Below are positions 1 through 64,000 of a DNA stretch of 64,000 nt, one piece after another. The position numbers and the translations under genes were made by a program. The stretch spans positions 6,708,501 through 6,772,500 of the forward strand of contig NZ_CP015225.1 of the NCBI RefSeq assembly GCF_001623525.1. Reading direction: 5' to 3'. The notes beneath the pieces were generated by a model. The model had not been told where the DNA came from. It made no database searches and saw only the letters and a program-made list of their open reading frames with translations. Position 1 is the stretch's first letter; the number at the start of each line of letters is the position of its first letter. The DNA is from Pseudomonas fluorescens. Its GTDB lineage: Bacteria; Pseudomonadota; Gammaproteobacteria; Pseudomonadales; Pseudomonadaceae.

Positions 1-405
1 GTCTGGCTGTGCATGAAGTACCAGTTGCCATTGCTGCTGGCCCAGGGTGGCGGCGCGATCGTCAACACGGCCTCGGTGGCGGGCCTGGGTGCGGCGCCGA
101 AGATGAGCATCTATGCAGCGTCCAAGCATGCCGTGATCGGCCTGACCAAATCGGCCGCCATCGAATACGCCAAGAAAAAAATCCGCGTGAATGCGGTCTG
201 TCCGGCGGTGATCGACACCGACATGTTCCGTCGTGCCTATGAGGCGGACCCGAAAAAAGGCGAGTTCGCCAATGCCATGCACCCGGTGGGGCGTATCGGC
301 AAAGTCGAGGAAATCGCCAGCGCCGTGCTGTATTTGTGCAGCGACGGCGCGGCCTTCACCACGGGCCATTCCCTGGCGGTGGACGGCGGCGTCACGGCGT
401 TCTGA
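1..405 (+). CDS. SDR family oxidoreductase, C-terminal part
   Basis: The gene enters from the left edge already in frame; 134 codons to the stop are visible and the N-terminal NAD(P)-binding glycine motif lies outside. The visible part has the SDR catalytic signature: the serine of NTASVAG, then YAASKHA (Tyr-x3-Lys), then RVNAVCPAVIDTDM. It ends in the usual SDR tail, LAVDGGVTAF. This is a classical NAD(P)(H)-dependent dehydrogenase/reductase of about 250 residues. The substrate cannot be told from this part. A hairpin terminator follows at 432-457. Confidence 0.9.
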   Translation, partial: VWLCMKYQLPLLLAQGGGAIVNTASVAGLGAAPKMSIYAASKHAVIGLTKSAAIEYAKKKIRVNAVCPAVIDTDMFRRAYEADPKKGEFANAMHPVGRIGKVEEIASAVLYLCSDGAAFTTGHSLAVDGGVTAF

Positions 406-431
406 GGACTTGCCCTTCGGCTTGTAGGACG

Positions 432-457
432 AAGCCCGCACTGGTTGCGGGCTTTTT
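432..457 (+). terminator. Rho-independent terminator after the SDR gene
   Basis: Nine-base GC-rich arms (AAGCCCGCA and TGCGGGCTT) with a five-base loop are followed by a short T run. It lies 27 bases after the SDR stop codon. Confidence 0.8.
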
Positions 458-611
458 CGTGGGGCGCTCGAAAAAACCTCGGAACGGTCCTTCAATGTGT
501 TTCAAAGGGTGAGAATCGACGGTTTTGGCGACGTTGTCGTACATCGTCCCGTTGCGGCCTGTGCTTAACTGTTTCCGGAAATAAAACAAATGCTTAGGAG
601 CTTGGTTACTC

Positions 612-2002
612 ATGGAGTTGAGAATCGACCGACAGGCCCTGGTGCCTGTCGTGCAGCAAATCGTTGACGCGCTGACCGGCTGGATCCGACAGGATGCGGT
701 ACAACCGGGAACTCGGCTGCCATCCGTCCGCCAACTGGCGCGGGAGAACCTGCTCAGCCAGTCCAGCGTCAATGAAGCCTGTGAACGCCTGGTCGCCCAA
801 GGCCTGTTGGCGTCCCGCCATGGTTCCAGCTTTTTTGTCGCACCACCCCCGTCGCCCGGGCCCGAGCCCACTGATCAGAATCGACAGCAAGCCACGTTCA
901 CCGACGGGGGCGACAGCTCGCAATGGGAGTTGAAGCTGGGGTGTGGCGGGCTACCCGAGAGCTGGCGTGAAAGCGATGACCTGGGCTATGCGATCCGCCA
1001 GGTCACTCGCACCGACATGGCGGGATTGTTCAACTACAGTACGTCGTTGGGGCTGCCTGCCCTGCGTGAGCAACTGTCCAGGCGCTTGAAACAATTCAAT
1101 ATCGAGGTCGATAAAGACCTGATCCTGACCACCACCGGGGCGACCCACGGGCTGGACCTGATCGTACGGACATTGTTGCCGCCGGGTTCCTGCGTGGTCG
1201 TGGAGAGCCCCGGCTATTCAAGCCTGTTCGACCTGCTCAGGTTGCACGACATCGACATGATCGAACTGCCCAGGACCCCGCGCGGCCCGGACGTCGATGC
1301 GCTGCAAGACCTGCTGGCGATGCACCGGCCCACTGCGCTATTCGTCAACAGCGCCTGCCATAACCCGACCGGCACCAGCCTGGCTCCGGCCGTCGCTCAA
1401 CGGCTGCTGCAATTGACGAAGGAGCACGGCGTACTGGTGATCGAAGACGATGCCTATGGCGATTTCCAGAGCGCGGCGCGGACCCGGCTAGCGGCATTGG
1501 ATCCTGAGGTGGTCTACGTGGGCAGCTTCTCGAAAACCCTGAGCAGTTCGTTGCGCGTCGGTTTCGTGGTGGCCGGGCCTTCCATCATCGCGCGCCTGAG
1601 CGAGGTCAAGGGCATTACCAGCATGGGGGGGATCGCGGTTCTGTGAGTCGGTCCTTGCCTGCCTCCTGGCCAATGGCGCCTATCGCAAGCTGGTCCAGCG
1701 CCAGCGGCAGCGTCTGGGTGCCGATATGGCGGCGCTGTTGCAGGTACTGGAAGACGCCGACTGGGAGGTCTTTGGCAAGCCGGCCGGGGGGGCTTTTCAT
1801 CTGGGCAAGACCGCCATTGTGTGACTACGCTGGAGTACAGCGCCTGGCCAGGCGTTTTGGCGTGCTGCTGTCTTCGCGTAGCGCATTCAGCCCTTCGGGT
1901 GCCGACAGTGACTGGCTACGGATCAACGTGGCGTATGCCCGTGACCCCAGGGCGCTGGCGTTCTTCCGGGCAGCGGCTCTGGATCGACCTCTAGTGTCCT
2001 GA
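612..2002 (+). pseudogene. MocR-type GntR/aminotransferase regulator, broken by two +1 frameshifts
   Basis: An intact version would be a roughly 460-residue regulator: an N-terminal GntR winged helix (LPSVRQLA, then a recognition helix around residues 35-70) joined to a fold-type I aminotransferase domain. NPTGTS and the PLP-lysine motif GSFSKTL (Lys near residue 308) are seen in the first frame. Translation stops at 1644-1646. The protein resumes in frame 1 after a run of seven G (1625-1631), giving GSRFCESVLACLLANGAYRK. It shifts again at a second run of seven G (1786-1792) to GGLFIWARPP and a normal C terminus ending at 2002. Removing one G from each run restores the whole protein. Sequencing error, true decay or phase variation are all possible. 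Confidence 0.85.
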
Positions 2003-2112
2003 AAACGACGCAGCTGTAGCTTTTTGCCATTATTCCGACGCCAGCATCTTGTGTTGCAGGGTGTCTCGTTGCGAATCTGCAATCAACACACACTGGCAGA
2101 GGACTGAGCGCA

Positions 2113-4080
2113 ATGATTTCCGCCGTGCAAGGACGTTTTGCCAACCTGGGTATGGCAAAGAAACTGGGTATCGGATTTGTCCTGGTGCTGTTGCTGACCG
2201 CAGTGGTCGCGGCCATCGGTGTCTGGTCCCTGCAGACCATCAGCCATCGCTTCGATGGCCTGAAACAGATGTCGTCCCTCAACAGCGGGTTGCTCAAGGT
2301 CCGGCTGCTGGAGCAGGAATACGCCTCGCGCTCCGACCCCAAGACCGCCGATGCGTTGCGCCAGGGGGTCGACGCTCTGGTGGCCCAGGCGAACGAACTC
2401 AAGGTGCAGTCGGCTGCCAACGTGCCGGTGATGAACGACGTGGAGCAGGCGCTGGGCGCGTATCGCAAGGCGTTCGACGAATTTGTCGGGTTGAGCCAGA
2501 GCAAGGACCTGGCGCTGGAAATGGCCAGTTGGTCGGTGTCCAGCGTCGCCAATAACCTGGATGTGTTGCAGGCCGGGCTGGCTGATGATGGCACCTATAC
2601 CTTGAAAGATTCCGAGGGCAAGGAGGGGGCCGAGTTCATCGAGCAGGCCAACCAGGTCAGCGAAGTATCCCGCTTGATGTTGCAGGCCATGAACGAAGCG
2701 CGGGTCCGCCTGGACCAGAGCCGCAAAGGCAATGTCGAGGGCGCCGGAGAAGGCAGCATCGAGCAGGCCGAGCAGGCGATGAAACAGGCCGAAGTGCTCA
2801 AGACCACGGTCAAGGACCCGGGTTACCAGACCGTGCTGAATGAAGTGGCCGGGCATATCGCCGGGTTCAATGAGCAATTGGCCGAATACACCGGCCTGCT
2901 GGCGAAGGAAAAAGTCGTCTACCAGCAACTGCACGAGCGGGCCGATCAAGTGGTGGCGCGGGTTGACCAGGCCTTCGGTGCCGAAGACCAGGCCATGCAG
3001 ACCGAACTGAAGAAAAATTCGCTGCTGATCATCGGTTCGTCGGCCTTGGCGTTGCTGGTGGGATTGATCGCGGCATGGGTCATAACCCGGCTGATCGTGA
3101 CGCCGCTGCGCAGTGTCATTCGTGTGGCCCAGCAGATTGCGTCGGGTGACTTGAGCGCCACGGTGGAGGTGACGCGCCGAGACGAAATTGGTCAGTTGAT
3201 GCAGGCGATGCAACAGATGGGCGCGGGGCTGAGCAGTATCGTCAGCGGCCTGCAGGCCGGTATCGAGCAATTGGCCAATTCGGCCCAATCGCTGTCAGCC
3301 GTGACCGAGCAGACCAACCTGGAAGTCAGTAGCCAGAAAGAAGAAACCGAGCAGGTCGCCACGGCGATGAACCAGATGACGGCCACGGTGCATGACGTGG
3401 CACGCAATGCCGAAGAGGCGGCCCAAGCGGCCCAGACTGCCGACGACAAGGTCGAAAGCGGCCAGCAGGTGGTGCGTCAGAGTATGGTGCGCATCGAACA
3501 GCTGGCCGATTCGGCCACGTCGGCCAGTTCCAGCATCGAAAGCCTCAGTGCCGAGATCCAGAACATCGGTACGGTGCTGAGTGTGATCAAGAGCGTGGCC
3601 GAGCAAACCAACCTGCTGGCGCTCAATGCCGCTATCGAGGCAGCCCGGGCCGGGGAGCAGGGCCGGGGCTTTGCGGTCGTGGCCGATGAGGTGCGGGCGT
3701 TGGCCAAGCGCACGCAACAGTCCACCGAGGAGATCGAGCGACTGGTGAGTGCCCTGCGTTCAGCGGCCCAGGCTTCCGTGCAGCAGATCCAGAGCAGCGG
3801 CGAGTTGGTGAAGATGGCGGTCAGCGATGCACTACAGACCGAAAGCGCCTTGGGCAGTATTGCGGCGGCGGTATCGCTGATCCAACAGATGAACCAGCAG
3901 ATCGCGGCGGCGGCCGAGCAGCAGAGTTCGGTGGCCGAGGAGATCAATCGCAGTGTCACCAGCATTCGCGCCAGCGCCGATCAATCCTCTCTGGCGATGC
4001 GCGGCAATGCCGCTTCCAGCATCGAGCTGGCGCAGTTGGGGGTTGAGCTTAAGGGGATGGTGGGGCATTTCAGGTTGTGA
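2113..4080 (+). CDS. Methyl-accepting chemotaxis protein, HBM-type sensor
   Basis: A 655-residue transmembrane chemoreceptor. The first membrane helix is near residues 18-42. A large, almost wholly helical periplasmic domain of about 260 residues follows, then a second helix near 302-327, a HAMP domain and the cytoplasmic signalling coiled coil. The conserved hairpin tip ([20 protein letters not shown], from about residue 497) contacts CheA and CheW. Size and helicity of the sensor suggest the helical bimodular (HBM) family of McpS-like receptors, several of which sense organic acids; the ligand here is unknown. There is no C-terminal CheR-binding pentapeptide. GAGGA upstream of the ATG supports the start. 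The gene looks monocistronic. Confidence 0.9.
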
Positions 4081-4152
4081 GTCCGCGATAGCAGGTCCAA
4101 CATTCCAACAGTTTTGCCTGCCTGGCGGTGTACGGGCATAGTTTACAGCCCC

Positions 4153-4245
4153 GTGGCGAGGGAGCTTGCTCCCGCTGGGCTGCGAAGCAGACCCGAAATT
4201 CGTGGGAGTGCTGCGCACTCCAGCGGGAGCAAGCTCCCTCGCCAC
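4153..4245. repeat. REPIN (inverted REP doublet), copy 1
   Basis: Two REP sequences face each other: GTGGCGAGGGAGCTTGCTCC at the left and its reverse complement at the right, joined by a variable middle. The same arms recur at 34391, 37229, 40661 and 59781. It separates the chemoreceptor from the convergent gene at 4277-5047. Confidence 0.9.
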
Positions 4246-4276
4246 AAAAGCTCCACCTGCACAGGGTGGAGCCGTA

Positions 4277-5047
4277 TCAGTCGTAGACTTTCTTCTTCTT
4301 CCACTCGTCGTTGACTTCGGCTTCCTTCAGCCCTTCGGTCAACTGGTTGACTTCGCCTTCGACCGGCTGGGTGCTGGCCAGGACCTGGGCATTGGCGCGG
4401 GCCAGGAGTTTTTCCAGGTAGGCCAGTTGTTCGGCGTAGACCTGGGGTTCCTGTTGCTTGCGCAGGTACTGCACGCCACGCTCGAAGGCCAGGCGGGCCT
4501 GCCCGGGTTGTTCTTGCTGCAGGGCTTGCTGGCCGAGGTTGTTGAAGAACTCGATGTGCAGCAGCACCAGGATGTGTCGCACTTCGCGAATCCAGCGCTT
4601 GGCTTCGTTAGGCGGCAGGAAACCGTCCTGGGCGGCACGGGTGATCTGGCCGTGCAAGGCCTCAAGCAGAAAACGTACGTCCTTGGCCTTGGCTTCGGTC
4701 TGGATCGGTGCCGGTGGATTGTTCACCGGGATCGATTCACCTTGGGCGGCCAGTGTGCTCAATTCGTCCAGGCGTGCCTTGACCGCAGAATTGGTTTTCT
4801 CCAGGTTCAGCAGGCGCTGACAGACGTTCATCTCAAGGCGAGTCATCAACAACTTCAGGGCAGGGGTCATCAACTGCCCGGGGAAGGTTTCGGTGAGCTC
4901 CCCACAGCGACGCATACGGTCGTTGAGTTCTACCTTGGTGCGGGCCTTTTCCAGCTTGTTGTTTTCCACCACGTGGTTCATGTAGCCAATGGCGATCAAC
5001 AGGGCGATCCCGGCTACGACGAGCAGGGTGATCATGAGTGGTGTCAC
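4277..5047 (-). CDS. Conserved membrane-anchored protein of unknown function
   Basis: 256 residues. An N-terminal hydrophobic stretch (residues 3-22, ITLLVVAGIALLIAIGYM) looks like an uncleaved signal anchor. The rest is soluble, helical and charged. Residues about 125-225 (LGQQALQQEQPGQARLAFER and neighbours) resemble a degenerate TPR pair. The C terminus is lysine-rich (EWKKKKVYD). I do not recognise a named domain. It is probably an inner-membrane protein with a cytoplasmic scaffold-like domain. It is transcribed alone, toward the chemoreceptor gene. Confidence 0.75.
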   Translation of the reverse strand: MTPLMITLLVVAGIALLIAIGYMNHVVENNKLEKARTKVELNDRMRRCGELTETFPGQLMTPALKLLMTRLEMNVCQRLLNLEKTNSAVKARLDELSTLAAQGESIPVNNPPAPIQTEAKAKDVRFLLEALHGQITRAAQDGFLPPNEAKRWIREVRHILVLLHIEFFNNLGQQALQQEQPGQARLAFERGVQYLRKQQEPQVYAEQLAYLEKLLARANAQVLASTQPVEGEVNQLTEGLKEAEVNDEWKKKKVYD

Positions 5048-5406
5048 CGGTAAGACCTCTTTATTGTGGTACGCATGTCATGAGTGTAGTGGCTTGGCTT
5101 TTAAGCGCATAGGTCCGAGCGACGCGATTAGACGGGCGTCGTGCTGTTTATAGGAAGCATAACCGGATGGGTGCACATTGCCATCATTTGCCGGGCTCGA
5201 CTATAGCGTCTCGGCGGGTGACAGAATATAGGCGCCAGAGACCGGGCGGGTAAAATGTCCGGATCGCCCCCAAACCGGGCGAAGTCATTGATTTAAATAA
5301 ATTTATATCTGGGGGTTGACGACCCTTCAATCCATCCATAGAATGCGCGCCACTTACAGCGTAAAGCACTCAGCCAAACGCTGTAAGCAGTGAATGTTGT
5401 ACGTGT
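5048..5406. other. Intergenic stretch upstream of the tRNA cluster
   Basis: No gene is seen. The left part should hold the promoter of the 4277-5047 gene on the - strand. The right part holds the tRNA promoter described separately. Confidence 0.6.
5289..5344 (+). promoter_or_regulatory. Strong sigma-70 stable-RNA promoter for the tRNA cluster
   Basis: A -35 box TTGACG (5316-5321) and a -10 box TAGAAT (5339-5344) are separated by 17 bases. An AT-only tract at about 5289-5308 just upstream looks like an UP element. A GC-rich discriminator (GCGCGCC) follows the -10, as in promoters under stringent control. The first tRNA starts at 5407. Confidence 0.85.
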
Positions 5407-5482
5407 GTCCCCTTCGTCTAGTGGCCTAGGACACCGCCCTTTCACGGCGGTAACAGGGGTTCGAGTCCCCTAGGGGACGCCA
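5407..5482 (+). tRNA. tRNA-Glu (UUC), copy 1
   Basis: A 76-base cloverleaf. The acceptor stem GTCCCC pairs with GGGGAC and the CCA end is encoded. The anticodon stem is CCGCC/GGCGG with loop CTTTCAC, giving anticodon TTC at 5441-5443. The T loop is GGTTCGAGTCC. The gene is identical to the copy at 5666-5741. Confidence 0.97.
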
Positions 5483-5484
5483 AT

Positions 5485-5560
<76 letters not shown>

Positions 5561-5665
5561 ATTTTAAACAGTGTTGCTTTCGAGCAGGGCTGAGTGAAGC
5601 CAGAGCCGACATCTTCGGATGCGGATTTGGGCACTGAAATACACACCATGTGTTTCAGTTAGTGT

Positions 5666-5741
5666 GTCCCCTTCGTCTAGTGGCCTAGGACACCGCCCTT
5701 TCACGGCGGTAACAGGGGTTCGAGTCCCCTAGGGGACGCCA
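5666..5741 (+). tRNA. tRNA-Glu (UUC), copy 2
   Basis: The sequence is identical to the copy at 5407-5482. It sits 105 bases after the first tRNA-Gly, in a tandem duplication of the Glu-Gly pair. Confidence 0.97.
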
Positions 5742-5744
5742 TTT

Positions 5745-5820
<76 letters not shown>

Positions 5821-5830
5821 AATTCAAAAA

Positions 5831-5860
5831 AACGCCGCTCATTTGAGCGGCGTTTTTTTT
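5831..5860 (+). terminator. Rho-independent terminator of the tRNA operon
   Basis: A perfect hairpin (AACGCCGCTCA with TGAGCGGCGTT) is followed by eight T, directly after the second tRNA-Gly. Confidence 0.95.
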
Positions 5861-6092
5861 GCGCGTAAAAAAGGCCATCTCAATGCCCAAGGTTATGTTT
5901 CCGGCGCTCAAGGGGCTTTGACCAGCGATTCGTCTTGTCTGAGGGGGCTGACGACGTTTTTCCTTAATATTGAAGGGGAGTGGAGAATATTTCCTGCAAA
6001 ATTCAAGGGAAAACGCCTAGGAAGATTAATAGTTCATTCCTAAAGAAATGCACTTCTCCTAACCTTCCAGTACCCATTCTGGAGATGCATTT

Positions 6093-6725
6093 ATGCTGAT
6101 TTTCGTTAAATCGATGGTCATTGGGCTGTGCATTGCAGCCCCTGTAGGACCCATTGGGCTGTTGTGCATACAGCGAAGTCTGATGCTTGGGTGGAGAGCC
6201 GGTTTCGCGACGGGATTGGGCGCGGCCACAGCCGATTCGATCTATGGATTCATCGGTGCCCTGGGTGTTACCGCCGTCATTGCGACGCTCATCAGCTTCA
6301 AACCCTGGTTGTGCATCTTTGGAGGATTGTTCCTCGCCTACATTGGCTATCAGACAATACGATCGAAGGGTGGCGCGACGGCCATGGCGGGGGAGCGTGC
6401 CAACCTGTTCAAAGCCTACTCGACCACGCTGTTCCTGACGCTTTCCAACCCCATGACCATCTTGTCGTTTATCGCGATATTTGCTGCGTTGAGTGATGGC
6501 ATGGCCAGTGACCAAGGCGGCCAGCACGCCTTGTTGCCGATGGTGACCGGTATCTTCCTGGGCTCGGCGGTCTGGTGGTTGGGGTTGAGTGGTTTCTCCT
6601 CCATTTTCAAGGCGCGGATTGCCGAATCGAAGCTAAGGCTGATCAACTACTTTTCAGGGGCAACCATCGCCCTCCTGGGGGCCTATCAGGTCGCCACTGG
6701 CGTCATGCTGGCCACGGCAATCTGA
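6093..6725 (+). CDS. LysE/RhtB family amino-acid exporter
   Basis: 210 residues with six predicted membrane helices, the normal size for the family. The family N-terminal signature is present: GLCIAAPVGPIGLLCIQRSL, then GWRAGFATGLGAATADSIYG. The third helix (GGLFLAYIGYQTIRSK) and SNPMTILSF also fit. Family members export amino acids or analogues using the proton gradient. GGAG lies nine bases before the ATG. The gene converges on the aminotransferase and shares the region with a putative amino-acid-derived metabolite cluster, so exporting or excluding that product is a plausible role (inference). Confidence 0.9.
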   Translation: MLIFVKSMVIGLCIAAPVGPIGLLCIQRSLMLGWRAGFATGLGAATADSIYGFIGALGVTAVIATLISFKPWLCIFGGLFLAYIGYQTIRSKGGATAMAGERANLFKAYSTTLFLTLSNPMTILSFIAIFAALSDGMASDQGGQHALLPMVTGIFLGSAVWWLGLSGFSSIFKARIAESKLRLINYFSGATIALLGAYQVATGVMLATAI

Positions 6726-6792
6726 CCCAAGGCTTATGCCTCGCTGAGCGGGGCATAAGCTTTGGTGTCTCCCTGCGACGCACGCAGGACGT

Positions 6793-8049
6793 TTATTCCA
6801 ACCTGAACTCGACGTACGCCCTGAAACGGCCTATCGCCTGGGTGATTTGCGAGGTGGTTGCATTGCTGAATGACAGCCTGACCTGGGTGGTGGCCTCATT
6901 CATCAGTGAAAACAACGTGGTGGGAAATACAATCACCTTGAACAGCCTGGCGCATTCGCGCATTTCAAAATATCCAAAGACGAAAGGCAGTTGCACATTG
7001 ATGAAGAAGCCGCCTGTCGGATGATTCCAGCTGACTGCTCTTTGAGCGTCGGCTTTGAGTGGAAATTCGCGCTCAAGGCATTCAAGCATGTGATTCCTTT
7101 TATTTGTATAAGACAGCACCCTGGGTTGGTTCAGCTCTCTCAGCGAGTAGTGGTGCTCGATCAGCAAGCCTGCGACAACCGCTTGGCACAGGGCGGGGGT
7201 GTTCACCGTGATCAGGCTTTTGGCTTTGCACAATCGACTGCTGAAGGACATGACCCCAGTGCCCTCTGGGGCGACCACATAGCCCATGCGCAAGCCCGGG
7301 AAAATCGATTTGGCAAAGGAGCCCAGCAAGAACACCCGACGACTGTCGATGGACTTCATCGACGCAATGGCATCGCCTTCGTACCTGAAGTAACGGTAGG
7401 CAGTGTCTTCGAGGATGAAAAAGTTCTTTTCATCGGCCAGAGAGAGCATGGCTCTCCTGTCGTCATGGGAAAGGCTGTCGGCAGTAGGATTGCTAAAGTC
7501 CGGAATCGCATAAAGCGCCTTGATTCGTTCACCTCTGGATTCCAGTGCTTCGATGAGCCTGCGCAGGGCAATCGGATCAAGAAAGGCAGCCATGGGGACG
7601 GGGACTATTTTTATACCCAGCAGTTTTGCGATACCCGTGATCCCGGAAAACACCGGATCAGGTACCAATAAAACCCCGCCGCCTTCAAAAATGGACAGGA
7701 GCGTCAAGGTGCAGGCTTCTTGAAAGCCCATGCACACCACAATGCTTTCAGGGTTGGCAACGTTGATCGCTTCATCCACCTGCAGATGGCTGGCGATTAT
7801 TTCATTGATGATTCCAGCGGTTTTTCCATATTGGCAAAGCAGCGTCGCAAGTGACTGCTCGGTGCCGGCAACGTGATCTTTGTATTGGCTCAGGCCCCTG
7901 TCGATGAGCGAAGGGTCGCACTGCTCATCATCGGGTCGACCGGAGGCCAGTGAAATGGCCTCCGGGTTTTCTTGGGCAATCGAGTTTAGTAGGTGAATGA
8001 CGTTCAGGATGGGGGCGTCGAATATCGTGCTTTCGAATGCGCTGGACAC
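6793..8049 (-). CDS. Fold-type I PLP-dependent aminotransferase
   Basis: 418 residues of the class I/II aminotransferase type related to the catalytic half of MocR proteins and to 2-aminoadipate aminotransferases, but with no DNA-binding domain. Motifs: ASGRPDDEQCDP near the N terminus, the cofactor aspartate region YAIPDFSNPTADSL, the PLP lysine in LLGSFAKSIFPGLRMGYV, and an arginine in TTQVRLSFSNA for the substrate carboxylate. I chose the GTG at 8049 because GGAGAAG precedes it at the right distance; the longer frame would begin with TTG inside a terminator. It is the last gene of cluster A, 62 bases after the PLP lyase gene. Substrate unknown. Confidence 0.85.
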   Translation of the reverse strand: MSSAFESTIFDAPILNVIHLLNSIAQENPEAISLASGRPDDEQCDPSLIDRGLSQYKDHVAGTEQSLATLLCQYGKTAGIINEIIASHLQVDEAINVANPESIVVCMGFQEACTLTLLSIFEGGGVLLVPDPVFSGITGIAKLLGIKIVPVPMAAFLDPIALRRLIEALESRGERIKALYAIPDFSNPTADSLSHDDRRAMLSLADEKNFFILEDTAYRYFRYEGDAIASMKSIDSRRVFLLGSFAKSIFPGLRMGYVVAPEGTGVMSFSSRLCKAKSLITVNTPALCQAVVAGLLIEHHYSLRELNQPRVLSYTNKRNHMLECLEREFPLKADAQRAVSWNHPTGGFFINVQLPFVFGYFEMRECARLFKVIVFPTTLFSLMNEATTQVRLSFSNATTSQITQAIGRFRAYVEFRLE

Positions 8050-8063
8050 TTTCGCTTCTCCAT

Positions 8064-8098
8064 AAAAAAGCAACGAGCCATTGAAGGCCCGTTGCTCA
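8064..8098 (-). terminator. Intrinsic terminator between the two PLP-enzyme genes
   Basis: Read on the - strand, GCAACGGGCC and GGCTCGTTGC form a hairpin (one mismatch) followed by TTTTTT. It follows the stop of the 8112-9257 gene and its T run ends just before the ribosome-binding site of the aminotransferase gene, so it may limit read-through into that gene. Confidence 0.8.
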
Positions 8099-8111
8099 TG
8101 ATCAACACCCG

Positions 8112-9257
8112 CTACGCAGGATCGAGTGAGCTTTCTTGATCGACCATGCGCTCCATGGCTTCGAATGCCTGCAGCAGGTCTTCCTTGAGGTCATCCAGGT
8201 CCTCCAGGCCAAAGCACAATCGAACCAGGCCTTTCTCGATGCCCATGTCCGCTTTTTCCTGATCCGTCATCGAGGCATGGCTGCCACTGAAGGGCTGGGC
8301 AACCATCGACGTCACGCAGGCCATTCCCGTGCCCGTGCCAAACCATTTGAGCGTGCTGGTGAACGTTTTGTAGAAGGGAACCAGGTCGGGTCGAATATCG
8401 ACAAACACGATGCCGCCGTAACCGGTCAGTTGTTTGCCATCGACGCGTGGGTAATAGACATGCTCGATAAAAGGCAGCTCGCGCAGATAGTTGAGCATGC
8501 TGGCTGTCGTCTGGCTGTGCTTTTCCATGCGCAGGTTGAACGTCTGCATGCTTCTGCGAAGCAACCATGCGCTATTGGGCGTTAATATCGTGCCTGAATA
8601 AAAGCGACCCTCGAGCAGGCGGTTGTAAATCATTTCACTGTTGACCAGAACCAGACCGCCCATGACATCGCTATGCCCGGAGAAGTATTTGGTGGCGCTG
8701 TACAGTGAAATGTCGGCGCCAAAGTTCAACGGCTTCTGAAATATCGGCGTGGCCCAAGTATTGTCAACCACCACCAGCGCTTGCGGGTTGTTTTGCTTGA
8801 CGGCCCGGCTGACCGCATGAATATCAATGTCTTTCAGGAACGGGTTGGTCGGTGTTTCGAAAATGACCATGTCGACGTTCGCCGGCAAGGCATTCAACCC
8901 GTCTTGCGTGGTGAGATCCAGAATCGTCAGGTGTGCGCCGATGCGTGCTGCATACCGCTGGAACAATTTATAAGAGCAGCCATAAATGTATTTGTTGATG
9001 ACCAGAGAAGCACCCGGCTTCAACAGTTCCAACACCATGTAGATGGCGCTCATCCCGGTGCTGTACGCCAGGGCATATTCGCTGCCCTCCAGGGACGCGA
9101 CAACCTGTTCCAATTCACTCACGTTGGGATTGGCCTTCCTTGAGTAGAAGAAGGCCGAGTCAGCGCTGAAGGCGCTGCACTGATAAATAGGCGTGACCGA
9201 AGGTCGGGCGTCCCGGTCATCGACCTTGATATGAAGTATTTCAGTAGACACTTTCAT
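8112..9257 (-). CDS. Cys/Met-metabolism PLP enzyme (cystathionine synthase/lyase-like)
   Basis: 381 residues, full length for the family of cystathionine gamma-synthases, gamma-lyases and O-acylhomoserine sulfhydrylases. Motifs: YSRKANPNVSELEQVVASLE, the cofactor-stacking region AYSTGMSAIYMVLELL, DMVIFETPTNPFL, VVDNTWATPIF, and the PLP lysine in SLYSATKYFSGHSDVMGG. The C-terminal half is more divergent than in housekeeping members (LKWFGTGTGMACVTSMVAQP in place of the usual SLGGVES-like stretch). Its ATG overlaps the radical SAM stop codon (ATGA), so the two are translationally coupled. Beta- or gamma-elimination or replacement on a modified amino acid is the expected chemistry; the substrate is unknown. 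Confidence 0.88.
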   Translation of the reverse strand: MKVSTEILHIKVDDRDARPSVTPIYQCSAFSADSAFFYSRKANPNVSELEQVVASLEGSEYALAYSTGMSAIYMVLELLKPGASLVINKYIYGCSYKLFQRYAARIGAHLTILDLTTQDGLNALPANVDMVIFETPTNPFLKDIDIHAVSRAVKQNNPQALVVVDNTWATPIFQKPLNFGADISLYSATKYFSGHSDVMGGLVLVNSEMIYNRLLEGRFYSGTILTPNSAWLLRRSMQTFNLRMEKHSQTTASMLNYLRELPFIEHVYYPRVDGKQLTGYGGIVFVDIRPDLVPFYKTFTSTLKWFGTGTGMACVTSMVAQPFSGSHASMTDQEKADMGIEKGLVRLCFGLEDLDDLKEDLLQAFEAMERMVDQESSLDPA

Positions 9258-10738
9258 GCTTGGCTGACCAGTTTGATGACCTGTTCATACATGTTTTGCT
9301 TGCCCTCGTAACCAATGGTCGGGGTAATGTCGTTTTGCGAAATACCAATTTCTTCAATCGATTCCGTGGGGAAGTGAGCCCTGTCGAATACTTCATGAAG
9401 GTTCGAGTTCACCCCGTTGGGGAGCCAGACCTCAGGACCGGTTTCGTCGATGCGTGCCTTGGCAATAATGAATCGATAGCTTTCATGGGGTCGCAGCGTC
9501 AGTGATTTCCAATCGCTGTTGTGCCCGTCCGTATAGTTGCGCCGCAGGTAGACGGTCTGTTCGAAGTCTTCGGTATTCAGCACTTGAGCGTGCAGCGACA
9601 CGATATCCCCATGCCACTCGAACTTGCGTTTCTCGTAAGCGCTCAGCGCCTCCTCTCGCAGCTCGACAGGAACGTTCGCCTGGTGTTCGCCCAGCAGTTT
9701 GAAATGCGCATCGTGCCCGCATTGAGAGCAGCAACCCTTGCTGTCCAGCCCGATGATTTCAGCGTTCAAACCATAGCGGGTGACGAGCAGGGCGTTACAG
9801 TTGTTGCAACTGGTGTTGGTGCCCTCAACGTCATTCACGTTGCCCAGATAGACATGCTCTACGCCCATGCTCCGAGCAACGTCCCGAGCCTTCAGCAACC
9901 GGTCCACGGGGGTACGGATGCTGTTGCTCATTTTGTAATCGGGATGGAACCTGACGAAGTGCAACGGCACATTCGGGCCCAGCTCATCCAATACCCACTG
10001 GCTGATTTTCCGGGCCGTTTCCTCGTCGTCGCTGATGTCGGTCACCATCAAGGTGCTGACCTCGACATATTTGCCGGCGTCGTAGACCTTCTTGATTCCC
10101 GCCAGGACTGGCTCTACCCAGCCGGTGGTGACCTTGCGGTAGTATTCCGGGGAAATAGATTTCAGCGAAATCGAGAAAATATCGATGACCGGCAGTAATT
10201 CATCAATGGCTTCTTCACTGATAAAGAACGCCGATTTATATAGGTTGATCAGGCCCGCTTCCTTGGCCAGCCTTGCCGTGTCGAGGATGAACTCATGCCA
10301 GACAACGGGATCGTTATACGTCCAGGAAATGACGCGTATTCCGTGCTTGAGTGCGGTTTCCACAACTTGTTCAGGGGTGTAGTAGTAAACGTCTTTGTCG
10401 GTGACGTACTTGGCCTGCGAGGTCTTCCAGTTGTGGCAATAACCGCAGTTGAGCATGCAACCGATATTGCCCAGGGACAGGATCCGCTCTCCAGGGGCAA
10501 AGTGGAAAACGGCTTCGGTCTCAATCGTTTCTTCCGTGCTGTGAACACCTTTGCCGTAGTTCAATGTAACGAGTCTGCCGCCTCGGTTCCCGCGCACTTT
10601 GCAAAAACCTACCTTGCCCTCCTGTATGACACAGTTTCGCGGGGAAAGATGACACTTGACGACGCCCCCCGGGAGTATTTCTTCCAGTTTTGCCGGGCTG
10701 CTTTCCAAGGTCCAGTTTTTATTTTTTGTAGTGTCCAT
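9254..10738 (-). CDS. AmrS-like radical SAM enzyme with extra C-terminal domain
   Basis: 494 residues. The iron-sulfur cluster motif is CMLNCGYC (Cys-x3-Cys-x2-Cys) in the context LGNIGCMLNCGYCHNW. Upstream are HLSPRNCVIQEGKVGFCKVR and the glycine-rich stretch characteristic of the AmmeMemoRadiSam system enzyme AmrS. A second cysteine set, TSCNNCNALLVTRYG and KGCCSQCGHD, matches the AmrS C-terminal CxxC pairs. About 130 further residues, from roughly residue 365, are not part of typical AmrS proteins of about 340 residues; they look beta-rich. No AMMECR1 or Memo gene is nearby. I start at ATG 10738, where GGAG lies eight bases upstream. The chemistry is unknown. Confidence 0.87.
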   Translation of the reverse strand: MDTTKNKNWTLESSPAKLEEILPGGVVKCHLSPRNCVIQEGKVGFCKVRGNRGGRLVTLNYGKGVHSTEETIETEAVFHFAPGERILSLGNIGCMLNCGYCHNWKTSQAKYVTDKDVYYYTPEQVVETALKHGIRVISWTYNDPVVWHEFILDTARLAKEAGLINLYKSAFFISEEAIDELLPVIDIFSISLKSISPEYYRKVTTGWVEPVLAGIKKVYDAGKYVEVSTLMVTDISDDEETARKISQWVLDELGPNVPLHFVRFHPDYKMSNSIRTPVDRLLKARDVARSMGVEHVYLGNVNDVEGTNTSCNNCNALLVTRYGLNAEIIGLDSKGCCSQCGHDAHFKLLGEHQANVPVELREEALSAYEKRKFEWHGDIVSLHAQVLNTEDFEQTVYLRRNYTDGHNSDWKSLTLRPHESYRFIIAKARIDETGPEVWLPNGVNSNLHEVFDRAHFPTESIEEIGISQNDITPTIGYEGKQNMYEQVIKLVSQA

Positions 10739-10841
10739 CTTTCTCACTCCTCATCACGGAAGTTGTTATCAATATCATCGGTTGAAAAAAATCGAGGCGA
10801 AACAATCCCGCTGCCATGGATGGCAACTATCTTTATGGGTG

Positions 10842-11555
10842 TTAGTAGGCGGATGAAGCGCGAATCAATCCATAGTTCTTGAGAGAAAAGCGCTTGGCAT
10901 TCATGTTCATGAAGGGTTGAATAAGCGGGCCGATCACCAGCAGGAATGCGATCGTTCCCACGCCGAACGGGCCGCCTAAAAGCCATCCGCCCGAAAAGAT
11001 GCCGATTTCAATGATCATTTTGGCTTTGGTGAATGACCAGCCCCACTTGGAAACCATGGTCAGGACCACGAGGTCCATGATTCTGATTCCAATACCGCTC
11101 ATGATGATCAGCGCGGAGGAGTAGGCACATAACACCAGTCCCGTCGCCAATAACATGTACTCATTCATTCTCGCGATCAAATACTCTCCGAGCCCCAACC
11201 CTGACCAGAGATCAATCAACAGGCCGGTCAGCGTTGTTGTAATAAAGGGACTTATCGGCGGGTATTTTTTGTTCCAGAGCATCCACCATGTCAGGAAGAA
11301 GAGCGACACGATAGCCGAACAAATGCCCATGCCGAGCATAAGTATTTTATCGATGGAAATGATCAAGACGTCTAATGGGTCGGTACCCAGTTGGCTGATG
11401 ATGAAGCACTTGGCGCCCAGTGAAAAGAAACCGACACCCGTCAAGTACATCAGGAGCTGGTCCTTCTTGAAGTGGCGAAAACTTAGTACTTGCGTGCCAA
11501 TGTACTGAGCGAATGAGTATGACTTTTTTCCACACTTTATCTTCTCATCTTCCAT
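10842..11555 (-). CDS. YczE/YitT-like integral membrane protein
   Basis: 237 residues with five or six hydrophobic segments. The conserved features of the YczE/YyaS family are present: GVGFFSLGAKCFIISQLGTD then PLDVLIISI, GLLIDLWSGLG, and GGPFGVGTIAFLLVIGPLIQ. The N terminus carries a charged cytoplasmic tail. The family's function is unsettled; some members lie beside peptide or amino-acid biosynthesis genes. It is the first gene of cluster A, 103 bases ahead of the radical SAM gene, and is divergent from the Lrp-type regulator. Confidence 0.8.
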   Translation of the reverse strand: MEDEKIKCGKKSYSFAQYIGTQVLSFRHFKKDQLLMYLTGVGFFSLGAKCFIISQLGTDPLDVLIISIDKILMLGMGICSAIVSLFFLTWWMLWNKKYPPISPFITTTLTGLLIDLWSGLGLGEYLIARMNEYMLLATGLVLCAYSSALIIMSGIGIRIMDLVVLTMVSKWGWSFTKAKMIIEIGIFSGGWLLGGPFGVGTIAFLLVIGPLIQPFMNMNAKRFSLKNYGLIRASSAY

Positions 11556-11685
11556 GCGAGCACCATCCCTGGAGAGAATATTTTATTATGAGTGCGTCAC
11601 GCTAAAGAGCAGGGCTATTGATTGCCCTCAGGCTTTCAGGCTGGAAATAGACTAGCGCTCTGCTTTATTTTGGTGCATGCTTTTT

Positions 11686-11713
11686 TTAATGAAAAACGCG
11701 GGCTTTTCATTAA
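11686..11713. promoter_or_regulatory. Inverted-repeat operator in front of the Lrp-type gene
   Basis: TTAATGAAAA (11686-11695) and TTTTCATTAA (11704-11713) form a perfect 10-base inverted repeat with an 8-base centre. It ends four bases before a -10-like TATACT (11718-11723) and 30 bases before the regulator's ATG, covering the -35 position. That placement suits autorepression and control of the divergent cluster A genes. Regulator binding is inference. Confidence 0.65.
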
Positions 11714-11743
11714 AATTTATACTTTTAACCGGGGAAAACGCAC

Positions 11744-12175
11744 ATGGATCGTATAGACGTCAAAATCCTGGGTAAGGTACAGGACTGTGGTCGCATTTCC
11801 ATCACAGAGCTTTCCAAGCACGCAGGTCTTTCTATTCCTGCCACCAATGACAGGTTGCGCAAACTTGAAGACTCAGGGGTCATCAAGGGCTATCACGCTC
11901 AGTTAGATCCAACCAAACTGGGGTACGGCATATCAGCTGTCGTCGGCATCACCACCCTCAAGCCGGCGAAATCCAAATTAATAGCAACGCTCACCGACAT
12001 ACCTGAAGTCGTTGAATGCCTGCACATCACGGGAAACGATTCCTATCTGATCCGGATCTACGCCAGATCCATGGCTGAAATCGAGGACATCATTGCGAAA
12101 ATCAACGCATACGGAGAGACGCGTACCAGCATTGTCCTGTCCATTCCCATCGAGAGAAGAAAGCTCGCCCCGTGA
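11744..12175 (+). CDS. Lrp/AsnC family transcriptional regulator
   Basis: 143 residues, a normal length. It begins directly with the family helix-turn-helix (MDRIDVKILGKVQDCGRISI, then LSIPATNDRLRKLEDSGVIK). The C-terminal RAM ligand-binding domain includes VEVV-like VVECLHITGNDSYLIRIYA. Lrp-type proteins form dimers to octamers and sense amino acids. The gene is divergent from the YczE/radical SAM/PLP cluster and has a perfect inverted repeat in its own promoter, so local control of cluster A by an amino-acid ligand is the natural reading (inference). GGGGA lies upstream of the ATG. Confidence 0.92.
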   Translation: MDRIDVKILGKVQDCGRISITELSKHAGLSIPATNDRLRKLEDSGVIKGYHAQLDPTKLGYGISAVVGITTLKPAKSKLIATLTDIPEVVECLHITGNDSYLIRIYARSMAEIEDIIAKINAYGETRTSIVLSIPIERRKLAP

Positions 12176-12248
12176 GTCAGGGCGCCTGTCAGGCAGGGGC
12201 GGGGAGTGCTCGATCGACGAGGTCGCTCCCCGGCCATGGGCGTCCGGT

Positions 12249-13442
12249 CTAGCTCTGGCACGGGTGGGGATGCTTCTGTGGCCAGCGAGACATCCACACG
12301 AGTAATAGCATCATGGCGGCGGGGCAGAGGGTGACCGCCAGTAAACCGATGTGCAAATCCGAATGCGCTGAAATAATTCCCACAAGCCATGGAATCAGAC
12401 TGCATCCGGCATTACCCGAGGCTGTCAGTACAGAGAACATGGTTGCTCCACCTTGAGGGTAGGCATCTGCGGTAATGGCGAGCATCGTGGGCCATAGGCA
12501 ACTGCCTGAGAACCCTGCGGCGATGGCAGCGGTTAACGCCAATGCGGGGCTGGGGGTGAAGCTGATCACGAAAAACAGGACGACGGTCACGGCGCAGCAG
12601 CCTAGCATCAGTGAAACGGCGGGTATCCGTTCTTGCAGCAGAGCGGCAGCCATGCGCCCGAGGGCCATGCCCACTGAAAAACCGGCGAGCGCAAACCCCC
12701 CCACTTCTTTCGAGTAGCCCAATCCTTGTTCAGCGAAGGCGGGCAGCCATTGAGACAGTCCCGTTTCCGTAGCTCCTCCTAGAAAGATGGCGATCATGCA
12801 GGCGATGAAATAGGGTTGTCTGATAAGCGCGGGCATGGATTCGCGTTGCACGTGCTCCTGTATCAGCGGTGGCAGGGGCAATCGCAGGAACAATAGAAAG
12901 GTTGCAAGCGGGGCAATGATCAAGCCCAAGGCGACCATGCGCCAGGAAATGTCCCATCTCAGCGCGATGCTTGCGATCAGCACGGCACTTACCGCGCCAA
13001 TGCAGAAATACGAATGCAGCCAGTTCATGGCGGCGCTTCGGCGCTCGGGTTGCAGGGCTGCGACAATAGGGCTGAGTATCATATCCAGCACACCCGCACC
13101 GAAACCCATGATGGCAACCGCGAAGAGCAGGAAGGTATAGGAAGGGGCAAAAGCCACAAGGGCCAGACCTGCTGAAGTGGTCATCAGCCCAAAGAGAATG
13201 ATCCGCCTGGCGTCCCCTCGGTCTGCCAATGGCCCGGTGATCAGAATGGCCACTATAAAGCTGAGGAACATGACCGCCGGAATCCGTCCCAGTTGCTCCG
13301 TGGTCAGCCCTGACGAGGGGCCAAAGGCATCACTGAACGTCGTCAGGTACACCGGCAGGAAGTTGAGTGCCATGGCCAGGCACAGCATGGCTGCATAACA
13401 AGCGTAAAGCGCGTGTCGATGGGGATTGGGCGCAGACAGCAT
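12249..13442 (-). CDS. MFS transporter, sugar-type (FucP-like branch)
   Basis: 397 residues with twelve predicted membrane helices. SSGLTTEQLGRIPAVMFLSF and the loop GPLADRGDARRIILFG fit the MFS branch with FucP-like sugar porters. NWLHSYFCIGAV and AAGFSGSCLWPTMLAI are also branch-like. I use the ATG at 13442, which lies 20 bases after the DUF1349 stop; the longer frame to 13499 would overlap that gene. It is the last gene of cluster B and probably exports or imports its product or substrate. Confidence 0.85.
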   Translation of the reverse strand: MLSAPNPHRHALYACYAAMLCLAMALNFLPVYLTTFSDAFGPSSGLTTEQLGRIPAVMFLSFIVAILITGPLADRGDARRIILFGLMTTSAGLALVAFAPSYTFLLFAVAIMGFGAGVLDMILSPIVAALQPERRSAAMNWLHSYFCIGAVSAVLIASIALRWDISWRMVALGLIIAPLATFLLFLRLPLPPLIQEHVQRESMPALIRQPYFIACMIAIFLGGATETGLSQWLPAFAEQGLGYSKEVGGFALAGFSVGMALGRMAAALLQERIPAVSLMLGCCAVTVVLFFVISFTPSPALALTAAIAAGFSGSCLWPTMLAITADAYPQGGATMFSVLTASGNAGCSLIPWLVGIISAHSDLHIGLLAVTLCPAAMMLLLVWMSRWPQKHPHPCQS

Positions 13443-13462
13443 CAGGTATAAAACTCTTGAAA

Positions 13463-14065
13463 TTAGAAACGTGGGGCGCCGTGCGCTTTCCAACAGCATT
13501 CAGTCCATTCAATCTCTGAAAAATGAGCTGCGAAAGATGAATCGCCCGGGCTACTGGCAAAGAACCCGAACCGGACGAGTTCTTCTGCATGGAGCAGGTG
13601 GAACATACGCATCATGCAGAACTGTGTCCCGTCAACCGAGTTTTCCAGAAGGAAGTCGCTGCCTCTTCGGCTCAGGCGGTAATACATGGTCTGGGTGACG
13701 CGATCGAAATCAGCCATGGACCAGTCTGAAAAACCATTGTTGGTCACGACAGAGAACAGCTGCTGGAAACCATTGTTCTGGTATTCGATGCCGCTTTTCA
13801 TCCAGTGGTTTTTATCTTGGTAGATAAACAGGCCGCATTGGTCAAAGTAGGTACTTGAGGCAAAAGATACCTTGGCCTTCAATGTCCAGTATTGTTCCTC
13901 GCTGGCAACCACAATGGCCGGTGCATTGTCATACTCCAGGCCGTAATAGGTGCCTCGCCAGAAATCGGTGTCGGGTGTGGTGTGGATAATGATTTCCTGA
14001 TCGTTGATGGACGATCGCTCGGGGACGTTAATCCAGGTCCAGTCTGAAATACTCAGTTTTTTCAT
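13463..14065 (-). CDS. DUF1349 domain-containing protein
   Basis: 200 residues with no signal peptide. The whole protein is a concanavalin-like beta-sandwich of the DUF1349 family: TDFWRGTYYGLEYDNAP, YFDQCGLFIYQDKNHWMKSG then IEYQN, NGFSDWSM, and a late RFGFFASSP. Family members are thought to bind carbohydrate-like ligands, but no activity is established. It starts seven bases after the HAD gene within cluster B, so it may act on or bind the cluster's sugar-like intermediate (inference). Confidence 0.8.
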   Translation of the reverse strand: MKKLSISDWTWINVPERSSINDQEIIIHTTPDTDFWRGTYYGLEYDNAPAIVVASEEQYWTLKAKVSFASSTYFDQCGLFIYQDKNHWMKSGIEYQNNGFQQLFSVVTNNGFSDWSMADFDRVTQTMYYRLSRRGSDFLLENSVDGTQFCMMRMFHLLHAEELVRFGFFASSPGDSSFAAHFSEIEWTECCWKAHGAPRF

Positions 14066-14072
14066 GCTTTTA

Positions 14073-14723
14073 TTACCCGAAAAACCAGTGGTTTATTTCC
14101 CAGTGCTGGTGAACACGTAAATCCGCCGCGCTCAGGTCCTGCTGCCCTGAATTGGGGTTGAGCAAACCCGCGCAAAACATGCTGGCGGCTTTTGCTGCCG
14201 CCACACCATGAGCGGAGTCTTCAATCACCACACAGGATGACGGTGGGAGACCCAGGCGTTGGGTGGCCATGAGAAAGATCTCGGGATCTGGCTTGCTGTG
14301 CGTAACGTCATCGCCACACACGATCTCACTGAAAAAAAGCTGCAGCCCAGCGTTACGTAAAATCAGCTCAACGAGTGCTCGCGGTGAAGAAGAGGCGACT
14401 GCACAAGGTATTCCCGCTCTCTGTAATGCGCCGAGAAGTTCTGTCACGCCTGGCATGGGAGGCAGGGGGGCGGAACTCAATACTTCCATCAACTGCCGGT
14501 GATGCTCCGCCATGAGGCAGTCCAGATCTTCTGCAAGCCCGTATTCGGTTTTGATGGCGCTCCACATATGACGCTGCGTGGTGCCTACAAAACGAGACAG
14601 TTCTGCCTCATCAAGCACCACGCCATGGCGTGCATAGGAATGTCTTTCCTGTTTCATATAGACCGGCTCACTGTCCACCAGCACACCGTCCATATCGAAA
14701 ATGAACCCCTGGAAAGCCAGCAT
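14073..14723 (-). CDS. HAD-IA phosphatase, beta-phosphoglucomutase-like
   Basis: 216 residues. HAD motif I is FDMDGVLVDSEP with the nucleophilic and acid/base aspartates. Motif II serine is in CAVASSSPRA, the motif III lysine in THSKPDPEIF, and the motif IV acidic residue in CVVIEDSAHG. The cap domain (residues about 18-85) is of the small helical type. Such enzymes dephosphorylate sugar phosphates or ribityl/ribosyl phosphates. The ATG overlaps the stop of the reductase gene by one base (TGATG), so the pair is probably coupled. Confidence 0.87.
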   Translation of the reverse strand: MLAFQGFIFDMDGVLVDSEPVYMKQERHSYARHGVVLDEAELSRFVGTTQRHMWSAIKTEYGLAEDLDCLMAEHHRQLMEVLSSAPLPPMPGVTELLGALQRAGIPCAVASSSPRALVELILRNAGLQLFFSEIVCGDDVTHSKPDPEIFLMATQRLGLPPSSCVVIEDSAHGVAAAKAASMFCAGLLNPNSGQQDLSAADLRVHQHWEINHWFFG

Positions 14724-15397
14724 CAATGCGCACGCCGCTGTTGAGGGTCACGCTTGAAGTGCAGGAAGTTATAGTGTGAGCGTGCTTCAAACTCATGCAG
14801 CTTGAAGGCTTTGGTCATTTCAATGTCCTGGAATCCTTCGCCATCTATTAGCGTGGTAGTGTCTGAGCCGCCAATGATGATAGGCAATTGCATGAGCATG
14901 ATTTCGTCGACTAGATCAAGATTGAATACCTGCCAGTTCAGGTGGCCACCCCCTTCAACCATGATGTGATTTATTCCGCGAGCTTCAAGCATCGGGAAGA
15001 GCTGTTTGAAGTCGACTCGTGCGGTTCCTGCAAAAAGAACCTCTTTACCATGCGCGCGGATGTGCTCGACCATCTTGTGGTCACGTGCTTCTTCTGTCGT
15101 TGCGATGATAGTGTGTTCGGGAGAACTGAAAATTTTCGCAGAAGCTGGGAAGTTGAGCGATGTCGTAGGAATGATACGCACAGGATTACGACCGGACTCA
15201 TAGCGATTGGTCAATTGAGGATCGTCGGTGATAATCGTATTGCGACCGACCATGATGGCATCGACTTCACCGCGGAATTTATGAATGAAGCGCATGTCTT
15301 CATCGTCGAAATGCTGAAAAAGCGGTTTGCTGGAGGCTTCATTGCCGAGCGTCAGTTTGCCATCGATGGAAATCTGGCTGAATACAGTAACTTTCAT
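14723..15397 (-). CDS. RibD C-terminal-type reductase (archaeal-style pyrimidine reductase)
   Basis: 224 residues, made only of the dihydrofolate-reductase-like RibD C-terminal domain with no deaminase domain. Motifs: VFSQISIDGKLTLGNEASSK, GEVDAIMVGRNTIITDDPQL then NRYESGRNPVRII, and HIMVEGGGHLNWQVF. These match 2,5-diamino-6-ribosylamino-pyrimidinone 5'-phosphate reductases (ArfC/MJ0671 type) better than bacterial RibD. It would use NADPH to open a ribosyl to a ribityl phosphate, or reduce a related compound. Start at MKVTVFSQ, since the upstream extension runs into the alcohol dehydrogenase. With a HAD phosphatase following, it suggests a riboflavin-like side pathway (inference). Confidence 0.85.
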   Translation of the reverse strand: MKVTVFSQISIDGKLTLGNEASSKPLFQHFDDEDMRFIHKFRGEVDAIMVGRNTIITDDPQLTNRYESGRNPVRIIPTTSLNFPASAKIFSSPEHTIIATTEEARDHKMVEHIRAHGKEVLFAGTARVDFKQLFPMLEARGINHIMVEGGGHLNWQVFNLDLVDEIMLMQLPIIIGGSDTTTLIDGEGFQDIEMTKAFKLHEFEARSHYNFLHFKRDPQQRRAH

Positions 15398-15426
15398 AAG
15401 GGGTCTACTTGAAGGGCTGGTTAGCT

Positions 15427-16455
15427 TTAGCGTGACAAGTGCTTGGGATTGGGGGTGAAGACGCTTTTTATCGTGGGTGCGCAAGGATCATTCAACAAAC
15501 TGTCAAATGCTGTTGAATAAGCTTCAAGGGGATAACGGTGGGTGACTAGCTTTCCAAGTTCAGGAAGCCTGTGGGCAATGCGCAGCGCCCGGGGGAAGTG
15601 CTGGTTGTACTCGCCTGCGGCAATGATACTGATGGCATTGACCAAGAAGTGTTTTGCAGGGAGTGAATATTCATAATTCCCGTTGAATCCGAACAGGACA
15701 ATCCTGCCACCTCGGGCAACCCGGCTGGCGGCTGTCTCGAGCTGATTACCCACGGTATCGATGACAACATCGTATTTTTCCTGGTTTTGCCCAAGGCACT
15801 CAAGTTCCTCAGGGCGCACGATGTTCAAACCCAGGGAGTGTCCGAATTCGATTCGAAAGGTATTCAAATCGGTAGCACATGTATGGACGCCCATCGCGCG
15901 CAAAAGTAGTTGTGCGACCAGGCTCATGGGGCCCGATCCTAGAAGCAGCACACGTTCCCCCGCTTTGATGGAGGCTTGTTCAATGTTGTTCAAAATACAG
16001 GCTACGGGTTCAACCAAGACGGCTGTTTCCCAACTCATGTCGTCTGGGATGCAGTGTACAAAGCGCTCGCGTGTTATGAATCGCTCCGCAAATGTACCGT
16101 GCTTGTTGACGCCGGCGATGTCCAGGCCCGCATTTGAACCGCCATTGCATAGATGGGTTCTAGCGGCGTTGCAATGTTCGCAGTTACCGCAGTATTCGTT
16201 GGGGTCTATCACCACACGCATCCCTTTACGCGTGCGTTTGACGCCTGCCCCTACATTGACAACGACGCCGACCGCTTCGTGACCACGGACGATTCCCACC
16301 TGTCCCTCTTCACGCCCGGACAATACCGCCAGGTCTGTTCCGCAAATGCCGGAGAGTACAACGTCTATTTCTATACCATCGGCGGGTAGCGTTTCGGACA
16401 CTTCGTGACTCACCAAGCTCAACGTTCGTGTGCTCGCTAAACTGATTGCTTTCAT
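15427..16455 (-). CDS. Zinc-dependent alcohol dehydrogenase (MDR family)
   Basis: 342 residues. Catalytic zinc ligands are seen in SGICGTDLAVL (Cys), RGHEAVGVV (His-Glu) and the later LVEPVACIL (Glu). The structural-zinc loop has four cysteines in NEYCGNCEHCNAARTHLC. The nucleotide fold is VLLLGSGPMSLVAQLLLRAM. It resembles sorbitol, threonine and ribitol-phosphate-type dehydrogenases that oxidise secondary hydroxyls of polyols. It is the first gene of cluster B, followed after 29 bases by the reductase gene. The polyol or sugar substrate is unknown. Confidence 0.88.
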   Translation of the reverse strand: MKAISLASTRTLSLVSHEVSETLPADGIEIDVVLSGICGTDLAVLSGREEGQVGIVRGHEAVGVVVNVGAGVKRTRKGMRVVIDPNEYCGNCEHCNAARTHLCNGGSNAGLDIAGVNKHGTFAERFITRERFVHCIPDDMSWETAVLVEPVACILNNIEQASIKAGERVLLLGSGPMSLVAQLLLRAMGVHTCATDLNTFRIEFGHSLGLNIVRPEELECLGQNQEKYDVVIDTVGNQLETAASRVARGGRIVLFGFNGNYEYSLPAKHFLVNAISIIAAGEYNQHFPRALRIAHRLPELGKLVTHRYPLEAYSTAFDSLLNDPCAPTIKSVFTPNPKHLSR

Positions 16456-16778
16456 ATACCCATCAGCGCTCTATTCGATTTTTTTGGATGAAGCATGCCA
16501 ACTAGAGAACCCGCTCTGCTGTATCTGGAGCGGCCTACGGACGTGCAGCACGGTTCATCCATTTGGAAACGGCTGGCATTATGCAAGGCTGACAGAGTTG
16601 GTTTCAGTCGAAAAAGAATTACCGATAACGACACGATGATTCATGTTGTTTCAGCTTGGCCCGCCAGGCGCCGTAAAGACAGGCCACGCATGGTCTTTTC
16701 TAAGTTGGCAGGGGGGTGAATATTATTATTTGGACACAACTTGCGATGTGCAATTAATCAATAACGGTAACAAACCTT
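16456..16778. other. Intergenic stretch between cluster B and the AraC gene
   Basis: 323 bases that should carry the cluster B promoter on the - strand and the end of the araC-type transcript. Open frames here are short with no recognisable protein. It is AT-richer than the pilus locus. I see no clear terminator or operator. Confidence 0.5.
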
Positions 16779-17648
16779 TTACCCTTCAAGGCTGTGCACC
16801 AGGTTTTCAATCGCTTCCAGGGCGGCCTCATCCGGTGGCTCCGGTGTCGGATGTGCGTTGCGCATCTGGTATGCAAGACGGTATTCACTGGGCGTGCAAC
16901 TGGCATATTGCTTGAAGGCGCGAGCGAAGTAGGACGGGTCCTTGAAGCCGGCCTCGTAGCCGATGCTGGTGATGGGCATCTGGCTGTTATCGAGCAGTTC
17001 CTTGGCGAAGCTCATGCGTTTGTTCAGCACGTAGTCAGTGAAACCGAGGCCATTGGCTTCCTTGAACACCCGGCTGAAACGAAACGTCGTCATGCCACAG
17101 CGCTTGGCCAGGTCGCGCTGATCGATGCTTTCGCGAAAATGCTGGTCGATGTACAGCATGATGTGGCTGAGGGCCTGGTGCTTCTGGTGCCCGGCGGTCA
17201 GGCGAATGCTGTCCGGCAGGGTCGGGGAGTGGTCGATCTGCGAGGTCTTTCCTCGGCCATTGGTATTGCGACGCAACTCGCACAGTTGCACCACGGCCGT
17301 GAGGTAGCGCTTTTTCTCGGCGGCGGACAAGGGCAGCACCATGTATTCCCAGACGCTGGAGCGCATGGCCCACACCGCCAGCTCTTCGGAGTGCTGCACG
17401 GTGAACATGGTGATGGGCGTGCCAGGTACGGTTCGTTTGATCTCCAACAGGCGTCGCAGGCCCGGCGTGTCCGGGCGGTCGAAATGGATGCAGATCATGT
17501 CGACCTGTTCCGCACTGGGCAGCATGGCGTTTTTTGCCAGCGTGCAGTCGCACGTGTCCTGGAATTGGGAGACGAGTTCCTTGGTGGACCGATCGTGAGT
17601 CAGATCGAACCATAACAGCTTTGGTTTTTCAGTCAGACTTGGCGCCAT
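16779..17648 (-). CDS. AraC family regulator with degenerate receiver domain
   Basis: 289 residues from ATG 17648 (a GTG at 17699 would add 17). Residues about 10-125 fold like a response-regulator receiver (PKLLWFDLTHD, MICIHFDRPDTPG, ITMFTVQHSEE, YMVLPLS), but the acidic pair and the conserved lysine of the KP motif are missing, so phosphorylation is doubtful. The C-terminal 100 residues hold two helix-turn-helices: QRDLAKRCGMTTFRFSRVFK and SIGYEAGFKDPSYFARAFKQ. It is divergent from the two flp genes and is the best local candidate to control the Tad pilus (inference). Confidence 0.85.
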   Translation of the reverse strand: MAPSLTEKPKLLWFDLTHDRSTKELVSQFQDTCDCTLAKNAMLPSAEQVDMICIHFDRPDTPGLRRLLEIKRTVPGTPITMFTVQHSEELAVWAMRSSVWEYMVLPLSAAEKKRYLTAVVQLCELRRNTNGRGKTSQIDHSPTLPDSIRLTAGHQKHQALSHIMLYIDQHFRESIDQRDLAKRCGMTTFRFSRVFKEANGLGFTDYVLNKRMSFAKELLDNSQMPITSIGYEAGFKDPSYFARAFKQYASCTPSEYRLAYQMRNAHPTPEPPDEAALEAIENLVHSLEG

Positions 17649-17842
17649 AGGACGACTACCCAGAGGTTCTTCCTGCCCTTTAGCTAGCAGTATTGTCACA
17701 GTGCTATCACTTCGCCGAATAAATTTTTATAAAAAACCGATCTTTTAGCGCCGTCCCGCCACGAGACGCTCGCGAGCGCCCGTCTGCGCTGCGGTACGGA
17801 TGGATTTTCCGACCCAGCAGGCCCTTTCCCACCCGCCGCAAA

Positions 17843-17868
17843 AAAATCCTAGCGAAGTGCAAAATCCT
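17843..17868 (+). promoter_or_regulatory. Direct repeat upstream of the first flp gene
   Basis: AAAATCCT occurs at 17843-17850 and 17861-17868, 18 bases start to start, about 90 bases before the first flp ATG. Tandem half-sites at this spacing are typical of AraC-type activators, and the divergent gene encodes one. No binding evidence. Confidence 0.35.
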
Positions 17869-17959
17869 CCTAACGGCTATGACCACCTGCTGACTAGGGT
17901 TGCATCAGGCAGTTCGCAATGTACTGCCCTTGAAAAACAACCCCGATGAGGTGTGCGAA

Positions 17960-18154
17960 ATGACTCTTCAAACAATCAAGGCTTCGGTACTGAAGTTCGC
18001 CAAAGATGAAGATGGCCTGACCATTGTGGAATACGCCGTGGCCGGTGGGTTGATCACCGTATTGGTGGCCGCTGCGTTTGTGCTTCTGGGCGGTGCCGTG
18101 AATACCAAGATCCGTGCGCTGTGCCAGGCGGTCAACGGCAACGTTGCTTGCTGA
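17960..18154 (+). CDS. flp: Flp-type pilin, copy 1
   Basis: A 64-residue prepilin. The leader ends KDEDG, then cleavage before LTIVEYAVAGG; the mature protein of 45 residues has the Flp-family Glu5-Tyr6 pair and a single hydrophobic helix. Two cysteines lie near the C terminus (ALCQA and the last residue), perhaps forming a disulfide. The start is the ATG with GAGGTG upstream, not the longer frame from 17900. It is the major subunit of the Tad pilus, processed by the prepilin peptidase at 18534-19064. It is nearly identical to copy 2. Confidence 0.93.
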   Translation: MTLQTIKASVLKFAKDEDGLTIVEYAVAGGLITVLVAAAFVLLGGAVNTKIRALCQAVNGNVAC

Positions 18155-18312
18155 CAGCGGCAACTTGCGGTGAAGGGGGCACGGTTACTTTCAAGGGAAT
18201 AACGCTTGCGACTCTTTTGCAGTGAGTACAACGAATCAATCAAATGGACTTCGCGCTGTCCCCTCCAACCAAGTTCGTAGCATAACTTCTTAACGCGCGT
18301 GAGGTTCATGAA

Positions 18313-18507
18313 ATGACTTTCCAGACAATAAGAACTTCGATCAGCAAGTTCGCCAAAGATGAAGACGGCCTGACCATTGTTGAATACGCGGTGGCGGGTG
18401 GCTTGATCACGGTGTTGGTGGCAGCGGCATTCGTCCTTCTGGGCGGCGCAGTGGACACCAAGATCCGTGCGTTGTGCCAAGCCGCCAATGGCAACGTCGC
18501 CTGCTAA
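18313..18507 (+). CDS. flp: Flp-type pilin, copy 2
   Basis: 64 residues, differing from copy 1 at about ten positions, mostly in the leader (MTFQTIRTSISKF) and at NTK/DTK and AVN/AAN. It has the same cleavage site G/LTIVEY and the same two C-terminal cysteines. It has its own GAGG ribosome-binding site. The 158-base gap from copy 1 keeps coding-like remnants around its end, consistent with a tandem duplication. Whether both are assembled together is unknown. Confidence 0.93.
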   Translation: MTFQTIRTSISKFAKDEDGLTIVEYAVAGGLITVLVAAAFVLLGGAVDTKIRALCQAANGNVAC

Positions 18508-18533
18508 CGATAATCACACTAGGGAGACGCATC

Positions 18534-19064
18534 ATGTCCATGGAATTGCTGGTGTCGACGGTGCTGCTGCTGGGACTGCTGGGTGTGGCGGTGGTGAGCG
18601 ATCTGCTTCGCCACCGCATCCCCAACACGCTGGTCCTGTTGGGCCTTGCCCTGGGGTTGGCCGGCCAGGTTTATACCGGTGGGCTCGGCGGCCTGGGCGA
18701 CATCCTATTGGGCATGCTGATCTGTTTCGGGTTGTTCCTGCCTATGTACGCGGTGGGTGGCATGGCCGCCGGTGACGTCAAGCTGATGACCATGGTCGGC
18801 AGCTTCCTGCCTTTTCATTACGCACTGTGGGCGGCGCTGTTCAGCCTGATCGCCGGCGGTGTGTGCGGTTTCCTGATCGTCCTGGCCCGTGGCCAACTGC
18901 TCCAGACCTTGGGGCGCTATTGGTTGATGGTGCGAGCCCAGGCCTATCTGGCGCCGACTTCCGATGAAGTGGCCGGTAAACCCTTTCCTTATTCGATTGC
19001 GATCCTGATCGGTACTTTGAACAGCGTTTACTGGCAACTGGTTGCCGGCGGCTGGGGAGTCTAG
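18534..19064 (+). CDS. tadV: Prepilin peptidase, TadV/CpaA
   Basis: 176 residues, an inner-membrane aspartic protease of the short A24 type that lacks the methyltransferase domain. The two catalytic aspartates are in VVSDLLRHRIPN and in the GxGD-like motif MAAGDVKLM. About five membrane helices. The start is the ATG after AGGGAGA, 26 bases after flp copy 2. It cuts Flp and TadE-like prepilins after glycine. Confidence 0.93.
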   Translation: MSMELLVSTVLLLGLLGVAVVSDLLRHRIPNTLVLLGLALGLAGQVYTGGLGGLGDILLGMLICFGLFLPMYAVGGMAAGDVKLMTMVGSFLPFHYALWAALFSLIAGGVCGFLIVLARGQLLQTLGRYWLMVRAQAYLAPTSDEVAGKPFPYSIAILIGTLNSVYWQLVAGGWGV

Positions 19065-19066
19065 TC

Positions 19067-20395
19067 ATGCACGTCATCAACGATAGCGATGCCTACCCCA
19101 GCGAACGGGAAGCGGTCCAACGCCTGGCGCCACAACCTTGCACCATTCGCGACACCGGCCTGAGCGACAGTTTCCTGGGTGAGCTGGTGTGCAAGCATCT
19201 GCACGACGCCGGTGTGCTGGACATGTCGCGGCTGGTGGAGCGCCTGGCCCTGACTGGCGCGGTGCTGGAAGAGGTCCTGGCGTTCCTGCGCAAGGACGGT
19301 CGTGTCGAAGTGCTGGGCCAGCTGGGGCAAACGGGTGTACAGACGCTGCGCTATGGCCTGACCGAACGCGGTCGCAGTTCGGCGCGTGACGCCCTGGCCC
19401 GTAGCGGCTACATCGGCGCGGCCCCGTTCCCGGTGAGCACCTATCGCTCGCTGATCAAGATCCAGACCATTCACCATGGCCGCATCACCGCCAAGGACAT
19501 GCACCAGGCCTTGGCCGGCCTGGTGCTGAGCCAAGGCATGCTCGACCAGTTGGGCGTCGCCCTGAATTCCGGGCGGGCGATCATGATCTACGGTCCGGCG
19601 GGCACGGGCAAAACCTATGTCAGCAGCCGATTGATCCGGCTGTTCGCCGAGGCGATCTGGGTGCCCCATGCCATCGTCATCAACGAGTCGGTCATCGAGA
19701 TCTACGACCCGCAGGTGCACCAGCGCCTGGATGACCACGGCCAATCGAACAACCTGATGCTCAACGAAGGCATCGACCGCCGGCTGCTGTGCTGCAAACG
19801 CCCGATCGTCATTACCGGCGGCGAGCTGAACATGGAACAGCTGGACGTGCGCTACGACCCGTTCACCCGGCAATACCAGGCGGCTTTGCAGCTCAAGGCC
19901 AGCAACGGCCTGTTCATCATCGATGACATGGGCCGCCAGCGCATGGCCCCAGCCGAGTTGCTCAATCGCTGGATCGTACCCATGGAGGAGAAGCGCGACT
20001 TCATCAACCTGGGCGGCGGCCGGCATTGCGAGCTGCCATTCGACCTGGTGCTGGTGTTTTCCACCAACCTCAATCCCCTCGAATTGGCCGACGAGGCCTT
20101 CCTGCGGCGCATTGGCTACAAGGTGCAGTTCGGCTACCTCAAGCCCGAGGAGTACGAACAGATCTGGCGCCAGGAATGCGAACGCCTGGGCATCCCGTAT
20201 GACCCCCTGTTGGTGCGCTATGTCCTGCAGCGGTTGTATGCAAGCGAAGGCATGCCGCTGGTGCCTTGTCATCCCCGTGACCTGTTGAACATGGCGCTCG
20301 ACCGCCAGCGTTACCTGGGCGGTTCCGGCCCGCTGTTGCCGCAAGAGCTGGAATGGGCCTGGCACAACTACTTCGTTCAGCTCGACTTCCTTTGA
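19067..20395 (+). CDS. AAA+ ATPase associated with the Tad locus
   Basis: 442 residues. The N-terminal 110 residues hold a winged-helix-like region. The AAA+ module follows: Walker A GPAGTGKT at 176-183, Walker B GLFIIDDMGRQ, and sensor 1 LVLVFSTNLNP, then a helical lid. It is not the TadA secretion ATPase or TadZ, both encoded downstream. It starts two bases after tadV. Genes of this kind occur in some proteobacterial tad loci, but I know of no defined role. A chaperone-like or regulatory function is inference. Confidence 0.82.
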   Translation: MHVINDSDAYPSEREAVQRLAPQPCTIRDTGLSDSFLGELVCKHLHDAGVLDMSRLVERLALTGAVLEEVLAFLRKDGRVEVLGQLGQTGVQTLRYGLTERGRSSARDALARSGYIGAAPFPVSTYRSLIKIQTIHHGRITAKDMHQALAGLVLSQGMLDQLGVALNSGRAIMIYGPAGTGKTYVSSRLIRLFAEAIWVPHAIVINESVIEIYDPQVHQRLDDHGQSNNLMLNEGIDRRLLCCKRPIVITGGELNMEQLDVRYDPFTRQYQAALQLKASNGLFIIDDMGRQRMAPAELLNRWIVPMEEKRDFINLGGGRHCELPFDLVLVFSTNLNPLELADEAFLRRIGYKVQFGYLKPEEYEQIWRQECERLGIPYDPLLVRYVLQRLYASEGMPLVPCHPRDLLNMALDRQRYLGGSGPLLPQELEWAWHNYFVQLDFL

Positions 20396-20410
20396 TCTGG
20401 AGATACCGAC

Positions 20411-21223
20411 ATGAGCTCTCGTACGCTTCCGCTGATAGGCGTTTCCCTGGTAATGGGCCTTGGTGCCGCATGGATGGCTGACGCCTGGCTGAGCGCGCGA
20501 CTCAACGCGTCTCCCGATGATCATTTGCGAAGCGTGGTGGTCGCCACGGTGGAAATCCCCTTCGGGCAAATGGTCGAGGCCCAGCAGGTCACCACCGTGC
20601 GCATGCCCATGGACACGATCCCGGACGACGCCTTCGATTCCAGCGAGCAGGCCGTAGGCAAGATCGCCACCTTCGACATCCTGCGTGGCGACATCGTGCG
20701 GGGCGCGCGGTTGAGTGAGCACCTGGGTGGCAGCACCCTGGCTTCGCTGATCGCACCGGACAAACGCGCCATTTCGGTAAGGGTGGATGATGTGGTCGGC
20801 GTGGGTGGCTTCCTCTTGCCGGGCAACCGGGTCGATGTCTTGGCGACCAAGACCACCAGTGCCGGCAGCAACAGTGCGACGTCCCGGACCCTCCTGGAAA
20901 ACCTGCGGGTACTGGCCGTGGACCAGACCGCAGGCACGGACAAGACCCAACCCGTAGTGGTGCGTGCTGTGACGTTGGAAATGTCGGCCACCGAAGCGGA
21001 ATTGCTGGTCACTGCGCAGACCGAGGGCAAGTTGCAATTGGCCTTGCGCAACCCGTTGAACCTGGAGAAAAAGGCCGTGGCCGTTGCACCGCCAGCCCCG
21101 GCGCCAGTCATGGCGATGGCCGCTCCACTGCCAAAACCTGTGGTACAGCGCAGTGCCAAGCCGCAAGGCGGGGCGATCACGCTGATCCGCGGAACTGAAA
21201 GCAGTGTGATCAATGTCCGCTGA
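20411..21223 (+). CDS. rcpC: Flp pilus assembly protein RcpC/CpaB
   Basis: 270 residues. An N-terminal membrane segment (LIGVSLVMGLGAAWMADAWL) is followed by the SAF-domain region (VVVATVEIPFGQMVEAQQVT) and the RcpC/CpaB core (ISVRVDDVVGVGGFLLPGNR, then VDVLATKT). The C-terminal 60 residues are Ala/Pro-rich and basic. The family stabilises the secretin in the periplasm. GGAG lies ahead of the ATG. The secretin itself is encoded on the other strand, at 30367-31590. Confidence 0.92.
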   Translation: MSSRTLPLIGVSLVMGLGAAWMADAWLSARLNASPDDHLRSVVVATVEIPFGQMVEAQQVTTVRMPMDTIPDDAFDSSEQAVGKIATFDILRGDIVRGARLSEHLGGSTLASLIAPDKRAISVRVDDVVGVGGFLLPGNRVDVLATKTTSAGSNSATSRTLLENLRVLAVDQTAGTDKTQPVVVRAVTLEMSATEAELLVTAQTEGKLQLALRNPLNLEKKAVAVAPPAPAPVMAMAAPLPKPVVQRSAKPQGGAITLIRGTESSVINVR

Positions 21224-21293
21224 GTAACACCCTCCATGCCAGGCCCTTGTGGACCGTGGCGATGCCGATCCTCAAACGTTGTATGAGGGCTCG

Positions 21294-22610
21294 ATGATGA
21301 ATGCCAATATCCGGCGCCAGGGAGGGGCGGTGAGTGTACTGATGGTGATCGCGTTGGTAGCGATTTCCATGATGGCGGCGTTGGCCCTGGATGGCGGGCA
21401 CATGCTGCTGAACAAGACGCGTCTGCAAAATGCGGTGGATGCCGCCGCCCTGGGCGGGGCCAAGACCCTGAGCCAGGTGAGTGGCAGCATCAACATGGCC
21501 AGCACCACTCGCGCGGCGGCCCTGGACACGCTCAACAGAAACGCCAACGCCGCCGGCAACACCGAACTGGCAACCGCCGTTGCTGGCAACCCGGGGGCGT
21601 TTGCCGTGGTGGAACTGTCCAGCAGCGTCTACGGCCCGTTCTCCTATCCAGGGCCAACCGATGCCAAATACGTACGGGTGTCGGTGGCCAGCTATCAATT
21701 GAACGGTTTTTTCTGGAGCTTCGTGCAAACGATGGGCAGCGCCGGCTTGGGCAACAAGCGCGTGGCGGCGATTGCCACCGCGGGGCCCAGCCCCACCTCT
21801 CCGTGTGATCTGGCGCCGTTGATGGTCTGTGGCGATCCCACTCAATACGACCCGGCCGCCGGCAACTTCTGGGGGTATCAGTTTGGCGATCTGGAAGTCT
21901 TGAAAACGGCGGCGGGGAACACATCACCCATCGGCCCGGGCAACTTCCAATTGCTGGATTTCGGCTCAGGCGGCAGCGCAGTCCGCGAGGATCTGGCCGG
22001 CGGTGGCTCGGTTTGCCGCAGTGTCGGCGACAACGTCCAGACTGCGCCAGGTAATAAAGCCGGTCCTACTTCCCAAGGCTTGAATACGCGCTTCGGTATC
22101 TACAACGGCCCCGTCAGTTCTTCGGACTACCCGCCGGACCTGGTCACGTCCTCAGGCACCCCGGCGATCACCTACAACGATGCGCTCTCCCAGGCGCAAT
22201 ACAAAGGCCAATCCATCAATTCGAGCAACGGCGATCTTTCGGCGGGCGGCGAGGCGATACAGGACTACAACGACTGGCGGGCCCAGGTCGCCGCCTGTGT
22301 GGCGGGGGGCGGCAGCGGTTGTGAAAGCAACGGGGTTTTCGAGCGCCGGATGTTGAAAATCGTGATCGGTGATTGCGCCGGGAAGCTGAGCGGCTCGACG
22401 TCGATTCCAGTCTTGGGGTTCGGCTGCTATTTCGTCGTGCAGCCGGTGGACGGCGGTGGTTCGGAGTCCATTATCTTCGGCCAGTTCGTCCAGGAGTGCG
22501 AAGGCGACAACGTACCCGGTCCTACGCCCTCCACCGATTCCGGCCCGCAGATCATCCAGCTCTACAAAACCTATCTCAACGGCAGCGGCACGCCGAGCAC
22601 CGACTCGTAG
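21294..22610 (+). CDS. tadG: TadG-like pilus assembly protein
   Basis: 438 residues. The N-terminal Tad motif (RRQGGAVSVLMVIALVAISM) holds one membrane helix, followed by the TadG hallmark LQNAVDAAALGGAK. The remaining 380 residues form a large periplasmic or extracellular domain rich in Gly/Ser with scattered cysteines (SPCDLAPLMVCGDP, CVAGGGSGCES, IVIGDCAGK). Start at ATG 21294 or 21297; GAGGG precedes both. It is needed for pilus assembly in the family; here it precedes the tadE-like genes. Confidence 0.87.
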   Translation: MMNANIRRQGGAVSVLMVIALVAISMMAALALDGGHMLLNKTRLQNAVDAAALGGAKTLSQVSGSINMASTTRAAALDTLNRNANAAGNTELATAVAGNPGAFAVVELSSSVYGPFSYPGPTDAKYVRVSVASYQLNGFFWSFVQTMGSAGLGNKRVAAIATAGPSPTSPCDLAPLMVCGDPTQYDPAAGNFWGYQFGDLEVLKTAAGNTSPIGPGNFQLLDFGSGGSAVREDLAGGGSVCRSVGDNVQTAPGNKAGPTSQGLNTRFGIYNGPVSSSDYPPDLVTSSGTPAITYNDALSQAQYKGQSINSSNGDLSAGGEAIQDYNDWRAQVAACVAGGGSGCESNGVFERRMLKIVIGDCAGKLSGSTSIPVLGFGCYFVVQPVDGGGSESIIFGQFVQECEGDNVPGPTPSTDSGPQIIQLYKTYLNGSGTPSTDS

Positions 22611-22618
22611 GAGGCGTC

Positions 22619-23098
22619 ATGGGACTTTCTCATTTCAAACCCGCACAAGCCCAGCAAGGCGTAGCGCTGGTGGAGTTCACCCTGGTGCTGCCGTTGCTGC
22701 TGTTGTTGCTGCTGGCCTTCGGCGAGTTCGGCCGCATGCTCTACCAATACAACGTGCTATTGCAGGCCAGTCGCGATGCCGACCGTTTCGTCGCCAGCCA
22801 GGCGTGGAATACCACCCTGGGCGGCATCACGCTGAACAACACGTTGCTGACCCAGACAAAAAACGTCGCGGTGTATGGCGTGCCCAGTGCTACCGGCACC
22901 GCCGTGGTGTCAGGGTTGACCACGGCTCACGTTCAGGTCGCCGCCGAGGGCATCGATCATGTGCGCGTCACCATAACCTACCCCTTCTGTCCGGTGATTG
23001 GTGCGGGTAACTGCACAGGTTCGATTCCAGGATTTTTCGGCAATGCCATTCCCTTGGGCATCCAGTTGGTCGCAACCACCGTGATGAGGGCGCTGTGA
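22619..23098 (+). CDS. tadE: TadE-like pseudopilin, first
   Basis: 159 residues. The N terminus has the TadE pattern: a short basic leader, QQGVALVEFTLVLPLLLLLL, then LAFGEFGRMLYQYNVLLQAS. The glutamate after the hydrophobic start (VEF) fits prepilin peptidase processing. A periplasmic domain of about 110 residues includes a cysteine pair (YPFCPVIGAGNC). The start is the ATG with GGAGG seven bases upstream; the longer frame overlaps tadG and is not real. Confidence 0.88.
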   Translation: MGLSHFKPAQAQQGVALVEFTLVLPLLLLLLLAFGEFGRMLYQYNVLLQASRDADRFVASQAWNTTLGGITLNNTLLTQTKNVAVYGVPSATGTAVVSGLTTAHVQVAAEGIDHVRVTITYPFCPVIGAGNCTGSIPGFFGNAIPLGIQLVATTVMRAL

Positions 23099-23592
23099 TG
23101 AATCACAAACACATGCGCGGCACTTACATCGTGGAGTTTTCCTTCGTGGGCTTGCTGGTGTTCATCCTGCTGTTCGGCGTGGTGGAAATGGGCCGGTTGT
23201 ACTTCACGGTCAACGCGCTGGATGAAGCGGCGCGCCGTGGAGTCCGGCTGGCGGCGGTGTGCAATATCAGCGACCCGGTGGTGTTGCGTCGGGCCATCTT
23301 CAACGCCGCGACGGACGCCGGCACCAGTCAACTGATCACCAGCCTGGCGACCACGAACCTGGCGCTGACCTACCTGGATGTCAACGGAGCCGTCGTGGCG
23401 AACCCAGCCGACACCTCCGGCGCCAACGGTTTCCGTGCCATTCGCTACGTTCGCTTGAGCGTGGAGAACTTCGTTTTCAACCTGTTCATTCCCGGCTTAG
23501 GCGTGCCCATTACCTTGCCCGCGTTCAGGGCAACCTTGCCACGCGAAAGCCTTGGGCGTCATTCCGATTCCGGGGAGATCACACCATGCTGA
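23098..23592 (+). CDS. TadE/TadF-like pseudopilin, second
   Basis: 164 residues. Its ATG overlaps the previous stop by one base (TGATG). It has the TadE/F N terminus (RGTYIVEFSFVGLLVFILLF then GVVEMGRLYFTVNALDEAAR) and a periplasmic domain with one cysteine near VCNISDP. It probably forms the minor pseudopilin pair with the preceding gene. Whether it corresponds to TadF in function cannot be decided from sequence. Confidence 0.87.
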   Translation: MNHKHMRGTYIVEFSFVGLLVFILLFGVVEMGRLYFTVNALDEAARRGVRLAAVCNISDPVVLRRAIFNAATDAGTSQLITSLATTNLALTYLDVNGAVVANPADTSGANGFRAIRYVRLSVENFVFNLFIPGLGVPITLPAFRATLPRESLGRHSDSGEITPC

Positions 23593-24806
23593 ATACCAGG
23601 GAAACTCCGCTTTCGACCGCGACTGGCAGAGCCGGGCTGCGGATACTGATCAGCAGCCGCGATGCCACGGCCCTGCGTGACCTGCAATGCGTCTGCCAGC
23701 GTATGCCTGGCCTTGAGGTGAGTACGCGCCTGGTCAGCAACGGGCATGTCGACCCGCTCTACGGCCTGGACCGCATGCCCGACCTGTTGCTGCTACGCGT
23801 CAGCCACCTGTGGCGCGAAGAATTGTCAGCCTTGCTGCAACGTCCGGCCCATGAACGTCCGCCGATGCTGGTGTGTGGTCCCTTGGGTGAGCAGGAGGGC
23901 ATGCGCCTGGCGATGCAGGCCGGCGCTCGGGACGTGCTGCCCGAACCCATCGCCGATACGGAGTTGGTGGCGGCCCTGAATCGCCTGGTGACGGAAGTCC
24001 GCCTCGGCAACGGCAATGAAGGGAAGCTGATCGCGGTGATCAGCGCCAAGGGTGGTTCCGGCGGAACCCTGGTGGCGTGCAACCTGGCCCAACAACTCAG
24101 CGCCCGGGCCGGCAATACGCTGTTGCTGGACATGGACCTGCAATTTGGCAGCGTGACCCATTACCTGGACGTAGCGCAGTCCCACAGCCATCTGGAAGTG
24201 CTGCAGCAGATCGATGACATGGACAGCGTCGCGCTGCGGGGTTTTTGCAGCCACTTCAGCCCGACCCTGCATGTGCTCGGTGGCCGGGCCGGCGAGTTGT
24301 GCCTGCCCCAGGACGCCCAACCCGAACAGCTCGATGCCCTGTTGCAACTGGCTCGTACCAGCTATGACTGGGTGGTGGTGGACCTGCCGCGGCAGATCGA
24401 CCACCTCACCGGCTCGGTGCTGGAGCAGGTGGACCGGGTGTACGTGGTGGTGCAACAGAGCGTCAGCCACCTGCGCGATGCCAGCGCCCTGGTGCGGATC
24501 CTGCGTGAAGACCTGGGCGTGCGCGGGGATCAGTTGCAGATCGTGATCAATCGCTATGACAAAAACGCCGCCGTCAGCCTCAAGGACATCGGCGAGGCCC
24601 TGCGTTGCACGAACCTGTCGAAATTGCCCAATGACTTCAACCTGGTCAGCCAGAGTCAGAACACTGGCGTGCCGTTGGGGCTGCATGCGCCGAAGGCGGC
24701 CATCACCGCCGCCCTGCGCGATTTGACCGAAGACCTGGTCGGTCACCAGATGGCCACAGACAAGGGCCTGCTTAAACGTGCCTTCAACCGTTTTTTCGGG
24801 GGATGA
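23586..24806 (+). CDS. tadZ: Pilus localisation ATPase-like protein TadZ/CpaE
   Basis: 406 residues. The N-terminal 130 residues form an atypical receiver domain (LRILISSRDATALRDLQC, ending EPIADTELVAAL). A ParA/MinD-type ATPase follows: deviant Walker A ISAKGGSGGTLVAC near 152-165, switch region LLLDMDLQFGSVTHYLD, and Walker B-like YDWVVVDLPRQID. TadZ proteins mark the cell pole for pilus assembly. The ATG overlaps the previous gene by seven bases. Confidence 0.92.
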   Translation: MLNTRETPLSTATGRAGLRILISSRDATALRDLQCVCQRMPGLEVSTRLVSNGHVDPLYGLDRMPDLLLLRVSHLWREELSALLQRPAHERPPMLVCGPLGEQEGMRLAMQAGARDVLPEPIADTELVAALNRLVTEVRLGNGNEGKLIAVISAKGGSGGTLVACNLAQQLSARAGNTLLLDMDLQFGSVTHYLDVAQSHSHLEVLQQIDDMDSVALRGFCSHFSPTLHVLGGRAGELCLPQDAQPEQLDALLQLARTSYDWVVVDLPRQIDHLTGSVLEQVDRVYVVVQQSVSHLRDASALVRILREDLGVRGDQLQIVINRYDKNAAVSLKDIGEALRCTNLSKLPNDFNLVSQSQNTGVPLGLHAPKAAITAALRDLTEDLVGHQMATDKGLLKRAFNRFFGG

Positions 24807-24809
24807 CCC

Positions 24810-26252
24810 ATGATCAGCGACTTTCGTAACCGCTTGCGCAAACAACCTTCCAAATCCGGCGCCTCAGCGGGCACCCAGCCCGAGGACGGCTTGCCGGACC
24901 CGACGGACGCCTTGATGGCCTGGGAACAGGCCATCCCCGACGTGCTGTATGAAACCCGCAGCCAGGTGACCCCGGTGGAGGCCGAATGGCGGGAAAAGAT
25001 CTACCAGCAACTGCTCAAGGTCATGGACCTGTCGTTGCTCGATACCCTTGAGCAAGCCGAGGCCGCGCGGCAGATACGCGAAATTTGCCAGCGTCTGCTC
25101 GAGGAACATTCGGCGCCGGTGAGTACCGTCAGCCGGCAACTGATCATCAAGCAGATCACCGATGAAGTGCTCGGCCTCGGGCCGCTGGAACCGCTGTTGG
25201 CCGACCATAGCGTGTCCGACATCCTGGTCAATGGGTTTGCCTCGGTCTACGTCGAGCGCTTCGGCAAGCTGCAACGCACCGACGTGCGTTTTCGCGACGA
25301 CCAGCATCTGCTGAACATCATCGACCGTATCGTCTCCAGCCTGGGGCGGCGAATCGACGAGTCCTCGCCGTTGGTGGACGCCCGGCTCAAGGACGGTTCG
25401 CGGGTCAACGCGATCATTCCACCGCTGGCCATCGATGGTCCAAGCATGTCGATCCGGCGCTTCGCCGTGGACCTGCTCAACACCGACAGCCTGATCCAGG
25501 TCGGCACCATGACCCCGGCCATTGCCTTGCTGCTCAAGGCCATTGTTCGCGGGCGCCTGAATGTGCTGATCTCCGGCGGGACCGGCAGCGGCAAGACCAC
25601 CATGCTCAACGTGCTGTCGAGTTTCATCCCCCACAACGAACGCATCGTCACCATCGAGGATTCGGCCGAGCTGCAACTGCAGCAACCTCACGTGGTACGC
25701 CTGGAAACCCGGCCGTCGAACATCGAGGGACGTGGCGAGGTGAGCCAGCGGGAATTGGTGCGCAATAGCTTGCGGATGCGTCCGGACCGCATTGTCATCG
25801 GCGAGGTGCGTGGCGCCGAGGCGATGGACATGCTCACGGCGATGAACACCGGCCACGACGGTTCGCTGACCACCATTCACGCCAACACCGCACGGGACGC
25901 ATTAGGTCGAATCGAGAACATGGTGTCGATGACCGGGGCGACGTTTCCGATCAAGGCCATGCGTCAACAAATTGCCTCGGCCATCGATGTGGTGATCCAA
26001 CTGGAGCGTCAAGAAGACGGCAAGCGACGCGTGGTGAGCATGCAAGAGATCAATGGGATGGAAGGAGAGATCATCACCATGACCGAAATTTTCTCCTTCG
26101 TGCGCCAGGGCATCGGTGAGCACGGCGAGGTGCTTGGGGAGTATCGGCCCAGTGGCATGATCCCGGCATTCCGCGATGTGCTGGCCAAGCGCGGCATCGA
26201 GCTGCCACTGACCCTGTTTCGCCCTGAGTGGATGGAGGGCCGGACGTCATGA
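24810..26252 (+). CDS. tadA: Secretion ATPase TadA/CpaF
   Basis: 480 residues, full length. This is the hexameric motor that powers Flp pilus assembly. Motifs: an N-terminal domain to about 200, Walker [14 protein letters not shown] near residue 255, the Asp box [17 protein letters not shown], Walker [20 protein letters not shown], and the His box [10 protein letters not shown]. It starts three bases after tadZ. Confidence 0.96.
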
Positions 26253-27235
26253 GCAATATCCCCAGTGAGTTCATTCTGATTTTCCTCGGCATGGTGTTCA
26301 TCGCCGTATTCCTGCTGTCCCAGGGCGTGGTGGTGCCGGTGTTCGGTGAAGCCGGCAAGATGCGCAAGCGTATTCGCGGGCGCTTGCATGTGCTGGAGAA
26401 GGCCAACCACTTGCCCAACATGCAGACCGTGTTGCGGCAGAAATACCTGACGCGCCTGTCACCCTTGGAAGCCCGCCTGGAACAGCTGCCATTCATGGCC
26501 AACCTGACCCAACTGATCGAGCAGTCCGGTCATGAATACCGGGCCTATCGGGTCATGCTGCTGGGGCTGGTCCTGGGGGCGGCGGCCGGTGCCTTGGTAC
26601 TGATGGTCTCGCCCGTCTGGTGGCTGGCGCTGCTGGCGGCATTTGCGTTGACCTGGGTGCCGGTGTTGAAGATCCTGCGTGACCGCAACAAGCGTTTCGC
26701 CGCGTTCGAGGAAGGTTTGCCGGATGCGCTGGACGCCATGTGCCGGGCCTTGCGCGCCGGGCATCCGTTCAACGAAACCCTGCGTCTGGTCGCCGAGGAG
26801 CACAAAGGGCCGGTCGCCCAGGAATTCGGTATGACCTTTTCCGACATCAACTATGGCAACGACGTGCGCCGGGCCATGCTCGGCCTGCTGGAGCGGATGC
26901 CGAGCATGACGGTGATGATGCTGGTGACTTCGATCCTCATCCACCGCGAGACCGGCGGCAACCTGACCGAAGTGCTGGAGCGCTTGAGCCGCCTGATTCG
27001 CGGGCGTTTCCGGTTCCAGCGCAAGATCAAGACGTTGTCGGCGGAAGGGCGCATGTCGGCCTGGGTGCTGGTGGCGATCCCGTTCGTGCTGGCGATCGCC
27101 ATCGTGCTCACCAGCCCCAGCTACATGCCGGTGCTGATCAATGACCCCATAGGGCACAAGCTGATCATCGGCGCATTCTGCGCCATGTTGATCGGGATTT
27201 TCTGGATAAAGAAGATCATCCGGATCCAGGTTTAA
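26249..27235 (+). CDS. tadB: Pilus assembly membrane platform protein TadB
   Basis: 328 residues. The ATG overlaps the tadA stop (ATGA). There is an N-terminal membrane helix ([19 protein letters not shown]), two more around residues 105-145, the T2SSF cytoplasmic domain ([20 protein letters not shown] then [10 protein letters not shown]), and a terminal pair of helices. It forms the inner-membrane platform with TadC. Confidence 0.94.
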
Positions 27236-27262
27236 GCGCTGTTGCGCCAAGAGGTTTCAGTC

Positions 27263-28228
27263 ATGGACTTTTTGCTCGGATTGTTGAGTCGGTTTACCGG
27301 TAACGAAGAACTGGCGCGCCTGTTGTTCATCGCCGCGATTGGCCTCAGCACGGTGCTGGCGGCCGTCGCGCTCCTGCTATTGATGCTGGGCTTGCAGGAT
27401 CCGGTGCAGCGGCGCCTGGCGTTGATCAAGCGCGGTTACGCTGGAAGCACGACGGGGCAGGAGGCGCCGGGTAACCTGCAACTCTTGCTGGAACGGATCG
27501 GCCAACGCTTTGCTTCCACCGACCAGGCCCACACGTCCGCCACCCAGACCTTGCTGACCCATGCCGGTTACCGCTCTGCCTCGGCGGTGCAGATGTATTG
27601 GGCGGTGCGCCTGATGTTGCCGTTGTTGCTGGTCGGCATTGCGTTGTTGCTGCTGCCGATGGTCAAGGTTTCAGTGGCCATTGGTCTGCTGGCGGTCACC
27701 CTCATCGCGGGTATCGGTTGGTTGCTGCCGGCGATCTACGTCGGTAAACGCAAGCAGGCACGGCAAGGCCGGCTGCGCGCCGCGTTCCCGGATGCCTTGG
27801 ACTTGATGGTGGTTTGCGTCGAGTCGGGCCTGGCCCTGCCCACGACGATCGAGCGGGTGGCCGAAGAGATGTCAGTCAGCCAGGTCGAACTGGCCGAGGA
27901 ACTGGCGCTGGTCAATGCGCAGATCCGGGCGGGCATCACCAGCACCGAGGCGCTCAAGCAACTGGCCGTGCGCACCGGCCTGGAGGATATCCAGGGTTTG
28001 GTCAGCCTGCTGGCGCAGAGCATTCGTTTCGGTACCAGCGTGGCCGATACCCTGCGGATCTACGCCGATGAGTTTCGCGACCGGCGTACCCAGGCCGCAG
28101 AAGAGATGGGGGCCAAGATTGGCACCAAGCTGATCTTCCCGCTGATCTTCTGCCTGTGGCCGAGCTTCTTCCTGGTTGCCATTGGTCCGGCCATGATCGG
28201 TGTGTTCAGGGCCTTTGGGAATATGTAG
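27263..28228 (+). CDS. tadC: Pilus assembly membrane platform protein TadC
   Basis: 321 residues with the same architecture as TadB: membrane helices near 15-45 and 115-165, the T2SSF domain (AAFPDALDLMVVCVESGLAL then PTTIERVAEE), and a final hydrophobic pair. Start at ATG 27263 with AGAGG upstream; a TTG 21 bases earlier is less likely. It is the last gene of the + strand tad block. Confidence 0.94.
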   Translation: MDFLLGLLSRFTGNEELARLLFIAAIGLSTVLAAVALLLLMLGLQDPVQRRLALIKRGYAGSTTGQEAPGNLQLLLERIGQRFASTDQAHTSATQTLLTHAGYRSASAVQMYWAVRLMLPLLLVGIALLLLPMVKVSVAIGLLAVTLIAGIGWLLPAIYVGKRKQARQGRLRAAFPDALDLMVVCVESGLALPTTIERVAEEMSVSQVELAEELALVNAQIRAGITSTEALKQLAVRTGLEDIQGLVSLLAQSIRFGTSVADTLRIYADEFRDRRTQAAEEMGAKIGTKLIFPLIFCLWPSFFLVAIGPAMIGVFRAFGNM

Positions 28229-28457
28229 ATCGGTGGGTGTCCATGAGTCTTGTGTTCACCGCAGGCCTATTGTGCGAGCTTGCTCGCGTTAGTGGCCTGA
28301 CGGCTGGAGTTGCTCTTGTTGACTGAGTACATATCCATTGCTGTGGTAACGGCTGCTTAGGGTTTCGCCCCGACGGCGACTCACTTTCGAAAAGCGCGAA
28401 AGTAAGCAAAGCGCTTTTTGCCCCACCACTCGGTGCCTCGCCTAGGCTCGGCATGCC

Positions 28458-28728
28458 CGAACGAAGGCATTGCTCCGTGGGCCCGCCGCGAAGGGCCATC
28501 CATGGCCCAGGCTGTGTAAAAACGTTTTAGAGCAGGTATGACGGTCAGAACCTGAACGAAAATCGCGTTCCTACGCAAATTTTAGGTCTGGCTGACTAGC
28601 CAAGCGCTGGCAGATTTTACGTAGCAACGCAGATCTCCAAACGATGTCTGCGTTTTTACACACTCTGGGCCCAGCGCGGCTATCCCGGCATCCATGCCGG
28701 GATGCCCACTACGCAATGCCTTCGTTCG
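28458..28728. repeat. Mosaic intergenic element with 16-base inverted arms
   Basis: CGAACGAAGGCATTGC at 28458-28473 is exactly inverted at 28713-28728. The flanking sequence from about 28340 (an AAGCGCGAAAGTAAGCAAAGCGC stretch) to 28830 looks like the mosaic repeat scattered widely in Pseudomonas intergenic DNA. The middle is interrupted by the element at 28513-28662. Confidence 0.7.
28513..28662. mobile_element. 150-bp MITE-like element with 12-base terminal inverted repeats
   Basis: TGTGTAAAAACG (28513-28524) is perfectly inverted at 28651-28662 (CGTTTTTACACA). The inverted symmetry extends outward with GGCCCAG on each side. The inside has no open frame of note. Size, terminal repeats and lack of coding capacity fit a miniature inverted-repeat element moved in trans. 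No clear target-site duplication is seen. Confidence 0.6.
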
Positions 28729-28821
28729 GCCATCGTGGTTAACGGGGCGCCCGAGATCAACGTCCACCCCGAGGCGGCCTAGTAGCCGACCTGGCTCTCC
28801 CGGTCGTACACCCCATCAGAT

Positions 28822-28848
28822 CTGTGGGAGCAAAGCTTGCTCCCACAG
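28822..28848. repeat. Short REP-like palindrome
   Basis: CTGTGGGAGCAA and TTGCTCCCACAG face each other over three bases; a single REP-type hairpin of the GTGGGAGCAAGCTTGCTC class also found at 53023. Confidence 0.75.
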
Positions 28849-28852
28849 GTTT

Positions 28853-28968
28853 CGATCGTTCCCACGCTCCCGCGTGGGAATGCCGCCAGGGACGCTCTGC
28901 GTTCCGCTTCTGCAAGGTGACGCAGAGCGTCAGGGGATGTATTCCCACGCAGAGCGTGGGAGCGATCA
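28853..28968. repeat. 115-base intergenic repeat, copy 1
   Basis: The unit begins CGATCGTTCCCACGCTCCCG and ends with its approximate inverse (CACGCAGAGCGTGGGAGCGATC region), with a second inner inverted pair (GACGCTCTGCG and CGCAGAGCGTC). It can fold into a long cruciform. It is nearly identical to copy 2, 28 bases downstream. Confidence 0.85.
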
Positions 28969-28996
28969 ACACCTCGTTGTGTCAGGTTGTCTGGAT

Positions 28997-29111
28997 TCGA
29001 TCGTTCCCACGCTCCCGCGTGGGAATGCCGCCAGGGACGCTCTGCGTTCCGCTTCTGCAAGGTGACGCAGAGCGTCAGGGGATGTATTCCCACGCAGCGT
29101 GGGAACGATCA
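28997..29111. repeat. 115-base intergenic repeat, copy 2
   Basis: Matches copy 1 almost base for base in the same orientation; it lacks two bases near the right end (CACGCAGCGTGGG against CACGCAGAGCGTGGG) and has one substitution beside the final GATC. Confidence 0.85.
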
Positions 29112-29217
29112 AAGACCCGATTTCGTGGGCGTGGCTCCAGTTCCCTACGCGACAGCGCAGCGTCGAAGACGCGGCAATCTCTCCCTCGCCACGAGCGACA
29201 ATTGATACGTTCAAATC

Positions 29218-29287
29218 AAAAGATCGCAGCCTTCGACAGTTCCCGTCCTGATTCGGAGGCAGGTACCGCCAAAGGCTGCGATCTTTT
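29218..29287. repeat. Inverted repeat at the end of the rcpA-tadD block
   Basis: AAAAGATCGCAGCCTT at the left is inverted at the right (AAGGCTGCGATCTTTT). It lies 18 bases past the stop of the DUF3613 gene and could end transcription from that side. Confidence 0.7.
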
Positions 29288-29304
29288 CGTTTGTCCAGCG
29301 TGTT

Positions 29305-29574
29305 TCATTTGCTACTGGTGATCTCGCCTCCCGAGTCCTGGTCAAAGAATTCCGGGATCGGGTAGTTGAAGCTGTTGAGCCAACGCTGCATGGCCATCTC
29401 GCGCTCGGCGGCCGAGGCGGTTTGCAGGTTGGTGGAGGCCACCACGCCGCGAATCTGCAGTTGCATCCAGCTCTCGGTGCCTTGCTGTGCGGCCGAAGAG
29501 GGGCCTGGGTCAATGGCCCAGGCGCTGCTGGACAGGCTCACCATGCACACGATCATCAATTGTTTGGTCATCAT
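29305..29574 (-). CDS. Small secreted DUF3613-like protein
   Basis: 89 residues. A signal peptide (MTKQLMIVCMVSLSSSAWA) is followed by a short mature protein with AAEREMAMQRWLNSFNYPIP then EFFDQDSG. The compact W-L-x-S-F/Y-x-x-P-I-P pattern is what I recall of DUF3613 proteins linked to tad loci. The ATG has GAGGAG upstream. It is the last gene of the - strand block, 22 bases after tadD. Function unknown; a periplasmic accessory of the secretin is a guess. Confidence 0.7.
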   Translation of the reverse strand: MMTKQLMIVCMVSLSSSAWAIDPGPSSAAQQGTESWMQLQIRGVVASTNLQTASAAEREMAMQRWLNSFNYPIPEFFDQDSGGEITSSK

Positions 29575-29596
29575 TTCTTGAACTCCTCGTAACGCT

Positions 29597-30310
29597 CTAC
29601 TTGACCGCGCCAGTTGAGGCATCGACGATCTCGGTGGGGCGGTTGGCGGGTGACGTCATTGTGTTTGTGGCCGAACCCCTGATTTTTTCCGCACGGGCTT
29701 GGGCATCTGCCACTTGCTGGGGGCTCAGCTTGGCCATGTTCGCGAGCTCGGCGGCCTGCTTCCAGTTGTCCTGGTAGATCAGCAGGGTCACCATGTTGAG
29801 CGCAGCCAGCGTGTCGGACTGCTGGAGCTCCATGGCGGTCATGAACTCGAAGCGGGCTTCTGAAATGCGTCGTTGGTTGAGGTAGACGACACCCAGGTCG
29901 TTGCGGATCTTGCCTTCGGTCGGGGCCATTTTCGCTGCGCGTTCGAGGTATTGCGTAGCGGCTGCATTGTCATTTTTGGCGACTGCCAATTGACCAAGGC
30001 CATGTTCACCGTCTGCGGCCAGGCATGTCCCGAGCAGGCTTTTGTACAACGGTTCGGCCTCGTTGCGGCCCATCAGGCGCAGCACCCGAGCCTTGCGCAG
30101 GCGGACCTGGACCAAGTCCTCGGGCAAGCGTTCGAGGTTCGCCAGGCTGGCGTACAAACGACCTTCGTTGGCCATGTCTTCGGCCATGTTCAAGGCCAGT
30201 TCCTGGTCGGCTCCGGGCTTGGCGCAATCGGTCGTGCGTGAAGCCACCACGCCGCTGCTGGCACAACCGGCAAGCATCAAGGACGCCGCTAATGCGATCA
30301 CTGTTTTCAT
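29597..30310 (-). CDS. tadD: TadD-like TPR lipoprotein
   Basis: 237 residues. A lipoprotein signal peptide (MKTVIALAASLMLAGCASSG, lipobox LAGC) gives a lipidated Cys. TPR repeats fill residues about 55-200 (LGQLAVAKNDNAAATQYLER, VVYLNQRRISEARFEFMTAM). TadD acts as a pilotin-like factor for RcpA in the outer membrane. The start at the lipoprotein signal is preferred over a 20-residue upstream extension. It lies 56 bases after rcpA. Confidence 0.9.
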   Translation of the reverse strand: MKTVIALAASLMLAGCASSGVVASRTTDCAKPGADQELALNMAEDMANEGRLYASLANLERLPEDLVQVRLRKARVLRLMGRNEAEPLYKSLLGTCLAADGEHGLGQLAVAKNDNAAATQYLERAAKMAPTEGKIRNDLGVVYLNQRRISEARFEFMTAMELQQSDTLAALNMVTLLIYQDNWKQAAELANMAKLSPQQVADAQARAEKIRGSATNTMTSPANRPTEIVDASTGAVK

Positions 30311-30366
30311 GGAATACCCCTTGGCGAACCGTTGGACGTCGTACGCGTTGCACACCAGGCGCCGGC

Positions 30367-31590
30367 TCATTGGGAAAGCCCGCTGCGGTTGTCGAACTCG
30401 CCATGTTCGAGGAAGTACATACGGTAGAAATTCGGGTCGTAATTGCGCAGTTGTTCGCCCGGCAATGTTGGCAGTTGCGCGTCGGCGGCCAACGGTTGGA
30501 CCAGGTGCGGCGTGACGATCATCAGCAGTTCGCGCTCTTCGCGGTTGATGGCGTTGTCACGAAAGAACGCGCCGAGAATCGGCACATCGCCCAGCCCTGG
30601 AAACTTGTTCACCTGGGAGCTGTTGCGGGTGCTGATCAGGCCGCTGATGACGAAGCTTTCGCCATCGGCCAAGGCGATGCTGGTGTCGGTACGACGTACC
30701 GTGAGTGCTGGCACCAGGGTCCCGGCGATGTTCACCGCGTTGGTGAAGTCCAGCTCACTGACTTCCGGAGCCACCTTCAGTGCGATGCGATTCTTGCCGA
30801 TGACGGTGGGGGTCAGGGTCAGGCGAATGCCGAATTCCTTGTACTCGATGGACACGTTGTCGCTACCGGCACTGGGCACCGGGATCGGCACTTCGCCGCC
30901 GGCCAGGAAGCTCGCACTCTGCCCGCTGAGGGCCACCAGGCTCGGCCGCGCCAGGGTATAGGCGAAACCGCTGCCTTCCAGTGCGTTGATCATCAACAGG
31001 GTCTTACCGGTGGCAAAGGACAGGTTGAACATGTCGTTATTGACCGGCAATGAAGGCCGGACAATACCGCCGACAGTGGGCAAGGTTCTCGGCGAGCCGA
31101 ACAGGAAGTTGCCACGACTGCCAAAAATCGACGTCGAGGCTTCCTTGAGTTTGGTCCGGCTGACTTCAACGAAACGAATGTCGGTCTGCACCTGGGCGAG
31201 CAGCATCGGATCTTCGGACGGTATGCTCGCAGCGCCGGTCAGCGCCTCGGTGGCCCGGCCTTTGACAAAGATCATGCTCTGGCGCGGTATCTTCGAACAG
31301 TCGGTCCAGACCATCAGGCTGGTGGCGCCGGGTGCCAGGCCCGTGAGAATAAAGGCATCGCTGCCACTGGGCTGCACATCGGCAATTTTCGGGTCGCCGA
31401 CTGCCAACTTCGTCACGGGGGCGAGAATGCGCAGTTCGCTCTGGAGCCCTTGGCCGACCTCGAAGGTTGCCGGCAAATTGTCCAGTTGCGAACAATTTGC
31501 CGCTGCGGCCTGGGCCGCATCCAAGCCAAGACCCATCCAGAACAGGCCATGAAGGAAATGTTTTAGAACGGGAGCAGTACGATGGGTCAT
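30367..31590 (-). CDS. rcpA: Flp pilus outer-membrane secretin RcpA/CpaC
   Basis: 407 residues. A signal peptide (HFLHGLFWMGLGLDAAQAAA) is followed by the pilus/BON-like domain (LAVGDPKIADVQPSGSDAFI) and the secretin domain (SGQSASFLAGGEVPIPVP, then KVAPEVSELDF and GLGDVPILGAFFRDN, REERELLMIVTPHLV). The start at MTHRTAP has GAGGATC upstream. Its position, on the opposite strand from rcpC and after tadC, is unusual: most tad loci have rcpC and rcpA side by side. Confidence 0.93.
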   Translation of the reverse strand: MTHRTAPVLKHFLHGLFWMGLGLDAAQAAAANCSQLDNLPATFEVGQGLQSELRILAPVTKLAVGDPKIADVQPSGSDAFILTGLAPGATSLMVWTDCSKIPRQSMIFVKGRATEALTGAASIPSEDPMLLAQVQTDIRFVEVSRTKLKEASTSIFGSRGNFLFGSPRTLPTVGGIVRPSLPVNNDMFNLSFATGKTLLMINALEGSGFAYTLARPSLVALSGQSASFLAGGEVPIPVPSAGSDNVSIEYKEFGIRLTLTPTVIGKNRIALKVAPEVSELDFTNAVNIAGTLVPALTVRRTDTSIALADGESFVISGLISTRNSSQVNKFPGLGDVPILGAFFRDNAINREERELLMIVTPHLVQPLAADAQLPTLPGEQLRNYDPNFYRMYFLEHGEFDNRSGLSQ

Positions 31591-32068
31591 GAAGTGATCC
31601 TCGATGAAGAGGCCATCCCTAGGCTTGTCTATTTGCCTCGGATCACTTAAGAGGCCCGGGCTACCCCTTTCCATCTAACCTGACCGTTCATTGATTCCGG
31701 TTTCAGGCCTCGTCGCTTACCAACAAACGGGCGCATTTCACCGGCCTGACTGAACGACAGGCTGCTTGCAAACGACTTTTCGGTACCCGGGAGCTCCGGG
31801 ATTTTCGAAGGCGACGACGGTGTCGATCAGTTCGCTTCAGGGAGCGTTTTGCCGACCCTGTCATCGCTTCTGTTTGACGGTAGTTCAAGCATGGCAAAGC
31901 GCCACGCCTTAAATAAAAAAATGACTAAAAAGTGACGGAAGGGAAGAATTCGCGCAAATGGGCGTCAATAATCTGTCTTTTTGTGTTGTGAAGGGGATTT
32001 GCAGGAGCCAGGTCTGACGGGGGAGGCGAGACCTGCGAGCCATTGCTGGTCGCAGGGGCTGGCGGATA
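31591..32068. other. Intergenic stretch between rcpA and alaX
   Basis: 478 bases. It should carry the promoter of the rcpA block on the - strand at its left. A small hairpin (CAGGTCT/AGACCTG, 32009-32035) follows alaX but has no T tract. No gene or repeat is recognised. Confidence 0.5.
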
Positions 32069-32695
32069 TCAGGCCACGTGGTAATGCACTGACAGTATTC
32101 CTTTCTTTTGCGAAAGCGAGGCGATGGTGACTGTTCCCAGTTCCTGCAGGTGCTGCACGTGAGTGCCGCCGCAACCGTAGGCGGGCAGCTCACCGAAACC
32201 GACTTCGCGCAGGCCTTCGCGTAACGTGATCAGGCGCGGCAAGTCGTTGGCAATCCATTCGTCGATGCCTTGCTGGATCATCGAGATGTCCAGTTCCTGA
32301 GGATTTTCCCTTGGCTGGAACTGTACGCGGCTTTCACCGGGCCAGTGATGGGCCTTGATCGGCGTCCAGCCGCGGGTCTCGGCGAAATGGCCGATCAGAT
32401 GCCCAGCCGAGTGCAGGCGCGCATTCAACTGTCGACGTTGCGCATCCACGTGGATCGCAACTGTGCCCAAGGTCACCGGACTGTCGACGTAATGGACGAT
32501 CTGTGGCCCTTCCTGGACCACGCGTAGCACCTGGCTTTCGCCGATCCATCCGTTGTCGCAGGGCTGACCGCCACCCTGGGGATGGAACAGCGTGGCGTGC
32601 AGCACCACGGCAAACTCATGTTCCCGGGGGCTGCAATCCAGGACTTCCACGTTGGCCTTGAGGTCATCGCTATGGAAAAAGAGGCGAAGCGTCAT
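32069..32695 (-). CDS. Alanyl-tRNA editing protein, AlaX-like
   Basis: 208 residues. The zinc-binding editing-domain motifs are HSAGH (His95, His99) and CGGTH (Cys175, His179). LFHPQGGGQPCDNGWI is also typical. Free-standing AlaX proteins hydrolyse Ser- or Gly-tRNA(Ala). The start is MTLRLFFHSDD; the 23-residue upstream extension is not conserved-looking. It is divergent from the LysR gene over 90 bases. Confidence 0.9.
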   Translation of the reverse strand: MTLRLFFHSDDLKANVEVLDCSPREHEFAVVLHATLFHPQGGGQPCDNGWIGESQVLRVVQEGPQIVHYVDSPVTLGTVAIHVDAQRRQLNARLHSAGHLIGHFAETRGWTPIKAHHWPGESRVQFQPRENPQELDISMIQQGIDEWIANDLPRLITLREGLREVGFGELPAYGCGGTHVQHLQELGTVTIASLSQKKGILSVHYHVA

Positions 32696-32785
32696 GTGCC
32701 ATATCCACATCAGAAATTGTGACGGGATTATAGGTAGGGCATAAAAGGGTGATAATCCGTTCAAATTTCAAAGGACTGTTGCGCC

Positions 32786-33784
32786 ATGAGCACAAATCTA
32801 CCGTTGCCATTGCTGGCCGAAATGGCCATCTTCGTCAAGGTCGTGGAGACTGGCAGTTTCTCCGAGGCGGCCCGCCAGTCAGGTTCATCACCGTCGGCCA
32901 TCAGCCGCAGTATTTCTCGCTTGGAGAAAGCCCTGGCGACCCGTTTGTTGCAACGCACCACCCGCAAGTTGCGTTTGAGCGATGGTGGGGAAGAGGTGTT
33001 CAAGCGCTGTCAGGAAATGGTCGCCGCCGCTCGGTCGGTGATGGAAATCAGCGGGCAGTTCACTCAGGAGGCTGAAGGTCGCATCCGCATCAGCGTACCC
33101 AAGGCGGTGGGGCGTTTCGTGATTCATCCGCACATGCCCGAATTCTTGCGTCGTTATCCGAAGGTCGATGTGGAGCTGTTCCTGGAGGATCGGCAGGTTG
33201 ACCTGATCGACGATCACGTCGACCTGGCCATCCGGATTACCGATCAACCTCCGGTCGGGCTGGTGGGGCGTCAGTTGCTGACCATTGATCACCTGCTCTG
33301 CGCCACGCCGCAGTACCTGGCTGAACACGGTATGCCCAAGCATCCTCATGACCTGTTGGAGCACAGCTGCATTTACCTGGGGGCAACCCCGAACGATGCG
33401 CGCTGGAAATTCAAGAAAGGCAGCAAGTCCGTTACCGTCAGCGTGCGCGGACGCTACGCGGCCAATCACACGGGCGTGCGGTTGGGGGCCGTCTTGCAGC
33501 ACATCGGCATTGGCAGCCTGCCGTACTTCACCGCCCGTCATGCCTTGGAGCAAGGCTTGATCGTACAGGTATTGGCCGACTGGACGTTCCTGGCTTCCTA
33601 CCACGGTGGCTTGTGGTTGCTGCATTCACCGACCCGCTACCTGCCGCCCAAGTTGCGGGTGTTCATTGATTATCTGGTGGCGTGTCTGGAGAAGGAACCG
33701 ACTTTGAGCACGGTGGGCGGCGGGAGTGGTTCCAGCAAGGTCGCGACACGTTATGAGTTGCCTGAGAGTGATGGGTTGTTTTGA
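32786..33784 (+). CDS. LysR family transcriptional regulator
   Basis: 332 residues. The N-terminal helix-turn-helix (FVKVVETGSFSEAARQSGSS, then PSAISRSISRLEKAL) and the effector domain (GRIRISVPKAVGRFVIHPHM, ending with a serine-rich tail) are complete. It resembles the broad AaeR/DsdC-unrelated group with a LysR substrate domain like those of CrgA-type regulators. AAGGA lies ten bases before the ATG. It is divergent from alaX and may regulate it; the ligand is unknown. Confidence 0.9.
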   Translation: MSTNLPLPLLAEMAIFVKVVETGSFSEAARQSGSSPSAISRSISRLEKALATRLLQRTTRKLRLSDGGEEVFKRCQEMVAAARSVMEISGQFTQEAEGRIRISVPKAVGRFVIHPHMPEFLRRYPKVDVELFLEDRQVDLIDDHVDLAIRITDQPPVGLVGRQLLTIDHLLCATPQYLAEHGMPKHPHDLLEHSCIYLGATPNDARWKFKKGSKSVTVSVRGRYAANHTGVRLGAVLQHIGIGSLPYFTARHALEQGLIVQVLADWTFLASYHGGLWLLHSPTRYLPPKLRVFIDYLVACLEKEPTLSTVGGGSGSSKVATRYELPESDGLF

Positions 33785-33790
33785 CCGGCC

Positions 33791-33814
33791 CCATCGCGAG
33801 CCTGCTCGCGATGG
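33791..33814. repeat. Single REP hairpin
   Basis: CCATCGCGAG and CTCGCGATGG form a hairpin with a four-base loop, directly after the LysR stop codon. Confidence 0.75.
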
Positions 33815-33838
33815 CGACCGCCTGGTCGATACTATAAA

Positions 33839-33870
33839 AAAGGCCCGCAGGGTTAACCGTGCGGGCCTTT
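33839..33870. terminator. Bidirectional terminator between convergent genes
   Basis: AAAGGCCCGCA pairs with TGCGGGCCTTT; A and T runs on the two sides let it work on both strands. It serves the LysR gene and the PA2817-family gene. Confidence 0.88.
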
Positions 33871-33885
33871 CATGACGGATTGCAA

Positions 33886-34293
33886 TCAGTGCTTGCTGTC
33901 CTGGTCCGACATCGCCAGCAATTGCTTTTCCTGGTTCCAGTCGAAAGGCTCGTCGTTTTGCTCGGCTTCGAAACGACGCTCCTCCAGGGCCTGGTACAGG
34001 GCGATTTCTTCGTCGGGCATGTAGTGCAGGCAGTCGCCGGCGAAGTACCAGAGCAGGTCGCGAGGCACCAGGTGGGCGATTTGTGGATAACGGACGATCA
34101 CTTGGCACAGGAGGTCCTGGCCCAGGTACTGGCTTTCGATCGGGTCGACGGGCAGTTGCGAGCGCAACTCGTCGAAGCGCTCCAGAAACAGGGCGTGGCT
34201 TTCTTCGGGCACCTGTTCGGCCTCACCCACGGCGACCAGGATGCTGCGCAAGTGGTCAAGCAAGACAAGGTGATCGGCAACGACATTGGACAC
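33886..34293 (-). CDS. PA2817 family protein, function unknown
   Basis: 135 residues, acidic, no signal or membrane segment. LLDHLRSILVAVGEAEQVPE and YPQIAHLVPRDLLWYFAGDC then LHYMPDEEI stand out. It matches the small conserved pseudomonad protein beside the acyl-CoA dehydrogenase in P. aeruginosa (PA2817). I use the GTG at 34293 because GAGGA precedes it by eight bases; the TTG at 34314 overlaps that site. Confidence 0.8.
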   Translation of the reverse strand: MSNVVADHLVLLDHLRSILVAVGEAEQVPEESHALFLERFDELRSQLPVDPIESQYLGQDLLCQVIVRYPQIAHLVPRDLLWYFAGDCLHYMPDEEIALYQALEERRFEAEQNDEPFDWNQEKQLLAMSDQDSKH

Positions 34294-34390
34294 GAGATAA
34301 GTCCTCAAGAGCAAAACGGGCGCAGGAGTATAAAGGGCCTGCGCGCAGTTTCATACGCTTGAGCGGATCGGGCTGATGAGAGTCAGCCTT

Positions 34391-34484
34391 CGTGGCGAGG
34401 GAGCTTGCTCCCGCTGGGCTGCGTAGCGGCTCCCGGCTTTTGCGGTTGCTGCGCAACCGAGCGGGAGCAAGCTCCCTCGCCACG
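34391..34484. repeat. REPIN, copy 2
   Basis: Same inverted REP arms as the 4153 copy (CGTGGCGAGGGAGCTTGCTC ... inverse), between the PA2817-family gene and fadE. Confidence 0.92.
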
Positions 34485-34525
34485 AAGGTACAACCCCTTG
34501 GCACTGGGGTTGAAACGCTGTCCGC

Positions 34526-36973
34526 TCAGCGCACTTTGGCTTCGGCGAGTATCAATTGCTCCTTGTCGAAATCATCCACGTCGATGACCTTGCGCCGCGC
34601 CGCCTCGGCCGCGCGCAAGGTCTGCGCTTCACCGGCTTGCAGCACACCCGCTTCCAGGGCTGCGTCGATGAGGGGTTCGCCCGGCGCTGGGTTGAGCTGA
34701 CCCTGCTTGAGCGCGATGTGCAGTTTCTTGTGCAGCGGATGAGCGGCGGCCAGCAGGTCGGCAGCGTGTTGCAGGGCACCCACCGGGTCGTCGATCGATT
34801 GCGGGCGATAGCAGCCCTGCAGCAACTCTTCGAGGGTCGGATCACCTTTGGGCCGGCCGATGACCGCCGCCACCTCGGCGTCGAGCCTGTCGCTCGGGCC
34901 CTTGTGACGCCGACCGAAGGGGAACACCACCAGGCGCAACAGGCAACCCAGCACCCGGTTCGGGAAGTTGCTCAGCAGTTCATCCAGCGCACGTTCCGAC
35001 TGGCCCAGGCTTTCTTCCATGGCCCAGGTGAACAGTGGCGTCATGTGGTCCGGCGAATCCAGGTCGTGATAGCGCTTGAGCGCGGCGGACGCCAGGTACA
35101 GGTTGCTCAAGACGTCGCCCAGGCGGGCCGACAAGCGTTCGCGGCGTTTGAGCTCTCCGCCCAGCAGCATCATGCTCAAGTCCGCCAGCAGCGCGAATGC
35201 CGCGGCCTGCCGGTTGAGGGCGCGGAAATACCCCTGGCTCAAGGCATTGCCGGGGGCCCTCTCGAAATGCCCCAGGCCCAGGTTGAGCACCAGGGTGCTG
35301 GCGGCGTTGCTGACGGCGAAACCGATATGCTTGAGCAGCAAGGCATCGAACTCGACCAGCGCCTGGTCCTTGTCTTCACGGGTTGCCAGGGCCATTTCCT
35401 TGAGCACGAACGGATGGCAGCGAATGGCGCCCTGGCCAAAGATCATCAGGTTGCGCGACAGGATGTTCGCGCCTTCGACCGTGATGAAGATCGGCGCACC
35501 TTGCCAACTGCGACCCAGGTAATTGTTCGGGCCCATGATGATGCCCTTGCCGCCATGCACGTCCATGGCGTGGCTGATGCACTCGCGGCCGCGCTCGGTC
35601 AGGTGGTACTTGAGAATGGCCGACAGCACCGAAGGCTTTTCCCCCAGGTCCACGGCGTTGGCGGTCAGCATGCGTGCGGCATCCATCATCCAGGCGTTGC
35701 CACCGATGCGCGCCATGGCTTCCTGGATACCTTCGAACGCCGACAACGGTACGTTGAATTGCTCGCGCACCTGGGCGTACTGGCCCGTTACCAGGCTGGT
35801 GAACTTTGCAGCACCGGTGCCCACCGCCGGCAGGGAAATCGAGCGTCCGACCGACAGGCAGTTCATCAGCATCATCCATCCCTTGCCGAGCATGTCCTGG
35901 CCGCCAATGAGGAAGTCCAGCGGGATGAACACGTCCTTGCCCCAGTTCGGCCCGTTCATGAACGCGGCGCCAAGGGGCAGGTGACGGCGGCCGATATGCA
36001 CGCCAGGGGTGTCGGTGGGAATCAAGGCGAGGCTGATGCCCAGGTCTTCCTCGTCACCCAGCAGGTGGTCGGGGTCATACGCCTTGAAGGCCAGGCCCAG
36101 GAGGGTGGCCACCGGACCGAGGGTGATGTAGCGCTTTTCCCAGTTCAGGCGCAGGCCCAATGTTTCCTGGCCTTCCCATTCACCCTTGCAGATGACGCCG
36201 GTGTCGGGCATCGCCCCGGCGTCGGAGCCGGCCAGCGGCCCGGTCAGGGCGAAGCAGGGAATGTCGTCGCCACGGGCCAGTCGCGGCAGGTAATGGTCGC
36301 GTTGCTCATCAGTGCCGTAGTGCAGGAGCAGTTCCGCCGGGCCGAGGGAGTTGGGGACCATCACGGTGGAGGCCAGGTCGCCGCTGCGCGTGGCCAGTTT
36401 CATTGCCACCTGGGAGTGGGCATAGGCGGAGAACCCCTTGCCGCCGTATTCCTTGGGAATGATCAACGCGAAGAACCCGTGCTCCTTGATATGGGCCCAG
36501 GCTTCAGGCGGCAGGTCCATGGCCTGGCCGATCTGCCAGTCGCTGACCATTGCGCAGAGGGCTTCGGTAGGGCCGTCGAGGAACGCCTGCTCCTCCTCGG
36601 TGAGTTGCACCTTGGGGTAGGCCAGCAGCAAGTCCCAGTCCGGGCGGCCGCTGAACAGTTCGCCGTCCCACCACACCGTGCCGGCGTCGATGGCGTCGCG
36701 CTCGGTCTCGGACATGGGCGGCAGGGTTTTCTGGAACCAGTCGAACATCGGCGCACTGAAGTACCGACGGCGCAGGTCCGGTAGCAGCAGCGGGGCCGCG
36801 ACGGCTGCGAGTACCACCCAGAGGATCAGCAGCAGCCAGCCGGGCGCATGGCTGAAAATGCCCATGGCCAACAGATAGACCGCGACGATACCCAGCGCGG
36901 GCAGCGGGTCGGTGCGCCGATGCGCCAGCCAGGCGATCCCGACGACCAGGACCAGTATCCACAACAACAGCAT
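34526..36973 (-). CDS. fadE: Acyl-CoA dehydrogenase FadE
   Basis: 815 residues, the long FadE type (E. coli FadE is of similar size). Two or three N-terminal membrane segments (LLLWILVLVVGIAWLAHRR, ALGIVAVYLLAMGIF) precede the acyl-CoA dehydrogenase core: FALIIPKEYGGKGFSAYAHS, FALTGPLAGSDAGAMPDTG, and MDVHGGKGIIMGPNNYLGRS. The C-terminal DUF1974 extension ends the protein. It performs the first FAD-dependent step of fatty-acid beta-oxidation. GGAGG precedes the ATG at 36973. Ortholog of PA2815 by context. Confidence 0.95.
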   Translation of the reverse strand: MLLLWILVLVVGIAWLAHRRTDPLPALGIVAVYLLAMGIFSHAPGWLLLILWVVLAAVAAPLLLPDLRRRYFSAPMFDWFQKTLPPMSETERDAIDAGTVWWDGELFSGRPDWDLLLAYPKVQLTEEEQAFLDGPTEALCAMVSDWQIGQAMDLPPEAWAHIKEHGFFALIIPKEYGGKGFSAYAHSQVAMKLATRSGDLASTVMVPNSLGPAELLLHYGTDEQRDHYLPRLARGDDIPCFALTGPLAGSDAGAMPDTGVICKGEWEGQETLGLRLNWEKRYITLGPVATLLGLAFKAYDPDHLLGDEEDLGISLALIPTDTPGVHIGRRHLPLGAAFMNGPNWGKDVFIPLDFLIGGQDMLGKGWMMLMNCLSVGRSISLPAVGTGAAKFTSLVTGQYAQVREQFNVPLSAFEGIQEAMARIGGNAWMMDAARMLTANAVDLGEKPSVLSAILKYHLTERGRECISHAMDVHGGKGIIMGPNNYLGRSWQGAPIFITVEGANILSRNLMIFGQGAIRCHPFVLKEMALATREDKDQALVEFDALLLKHIGFAVSNAASTLVLNLGLGHFERAPGNALSQGYFRALNRQAAAFALLADLSMMLLGGELKRRERLSARLGDVLSNLYLASAALKRYHDLDSPDHMTPLFTWAMEESLGQSERALDELLSNFPNRVLGCLLRLVVFPFGRRHKGPSDRLDAEVAAVIGRPKGDPTLEELLQGCYRPQSIDDPVGALQHAADLLAAAHPLHKKLHIALKQGQLNPAPGEPLIDAALEAGVLQAGEAQTLRAAEAARRKVIDVDDFDKEQLILAEAKVR

Positions 36974-37376
36974 ATGTAATCCTCCGTGAACCAAGGCAAA
37001 ACCGACTTTCAGAGCTTAGACGGCATCTGCAAAACCGGCAGTCGGCGCGATGTGATTGATTTCGTGGGAAACCCTGGGTGCATTGCACCAGTCTGGTTGG
37101 CAACAGCCGTGGGAAATCGTTCGTTAACGAGGTGAGAAAACGCCATTGTTTGGCCGGAATGCCGTTATCCCTGGGCCGGGGCGGTGGATAAACTCGTGGT
37201 TTCCCGATGCCAGTTCGCCCACCACTGTTGTGGCGAGGGAGCTTGCTCCCGCTGGGCTGCGTAGCGGCCCCCAGCTTTTACGGTTGCTGCGCAACCGAGC
37301 GGGAGCAAGCTCCCTCGCCACAAGGATCTGGTTCGGCATTACCTGCGGTGATGTTTCCCGAGAGGTCTTTCCTTAT
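36974..37376. other. fadE upstream region with a REPIN
   Basis: 403 bases between divergent genes. The left half should hold the fadE promoter; the right half holds the REPIN at 37229-37322 and the ribosome-binding site of the transglutaminase-like gene (GAGAGG). I did not find a convincing PsrA/FadR-type palindrome. Confidence 0.5.
37229..37322. repeat. REPIN, copy 3
   Basis: TGTGGCGAGGGAGCTTGCTC and its inverse enclose a middle almost identical to the 34391 copy. It lies 55 bases before the transglutaminase-like gene, and in that frame it translates as an artificial N-terminal extension. Confidence 0.92.
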
Positions 37377-38036
37377 ATGCAGCAATACCTGAACCCCGGC
37401 CCCTTCATCGACCGCGATCACCCCGCGGTCATCGACTTTACCGAAACCCACCGCGGCGTCGATCGCGACCCGCTGGCCCAAGCGGTCAGCCTGTATTACG
37501 CCGTGCGCGAGGCGGTGCGCTACAACCCCTACACCTTCAGCCGCGACCCGGCGACCCTGCGCGGCAGTTACGCGCTGGCTGCCGGCGAAAGCTATTGCGT
37601 GCCCAAGGCCACCTTGCTGGCCGGTTGCGCCCGGCATTGCGGCATCCCGGCGCGCATCGGCCTGGCGGATGTGCGCAATCACCTGTCTACGCCGCGCTTG
37701 CTGGAATTGCTCAGGAGCGACGTGTTCGCCATGCACGGTTATACCGAGCTGTACCTGAACGACCGCTGGGTCAAGGCCACGCCGGCATTCAACCAGGGGC
37801 TGTGCGAGTTGTTCGACGTGGCCCCGCTGGAGTTCGACGGTCGCCACGACAGCGTGTTCCACCCGTTCAATCGGCAAGGGGCAAAGCTGATGGAGTACAT
37901 CACCGACCACGGCCAGTTCGCCGATGTGCCCGAAGCGTTCTTCTTCGAACACCTGGAGAAATGCTACCCGCACCTGTTCGGCGCGCAGGTGCCGCGCTTG
38001 CTCGGCGACATGCAGGGTGATTTGAGTCGTGTCTGA
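37377..38036 (+). CDS. Transglutaminase-like cysteine protein
   Basis: 219 residues. The transglutaminase-core fold is shown by the cysteine in AAGESYCVPKATLLAGCARH, the stretch CGIPARIGLADVRNHLS, the histidine in FAMHGYTELYLNDRWVKATP, and a following aspartate. Bacterial members of this fold are usually proteases or peptide ligases of unknown target. The start is ATG 37377. It precedes a GST gene in the order seen at PA2814-PA2813. Confidence 0.87.
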   Translation: MQQYLNPGPFIDRDHPAVIDFTETHRGVDRDPLAQAVSLYYAVREAVRYNPYTFSRDPATLRGSYALAAGESYCVPKATLLAGCARHCGIPARIGLADVRNHLSTPRLLELLRSDVFAMHGYTELYLNDRWVKATPAFNQGLCELFDVAPLEFDGRHDSVFHPFNRQGAKLMEYITDHGQFADVPEAFFFEHLEKCYPHLFGAQVPRLLGDMQGDLSRV

Positions 38037-38081
38037 TCCGGCGTATGCTGCTGCGGCATTTATCCATCGAGGGACGCCGTG

Positions 38082-38705
38082 ATGCTGAAGATATGGGGTC
38101 GGAAAAATTCATCGAATGTGCGCAAGGCGTTGTGGTGCGCAGAAGAGTTGGGGCTGGCCTACGAGGCCATTGATGCGGGCGGGGCATTCGGTGTGGTGGA
38201 TACGCCCGAATACCGTGCGAAAAACCCCAATGGTCGGGTGCCGATGATCGAGGACGACGGCTTCGTGCTTTGGGAGTCCAACACGATTGTGCGTTACCTG
38301 GCTGCTCGCCATGCGTCGGGTTCGGCCTGGTATCCCGCCAGCGTACAGGCACGGGCCCAGGCTGAAAAATGGATGGACTGGACCACCTCCAGTTTTGCCG
38401 CACCGTTTCGCACGGTGTTCTGGGGCGTCTTGCGCACCCCGGCCGAGCAACAGGACTGGGCAGCCATCAACGCGGCGATCAAAGACTGCGATGACTTGCT
38501 GGCCATGGTCGAGCAGACCTTGAGTGAGCAGCCCTACCTGTCGGGTGATGAAATCGGCATGGGCGACATTCCCCTGGGCAGTTTCATTTATGCCTGGTTC
38601 GAGATGCCCATCCAGCGCGCCGAGCTACCTGCCGTGCAGGCCTGGTACGCGCGATTGCAGCAGCGTCCGGCCTACCGCAAAGCTGTCATGACCGCGTTGA
38701 CTTAA
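38082..38705 (+). CDS. Glutathione S-transferase
   Basis: 207 residues. The N-terminal thioredoxin-like domain begins LKIWGRKNSSNVRKALWCAE and holds the cis-proline region NGRVPMIEDDGFVLWESNTI for glutathione binding. The helical C-terminal domain has GDEIGMGDIPLGSF. GAGGGA lies eight bases before the ATG. It is 45 bases downstream of the transglutaminase-like gene. Substrate unknown. Confidence 0.93.
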   Translation: MLKIWGRKNSSNVRKALWCAEELGLAYEAIDAGGAFGVVDTPEYRAKNPNGRVPMIEDDGFVLWESNTIVRYLAARHASGSAWYPASVQARAQAEKWMDWTTSSFAAPFRTVFWGVLRTPAEQQDWAAINAAIKDCDDLLAMVEQTLSEQPYLSGDEIGMGDIPLGSFIYAWFEMPIQRAELPAVQAWYARLQQRPAYRKAVMTALT

Positions 38706-38841
38706 TACTTACTATCGACACACTTGACTGTACTTGTGCGGCGACGCCAAGCACCATTGCCTTCGTGCGCCGTGGTTGCATTGCTCGCCGCCCGCCCTTA
38801 TCTAGTCTTTTCTTCCCTCCCTTCTTGGTGCGTAATCCGAT

Positions 38842-39774
38842 ATGAGTTCCGCTCTGTCCATCCGGCAGCTAACCAAAACCTACGGCAACGGTTTCCAGGC
38901 CTTGAGTGGTATCGATCTGGATGTCGCCGAAGGTGACTTTTTCGCCTTGCTCGGCCCGAACGGTGCCGGCAAATCCACCACCATCGGCATTCTTTCCACC
39001 TTGGTGAACAAGACCAGCGGCACGGTGAACGTGTTCGGTCATGACCTGGATCGCGAGCCCGCAGCCCTCAAGCGCTGCATTGGCGTGGTGCCCCAGGAAT
39101 TCAACTTCAACCAGTTCGAAAAGACCTTCGACATCGTCGTGACCCAAGCCGGTTACTACGGCATTCCGCCGAAGATCGCCAACGAGCGCGCCGAGCAGTA
39201 CCTGACCCAATTGGGCCTGTGGGACAAGCGTGACGTGCCGTCCCGTTCACTGTCCGGCGGCATGAAGCGTCGCCTGATGATTGCCCGCGCGCTGGTGCAT
39301 GAGCCGCGCCTGCTGATCCTCGACGAACCGACTGCCGGCGTGGACATCGAACTGCGTCGTTCGATGTGGACCTTCCTCACCGAGCTGAACCAGAAAGGCA
39401 TCACCATCATCCTCACCACCCATTACCTGGAGGAGGCTGAGCAGTTGTGCCGCAACATCGGCATCATCGACCACGGCACCATCGTCGAGAACACCAGCAT
39501 GCGCCAGTTGCTCAGCCAACTGCATGTGGAAACCTTCCTGCTGGACCTGAAAAACGACCTGGCGACGGCGCCCCAGCTCATGGGTTATCCGGCCCGCCTG
39601 GTAGACAGCCACACCCTGGAAGTCCAGGTAGACAAGGCCGTGGGTATCACCGGGCTGTTCGCCCAACTGGCCCTGCAGAACATTGAAGTGCAGAGCCTGC
39701 GCAATAAAACCAATCGCCTCGAGGAGTTGTTCGTGTCCCTGGTGGAGAAAAATCTGGCGAAGGTGGCGGTATGA
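38842..39774 (+). CDS. ABC transporter ATP-binding protein (ABC-2 type)
   Basis: 310 residues. Walker A GPNGAGKST, signature motif SLSGGMKRR, Walker B LLILDEPTAG, and the H-loop TTHYLEEAE are intact. The C-terminal extension after about residue 230 is typical of DrrA/NodI-type exporters. It overlaps the permease gene by four bases. Ortholog of PA2812 by context. It powers export of an unknown, probably hydrophobic substrate. Confidence 0.95.
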   Translation: MSSALSIRQLTKTYGNGFQALSGIDLDVAEGDFFALLGPNGAGKSTTIGILSTLVNKTSGTVNVFGHDLDREPAALKRCIGVVPQEFNFNQFEKTFDIVVTQAGYYGIPPKIANERAEQYLTQLGLWDKRDVPSRSLSGGMKRRLMIARALVHEPRLLILDEPTAGVDIELRRSMWTFLTELNQKGITIILTTHYLEEAEQLCRNIGIIDHGTIVENTSMRQLLSQLHVETFLLDLKNDLATAPQLMGYPARLVDSHTLEVQVDKAVGITGLFAQLALQNIEVQSLRNKTNRLEELFVSLVEKNLAKVAV

Positions 39775-40556
39775 GCATGAGTTCCGAACTGCGCCCCAAC
39801 CTCATCGCCCTCAATACCATCGTTTACCGTGAAGTCCGGCGTTTCATGCGGATCTGGCCGCAGACGCTGCTGCCACCGGCCATCACCATGGTCTTGTACT
39901 TCGTCATCTTCGGTAATCTGATCGGCCGGCAGATCGGCGACATGGGTGGCTTCACGTACATGGACTACATCGTGCCGGGGCTGATCATGATGTCGGTGAT
40001 CACCAACTCCTACGGCAACGTGGTGTCGAGTTTCTTCGGCAGCAAGTTCCAGCGTTCGATCGAAGAACTGATGGTCTCGCCGGTGTCGCCCCATACGATC
40101 CTCATCGGCTACACCTTGGGCGGTGTCCTGCGCGGCCTGGCGGTGGGCCTGATCGTGACCCTGCTGTCGTTGTTCTTTACCGATTTGCAGGTGCATCACC
40201 TGGGCGTGACGGTATTGGTGGTGGTGCTCACGGCCACGATCTTTTCGCTGCTGGGGTTCATCAATGCCGTGTTTGCGCGCAACTTCGATGACATCTCCAT
40301 CATCCCGACGTTCGTGCTCACGCCGCTGACTTACCTAGGCGGGGTGTTCTACTCGATCTCCCTGCTGCCGCCGTTCTGGCAGACCGTGTCCCTGGCCAAC
40401 CCGGTGCTGCACATGGTCAACGCCTTTCGCTATGGCATTCTCGGGGTGTCGGACATCAAGATCAGCATCGCGATCACCTTCATGCTGGTGGCGACCGTGG
40501 TGCTTTACATCGGTTGCGCGCGGTTGCTGGTCAGCGGCCGCGGGATGCGCACCTAA
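39771..40556 (+). CDS. ABC-2 type transporter permease
   Basis: 261 residues with six membrane helices and the ABC-2 signature LTPLTYLGGVFYSISLLPPF. It is the membrane partner of the preceding ATPase. A REP pair follows directly. Confidence 0.94.
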   Translation: MSMSSELRPNLIALNTIVYREVRRFMRIWPQTLLPPAITMVLYFVIFGNLIGRQIGDMGGFTYMDYIVPGLIMMSVITNSYGNVVSSFFGSKFQRSIEELMVSPVSPHTILIGYTLGGVLRGLAVGLIVTLLSLFFTDLQVHHLGVTVLVVVLTATIFSLLGFINAVFARNFDDISIIPTFVLTPLTYLGGVFYSISLLPPFWQTVSLANPVLHMVNAFRYGILGVSDIKISIAITFMLVATVVLYIGCARLLVSGRGMRT

Positions 40557-40561
40557 ACCCT

Positions 40562-40589
40562 TGTGGGAGCGAGCTTGCTCGCGATGGCG
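40562..40589. repeat. Single REP hairpin
   Basis: TGTGGGAGCGAGCTTGCTCG followed by CGATGGC; a hairpin of the second REP class, five bases after the permease stop codon. Confidence 0.75.
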
Positions 40590-40660
40590 TCAGTCGAAAC
40601 ACCATTAAGAAAGGCCTCCATTCCCAGACAAAGCGGTTCAGTCAAGAAAATGATGGACCT

Positions 40661-40792
40661 GTGGCGAGGGAGCTTGCTCCCGCTCGGCTGCGAAGCAGTC
40701 GTAAATCGGCGGGTGCGGTGTGTCTGATACTCCACATCTGGCAGGTTTTGGGGCCGCTCCGCGGCCCAGCGGGAGCAAGCTCCCTCGCCACG
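40661..40792. repeat. REPIN, copy 4 (long middle)
   Basis: The same arms as the other copies, but the middle is about 40 bases longer and includes an inner GGGCCGCT/GCGGCCC hairpin. Confidence 0.9.
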
Positions 40793-40850
40793 GGTTTGTC
40801 GATTGCCTTAAGTGAACAGCATGACCCTTCCCGGGAGGCCTTTTTGCGTC

Positions 40851-41366
40851 TCACATCCGGCTTTTCTTGCGCCGCCGCCACTGTCGGGCCACCCACCAGC
40901 GCCAGTAACTCATGGTGACGAAGTAGGCGAGGGCGCCGAGTACCAGGCCGGTCACCACCGAGCCGAGCAGGAACGGCTGCCACAAGGTGGACAACTGGCC
41001 ACTGATCCATTCCCAGGTCAGCTCTTCGGGCAGCGTCCGGGCGGGCACATCCATCAGCCAGGCGCCGGTCTGATAGGTGCAGAAAAACACCGCCGGCATG
41101 GTGATCGGATTGGTCAGCCACACCAGGCTCACCGCAATCGGCATATTGCCGCGCACCGTGACGGCCAATGCGGCGGCCAGCAACATCTGCAGCGGGATTG
41201 GCAAGAACGCGGCAAACAGGCCAACAGCCATCGCCCGGGCGACAGAGTGCCGATTGAGGTGCCAAAGGTTGGGATCGTGCAGCAGCGTGCCGAGAAAACG
41301 TAAGGACTTATGTTCCCGAATGCTCTCTGGGTCTGGCATGTAACGTTTGAATAGGCGCCGGGGCAT
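40851..41366 (-). CDS. DUF2062 membrane protein
   Basis: 171 residues from the ATG at 41366 (MPRRLFKRYMPDP). Conserved motifs of DUF2062: NRHSVARAMAVGLFAAFLPI, PLQMLLAAALAV, and WLTNPITMPAVFF. Three or four membrane helices and a very basic C terminus (RQWRRRKKSRM). Function unknown. It converges away from comEC as PA2985 does. Confidence 0.88.
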   Translation of the reverse strand: MPRRLFKRYMPDPESIREHKSLRFLGTLLHDPNLWHLNRHSVARAMAVGLFAAFLPIPLQMLLAAALAVTVRGNMPIAVSLVWLTNPITMPAVFFCTYQTGAWLMDVPARTLPEELTWEWISGQLSTLWQPFLLGSVVTGLVLGALAYFVTMSYWRWWVARQWRRRKKSRM

Positions 41367-41510
41367 AAGGCTTCTCGGTCGGTTCAACGCAGTAAGGCCG
41401 CAAGTATGTCTGGATTCTACGGCTGGCAGATTCAGACTTTGTGACAATTGATAACGCCAGCGGTGCCGTGGACCGTCTATGCCTGAAGAGGGCACTCTCA
41501 AGGACGGGTT

Positions 41511-43757
41511 ATGCGCACAGGGTTAGTCGCGCTTGCACTGGGGTTGTTGGCCCCGATTTTTTTGCCGGCATTGCCGCCGTTATGGCTGATTGCAGCCATG
41601 CCGGTGCTGGCGCTGATGGCGTTGCCGTTTCGAACTTATCCTCTGGGTTTTTTCCTGTTCGGGCTGGCCTGGGCCTGCCTGTCGGCGCAGTTTGCGCTGG
41701 ACGATCGGTTACCGATCGCGCTCGACGGCGAAACCCGCTGGGTCGAGGGACGAGTGGTCGGCTTGCCGCAACAGGGCGAAGGCGTGGTGCGCTTCGAACT
41801 GACCGATACCCATTCACGTCGTACCCGATTACCGACAACGATGCGCCTCGCCTGGTTCGGGGGGCCGCCTGTAAACAGCGGCGAACGATGGCGATTGGCA
41901 GTGAAGCTCAAGCGGCCCGCCGGGTTGTTGAACCCGCACGGCTTCGACTATGCCGCCTGGTTGTTGAGCCGCGGCGTTGGTGCGACCGGTACCGTCAAGG
42001 ACGGGCATCTCCTGCACGCGGTCCGGGGTGCCTGGCGTGACGAGGTGCGCCAGGCGTTGGCACAGGTTGACGCCCATGGCCGCTCTGGCGCGCTGGCGGC
42101 CTTGGTCCTGGGCGACGGCGGCGGGCTGAGTCGCGAGGATTGGCAGGTGCTGCAAGACACCGGCACCGTCCACTTGCTGGTGATCTCCGGGCAGCACATC
42201 GGCCTGCTTGCCGGCCTGGTGTACCTGTTGGTGGCCGGAGCGGCGCGTTATGGTCTGTGGCCGGCGGGGCTGGCGTGGTTGCCTTGGGCCTGTGCGCTGG
42301 CCTTTTGCGCCGCCCTGGGCTACGGCTTGCTCGCCGGCTTCGAGGTGCCGGTGCGGCGGGCCTGCGCGATGATTGGCCTGGTGTTGCTGTGGCGCTTGCG
42401 TTTCAAGCAGCCAGATCCGTGGTGGGCATGGCTGCTGGCCTTCGTCGGGGTGCTGGTGTTCGACCCGCTTGCCAGCTTGCGGCCAGGGTTCTGGTTGTCG
42501 TTTGCAGCCGTGGCCATATTGATGTTCACCTTTGGCGCCCGCCTGGGGCCCTGGCGCTGGTGGCAAACCTGGACCCGTGCCCAGTGGCTGGTAGCGCTTG
42601 GCCTGTGTCCGCTGTTGTTGATCGTGGGCTTGCCGGTCAGCCTCAGCGGGCCGTTGGTGAACTTGCTCGCGGTGCCCTGGATCAGCCTGTTGGTATTGCC
42701 GTCAGCGCTGCTTGGCACTGCATTGTTGCCGGTGCCATTTATGGGCGAAGGCCTGCTGTGGATCGCCGGCGGGCTGCTGGATCTGCTATTCAAGGGGCTG
42801 ACGCTGGTTGCCGGACGGATGCCGGCCTGGGTCCCTGCTGCGGTCCCGCCCTGGGCCTTGGCTATCGCCGTCCTCGGTGCTTTTTTGCTGCTGTTGCCCA
42901 AAGGTGTGCCGCAACGTGTACTGGGCTGGCCGATGGTGTTGCTGATGGTATTTCCACCCCAAGAACACCTGCCGCAAGGGCACGCCGAGATCTGGCAACT
43001 GGACGTGGGCCAAGGGCTGGCGGTGCTGGTGCGGACCCGGCGGCACACCCTGCTTTACGACGCCGGACCGCGCTTTGGCGAGGCTGACGCGGGCGAGCGG
43101 GTCGTACTGCCGACCTTGCGCAAACTGGGTGTGCGCAGCTTGGACCTGATGTTGCTCAGCCACGCCGACGCCGATCACGCTGGCGGTGCCCGCGCCGTGC
43201 GCAAGGGGCTGCCGACGCTGGAGGTGATCAGCGGCGATCCCGACGCGCTCCCCGCCGAGCTGCTGGCCGGGCCTTGCGACAGTGGCAGGCGCTGGGAATG
43301 GGACGGGGTCGGGTTCGAACTGTGGCGGTGGGCCTCTGCTGTCGAGAGCAACCAGAAGTCCTGCGTCTTGCTGGTGGAGGCCGGTGGTGAGCGCCTGCTG
43401 CTGACCGGCGATATCGACACGCATGCCGAGCGCGCCTTGCTCGACGAGGCCCTGGCGGTGCCGATCCAGTGGCTGGCCGCGCCGCACCACGGTAGCCGCA
43501 GTTCGTCGTCGATGGCGTTGCTGTCGCGTCTCAAGCCGCATTCGGTATTGATCTCCCGAGGGCAGGGCAACGCGTTCGGCCACCCTCATCCCCAGGTGAT
43601 GGCCCGGTATCGGCGCTCAGGCCTGACGATATACGACAGTGCCGAGCAGGGCGCCATTCGTCTGCAACTGGGCGCTTTCGAGCGGCCGCGTACCGAGGCC
43701 GGGCATCGCCGATACTGGCGTGATCCGCCAGCAGTCGGGGCACCGGGGCAATATTGA
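41511..43757 (+). CDS. comEC: DNA internalisation protein ComEC/Rec2
   Basis: 748 residues. A membrane region with an N-terminal DUF4131 part is followed by the competence domain (GLLAGFEVPVRRACAMIGLV), then a metallo-beta-lactamase domain from about residue 490 (LDVGQGLAVLVRTRRHTLLY, LLSHADADHAGG). The protein forms the inner-membrane DNA channel in competent bacteria. AAGGA precedes the ATG. It is the first gene of the envelope operon ending at murB. Confidence 0.93.
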   Translation: MRTGLVALALGLLAPIFLPALPPLWLIAAMPVLALMALPFRTYPLGFFLFGLAWACLSAQFALDDRLPIALDGETRWVEGRVVGLPQQGEGVVRFELTDTHSRRTRLPTTMRLAWFGGPPVNSGERWRLAVKLKRPAGLLNPHGFDYAAWLLSRGVGATGTVKDGHLLHAVRGAWRDEVRQALAQVDAHGRSGALAALVLGDGGGLSREDWQVLQDTGTVHLLVISGQHIGLLAGLVYLLVAGAARYGLWPAGLAWLPWACALAFCAALGYGLLAGFEVPVRRACAMIGLVLLWRLRFKQPDPWWAWLLAFVGVLVFDPLASLRPGFWLSFAAVAILMFTFGARLGPWRWWQTWTRAQWLVALGLCPLLLIVGLPVSLSGPLVNLLAVPWISLLVLPSALLGTALLPVPFMGEGLLWIAGGLLDLLFKGLTLVAGRMPAWVPAAVPPWALAIAVLGAFLLLLPKGVPQRVLGWPMVLLMVFPPQEHLPQGHAEIWQLDVGQGLAVLVRTRRHTLLYDAGPRFGEADAGERVVLPTLRKLGVRSLDLMLLSHADADHAGGARAVRKGLPTLEVISGDPDALPAELLAGPCDSGRRWEWDGVGFELWRWASAVESNQKSCVLLVEAGGERLLLTGDIDTHAERALLDEALAVPIQWLAAPHHGSRSSSSMALLSRLKPHSVLISRGQGNAFGHPHPQVMARYRRSGLTIYDSAEQGAIRLQLGAFERPRTEAGHRRYWRDPPAVGAPGQY

Positions 43758-43852
43758 TCCAGCGCAATCGGCTGATGCGCTTATCGGTGGGGCGGGTCTG
43801 CAAGGCGAGTCGGTGTGATAAAGTGGCGCACTTTTTCGAGGGGGCAGTCACT

Positions 43853-44488
43853 GTGTGGGAATTGGTCAAATCCGGCGGCTGGATGATGTTGCCGATCATT
43901 CTGAGTTCCATCGTGGCACTGGGTATCGTTGCCGAACGCCTGTGGACCCTGCGGGCCAGCCGCGTGACCCCGGAGCATCTGCTCGGGCAGGTCTGGGTCT
44001 GGATCAAGGACAAGCAACTGAACAAGGACAAGCTCAAGGAGCTGCGGGCCAGTTCCCCCTTGGGGGAAGTCCTCGCCGCCGGCCTGGCGAACTCCAAGCA
44101 TGGTCGCGAGATCATGAAGGAGTGCATCGAGGAAGCTGCCGCCCGGGTCATCCACGAACTGGAGCGCTATATCAATACCCTGGGCACCATCGCCGCCATG
44201 TCCCCGCTGCTGGGCCTGCTGGGTACGGTGCTGGGCATGATCGACATCTTCAGTGCGTTTACCGGCTCCGGCATGACCGCTAACGCCGCAGTACTGGCGG
44301 GGGGCATTTCCAAGGCTTTGATCACCACCGCCGCCGGCCTGATGGTGGGTATTCCGGCCGTGTTCTTCCATCGGTTCCTGCAACGCCGTGTCGACGAGTT
44401 GGTGGTCGGTATGGAGCAGGAAGCGATCAAGCTGGTCGAGGTGGTGCAAGGTGACCGTGACGTGGACCTGGCTGGGGGCAAGAAGTGA
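43853..44488 (+). CDS. exbB: ExbB/TolQ-type proton channel protein
   Basis: 211 residues from a GTG start; GAGGGGG lies about 12 bases upstream. Three membrane helices. The family motifs are LGTIAAMSPLLGLLGTVLGM and ALITTAAGLMVGIPAVFFHR. It pairs with the next gene to energise an outer-membrane process by proton flow. Whether the partner is TonB or something else is not known; no tonB is near. Confidence 0.92.
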   Translation: MWELVKSGGWMMLPIILSSIVALGIVAERLWTLRASRVTPEHLLGQVWVWIKDKQLNKDKLKELRASSPLGEVLAAGLANSKHGREIMKECIEEAAARVIHELERYINTLGTIAAMSPLLGLLGTVLGMIDIFSAFTGSGMTANAAVLAGGISKALITTAAGLMVGIPAVFFHRFLQRRVDELVVGMEQEAIKLVEVVQGDRDVDLAGGKK

Positions 44489-44913
44489 AATTCCGCCGCA
44501 AGCCACGGGAAAACATCGAGATCAACCTTGCATCGCTGATCGACGTGGTGTTCATCCTGCTGCTGTTTTTCGTCGTGACCACCACGTTCACCCGGGAAAC
44601 CCAGCTCAAGGTTGAATTGCCACAGGCCGTCAGCGGCTCGCCGGCCGAAGACCAGCAATTGAAGAACCTGGAAGTCACCATCAGCGCCGAAGGGGCGTTC
44701 TCGGTGAACAACCAGTTGCTGCCCAAGAGCGACCTGGCGAGCCTGATCGAGGCCCTGCAGAAAGAATCCGGCGGCGACACCAACCTGCCGCTGTCCATCA
44801 GCGCCGACGGCAAGACCCCTCATCAATCGGTGATCACCGCCATGGACGCGGCCGGCAAGCTCGGTTTCAGCCATCTGCGCATGACCACGGTCGAGGCGGC
44901 CCCGGCACCCTGA
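44485..44913 (+). CDS. exbD: ExbD/TolR-type protein
   Basis: 142 residues with one N-terminal membrane helix carrying the conserved aspartate ([20 protein letters not shown]) and a periplasmic domain. It overlaps exbB by four bases. Forms the proton-driven complex with ExbB. Confidence 0.93.
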
Positions 44914-45923
44914 TGGCCATGTCCGATCGATTGCTTGCCGCGTGGTACGAAGGTCATCCGGCCCTGGCCCTGCTACGGCCGCTGGAGTGGATGTACCGAC
45001 GGGTGGTGGTGGGCAAGCGCGAGCGTTTCCTGGCGGGCGAAGGCCAGATCTACCAGCCCCCCGTGCCGTTGGTGGTGGTGGGCAATATCACGGTCGGCGG
45101 CACCGGCAAGACACCGTTGATCCTGTGGCTGATCCAGCACTGCCAGCGTAGTGGCCTGCGGGTCGGCGTGGTCAGCCGGGGTTACGGCGCCAAGCCGCCG
45201 CAGCTGCCGTGGCGGGTCGCGGCCGAGCAGGGCGCCGACATCGCGGGTGATGAGCCGCTGTTGATCGTCCAGCGCACAGGTGTGCCGTTGATGATCGACC
45301 CTGATCGCAGTCGCGCGATCCAGGCGCTGCTGGAGGCCGAACCACTAGACCTGATCCTGTCCGACGACGGCATGCAGCATTATCGGATGGCCCGGGACCT
45401 CGAGCTGGTGTTGATAGACAACGCCCGCGGCTTGGGCAACCGGCGTTGCCTGCCGGCAGGGCCGTTGCGCGAACCGGTCGAGCGCCTGCAATCGGTCGAC
45501 GCCGTGCTGTACAACGGCGCCAGTGCCGACCGCGAAGACGGCTTCGCCTTCCAATTGCGCCCCACCGAACTGGTGAACCTGGCCAGTGGCGAACGCCGCC
45601 CCCTCGACCATTTCCCACCCGGCCAGGCCCTGCACGCCGTGGCCGGCATCGGCAATCCCCAGCGTTTCTTCAAGACCCTCGAAACGCTACACTGGCGGCC
45701 AATACCGCATGGGTTTGCCGACCACGCCGAATACAGCGCCCAGGCCTTGAGTTTCAAGCCATCGCTGCCGGTGGTCATGACGGAAAAGGACGCCGTCAAA
45801 TGCCGTGCCTTCGCCGCACCCGACTGGTGGTACCTGGCGGTAGACGCCGCGCCGTCACCGGCTTTCGCGGCCTGGTTCGATACGCAGTTGATACGCCTGT
45901 TGCCGGATCGGCTTTTGCCTTAA
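44913..45923 (+). CDS. lpxK: Tetraacyldisaccharide 4'-kinase LpxK
   Basis: 336 residues. An N-terminal membrane-associated helix is followed by Walker [13 protein letters not shown] (near residue 58-67), then DEPLLI and LSDDGMQHY. It phosphorylates the lipid A precursor at the 4' position in the inner membrane. The ATG overlaps the exbD stop by one base. Confidence 0.96.
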
Positions 45924-45946
45924 AACCTTTTATCCAGGGGAATTCC

Positions 45947-46132
45947 ATGGACACCAAATTGCTCGATATTCTGGCTTGCCCGGTCTGCAAAGGCCCGCTC
46001 AAGCTCAGCGCCGACAAGACCGAACTGATCAGCAAGGGGGCCGGCCTGGCCTACCCGATTCGCGATGGCATCCCGGTGATGCTCGAAAGCGAAGCCCGCA
46101 CCCTGACCACCGACGAGCGCCTGGATAAATGA
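45947..46132 (+). CDS. Trm112 family protein (YcaR-like)
   Basis: 61 residues: [20 protein letters not shown] with the CxxC pair, then [12 protein letters not shown]. Small zinc-ribbon-like proteins of this family sit between lpxK and kdsB in many proteobacteria. Downstream overlap with kdsB is four bases. Molecular role not established in bacteria. Confidence 0.93.
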
Positions 46133-46893
46133 CCGCAGCCTTTACCGTTGTCATTCCGTCGCGTTTCGCTTCGACGCGCCTGCCCGGCAAGCCGTTGCTG
46201 TCGATTGCCGGCAAGCCGATGATTCAGCATGTCTGGGAGCAGGCCTGCAAAAGCAGCGCCCAGCGTGTGGTGGTGGCGACTGACGATGCGCGCATCGTCG
46301 AGGCCTGCAAAGGCTTTGGCGCCGAAGTCGTCCTGACGCGTGAAGACCATAATTCCGGCACTGACCGCCTGGCGGAGGTCGCGGCGAAGCTCGGTCTTGC
46401 CGCCGATGCTATCGTGGTCAATGTGCAAGGCGACGAGCCGTTGATCCCGCCGAGCGTTATCGATCAGGTCGCCGCCAACCTCGCGGCCCACACCGAGGCG
46501 CGCATGGCCACCCTGGCCGAGCCGATCGAGGATGTGCAGACCTTGTTCAATCCCAACGTGGTCAAGGTGGTCAGTGACCTCAATGGCCTGGCGTTGACCT
46601 TCAGCCGCGCGACGTTGCCCTGGGCGCGGGACGCATTTGCCCAAAGCCGTGACGTGATGCCGGAAGGCGTGCCATACCGCCGCCACATCGGCATCTATGC
46701 CTACCGCGCCGGCTTCCTCCAGGACTTCGTCGCCTGGGGCCCGTGCTGGCTGGAAAACACTGAAGCCCTGGAACAGCTGCGTGCCCTGTGGCACGGCGTG
46801 CGGATCCACGTCGCCGATGCGCTGATCGCCCCGCCGACCGGCGTGGACACCGCCGAAGACCTCGAGCGCGTTCGTCGCCTGCTGGAGGCTTGA
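46129..46893 (+). CDS. kdsB: CMP-KDO synthetase KdsB
   Basis: 254 residues. The nucleotide-binding motif is [31 protein letters not shown] and [13 protein letters not shown] are conserved. It activates KDO with CTP for LPS inner-core synthesis. Confidence 0.97.
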
Positions 46894-47357
46894 TGCGGGT
46901 CCTGTTTGTCTGCCTCGGCAATATCTGCCGCTCGCCCACCGCCGAAGGCATCCTGCGCCACAAGTTGCGTGAGGCCGGGTTGGCCGGGCAGGTGGAAGTC
47001 GCTTCCGCCGGCACCGGTGACTGGCACGTCGGCAAGGCTCCGGACAAGCGCAGCCAGGCGGCGGCCCTGAAGCGTGGCTACGACTTGTCGGCCCAGCGTG
47101 CGCAACAGGTGACCCGCGCTGATTTCGCCGGCTATGACCTGATCCTGGCGATGGACAGCAGCAACCTGCGCCACCTCAAGGCCTTGCAACCTGCCAATGG
47201 CAAGGCCGAGCTGGACCTGTTCCTGCGGCGCTACGAAGCTGAACTCGACGATGTGCCGGACCCGTACTACGACGGCGAACAAGGCTTCGAACAAGTGCTG
47301 GACCTGATCGAGCGCGCTACCGATCGCCTGGTGATCGAATTGAAGGGGCGGTTATGA
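46893..47357 (+). CDS. Low-molecular-weight protein tyrosine phosphatase
   Basis: 154 residues. The P-loop CLGNICRS (Cys7, Arg13) is at the N terminus and the acid DPYYDG is near residue 121. The ATG overlaps the kdsB stop. The target is unknown; homologues act on tyrosine kinases or glycan-related proteins. Confidence 0.94.
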   Translation: MRVLFVCLGNICRSPTAEGILRHKLREAGLAGQVEVASAGTGDWHVGKAPDKRSQAAALKRGYDLSAQRAQQVTRADFAGYDLILAMDSSNLRHLKALQPANGKAELDLFLRRYEAELDDVPDPYYDGEQGFEQVLDLIERATDRLVIELKGRL

Positions 47358-48373
47358 CCTTGCAGGTTCGGGCGGGCGTCAGCCTCAAGCCCTTCAACAG
47401 TTTCGGGGTGGACGTCACTGCCCGGTTGTTCGCCGAAGCCCACAGCGATGGTGATGTTCGCGAGGCGTTGGCTTATGCCGCCGAACATGCCGTGCCATTG
47501 TTGGTAATAGGGGGCGGCAGCAACCTGTTGCTGACCGGCGACATCGACGCGCTGGTGCTGCGCATGACCAGCCACGGTATTCGCCTGCTCAGCGATGACG
47601 GCGAACGCGTAGTGGTCGAAGCCGAAGCAGGGGAGCCCTGGCACCCGTTCGTCCAGCACACGTTGGCGCAGGGCTGGTCCGGATTGGAGAACCTCAGTCT
47701 GATCCCCGGTACTGTGGGCGCGGCACCGATGCAAAACATCGGCGCCTACGGTGTGGAGATCAAGGACGTCTTCTCCGGCCTCACCGCGCTGGATCGCCAG
47801 ACCGGCGAGCTGCGCGATTTCAGCCTTGAAGACTGTCGGTTCGCTTATCGCGACAGCCTCTTCAAACAGCAAGCGGGTCGCTGGTTGATCCTGCGGGTGC
47901 GCTTCGCCCTCAGTCGCGCCGCACACTTGCATCTGGAGTACGGTCCGGTTCGCCAGCGATTGACCGAGCAGGGCATCGAGCAGGCGACACCCTCCGACGT
48001 GAGCCGGGCCATTTGCAGCATCCGCAGCGAAAAACTCCCGGACCCGGCCGTGCTGGGCAATGCCGGCAGCTTCTTCAAGAACCCGCTGGTGCCGGCTGCG
48101 CACGTGGCGCACCTCAAACTGCAATACCCTGACCTGGTGGCTTATCCACAGTCTGAAGGGCAGATGAAAATCGCCGCCGGCTGGTTGATCGAACGGGCCG
48201 GCTGGAAGGGCTTTCGCGAAGGTGATGCTGGGGTGCATAAGTTGCAGGCGTTGGTGTTGGTCAACTACGGTAACGCCACGGGCCCGCAACTTCTGGACCT
48301 GGCCCTGCGCATCCAGAAAGACATTGCCGAGCGTTTCCAGGTCGAGCTGGAAATGGAACCCAATCGGTACTGA
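47354..48373 (+). CDS. murB: UDP-N-acetylenolpyruvoylglucosamine reductase MurB
   Basis: 339 residues, E. coli-type (type I) MurB. FAD-binding motif LVIGGGSNLLL, substrate region IPGTVGAAPMQNIGAYGVEI, catalytic serine near LGNAGSFFKNP. It makes UDP-MurNAc for peptidoglycan. Last gene of the operon. Confidence 0.97.
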   Translation: MTLQVRAGVSLKPFNSFGVDVTARLFAEAHSDGDVREALAYAAEHAVPLLVIGGGSNLLLTGDIDALVLRMTSHGIRLLSDDGERVVVEAEAGEPWHPFVQHTLAQGWSGLENLSLIPGTVGAAPMQNIGAYGVEIKDVFSGLTALDRQTGELRDFSLEDCRFAYRDSLFKQQAGRWLILRVRFALSRAAHLHLEYGPVRQRLTEQGIEQATPSDVSRAICSIRSEKLPDPAVLGNAGSFFKNPLVPAAHVAHLKLQYPDLVAYPQSEGQMKIAAGWLIERAGWKGFREGDAGVHKLQALVLVNYGNATGPQLLDLALRIQKDIAERFQVELEMEPNRY

Positions 48374-48396
48374 ACCGCGCTTGCCCGATCACCTGG

Positions 48397-48454
48397 AAAA
48401 ACGCCCTGAACACCTTGCGCACGATCATTTGTGCAGGATTGTGCAGGGCGTTTT
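48397..48454 (+). terminator. Terminator of the comEC-murB operon
   Basis: AAAACGCCCTG pairs with CAGGGCGTTTT over a loop of about 35 bases that has its own inverted stretch; a short T run ends it, 24 bases after murB. Confidence 0.75.
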
Positions 48455-48640
48455 GCTTGATCCTGGGTTAATTTAGCTCGCTAGCGATGTCACCATCGGC
48501 ATCTTGAAGGCCCGGTGCAGACGCCTGCGTGCGCATGCATAAGAGAGCCCGATCAGCCTGAGTCAGTCTGCGACAACCGAACCGTCAACCCAGCGGCAGA
48601 TTGCTCGACCCCATAACTCGATAACTATGCGGGCGTGCCC

Positions 48641-49111
48641 ATGATTACCCTGAAACTCAATGGAAAAGACCATCAACTGGATGTGACCGAGGACATGCCG
48701 CTGCTGTGGGCTATCCGGGATGTGGCCGGTTACAACGGCACCAAATTCGGCTGCGGCATGGGCTTGTGCGGTGCGTGCACCATCCATATCGACGGCGCCC
48801 CGGCGCGCAGTTGCATCACGCCAATCGGCTCGGTGAAAGGGCTGGACATCAGCACCATCGACGGTCTTCATGCCGACCCGGTCGGGCAAATCGTCCAGAA
48901 GGCCTGGCTCGACACGGCAGTGGCCCAGTGCGGTTACTGCCAGGGCGGGCAGATCATGTCCGCCACCGCATTGCTCAAGACCAACCCCAACCCGAGCGAT
49001 GAGCAGATCGAAGAAGCCATGGTCGGCAACATCTGCCGTTGCGGCACGTATAACCGGATCAAGACCGCGATCCGCCAGGCTTCCACTCACCTGAAGGAGG
49101 CCAAGGCATGA
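48641..49111 (+). CDS. (2Fe-2S)-binding subunit of a molybdenum hydroxylase (IorA-like)
   Basis: 156 residues. A plant-ferredoxin-type cluster (GCGMGLCGACTIHIDGAPAR) and a helical two-cluster domain (CGYCQGGQ, NICRCGTYNR) make up the small subunit of isoquinoline-1-oxidoreductase-type enzymes. It has no own signal peptide and would be carried with the large subunit. A GTG two codons earlier is an alternative start. It overlaps the next gene by four bases. Confidence 0.93.
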   Translation: MITLKLNGKDHQLDVTEDMPLLWAIRDVAGYNGTKFGCGMGLCGACTIHIDGAPARSCITPIGSVKGLDISTIDGLHADPVGQIVQKAWLDTAVAQCGYCQGGQIMSATALLKTNPNPSDEQIEEAMVGNICRCGTYNRIKTAIRQASTHLKEAKA

Positions 49112-51423
49112 GCCGCTTGCCCGATGATTTCGTGCTGAGCAACCTCAGTCGCCGTGGTTTCCTCAAGGGTGCGAGCGCCACCGGCGTGCTGGTGCTGGCG
49201 GCGACGTGGGGCCTGCCGGATGCCTTTGCCGAGGAAAAGAAATTCGGTGCCGAGGGCATGCCCCATGGCGCGGTCGACGACCCGAAGGTGTACGTCAGCA
49301 TTGCCACCGATGGCAGCGTGACCGTGATCTGCAACCGTTCGGAGATGGGCCAGGGTGTGCGTACCAGCCTGAGCATGGTCGTGGCCGATGAGCTGGAGGC
49401 CGACTGGGCGCGAGTAAAGGTGCAACAGGCGCCGGCCGATGAGGCGCGCTTCGGCAACCAGGACACCGACGGTTCACGCAGCATGCGTCATTGGTACGAG
49501 CCGATGCGCCGTTGCGGTGCTGCCGCCCGGACCATGTTGGAACTGGCCGCCGCCGCGCAGTGGAAGGTGCCGGTGGGTGAATGCCATGCCCAACTGCACA
49601 AAGTGCTGCACCAGCCTTCGGGGCGTGAACTGGGTTATGGCGAATTGGCCGCCGCCGCCAGTGCCCTGGCGGTGCCGAGCCGTGGCAGCCTGCGCCTCAA
49701 GCAGCCATCGGAGTTTCGCTACATCGGCAAGGAGGCGAGCCGGGCCATCGATGGCGCAGACATCGTCAACGGTCGTGCCGTGTTTGGTGCCGATGTGCAT
49801 TTCGACGGCATGCTCTATGCCGTCATCGCGCGTCCGCCGGTCTATGGTGGCAAGGTCAAGAGCGTGGACAGCAGCGCCGCGCTGAAAGTACCGGGCGTGG
49901 TCAAGGTGGTGCAGATCGAAGGGCGCCCGCTGCCCTCGGAATTCCAGCCGTTGGGCGGCGTGGCGGTGGTGGCGAAGAACACCTGGGCGGCGATCAAGGG
50001 CCGCGAAGCGTTGAAAATCCAATGGGACGACGGCCCGAATGCCGGTTATGACTCCATTGCCTATCGCAAGGAGCTGGAAGCGGCGGCCCTCAAGCCCGGA
50101 AAAGTCGTGCGCAGCAGCGGCGATCTCGACGATGCACTGGCCAAGGCTGATTCGACGTTGGAAGCATCGTATTACTTGCCGCACCTGTCCCAATCACCGA
50201 TGGAACCGATGGTTGCCGTCGCCCGGTTCAAGGACGGCCAATGCGAGGCCTGGGCACCGAGCCAGGCCCCGCAGGTGACCCGTGAACGTGTCGCTGAACG
50301 CCTGGGCATTCCTTTCGAGAAGGTCACGGTGAACATCACGTTGTTGGGCGGCGGTTTCGGACGCAAGTCCAAACCCGACTTTGTCGTCGAAGCGGCTGTG
50401 CTCGCCAAGGAATTTCCCGGCCAGGCAATACGGGTGCAATGGACCCGTGAAGACGACATCCATCACTCGTATTTCCACACGGTATCGGCCGAATACCTCA
50501 AGGCCGGCCTGAACCAGGACGGTATGCCGTCCGGCTGGTTGCACCGCACCGTGGCCCCGAGCATCACCGCACTGTTTGCGCCGGGCATGACCCACGAGGC
50601 GCCGTTCGAAATAGGCATGGGCGTGACCAACATGGCTTATGCCATCCCGAACCTGCGCCTGGAGAATCCCGAAGCGGTGGCCCATGCCCGGGTGGGTTGG
50701 TATCGCTCGGTGTCGAACATCCCCCATGGTTTCGCGATCCAGAGTTTCATCGACGAATTGGCCCACAAGGCCGGCCAGGATCCGCTGAAGTACCAAGTCA
50801 AATTGCTCGGGCCGGACCGTAAGATCGATCCGCGTAGCTTGAGCGAAGAGTGGAACTATGGCGAATCCCCCGAGCGCTATCCGATTGATACCGCGCGGAT
50901 CCGCACGGTGCTGGAAACCGCTGCCAAGGCCGCCGGTTGGGGCCGGGAACTGCCCAAGGGCCGTGGCCTGGGCTTGGCCGTGCACTACAGCTTCGTCACT
51001 TACGTGGCGGCGGTGATCGAAGTAGAGGTCAAGGACGACGGCACGGTGATCGTGCACAAGGCGGACATCGCCGTGGATTGCGGTCCGCAGATCAACCCCG
51101 AGCGCATCCGTTCCCAGTTCGAGGGCGCCTGCGTCATGGGGCTAGGCAATGCCATGGTGGGGGAAATCAGTTTCAAGGACGGCAAGGTGCAGCAGGACAA
51201 TTTCCACATGTACGAGGTGGCGCGCATGTCCCTGGCGCCCAAGGAAGTGGCCGTGCACTTGGTCACGCCGCCGGGTGAGGTGCCGTTGGGCGGTGTCGGC
51301 GAGCCGGGTGTGCCACCGATTGCGCCGGCGCTGTGCAACGCGATTTTCGCCGCCACTGGCAAGCGTATTCGTAGCCTGCCTGTGCGCTATCAGCTGCAAG
51401 GCTGGCAGCAGGCGAAGGCCTGA
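49108..51423 (+). CDS. Molybdopterin-binding large subunit, xanthine-dehydrogenase family (IorB-like)
   Basis: 771 residues. A twin-arginine signal (NLSRRGFLKGASATGVLVLA) points to the periplasm. The cofactor domains include EMGQGVRTSLSMVVADELEA, LGGGFGRKSKPDFVVEAAVL and GGVGEPGVPPIAPALCNAIF (the catalytic glutamate region). It belongs to the isoquinoline/aldehyde oxidoreductase type. Substrate and electron acceptor are unknown; no cytochrome c gene accompanies it here. Confidence 0.93.
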   Translation: MSRLPDDFVLSNLSRRGFLKGASATGVLVLAATWGLPDAFAEEKKFGAEGMPHGAVDDPKVYVSIATDGSVTVICNRSEMGQGVRTSLSMVVADELEADWARVKVQQAPADEARFGNQDTDGSRSMRHWYEPMRRCGAAARTMLELAAAAQWKVPVGECHAQLHKVLHQPSGRELGYGELAAAASALAVPSRGSLRLKQPSEFRYIGKEASRAIDGADIVNGRAVFGADVHFDGMLYAVIARPPVYGGKVKSVDSSAALKVPGVVKVVQIEGRPLPSEFQPLGGVAVVAKNTWAAIKGREALKIQWDDGPNAGYDSIAYRKELEAAALKPGKVVRSSGDLDDALAKADSTLEASYYLPHLSQSPMEPMVAVARFKDGQCEAWAPSQAPQVTRERVAERLGIPFEKVTVNITLLGGGFGRKSKPDFVVEAAVLAKEFPGQAIRVQWTREDDIHHSYFHTVSAEYLKAGLNQDGMPSGWLHRTVAPSITALFAPGMTHEAPFEIGMGVTNMAYAIPNLRLENPEAVAHARVGWYRSVSNIPHGFAIQSFIDELAHKAGQDPLKYQVKLLGPDRKIDPRSLSEEWNYGESPERYPIDTARIRTVLETAAKAAGWGRELPKGRGLGLAVHYSFVTYVAAVIEVEVKDDGTVIVHKADIAVDCGPQINPERIRSQFEGACVMGLGNAMVGEISFKDGKVQQDNFHMYEVARMSLAPKEVAVHLVTPPGEVPLGGVGEPGVPPIAPALCNAIFAATGKRIRSLPVRYQLQGWQQAKA

Positions 51424-52394
51424 TGGACAGCGTTGATCTGAACGTCCTGCGCAGCGTGCTCGAGTGGCGCCGCGCCGGGCAGCGGGTGGTGCTGTTCACT
51501 GTGGTCCAGACCTGGGGCACAGCGCCAAGGCCGCCGGGGGCGATGCTGGCCCTGCGCGAAGATGGCGTGGTGATTGGTTCGGTGTCGGGTGGTTGTGTCG
51601 AGGATGACCTGATCGCCCGGCTGCACGACGGTCGGATTCCGGCGGACGGCCCGCCGGTGCAACTGATCACCTATGGCGTCACCCGCGAAGAAGCGGCGCG
51701 CTTCGGCCTGCCGTGCGGCGGCACCCTGCGCCTGACCGAAGAGCGGGTGGGCGATCCACACTGGGTCGCGCAATTGCTGGAACGTTGCGAAGCCCATGAG
51801 ATTGTCGCCCGTGAGCTGACAGTCGCCAGCGGCAACGTGGTCCTGACCCCGGCCAGCAAAACCGACGCCCTGGTGTTCGATGGACAGGTCCTGCGGGCCA
51901 TATACGGCCCACGTTGGCGGCTGTTGCTGATCGGCGCCGGGCAACTGTCGCGCTACGTGGCGGAAATGGCCCGGTTGCTGGACTTCGAAGTGCTGATTTG
52001 CGATCCGCGCAAGGAGTTTGTCTATGGTTGGGAAGAGCAGCATGGCCGCTTCGTCTCGGGGATGCCCGACGAAGCCGTGTTGAGCATCCAGACCGACGAG
52101 CGCACCGCCATTGTGGCGCTGACCCATGATCCACGCCTGGATGACATGGCGCTGCTCACGGCCCTGGACTCCAAGGCCTTTTATGTCGGCGCCCTGGGCT
52201 CGCGAGTCAACAGCCAGAAGCGCCGGGATAATCTGGCTCAGCTAGGCTTGTCAGCACAGGCCATTGAACGCTTGCATGGACCCATCGGCCTGCACATCGG
52301 CAGCCACACCCCGGCGGAAATCGCCTTGTCGTTGCTGGCCGAGATCGTGGCCATCAAGAATGGCGTTGAACTGCGGCAGAAAAAGCCGTTGTAA
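51423..52394 (+). CDS. XdhC/CoxI family molybdenum-cofactor maturation protein
   Basis: 323 residues. The N-terminal XdhC_CoxI domain (VLFTVVQTWGTAPRPPGAML then CVEDDLIARL) and the C-terminal Rossmann domain (LLIGAGQLSRYVAEMARLLD, FYVGALGSRVNSQKRRDNL) are both present. XdhC-type proteins bind and insert the sulfurated cofactor into the enzyme. The ATG overlaps the preceding stop by one base. Confidence 0.94.
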   Translation: MDSVDLNVLRSVLEWRRAGQRVVLFTVVQTWGTAPRPPGAMLALREDGVVIGSVSGGCVEDDLIARLHDGRIPADGPPVQLITYGVTREEAARFGLPCGGTLRLTEERVGDPHWVAQLLERCEAHEIVARELTVASGNVVLTPASKTDALVFDGQVLRAIYGPRWRLLLIGAGQLSRYVAEMARLLDFEVLICDPRKEFVYGWEEQHGRFVSGMPDEAVLSIQTDERTAIVALTHDPRLDDMALLTALDSKAFYVGALGSRVNSQKRRDNLAQLGLSAQAIERLHGPIGLHIGSHTPAEIALSLLAEIVAIKNGVELRQKKPL

Positions 52395-52414
52395 GCCGCG
52401 GGGGAGGAGGGCGT

Positions 52415-53005
52415 ATGAGCGAGTCGATAGGCGTGATCATTCTCGCGGCCGGATCGGGCAGTCGTTTCCGTCAGGTGGCCGGCCCCGACAAGGATAAGTT
52501 GCTGGCCGATTGCACCGGGCGGGACGGTGCCGTCCGTTCGGTGATCGAGCAGGTGCTGGCGAACTTGCCTGCCTCCCTGCAAAAGCGCGTCCTGGTGACG
52601 AGCCAGGATCGTCCGCAAGCCATCCGCATGGCCCAAGCCTATGGCTGCGATTTCGTGGCGCTGGACTCCCCCGGCCTGGGGGATAGCATCGCGGCCGGTG
52701 TCCAGGCTTGCCCGGACCTTGCTGGCTGGTTGATGGTACTGGGTGATATGCCTTTCATCTTGCCGTCGACTATCGAGCAGGTGGCGGCGAGGATTCGCGA
52801 GGATGGCATCAGTGTGCCGGTCCTCTCCGGCAAATACGGGCATCCGGTGGGATTCGACCGTGCGTTTGGCCCAAGACTGATGGCACTGACTGGAGATCGC
52901 GGTGCCAAGGCATTGTTTGCCGGGGCGCAAGTGGTCGAGGTGCCGGTGGATGACCCTGGCGTGACGTGGGATGTCGATGTGCCAGAGGCATTGGCCTTCA
53001 AATAA
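52415..53005 (+). CDS. MobA-like NTP transferase (molybdenum cofactor cytidylyltransferase, MocA type)
   Basis: 196 residues. The nucleotide-binding start IGVIILAAGSGSRFRQVAG and WLMVLGDMPFILPST, PVLSGKYGHPVGFDR fit MocA/MobA. It would make the CMP form of the cofactor needed by xanthine-oxidase-family enzymes. GGGGAGGAGG lies just upstream. Last gene of the operon. Confidence 0.9.
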   Translation: MSESIGVIILAAGSGSRFRQVAGPDKDKLLADCTGRDGAVRSVIEQVLANLPASLQKRVLVTSQDRPQAIRMAQAYGCDFVALDSPGLGDSIAAGVQACPDLAGWLMVLGDMPFILPSTIEQVAARIREDGISVPVLSGKYGHPVGFDRAFGPRLMALTGDRGAKALFAGAQVVEVPVDDPGVTWDVDVPEALAFK

Positions 53006-53022
53006 CAGGCGACGCAGAACCC

Positions 53023-53113
53023 TGTGGGAGCAAGCTTGCTCGCGAAAGCGGTCCGACATTCAGCATTGATGCAAGCTGACCCGGCGCCATCGCGAGCAAG
53101 CTCGCTCCCACAG
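53023..53113. repeat. Inverted REP doublet, second class
   Basis: TGTGGGAGCAAGCTTGCTCG at the left is inverted (CGAGCAAGCTCGCTCCCACA) at the right. The arms differ from the GTGGCGAGGGAGC class used elsewhere. Confidence 0.88.
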
Positions 53114-53180
53114 TGGATCTTCAGTGGGAATAAGTCTTGTGTCTGGTCCCAGTCCTGCTGTGGATAAGTATGGAGGCATA

Positions 53181-53217
53181 AAAAAGCCCCGCCTGGCATC
53201 ACCAGGCGGGGCTTTTT
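53181..53217. terminator. Bidirectional terminator between mocA-like gene and rne
   Basis: AAAAAGCCCCGCCTGG and CCAGGCGGGGCTTTTT make a long perfect stem with A and T runs on either side, 15 bases past the rne stop codon. Confidence 0.93.
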
Positions 53218-53231
53218 ACTGGGCGGTGGAA

Positions 53232-56200
53232 TCAGGCGTGAGGTTTAGGCTCGTGCTCTTTTTCCAGGGCTTCAGTGTGACGCGGCACGACTTCTTCAGC
53301 GCTGTGCTGAGGTTCGTCGAATGTCGGAGCTGATTCAACCGGGGTTTCGGCGACCGGGGCAGGGGCCTCGGCGACTTCTTCCACGGCTGGAGCTGGCTCG
53401 GCAGCAGGCGCTTGAGCGGCAGCAGCGGCAGCTTGTTCGGCTTCCTTCTGCAGACGCTCGGCTTCACGCTTGCGACGGCGCACTTCGCGCGGATCGTTCG
53501 GCGCACGGCCGTTCGCGGTCAGGGCGCTGGCGGGTGCAGGCACTTCCACTGGGGCAGGGGCTTCGGCAACCACGGGTGCTTCGACCACTGGAGCAGATTC
53601 AACCACTTCTGGCTCGACCGCTTTCACGGGCTCTGGTGTCGGTTCTGGCTCGACAACAGGTGCCGGTGCGGCTGGCTCGGCGGTCCAGTTGAATGCAGTC
53701 TGCTCCTCGCGGGCAGGCTCCGGGGCCTTTTCCTCGGCCGGTGTTTCAACGGCCGGCTCAGCGGCTACCACTGGCTGCTCGACAACCGGTGCAGGCTCGG
53801 CGACCACTTCAGTTTCAGCAACCTGGGCTTCATGGGCCGGGGCGACTTCCACTTCTGGCGAAGCAGTGACTTCTACTGGGGTAGTGGCTTCGACCACCGG
53901 AGCTTCGACCACCGGAGCCTCGGCAACTGGCGCGCTTTCTACCGCCGCGGTCGCGCGTTCGGCTTGTTCGTGAGCCTGGGCTTCGGCCGGGGCGCTGATT
54001 GCGCTGCTGGCAACGGCCGCAGTCACGGCCAGGCCAGCGGCCAGATCGGCAGCGCTTGGCGCTTCAGTGTTCTCGGTGGACTCGGACTCTTCCGAACCTT
54101 CGATCACGTTGCCGTTGGCGTCGCGCTGACGCTCACGACGGTTGCTGCGACGACGCTGGCCACGGGAGCGGCGGCGTGGACGATCGCCTTCGGCGGTGTC
54201 CTGGCCGTCTTCCTGCAACTGCTCTTCGGTGTTCAGCACTTCTTCTTCGCTGGCAGCGGCGGCTGCTTGCTCGGCGCGTGGCTGGCGCTCTTCACGTGGC
54301 GGACGCGGTGCGCGTTCTTCACGAGGCTGGCGGGCCGGACGCTCTTCAGCGGTGGCGGCAGCAGCCGGGGCTGCATCCAGTGGCTCGCGCAGTTCGCGAA
54401 CGCGTTCTTCACGCTCGCCACGTGGCTTGCGATCTTCACGCGGTGCGCGCGGCTGACGTTCTTCACGCGGTGGACGCGGTGCACGCTCTTCGCGGGCTAC
54501 GGCTGGCGCTTCCTCACGGGCTTCGCGTGGCTGACGCTCTTCACGCGGCTCGCGTGGCGCACGTTCTTCACGCGGTGCACGTTCTTCGCGAGGTTTGCGT
54601 TCTTCGTCGCGACGACCGTTGCGGTTGCGGGTCTGTTGGCGACCGTTACGGCGTTCTTCGTTGCGGGCAGGACGCTCGGTCGTGGCAGGCTTGGCGACAA
54701 CGGCCGGGGCAGCAGGTTCTTCCTTGGTGGCGAACAGGCTGACCAGCGACTTCACCAGGCCTTTGAACAGGCTTGGCTCTGGTGCGGCGGCCGGGGCGGC
54801 AACCGGAGCGGTCACTTCGGTCGGAACCGGAGCGTTGGCGCGGGCCGGAGCGGTCTTGACCGCGGCTTCCTGGCGAACCAGGGTGCGAGTGGCGGCGGCC
54901 GGCTGGACTTCTTCCACTTCGGCAGCGGCAGCAGCGATTTCGTAGCTGGACTGGTTGGTGTGGGCTTCCGGGCTGTCATCGCGCAGGCGCTGCACTTCGA
55001 AGTGCGGTGTCTCGAGGTGATCGTTCGGCAGGATGACGATGCGGGCACGGGTGCGCAGTTCGATCTTGGTGATCGAGTTGCGTTTTTCGTTGAGCAGGAA
55101 CGCGGCCACCGGGATCGGCACCTGGGCGCGAACTTCGGCGGTGCGGTCTTTCAGGGCTTCTTCTTCGATCAGGCGCAGGATCGCCAGGGACAGCGACTCG
55201 ACGTCACGGATGATGCCAGTACCGTTGCAACGCGGGCAAACGATGCCGCTGCTTTCGCCCAGGGACGGACGCAGGCGCTGACGGGACATTTCCAGCAGGC
55301 CGAAGCGCGAGATGCGACCGACCTGTACGCGGGCGCGGTCGGCTTCCAGGCATTCGCGGACCTTTTCTTCCACGGCGCGCTGGTTCTTGGCCGGGGTCAT
55401 GTCGATGAAGTCGATGACGATCAGGCCGCCGATGTCGCGCAGGCGCAACTGACGGGCGATTTCCTCGGCCGCTTCAAGGTTGGTCTGCAGGGCGGTCTCT
55501 TCGATGTCGCTGCCTTTGGTGGCGCGGGCCGAGTTGATGTCAATGGACACCAGGGCTTCGGTCGGGTCGATGACGATGGAGCCGCCGGACGGCAGTTCGA
55601 CGACGCGCTGGAAGGCGGTCTCGATCTGGCTTTCGATCTGGAAACGGTTGAACAGCGGAACGCTGTCTTCGTAGAGCTTGATCTTGCTGGCGTACTGCGG
55701 CATCACCTGGCGAATGAAGGTCAGGGCTTCGTCCTGGGCTTCGACGCTGTCGATCAGCACTTCGCCGATGTCCTGGCGCAGGTAATCGCGGATGGCGCGG
55801 ATGATCACGTTGCTTTCCTGGTAGATCAGGAACGGCGCGGAGCGATCCAGCGAGGCTTCTTTGATGGCGGTCCACAGTTGCAGCAGGTAGTCGAGGTCCC
55901 ACTGCATTTCTTCGCTGCTGCGGCCCAGGCCGGCAGTGCGCACGATCAGGCCCATGTCAGCCGGGGCAACCAGGCCGTTCAGGGCTTCACGCAGTTCATT
56001 GCGCTCTTCGCCTTCGATACGGCGGGAGATGCCGCCGGCGCGAGGGTTGTTCGGCATCAGGACCAGGTAACGGCCGGCCAGGCTGATGAAGGTGGTCAGG
56101 GCAGCGCCCTTGTTGCCACGTTCTTCTTTTTCGACCTGGACGATGACTTCCTGGCCTTCGCTCAGGACGTCCTTGATGTTGACGCGGCCTTCAGGGGCCT

Positions 56201-56438
56201 TCTTGAAGTATTCGCGGGAGATTTCTTTGAGGGGCAGGAAGCCGTGGCGCTCGGAGCCGAAATCGACAAAGGCAGCCTCAAGGCTTGGTTCGATGCGAGT
56301 AATCCGGCCTTTATAGATGTTGGCCTTCTTCTGCTCGCGTGCACCGGATTCGATATCCAGGTCGTAGAGGCGCTGGCCGTCTACCAGTGCAACACGCAAC
56401 TCTTCGGGTTGAGTTGCGTTAATCAGCATTCTTTTCAT
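53232..56438 (-). CDS. rne: Ribonuclease E
   Basis: 1068 residues from [10 protein letters not shown]. The catalytic half has the S1 domain (residues about 37-120), the DNase I-like region with the magnesium aspartates ([27 protein letters not shown]), and the zinc-link CPRCNGTG near residue 402. After about 510 comes a disordered scaffold: an arginine-rich stretch (about 595-775) made of PREERxPR-like repeats, which binds RNA, then a very long Ala/Pro/Glu/Val region. The endonuclease is the core of the RNA degradosome and of mRNA decay. A 5' leader of about 630 bases is predicted upstream. Confidence 0.97.
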
Positions 56439-57137
56439 GTAGTACCGTCGGTTTCCGGGCTGCCGGAAACGGCGTTCGGCACACACGACTTCTCACGGTC
56501 GGTGTCAGGTGCGTCCTGGAGATGGCAAGGCCACTCCAGTGTCCAGCGAGTTCGACCCAATGATGGCGAAGTCGCGACGGACGCGTCCTGCTTGCTGGTA
56601 CTCAAGCACTCAGTCAGGAGGAGGAATCAACCGGCGCCTGTGGACGAGATGAAGCGTCTAAATATAAGCCTAGTGCTACACAGTCCGACGGTTGTACATC
56701 TCCACCCTACACGTATCCCTGATAATTCGGGTGCTGCCGCGCGCAGAATCCGCAGCGGGTTGGCATTTACCGTGAGCTCCGGAAGGGGAGGTCACGCATC
56801 ATGGCTAATTTAGGCGTTGTTTCCGAAGCATTCGCTCGGGGTCGTCCGCAGCTGACTGCACTTTGTGAACTGGCCGTGAATGTGGCGCGCAAGGCGAGTC
56901 AAAACTCTGCTTTGCGGCGTATTTCAGGCCTCATGTCACCTGCGCTCGTTACACCTGAAAACTCTACCGTTACGTAGCGAAAGCCCCGTAGGACGGCCTC
57001 TCGTCCTCGTGAATTGCGTTGGTCAGGGCCGGTTTTTGACCGCTGGTCCACTGTCCAGCCACTTTTGGCGGCGTTCGCGACTATAGCAGCAATGATTAAG
57101 TGCTTCAATTCCATAAAAAATTGTTATGATCGCCGCC
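56439..57137. other. rne leader and rne/rluC divergent promoter region
   Basis: 699 bases. Most of it should be the untranslated rne leader on the - strand, starting near 57073. RNase E leaders in other bacteria fold into hairpins used for autoregulation; the region has the length for this, but I did not fold it. The open frame from 56880 is not gene-like. Confidence 0.6.
57080..57108 (-). promoter_or_regulatory. Sigma-70 promoter for rne
   Basis: On the - strand, TTGAAG (57108-57103) and TATAGT (57085-57080) are 17 bases apart. The start point would be near 57073, about 635 bases before the rne ATG. Confidence 0.7.
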
Positions 57138-58094
57138 ATGACAACTACTGCCCCTTCGACCCCTGGCGTTCAACTGCTCGAGGTCTCGCCGGAATATGCC
57201 GGCCAACGAATCGATAACTTCCTGCTGGCCCGGCTCAAAGGCGTGCCCAAGACCTTGATCTACCGCATTTTGCGCAAAGGCGAAGTGCGAGTGAACAAAG
57301 GTCGGATCAAGCCCGAGTACAAGCTCCAGGCCGGTGACATCGTGCGCGTGCCGCCGGTTCGCGTGCCCGAGCGCGATGAGCCGGTGCCCCTGGCCCAGGG
57401 GCTGCTGCAACGCCTTGAAGCCTCGATTATCTATGAAGACAAAGCCCTGATCGTGATCAACAAGCCTGCAGGTATTGCGGTTCACGGCGGCAGCGGCCTG
57501 AATTTCGGTGTGATCGAAGCCTTTCGTCAGTTGCGTCCGGACGCCAAGGAGTTGGAGCTGGTCCACCGCCTCGATCGCGACACCTCCGGCCTGCTGATGA
57601 TCGCCAAGAAACGCAGCATGTTGCGCCACCTGCACGAGCAATTGCGCGGCGACGGCGTCGACAAGCGCTACATGGCGCTGGTGCGTGGTCGCTGGGAAAC
57701 CTCCATCAAGCAAGTCCGTGCGCCGTTGCTCAAGAGCAACCTGCGTTCCGGCGAGCGCATGGTCGAAGTCAATGAGGAGGGCAAGGAGGCGCTGACGGTA
57801 TTCAAGGTGCTGCGCCGTTTCGATGACTTCGCCACCCTGGTCGAAGCCAAACCGGTGACCGGGCGCACCCACCAGATCCGTGTCCATACCTTGCATGCCG
57901 GGCATTGCATTGCCGGCGACAGCAAGTACGGCGATGACGATTTCACCAAGGAAATCCGCGATCTGGGCGGCAAGCGCCTGTTTCTCCATGCTTACATGCT
58001 GACCGTGCCGCTGCCCGATGGTGGCGAGCTGAAATTGCAGGCCCCGGTGGACGACATGTGGGCCAAGACCGTGGAGCGGTTGAGTGCATCCTGA
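57138..58094 (+). CDS. rluC: 23S rRNA pseudouridine synthase RluC
   Basis: 318 residues from ATG 57138 (an in-frame ATG at 57126 would add four). S4-like RNA-binding domain ([20 protein letters not shown] then [17 protein letters not shown]), then the RluA-type catalytic motif [13 protein letters not shown] with the aspartate, and [13 protein letters not shown]. It modifies uridines 955, 2504 and 2580 in the family. No Shine-Dalgarno precedes either ATG, and a -10-like TATGAT overlaps the first one, so the mRNA may be leaderless. Confidence 0.95.
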
Positions 58095-58746
58095 CTACAA
58101 ACTGTTGATCTTCGATTGGGATGGCACTCTGGCCAACTCCATTGGCCGGATCGTGGAGGCGATGCATGTCGCCTCGGACCGCATGGCGTATGCCCGGTGC
58201 GACGACTTAGCGGTAAAAGGCATCATTGGTCTCGGATTGCCAGAAGCTATTCGCAGCCTGTACCCGGAAATCGACGACAATGAGCTGGTGGTTTTTCGTC
58301 AGCATTACGCCGATCACTACATCGCGCTGGACGCCGAGCCTTCACCGTTGTTCGAGGGTGTGGCGGCTACGCTGGAGGTTCTGCGGGCCGAGGGCTATCA
58401 CCTGGCTGTCGCGACCGGCAAGGCTCGTCGCGGGCTGGATCGAGTGCTCAAGTCCCATGGTTGGGAGGATTATTTCGACATCACCCGTGCCGCGGACGAA
58501 ACCGCCAGCAAGCCGCATCCGTTGATGCTCGAGCAGATCCTGGCACACTGCGACGTGCGGCCGGAGCAGGCGCTGATGGTGGGGGATTCGTCATTCGACC
58601 TGCAGATGGCGCGCAACGCCGGCATGGGGTCGGTGGCGGTCAGCTACGGCGCTCAAACGATCGAGGCGCTACGGGCATTCGAGCCGCGACTGGCCATTGA
58701 TCATTTTCCTGAGTTGCACGCCTGGCTGAGCCAGCGGGCTCTTTAA
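58084..58746 (+). CDS. HAD-IA hydrolase (Gph-like)
   Basis: 220 residues from a GTG that overlaps the end of rluC by 11 bases. HAD motif [16 protein letters not shown], the motif II threonine in [11 protein letters not shown], the motif III lysine in ASKPHPLML, and motif [14 protein letters not shown] phosphoglycolate phosphatase-like enzyme; the substrate is not proven. Same order as PA2975-PA2974. Confidence 0.92.
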
Positions 58747-58766
58747 GTTTTGCTGGGGATTCACGC

Positions 58767-59756
58767 ATGACCGATGAATGGAAAGCACCTGTCAAGGCGA
58801 GCGCCGAGAGCGGGGATGACAAAAGCTGGAAGCTGTTGGAGAAAACCTTGCTCGCCAGCGTGCAGGAACAGCGTCGCTCCCGCCGCTGGGGTATTTTCTT
58901 CAAGTTGCTGACCTTTATTTATCTCTTTGGTGCGCTGGCGCTGTTCACGCCGCTGATGAACATGGAGAAAAGCGCTGTCGCCGGCTCGGCGTACACCGCC
59001 TTGATCAATATCGAGGGCATGATCGCCGACAAAGAGCCTGCCAGTGCCGACAACATCGTCGGTAGCCTGCGGGCCGCCTTCGAGGATCCGAAGGTCAAGG
59101 GCGTGGTGCTGCGTATCAACAGTCCAGGCGGTAGTCCGGTGCAATCGGGGTACGTTTACGACGAGATCGTGCGGCTGCGCGCATTGCACCCGGATACCAA
59201 GGTGTATGCGGTCATTTCCGATCTCGGTGCCTCCGGTGCTTATTACATTGCCAGCGCGGCGGACCAGATCTATGCCGACAAGGCCAGTCTGGTGGGCTCC
59301 ATTGGTGTGACTGCGACCGGCTATGGCTTTGTCGGGACCATGGATAAGTTGGGGGTGGAGCGTCGCGTGTATACCTCCGGCGAGCATAAATCCTTCCTTG
59401 ATCCGTTCCAGCCGCAAAAGCCTGAAGAAACCGCTTTTTGGCAGGGCGTGCTCGATACCACTCACAAGCAATTCATTGCCAGCGTCAAGAAGGGTCGGGG
59501 CGAGCGCTTGAAGGACAAGGAGCATCCGGAGTTGTTCTCCGGGCTGGTCTGGTCGGGTGAGCAGGCGTTGCCGCTGGGCCTGATCGACGGCTTGGGCAGT
59601 GCCAGTTCGGTGGCGCGGGATGTGATCGGCCAGAAAGACCTGGTGGACTTCACCATCGAAGAGTCGCCGTTCGATCGTTTCTCGAAAAAGCTGGGGGCTA
59701 GCATTGCCGAGCATTTGGCGATGTGGATGGGGTTCCAAGGCCCGGCGTTGCGCTGA
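58767..59756 (+). CDS. sppA: Signal peptide peptidase SppA, S49 family
   Basis: 329 residues. One membrane helix (KLLTFIYLFGALALFTPLM), then the S49 domain. VVLRINSPGGSPVQSG, the nucleophile serine in SDLGASGAYYIASAA, and the general-base lysine in YTSGEHKSFLD are visible. It degrades signal peptides left in the inner membrane. The REPIN at 59781 follows. Confidence 0.95.
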   Translation: MTDEWKAPVKASAESGDDKSWKLLEKTLLASVQEQRRSRRWGIFFKLLTFIYLFGALALFTPLMNMEKSAVAGSAYTALINIEGMIADKEPASADNIVGSLRAAFEDPKVKGVVLRINSPGGSPVQSGYVYDEIVRLRALHPDTKVYAVISDLGASGAYYIASAADQIYADKASLVGSIGVTATGYGFVGTMDKLGVERRVYTSGEHKSFLDPFQPQKPEETAFWQGVLDTTHKQFIASVKKGRGERLKDKEHPELFSGLVWSGEQALPLGLIDGLGSASSVARDVIGQKDLVDFTIEESPFDRFSKKLGASIAEHLAMWMGFQGPALR

Positions 59757-59780
59757 TTGCCAGTGCTGTTCTCGATCCCT

Positions 59781-59872
59781 GTGGCGAGGGAGCTTGCTCC
59801 CGCTGGGCTGCGCAGCAGCCCCGTTTGTTGCGGTCGCTGCGCAACCGAGCGGGAGCAAGCTCCCTCGCCACA
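59781..59872. repeat. REPIN, copy 5
   Basis: GTGGCGAGGGAGCTTGCTCC and its inverse, between the convergent sppA and maf genes. Confidence 0.92.
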
Positions 59873-59894
59873 CAGGTTTGCAGCCGGGCTTTCT

Positions 59895-60473
59895 TCAGGG
59901 GATCTGCACACCCTCGGCCAGCAACATATCCACAAGACGAATCAACGGCAGGCCAACCAGGCTGGTGGCGTCTGGCCCTTCGGTGCTCTGGAATAGGCTC
60001 ACGCCCAGTCCTTCGGCCTTGAAGCTGCCCGCGCAGTCATAGGGTTGCTCGGCCCGCAAGTAGCGTTCGACGCGCCCTGGGTCCAGTGCGCGCATGTTCA
60101 CGGTAAATGGAACGCAATCGACCTGGCAGTGGCCGGTCTGGCTGTTGAGCAGCGCCAGGCCTGTCAGGAACGTGACCCTCGCGCCGCTGGCGGCCAACAA
60201 TTGCTCGCGAGCGTTCTCGAAGGTGTGAGGCTTGCCCAGGATGCGTTCGCCGAGCACGGCGACCTGGTCTGAGCCGATGATCAGGTGCGCCGGGTGGCTG
60301 TCGGCCAGTGCCAGGGCTTTTTCCCGGGCCAGGCGCTTGACCAGTTCAAGGGCGGGCTCGCCGGGGCGACGGCTTTCATCGATGTCGGGTGAGCAGCAGA
60401 CGAACGGCAGTCCCAGGCGGGCAAGCAATTCCCGGCGGTAGACCGAGCTTGAGGCAAGTAATAAAGGCAGCAT
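59895..60473 (-). CDS. maf: Maf/YceF family nucleotide pyrophosphatase
   Basis: 192 residues from ATG 60473 (MLPLLLASSS). N-terminal ASSSVYRRELLARLG, the DESRRPGEPALELVKRLARE stretch, the catalytic aspartate in IIGSDQVAVLGERILGKP, and a C-terminal GPDATSLVGLPL. Such enzymes hydrolyse non-canonical nucleotides; YceF-type prefer m7GTP. The longer upstream frame is not real, since it crosses the yceD promoter. Confidence 0.94.
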   Translation of the reverse strand: MLPLLLASSSVYRRELLARLGLPFVCCSPDIDESRRPGEPALELVKRLAREKALALADSHPAHLIIGSDQVAVLGERILGKPHTFENAREQLLAASGARVTFLTGLALLNSQTGHCQVDCVPFTVNMRALDPGRVERYLRAEQPYDCAGSFKAEGLGVSLFQSTEGPDATSLVGLPLIRLVDMLLAEGVQIP

Positions 60474-60541
60474 GGGCGGCTCCAAAAGGCAGGGGCGAAT
60501 TCTAGCGAGGCGCGCAAGTGACGGACAGGGCTGAATTTCCT

Positions 60542-60569
60542 TTGACATGGCCGGGGGCATCCCTATAAT
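60542..60569 (+). promoter_or_regulatory. Consensus sigma-70 promoter for yceD-rpmF
   Basis: TTGACA (60542-60547) and TATAAT (60564-60569) are exact consensus boxes separated by 16 bases. The predicted start point is about 60576, only some three bases before the yceD ATG. Confidence 0.92.
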
Positions 60570-60578
60570 GCTGCGCCT

Positions 60579-61106
60579 ATGTTGAATGACCCGATTCCAC
60601 CTCACGTTGACCCGCGCAAATTGGCTGACCGTGGCACCACCCTTCAAGGTGAACTGCTGCTGGCCGATTTGAAGAGACTCTGCGACCCGCTTTCCGACGA
60701 TGTCGGTACGGTCCAGGCCAAATTCGTTTTTGAACGAGATGAACGTAAATCTGTGGTAATCCACAGCTTTATCGACACTGAAGTCAAAATGGTTTGCCAG
60801 CGTTGTCTTGAGCTGGTCACCCTGCCGATCCACAGCGAATGCAGTTACGCCGTGGTGAAGGAGGGTGCGAATACCCAGTCGTTGCCGAAAGGTTATGACG
60901 TGCTGGAACTGGGCGAAGATCCATTGGATCTGCAGTCACTGATCGAGGAGGAGCTTCTGCTCGCCTTGCCCATTGTGCCTGCTCATCATCCGGAAGAATG
61001 CCAGCAGCCGGCGGGAGCAGATGAGCCCGAACCGAGCGAGGACGAGGTAACGCGGTCCAACCCGTTCAGTGTATTGGCGCAGTTAAAGCGTGACCCAAAC
61101 GTTTAG
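60579..61106 (+). CDS. yceD: YceD family (DUF177) protein, 23S rRNA accumulation factor
   Basis: 175 residues. MVCQRCLELVTLPIHSECSY holds the conserved Cys pair, then EDPLDLQSLIEEELLLALPI and PAHHPEEC. YceD precedes rpmF in most proteobacteria and is needed for 23S rRNA accumulation in E. coli. The ATG almost coincides with the predicted transcription start and has no ribosome-binding site, so translation may be leaderless. Confidence 0.94.
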   Translation: MLNDPIPPHVDPRKLADRGTTLQGELLLADLKRLCDPLSDDVGTVQAKFVFERDERKSVVIHSFIDTEVKMVCQRCLELVTLPIHSECSYAVVKEGANTQSLPKGYDVLELGEDPLDLQSLIEEELLLALPIVPAHHPEECQQPAGADEPEPSEDEVTRSNPFSVLAQLKRDPNV

Positions 61107-61119
61107 GAGTTAATCAATT

Positions 61120-61302
61120 ATGGCTGTTCAGCAGAACAAAAAATCCCGCTCTGCCCGTGACATGCGCCGTTCGCACGACGCTCTCGAGGCTAGCACCCTG
61201 TCCGTAGAAAAAACCACTGGTGAAGTTCACCTGCGTCACCACGTATCGCCAGAAGGCGTATACCGTGGTCGTAAAGTGATCGACAAGGGCGCCGACGAGT
61301 AA
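61120..61302 (+). CDS. rpmF: 50S ribosomal protein L32
   Basis: 60 residues: [20 protein letters not shown] then [17 protein letters not shown] [13 protein letters not shown]. It is the zinc-free (Cys-less) form. AGGAG precedes the ATG, 13 bases after yceD. Confidence 0.97.
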
Positions 61303-61306
61303 TCAC

Positions 61307-62317
61307 TTGTCCGCTCAAGTCATCGCGATTGACGCAATGGGCGGGGACTTCGGTCCCCGCAGCATTGTTCAGGCCAGCCTTGCTTGTCTGAATGCTACGC
61401 CCTCGCTGCACCTGACCCTCGTCGGTCAACCCTCCCTCCTGGAAGAAATGCTCAGCGGCCAATCGGCTGTCGACCGCGCGCGCCTGACGATTGCCCCAGC
61501 GTCCGAAATCATCACCATGGACGAAAAGCCGGCCCAGGTCCTGCGCGGCAAGCCTGACGCCTCGATGCGGGTAGCCCTTGAGCTGCTGCGCGATGGCAGG
61601 GTCCAGGCATGCGTCAGCGCAGGCAATACCGGTGCGCTGATGGCGCTGTCGCGCTACGTGCTCAAGACCTTGCCGGGTATCGACCGGCCTGCAATGGTGG
61701 CGGCGATTCCGACCCAGCGTGGGTTTTGTCAGTTGCTCGACCTGGGGGCCAACGTCGATTGCAGTGCCGAACATTTGCTGCAATTTGCGGTGATGGGCTC
61801 GGTCGCGGCGCAAACCCTGGGCATCGTGCGCCCTCGTGTGGCGTTGTTGAACATCGGTACCGAAGACATCAAGGGCAACCAGCAGGTCAAGCTGGCGGCC
61901 ACGCTGCTGCAGGGCGCGCGCGGCATCAACTATATCGGCTTCATCGAAGGCGATGGCTTGTACCGTGGCGAGGCCGATGTGGTGGTGTGCGACGGCTTCG
62001 TCGGCAATATCCTGCTCAAGTCCAGCGAAGGCCTGGCGACCATGATCGGCCAGCGCATCGAGGCCTTGTTCAAGCAAAGCTTCGCCTCGCGGGTGGTCGG
62101 CGCCCTGGCGCTGCCGTTGATGCGTCGGTTGCAGGCTGACCTGGCGCCAGCGCGGCACAACGGTGCGAGTTTCCTTGGGTTGCAGGGGATCGTGATCAAG
62201 AGTCACGGTTCGGCGGGGGTGCAGGGTTTCCAGAGTGCGATCAACCGAGCGGTGATCGAGATCCAGGAAAACCTGCCGGAGCGCCTGCATGGTCGCCTCG
62301 AGGATTTGTTAACTTAG
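61307..62317 (+). CDS. plsX: Phosphate acyltransferase PlsX
   Basis: 336 residues from a TTG start four bases after the rpmF stop. [35 protein letters not shown] and [20 protein letters not shown] are characteristic. It makes acyl-phosphate from acyl-ACP for phospholipid synthesis. The rare TTG start beside rpmF may lower its translation. Confidence 0.96.
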
Positions 62318-62440
62318 GCGTTTTCGTCCGACAATGCTTAAATGTGACCGGTCGGTTCAAGCCGCCATCCAACTCTCAGTTTCCTAGCGCCCCCAGGGGC
62401 GTCAATTTTTGACGACAAGATCATTAGGGGCTTTGTTTTC

Positions 62441-63379
62441 ATGTCTGCTTCCCTCGCATTCGTCTTTCCAGGACAGGGCTCGCAGTCCCTCGGCATGCTG
62501 GCCGAGCTGGGCGCGCAATACCCGCTGATCCTCGAAACATTCAAAGAAGCTTCCGATGCGCTCGGCTATGACCTCTGGGCACTGACCCAGCAAGGGCCGG
62601 AAGAGCGCCTCAATCAAACCGATAAAACCCAGCCGGCCATCCTGACCGCCTCGATCGCATTGTGGCGCCTGTGGCTGGCTGAAGGCGGCGCGCGCCCGGC
62701 ATTCGTCGCCGGTCACAGCCTGGGCGAATACAGCGCCCTCGTAGCCGCTGGCAGCCTGAGCCTGGGCGACGCGGTGAAACTGGTGGAGCGTCGTGGCCAG
62801 TTGATGCAGGAAGCGGTTCCGGCCGGGCAGGGCGGCATGGCCGCGATCCTCGGCCTCGAAGACGCCGATGTGCTGGCCGCCTGTGCCGAAGCGGCGCAAG
62901 GCGATGTGGTCAGTGCGGTGAACTTCAACTCCCCGGGCCAAGTAGTCATCGCCGGTGCCAAGGCGGCTGTCGAGCGCGCCATCGAGGGCTGCAAGGCCCG
63001 TGGAGCCAAGCGCGCCATGCCACTGCCGGTCAGCGTGCCGTCGCACTGCGAACTGATGCGTCCGGCTGCCGAGCGCTTTGCCGAATCCATCGCCGCCATC
63101 GACTGGCAGGCGCCGCAGATTCCCGTGGTGCAGAATGTCAGCGCCAACGTGGCGCCGGATCTCGAGACCCTCAAGCGTGATCTGCTGGAGCAACTCTACA
63201 AGCCGGTTCGCTGGGTCGAATCGGTGCAGACCCTGGCGGCCAAGGGCGCGACCGAGCTGGTCGAGTGCGGCCCTGGCAAAGTGCTGGCAGGCCTGAACAA
63301 ACGCTGCGCCGAAGGCGTATCGACTTCCAACCTCAACACCCCAGACGCCTTCGCTGCCGCCCGTGCAGCGCAGGCCTGA
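62441..63379 (+). CDS. fabD: Malonyl-CoA:ACP transacylase
   Basis: 312 residues. FVFPGQGSQSLGML, active-site serine in AGHSLGEYSALVAAG, VPSHCELMRPAAERF with the histidine, and VVQNVSANV. It loads malonyl groups on ACP for fatty-acid synthesis. It is 123 bases after plsX. Confidence 0.97.
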   Translation: MSASLAFVFPGQGSQSLGMLAELGAQYPLILETFKEASDALGYDLWALTQQGPEERLNQTDKTQPAILTASIALWRLWLAEGGARPAFVAGHSLGEYSALVAAGSLSLGDAVKLVERRGQLMQEAVPAGQGGMAAILGLEDADVLAACAEAAQGDVVSAVNFNSPGQVVIAGAKAAVERAIEGCKARGAKRAMPLPVSVPSHCELMRPAAERFAESIAAIDWQAPQIPVVQNVSANVAPDLETLKRDLLEQLYKPVRWVESVQTLAAKGATELVECGPGKVLAGLNKRCAEGVSTSNLNTPDAFAAARAAQA

Positions 63380-63394
63380 ACAGGAGAAGCTTGC

Positions 63395-64000
63395 ATGAGT
63401 CTGCAAGGTAAAGTTGCACTGGTGACCGGTGCAAGCCGTGGCATCGGCCAGGCCATCGCCCTGGAACTGGGTCGTCAAGGCGCCATCGTCATCGGCACCG
63501 CGACTTCCGCTTCGGGTGCCGAGCGTATTGCTGCGACCCTGAAGGAAAACGGCATCCAAGGCACCGGCCTTGAGTTGAACGTCACCAGCGACGAATCCGT
63601 TGCGGCGGTGCTGGCAAGCATCCAGGAGCAGTTCGGTGCGCCGGCGATCCTGGTCAACAATGCCGGTATCACCCGCGATAACCTGATGATGCGCATGAAA
63701 GATGACGAATGGTTCGACGTCGTCGACACCAACCTGAACAGCCTGTACCGGCTGTCCAAGGGCGTTTTGCGTGGCATGACCAAGGCTCGCTGGGGGCGAA
63801 TTATCAGTATCGGTTCGGTTGTGGGTGCCATGGGCAACGCAGGCCAAGTAAACTATGCTGCGGCGAAGGCCGGTCTGGAAGGTTTCAGCCGTGCGCTGGC
63901 GCGTGAAGTGGGTTCGCGCTCGATTACGGTAAACTCGGTTGCACCGGGTTTCATCGACACCGACATGACCCGTGAACTGCCGGAAGCACAGCGCGAAGCC
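63395..64000 (+). CDS. fabG: 3-oxoacyl-ACP reductase FabG, N-terminal part
   Basis: 202 codons are visible and the gene runs off the right edge; full length is about 247. NADPH motif TGASRGIGQAIALELG, NNAGITRDNLMMRM, catalytic serine in SIGSVVGAMG and YAAAKAG (Tyr-x3-Lys), then SVAPGFIDTDM. It reduces 3-oxoacyl-ACP in fatty-acid elongation. AGGAGA precedes the ATG, 15 bases after fabD. Confidence 0.97.
   Translation, partial: MSLQGKVALVTGASRGIGQAIALELGRQGAIVIGTATSASGAERIAATLKENGIQGTGLELNVTSDESVAAVLASIQEQFGAPAILVNNAGITRDNLMMRMKDDEWFDVVDTNLNSLYRLSKGVLRGMTKARWGRIISIGSVVGAMGNAGQVNYAAAKAGLEGFSRALAREVGSRSITVNSVAPGFIDTDMTRELPEAQREA

What the first reader, a model, noticed from the sequence alone, without database searches (positions are those of the whole stretch)
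6093..12175. Candidate undescribed amino-acid-derived metabolite cluster (cluster A)
One Lrp-type regulator faces a run of YczE-like membrane protein, AmrS-type radical SAM enzyme, cystathionine-lyase-like PLP enzyme and aminotransferase, with a LysE exporter converging at the far end. Radical SAM plus two PLP enzymes on one transcript, an amino-acid-type exporter and an amino-acid-type sensor together suggest synthesis and export of an unusual amino acid or a small signal derived from one. I do not recognise this combination.
Basis: partly seen in the sequence, partly recalled or inferred. Interest (0 to 1): 0.8.

Follow-up and report, generated by a model that had tools for sequence, protein, structure and literature searches.

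The report
Mobile radical-SAM amino-acid gene cluster
A compact six-gene set, apparently moved between Pseudomonas species, carries what look like its own genetic switch and exporter and probably makes an unusual amino acid with an uncharacterised radical enzyme whose relatives appear, with other partner enzymes, in several bacterial phyla.

Summary
The six genes are real and where stated: Lrp, YczE-like, AmrS-like radical SAM, Cys/Met-family PLP enzyme (CGS), aminotransferase (AT) and LysE. All 29 Pseudomonas loci examined (23 distinct contigs) carry all six in one order, at more than one site. AmrS-CGS pairs also occur in leaf-symbiont Burkholderiaceae, Halomonas, Acidobacteriota, Magnetococcales and a cyanobacterium. 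The genome lacks the AMMECR1 and Memo partners that name the AmrS family; this radical SAM belongs to a group with an extra C-terminal domain. In actinobacteria the group pairs with other enzymes (cupin plus class V aminotransferase, or SPASM and HemN-like radical SAM proteins), often again with LysE. In three loci an adenylation domain with a near-identical code (neutral pocket) adjoins AmrS. New details: an operator-like palindrome between lrp and yczE whose exact form occurs once in the genome, and a covarying terminator between CGS and AT, so 'one transcript' is only partly right. Best reading: synthesis and export of a neutral non-proteinogenic amino acid under local Lrp control. Chemistry and product are unproven. 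The paper searches found no description.

The parts
5407..5820 (+). tandem tRNA-Glu/tRNA-Gly pairs next to the cluster; site shared by most but not all relatives
   Evidence: ARAGORN; Glu/Gly tRNAs in 18 of 29 Pseudomonas loci, 14 of 23 distinct contigs (one of these, L008, shows only one tRNA-Gly at its contig end)
6093..6725 (+). LysE-type amino-acid exporter, convergent with the operon
   Evidence: PF01810 96.3 bits; present in 29 of 29 loci
6793..8049 (-). PLP class I/II aminotransferase-like enzyme (ORF open to TTG 8073; GTG 8049 preceded by GGAGAAG is the likely start); nearest NCBIfam models are MocR-type regulators' aminotransferase parts and GntC, all far below cut-off; no HTH domain matched
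8068..8097 (-). intrinsic terminator between CGS and AT, 12 bp stem then T run
   Evidence: z -8.0; seen in 14 of 15 sequences folded (not in the 75 nt viewed of L012); 97.9% of cells paired over 20 distinct rows, 4 pairs with a change on both sides, each in one sequence
8112..9257 (-). Cys/Met-metabolism PLP enzyme (CGS) with PLP Lys190, MGL-type Cys94, Thr316 where the three in-genome paralogs have Lys or Glu
9254..10738 (-). AmrS-like radical SAM enzyme (CX3CX2C at C96/C100/C103, four further invariant Cys C313/C316/C339/C342; numbering from GTG 10747); ATG 10738 preceded by AGGAG is the likely start
9254..9646 (-). C-terminal part of the radical SAM: beta-sandwich with invariant H-x-V-(F/Y)-DRAHFPT; no Pfam match
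10842..11555 (-). YczE-like membrane protein
   Evidence: NF052291 75.2 bits, below cut-off 205; present in 29 of 29 loci; relatives in four of the five Streptomyces loci with three radical SAM genes
11686..11713 (.). palindrome TTAATGAAAA-N8-TTTTCATTAA between yczE and lrp, putative operator of the local Lrp
   Evidence: (both arms exact in 12 of 14 aligned sequences, the window included; L010 and L012 differ by one base in an arm or in each arm), (one perfect place in 6.92 Mb, one other with 3 mismatches, none with 1 or 2; control 0)
11744..12175 (+). Lrp/AsnC-type regulator, divergent from the operon
   Evidence: present in 29 of 29 loci

Best explanation
A mobile biosynthesis-and-export cassette for a neutral, non-proteinogenic alpha-amino acid (or a close derivative) that acts outside the cell, most likely as an antimetabolite in the style of FVG or AMB. 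Proposed working, step by step. (1) Site shown by conservation, function inferred: the local Lrp binds the palindrome at 11686-11713 and controls the divergent operon and probably itself, in response to an amino acid (the product or its precursor). (2) Inferred: the AmrS-like enzyme, with its radical-SAM core and its own C-terminal domain, makes a 5'-deoxyadenosyl radical and rearranges, fragments or extends the side chain of an ordinary amino acid. (3) Inferred from kept PLP residues and altered specificity residues: CGS, whose start overlaps the AmrS stop, performs a beta- or gamma-elimination or replacement on that amino acid, giving the final neutral and possibly unsaturated side chain. 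(4) Inferred: AT, placed behind a conserved terminator and so probably made at a lower level, supplies or recycles the keto-acid form. (5) Inferred: LysE exports the product; YczE, unassigned, helps transport or tolerance.
For: Fixed six-gene unit at several genomic sites: 29 of 29 loci, 23 distinct contigs; Glu/Gly tRNA site in 14 of 23 and not seen in the other 9, one of which (L004) is cut off by the contig end. Type-A AmrS is one clade, 7 rows, 100/100. Sparse distribution: 17 of 398 Pseudomonas genomes, the own one included. AmrS with CGS in 8 of 27 non-Pseudomonas loci, and 19 shared contig lengths between the two hit lists against 0.5 expected. Adenylation domains beside AmrS in three loci read DVW(L/M)IVGVT, a pocket without charged residues besides the usual Asp; 32 of the 120 listed relatives of one of them, two of the three loci's own domains included, read the same or nearly so. 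CGS keeps PLP Lys190, Tyr92 and Arg346 but has Cys94 and, in 125 of 130 rows, Thr316, unlike the three paralogs. Single operator-like site. LysE relatives also near AmrS in many actinobacterial sets. AMB and FVG clusters are precedents with LysE genes (PMC4357302, start of abstract; PMC8064604, passages).
Against: No substrate, product or activity is known. The specificity code was placed from recalled GrsA numbering, and on the DNA held the three adenylation loci show no AT, LysE or YczE, so the Pseudomonas product may differ. 19 of the 27 non-Pseudomonas loci have AmrS without CGS, so CGS is not obligatory to the radical SAM. An Lrp next to an MGL-like enzyme is also the layout of amino-acid catabolism (recalled, MdeR/MdeA). 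CGS residues were compared only with relatives and three paralogs. Promoter-like sites in the region are no more than in shuffles (4 against a mean of 4.9). The low GC extends past the cluster on its right, so GC alone does not mark its borders.
Confidence: 0.6

Rival explanations
1. Amino-acid catabolism or detoxification: Lrp senses a sulphur or unusual amino acid, CGS cleaves it like methionine gamma-lyase, AT handles the keto acid, LysE is a safety valve and the radical SAM opens an otherwise inert substrate.
For: Lrp near an MGL-like enzyme with MGL-type Cys94; LysE exporters are often safety valves (recalled); the best PDB match of CGS by sequence is methionine gamma-lyase.
Against: CGS scores 252.2 against the MGL cut-off of 549.7. 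Relatives of AmrS-CGS adjoin adenylation domains in three loci, and AmrS relatives lie beside other biosynthetic-looking enzymes, often with LysE, in actinobacteria. A degradation set would not be expected beside NRPS domains.
Confidence: 0.2
2. The cluster makes a small signal or cofactor-like molecule, with Lrp as its receptor, rather than an antimetabolite.
For: An Lrp with a single perfect operator-like site in the genome; compact set without an obvious resistance gene other than the transporters.
Against: A single site suggests that Lrp controls only this cluster, which is poor for a signal with a wider response (degenerate sites beyond 3 mismatches were not searched); LysE exporters usually move amino acids (recalled).
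Confidence: 0.12
3. The radical SAM works on a protein or peptide, as an activase of the PFL-AE kind, and the metabolic reading is wrong.
Against: No glycyl-radical enzyme among the conserved six genes; the constant partners are PLP enzymes and an amino-acid-type exporter. ORFs under 90 aa were not listed, so a small precursor peptide was not excluded by search.
Confidence: 0.08

Closest known systems
AmmeMemoRadiSam system (AmrS, TIGR04337; with AMMECR1 and Memo)
   Same: The radical SAM scores above the curated cut-off of TIGR04337 (291.1 vs 220), matching residues 26-347.
   Different: AMMECR1 and Memo were not found in the one-contig genome; an extra C-terminal domain with invariant DRAHFPT that the matches to archaeal and other canonical AmrS do not reach; different partners.
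FVG (gvg) cluster of Pseudomonas
   Same: Non-proteinogenic amino acid cluster of pseudomonads with LysE genes, horizontally moved, in some cases next to tRNA genes (PMC8064604, passages seen).
   Different: 12 gvg genes including the formyltransferase gene gvgI; no such family among these six.
AMB cluster of P. aeruginosa
   Same: LysE-type transporter beside enzymes for an unusual amino acid (PMC4357302, start of abstract seen).
   Different: Two NRPSs and two Fe/2-oxoglutarate oxygenases there; none among these six genes.
Methionine gamma-lyase with Lrp-type MdeR (P. putida; recalled)
   Same: Lrp-type regulator near a Cys/Met PLP enzyme with the MGL-type Cys.
   Different: Below the MGL cut-off; radical SAM, AT, YczE-like and LysE added.
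BesB of the propargylglycine pathway (recalled)
   Same: A Cys/Met-family PLP enzyme used to make an unsaturated amino acid.
   Different: Bes uses a halogenase and a di-iron oxidase; here a radical SAM enzyme stands beside the PLP enzyme. Not compared by sequence.

Membership tests
AmmeMemoRadiSam system | radical SAM protein above the TIGR04337 cut-off | tested here: met
   291.1 bits vs 220
AmmeMemoRadiSam system | Memo (PF01875) and AMMECR1 (PF01871) partners in the genome | tested here: not met
   0 matches each in the one-contig 6.92 Mb genome; controls ring in 5 of 14 genomes each
methionine gamma-lyase (TIGR01328) | score above the curated cut-off | tested here: not met
   252.2 vs 549.7
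methionine gamma-lyase (TIGR01328) | Cys in the Tyr-Gly-Cys motif at the active site (recalled as MGL Cys116) | tested here: met
   Y92-G93-C94 in 129 of 130 aligned rows, the other a gap
cystathionine gamma-lyase / gamma-synthase | score above curated cut-offs | tested here: not met
   271.5 vs 594 (NF005810, PRK07671) and 241.3 vs 504.55 (TIGR02080)
cystathionine gamma-lyase / gamma-synthase | Glu that meets the distal amino group (recalled) | tested here: not met
   Thr at 316 in 125 of 130 aligned rows; in-genome paralogs have Lys, Glu, Glu
FVG (gvg) cluster | formyltransferase GvgI, proposed as marker (PMC8064604) | tested here: not met
   no such family among the six genes or the four to the right; the rest of the genome was not searched
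AMB cluster | two NRPSs and two Fe/2-oxoglutarate oxygenases beside LysE | tested here: not met
   none among the six genes or the four genes to the right
YczE (NF052291) | score above the curated cut-off | tested here: not met
   75.2 vs 205; so YczE-like only
amino-acid antimetabolite cluster (working kind) | an exported unusual amino acid is made | not testable with these tools
   needs metabolomics

The most novel reading that the evidence does not exclude
The C-terminally extended AmrS-like proteins are a distinct radical SAM enzyme family that makes one shared amino-acid-derived intermediate by a reaction not yet described. Bacteria of at least four phyla (those whose gene neighbourhoods were seen: Pseudomonadota, Acidobacteriota, Actinomycetota, Cyanobacteriota) pass this intermediate to different second enzymes (CGS; cupin plus class V aminotransferase; SPASM and HemN-like radical SAM proteins) and then export it or load it onto an adenylation domain, giving several unknown natural-product classes.
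Probability: 0.4. Interest if true: 0.82.

Novelty: new variant of a known kind. Interest (0 to 1): 0.68.

Why it matters
If true, a small mobile cassette for a new exported amino acid sits in pseudomonads of the P. brassicacearum, kilonensis and thivervalensis group and can be tested by deletion and metabolomics. Its radical SAM enzyme is probably misnamed in databases: it carries the AmmeMemoRadiSam name without that system's partners in this genome. The relatives in actinobacteria, Acidobacteriota, Magnetococcales and leaf symbionts offer a route to a group of natural products through one marker motif (DRAHFPT). The operator-like site and the terminator found here give simple handles for expression.

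Tried and rejected
Chance clustering: rejected, 29 of 29 loci keep all six genes (matches of at least 50% identity over at least 60% of the query). Wider cluster including the MFS/DUF1349/HAD/RibD-like genes to the right: rejected, they adjoin in only 3 of 29 loci. AmmeMemoRadiSam membership as a system: rejected. Furanomycin: considered because SBW25 makes it; the paper says the SBW25 pathway had yet to be investigated and cites a polyketide origin in Streptomyces (PMC3662646, passages); nothing links it here. Plasmid or phage carriage: no match in plasmids at E 1e-100, only 4 phage records with weak matches at 24-25% identity, three of them annotated as PFL activating enzyme. More adenylation-type loci were sought in the order of the two Magnetococcales genomes: 2 of 48, the same two.

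Faults and rows dropped. CGS tree: the three paralog rows were wrong ORFs picked by my script, so that tree's root is meaningless; the paralogs were re-read by alignment only. AmrS tree: five of the eight canonical rows carried stop signs (L050, L058, L079 one each, L082 3, L084 12, the last two misframed by my coordinates), so the outgroup placement is unreliable; I judge that the type-A clade does not depend on it. ORF calls in GC-rich loci included spurious frames; one (L108:5383-7392) had no Pfam match and was recognised as spurious after translation. The neighbour types rest on tblastn and Pfam/NCBIfam of selected genes. L026 shows none of the partner enzymes, only weak LysE-like and dehydrogenase-like matches; L031 has AmrS and CGS about 7 kb apart. 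L019 (Hormoscilla) was dropped from the AmrS alignment because the stretch given holds a stop, and its CGS match is split. The contig-length test used the 120 listed of 913 AmrS hits and 118 of the 120 listed of 639 CGS hits; two rows gave no length. The contig lists for searches were copied by hand. The code script left four of 120 rows unread and some residues undetermined, and printed only the 25 commonest codes. The hairpin alignment used 21 of 30 sequences (29 loci and the window): six duplicates were left out, L012 was left out, and L101 and L106 gave nothing with my pattern. Terminator-like sites in the region are above shuffles (12 against 6.9, sd 2.9), promoter-like ones are not.
Full report
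Observation. The radical SAM and CGS genes overlap by ATGA. The sequence suggests start codons at GTG 8049 for AT and ATG 10738 for the radical SAM. The cluster stands next to a doubled tRNA-Glu/tRNA-Gly array. GC is lower than on its left (0.47-0.55 against 0.60-0.63), but the right flank is also low, 0.50-0.58 up to base 19000.

Do the genes travel together? Yes. I fetched relatives by the radical SAM gene alone: 14 Pseudomonas loci from the genome collection and 15 regions of same-genus genomes. All 29 hold Lrp, YczE-like, AmrS-like, CGS, AT and LysE in the same order and orientation. The tRNA-Glu/Gly site is seen in 14 of the 23; one of the other nine (L004) is cut off by the end of its contig. 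The genes on the window's right-hand side adjoin in only 3 of 29. The unit is therefore six genes and appears to have moved. In an even sample of the genus 17 of 398 genomes have it, the own one included; in the phylum sample 4 of 398 have the radical SAM, of which 2 are Pseudomonas, again with the own one.

Beyond Pseudomonas. tblastn of a curated set against 27 further loci shows several settings for the same radical SAM group. An AmrS-cupin-class V aminotransferase setting occurs in 9 of 27 (actinobacteria and one cyanobacterium), in most with a dehydrogenase and with either an AurF-like N-oxygenase or LysE, in some with a ferredoxin. AmrS with SPASM and HemN-like radical SAM proteins and LysE occurs in 5 of 27, four of these with YczE. 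AmrS with a SPASM protein and no HemN-like one occurs in 4 of 27, and one locus (L026) has none of these partner enzymes. So AmrS, by which the loci were found, is joined by different partners, and the type-A sets (Pseudomonas, Burkholderiaceae, Halomonas) form one clade (100/100). A check from the hit lists alone: the listed AmrS and CGS hits share 19 contig lengths where about 0.5 would be expected.

What CGS is. It fails the curated cut-offs of methionine gamma-lyase, cystathionine gamma-lyase and cystathionine gamma-synthase. Across 130 rows the PLP lysine, the Tyr-Gly-Cys motif and the carboxylate arginine are kept wherever there is no gap, while Thr stands at position 316 in 125 rows, where the genome's three other family members have Lys, Glu and Glu. 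This looks like an active enzyme with changed specificity. What these residues do in known enzymes is recalled, not tested.

Clue to the product. In three loci (one Pyrinomonadaceae, two Magnetococcales) an adenylation domain adjoins AmrS. Their nine code positions read DVWLIVGVT, DVWMIVGVT and DVWLIVGVT, at 47-57% overall identity. Among the 120 listed database relatives of one of them, 32 read the same or nearly so, two of the three loci's own domains included; the next commonest code, in 12, is DAWTIAAVC, which I recall as phenylalanine-type. The pocket lacks charged residues apart from the general Asp, so a neutral, fairly hydrophobic amino acid is expected. Positions were assigned from recalled GrsA numbering. 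Whether the Pseudomonas set, which has no adenylation domain, makes the same compound is unknown.

Control elements. The yczE-lrp gap holds TTAATGAAAA-N8-TTTTCATTAA. Both arms are exact in 12 of the 14 aligned sequences (window and 13 loci); L010 and L012 differ by single bases. In the 6.92 Mb genome it occurs once; the only other site within three mismatches has exactly three. This points to an Lrp serving this cluster alone. Between CGS and AT lies a terminator hairpin (z -8.0) seen in 14 of the 15 sequences folded (not in the 75 nt viewed of L012, where AT starts further away). Over 20 distinct rows 97.9% of cells are paired and four pairs changed on both sides, each in one sequence (2 of 500 shuffles reached that count, and sliding the partners gave 33-60% paired). 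AT expression is thus probably set below that of the upstream genes.

Literature. Ten paper searches found no description of this gene set. Seen: passages of PMC8064604 (FVG), PMC3662646 (furanomycin) and PMC10405798 (leaf endophytes); the start of the abstract of PMC4357302 (AMB) in the listing. The library holds open-licence papers only, so absence is weak evidence.

Verdict. Shown by computation: the unit, its presence at different sites, its distribution in the samples, the enzyme groups, the palindrome and the terminator. Inferred: every chemical step, the binding of Lrp and the role outside the cell.

Noticed in passing
L022, L023, L025, L029, L030: Streptomyces loci with three radical SAM genes in a row (AmrS-like, SPASM nearest to PapB-type peptide maturases, HemN-like) followed by LysE and, in four of five, YczE: an apparently uncharacterised natural-product set.
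   Followed up: partly
L021, L024, L027, L028, L034, L036, L037, L039, L040: AmrS-like radical SAM with a cupin and a class V aminotransferase, in four with an AurF-like N-oxygenase and in three of these an RraA-ferritin fusion: a second apparent biosynthetic set.
   Followed up: partly
P0245-P0266: 20 of these 22 proteins are 718-753 aa with condensation- and adenylation-domain matches but no carrier domain listed, all 20 with code DVW(L/M)(I/V)VG(V/I)T.
   Followed up: partly
L108:12241-13008: A phosphatidylserine-decarboxylase-like gene directly behind the adenylation-AmrS-CGS run in a Magnetococcales genome.
   Followed up: no
L016:1037-1646 and 4692-4959: In the leaf-nodule symbiont Ca. 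Paraburkholderia schumanniana the YczE and AT matches fall in two frames each (decay or sequencing error), while AmrS and CGS are open.
   Followed up: no
window 8068-8097: The terminator hairpin lies just before the AT ribosome-binding site, so it could also act on translation.
   Followed up: partly
window 12249-15484: MFS transporter, DUF1349, HAD hydrolase and RibD-C-like reductase genes, one after another on the minus strand; adjacent to the cluster in only 3 of 29 relatives.
   Followed up: no
window 56448-56716 (-): rne-II RNA (246.8 bits), recalled as an RNase E 5' UTR element of pseudomonads.
   Followed up: no
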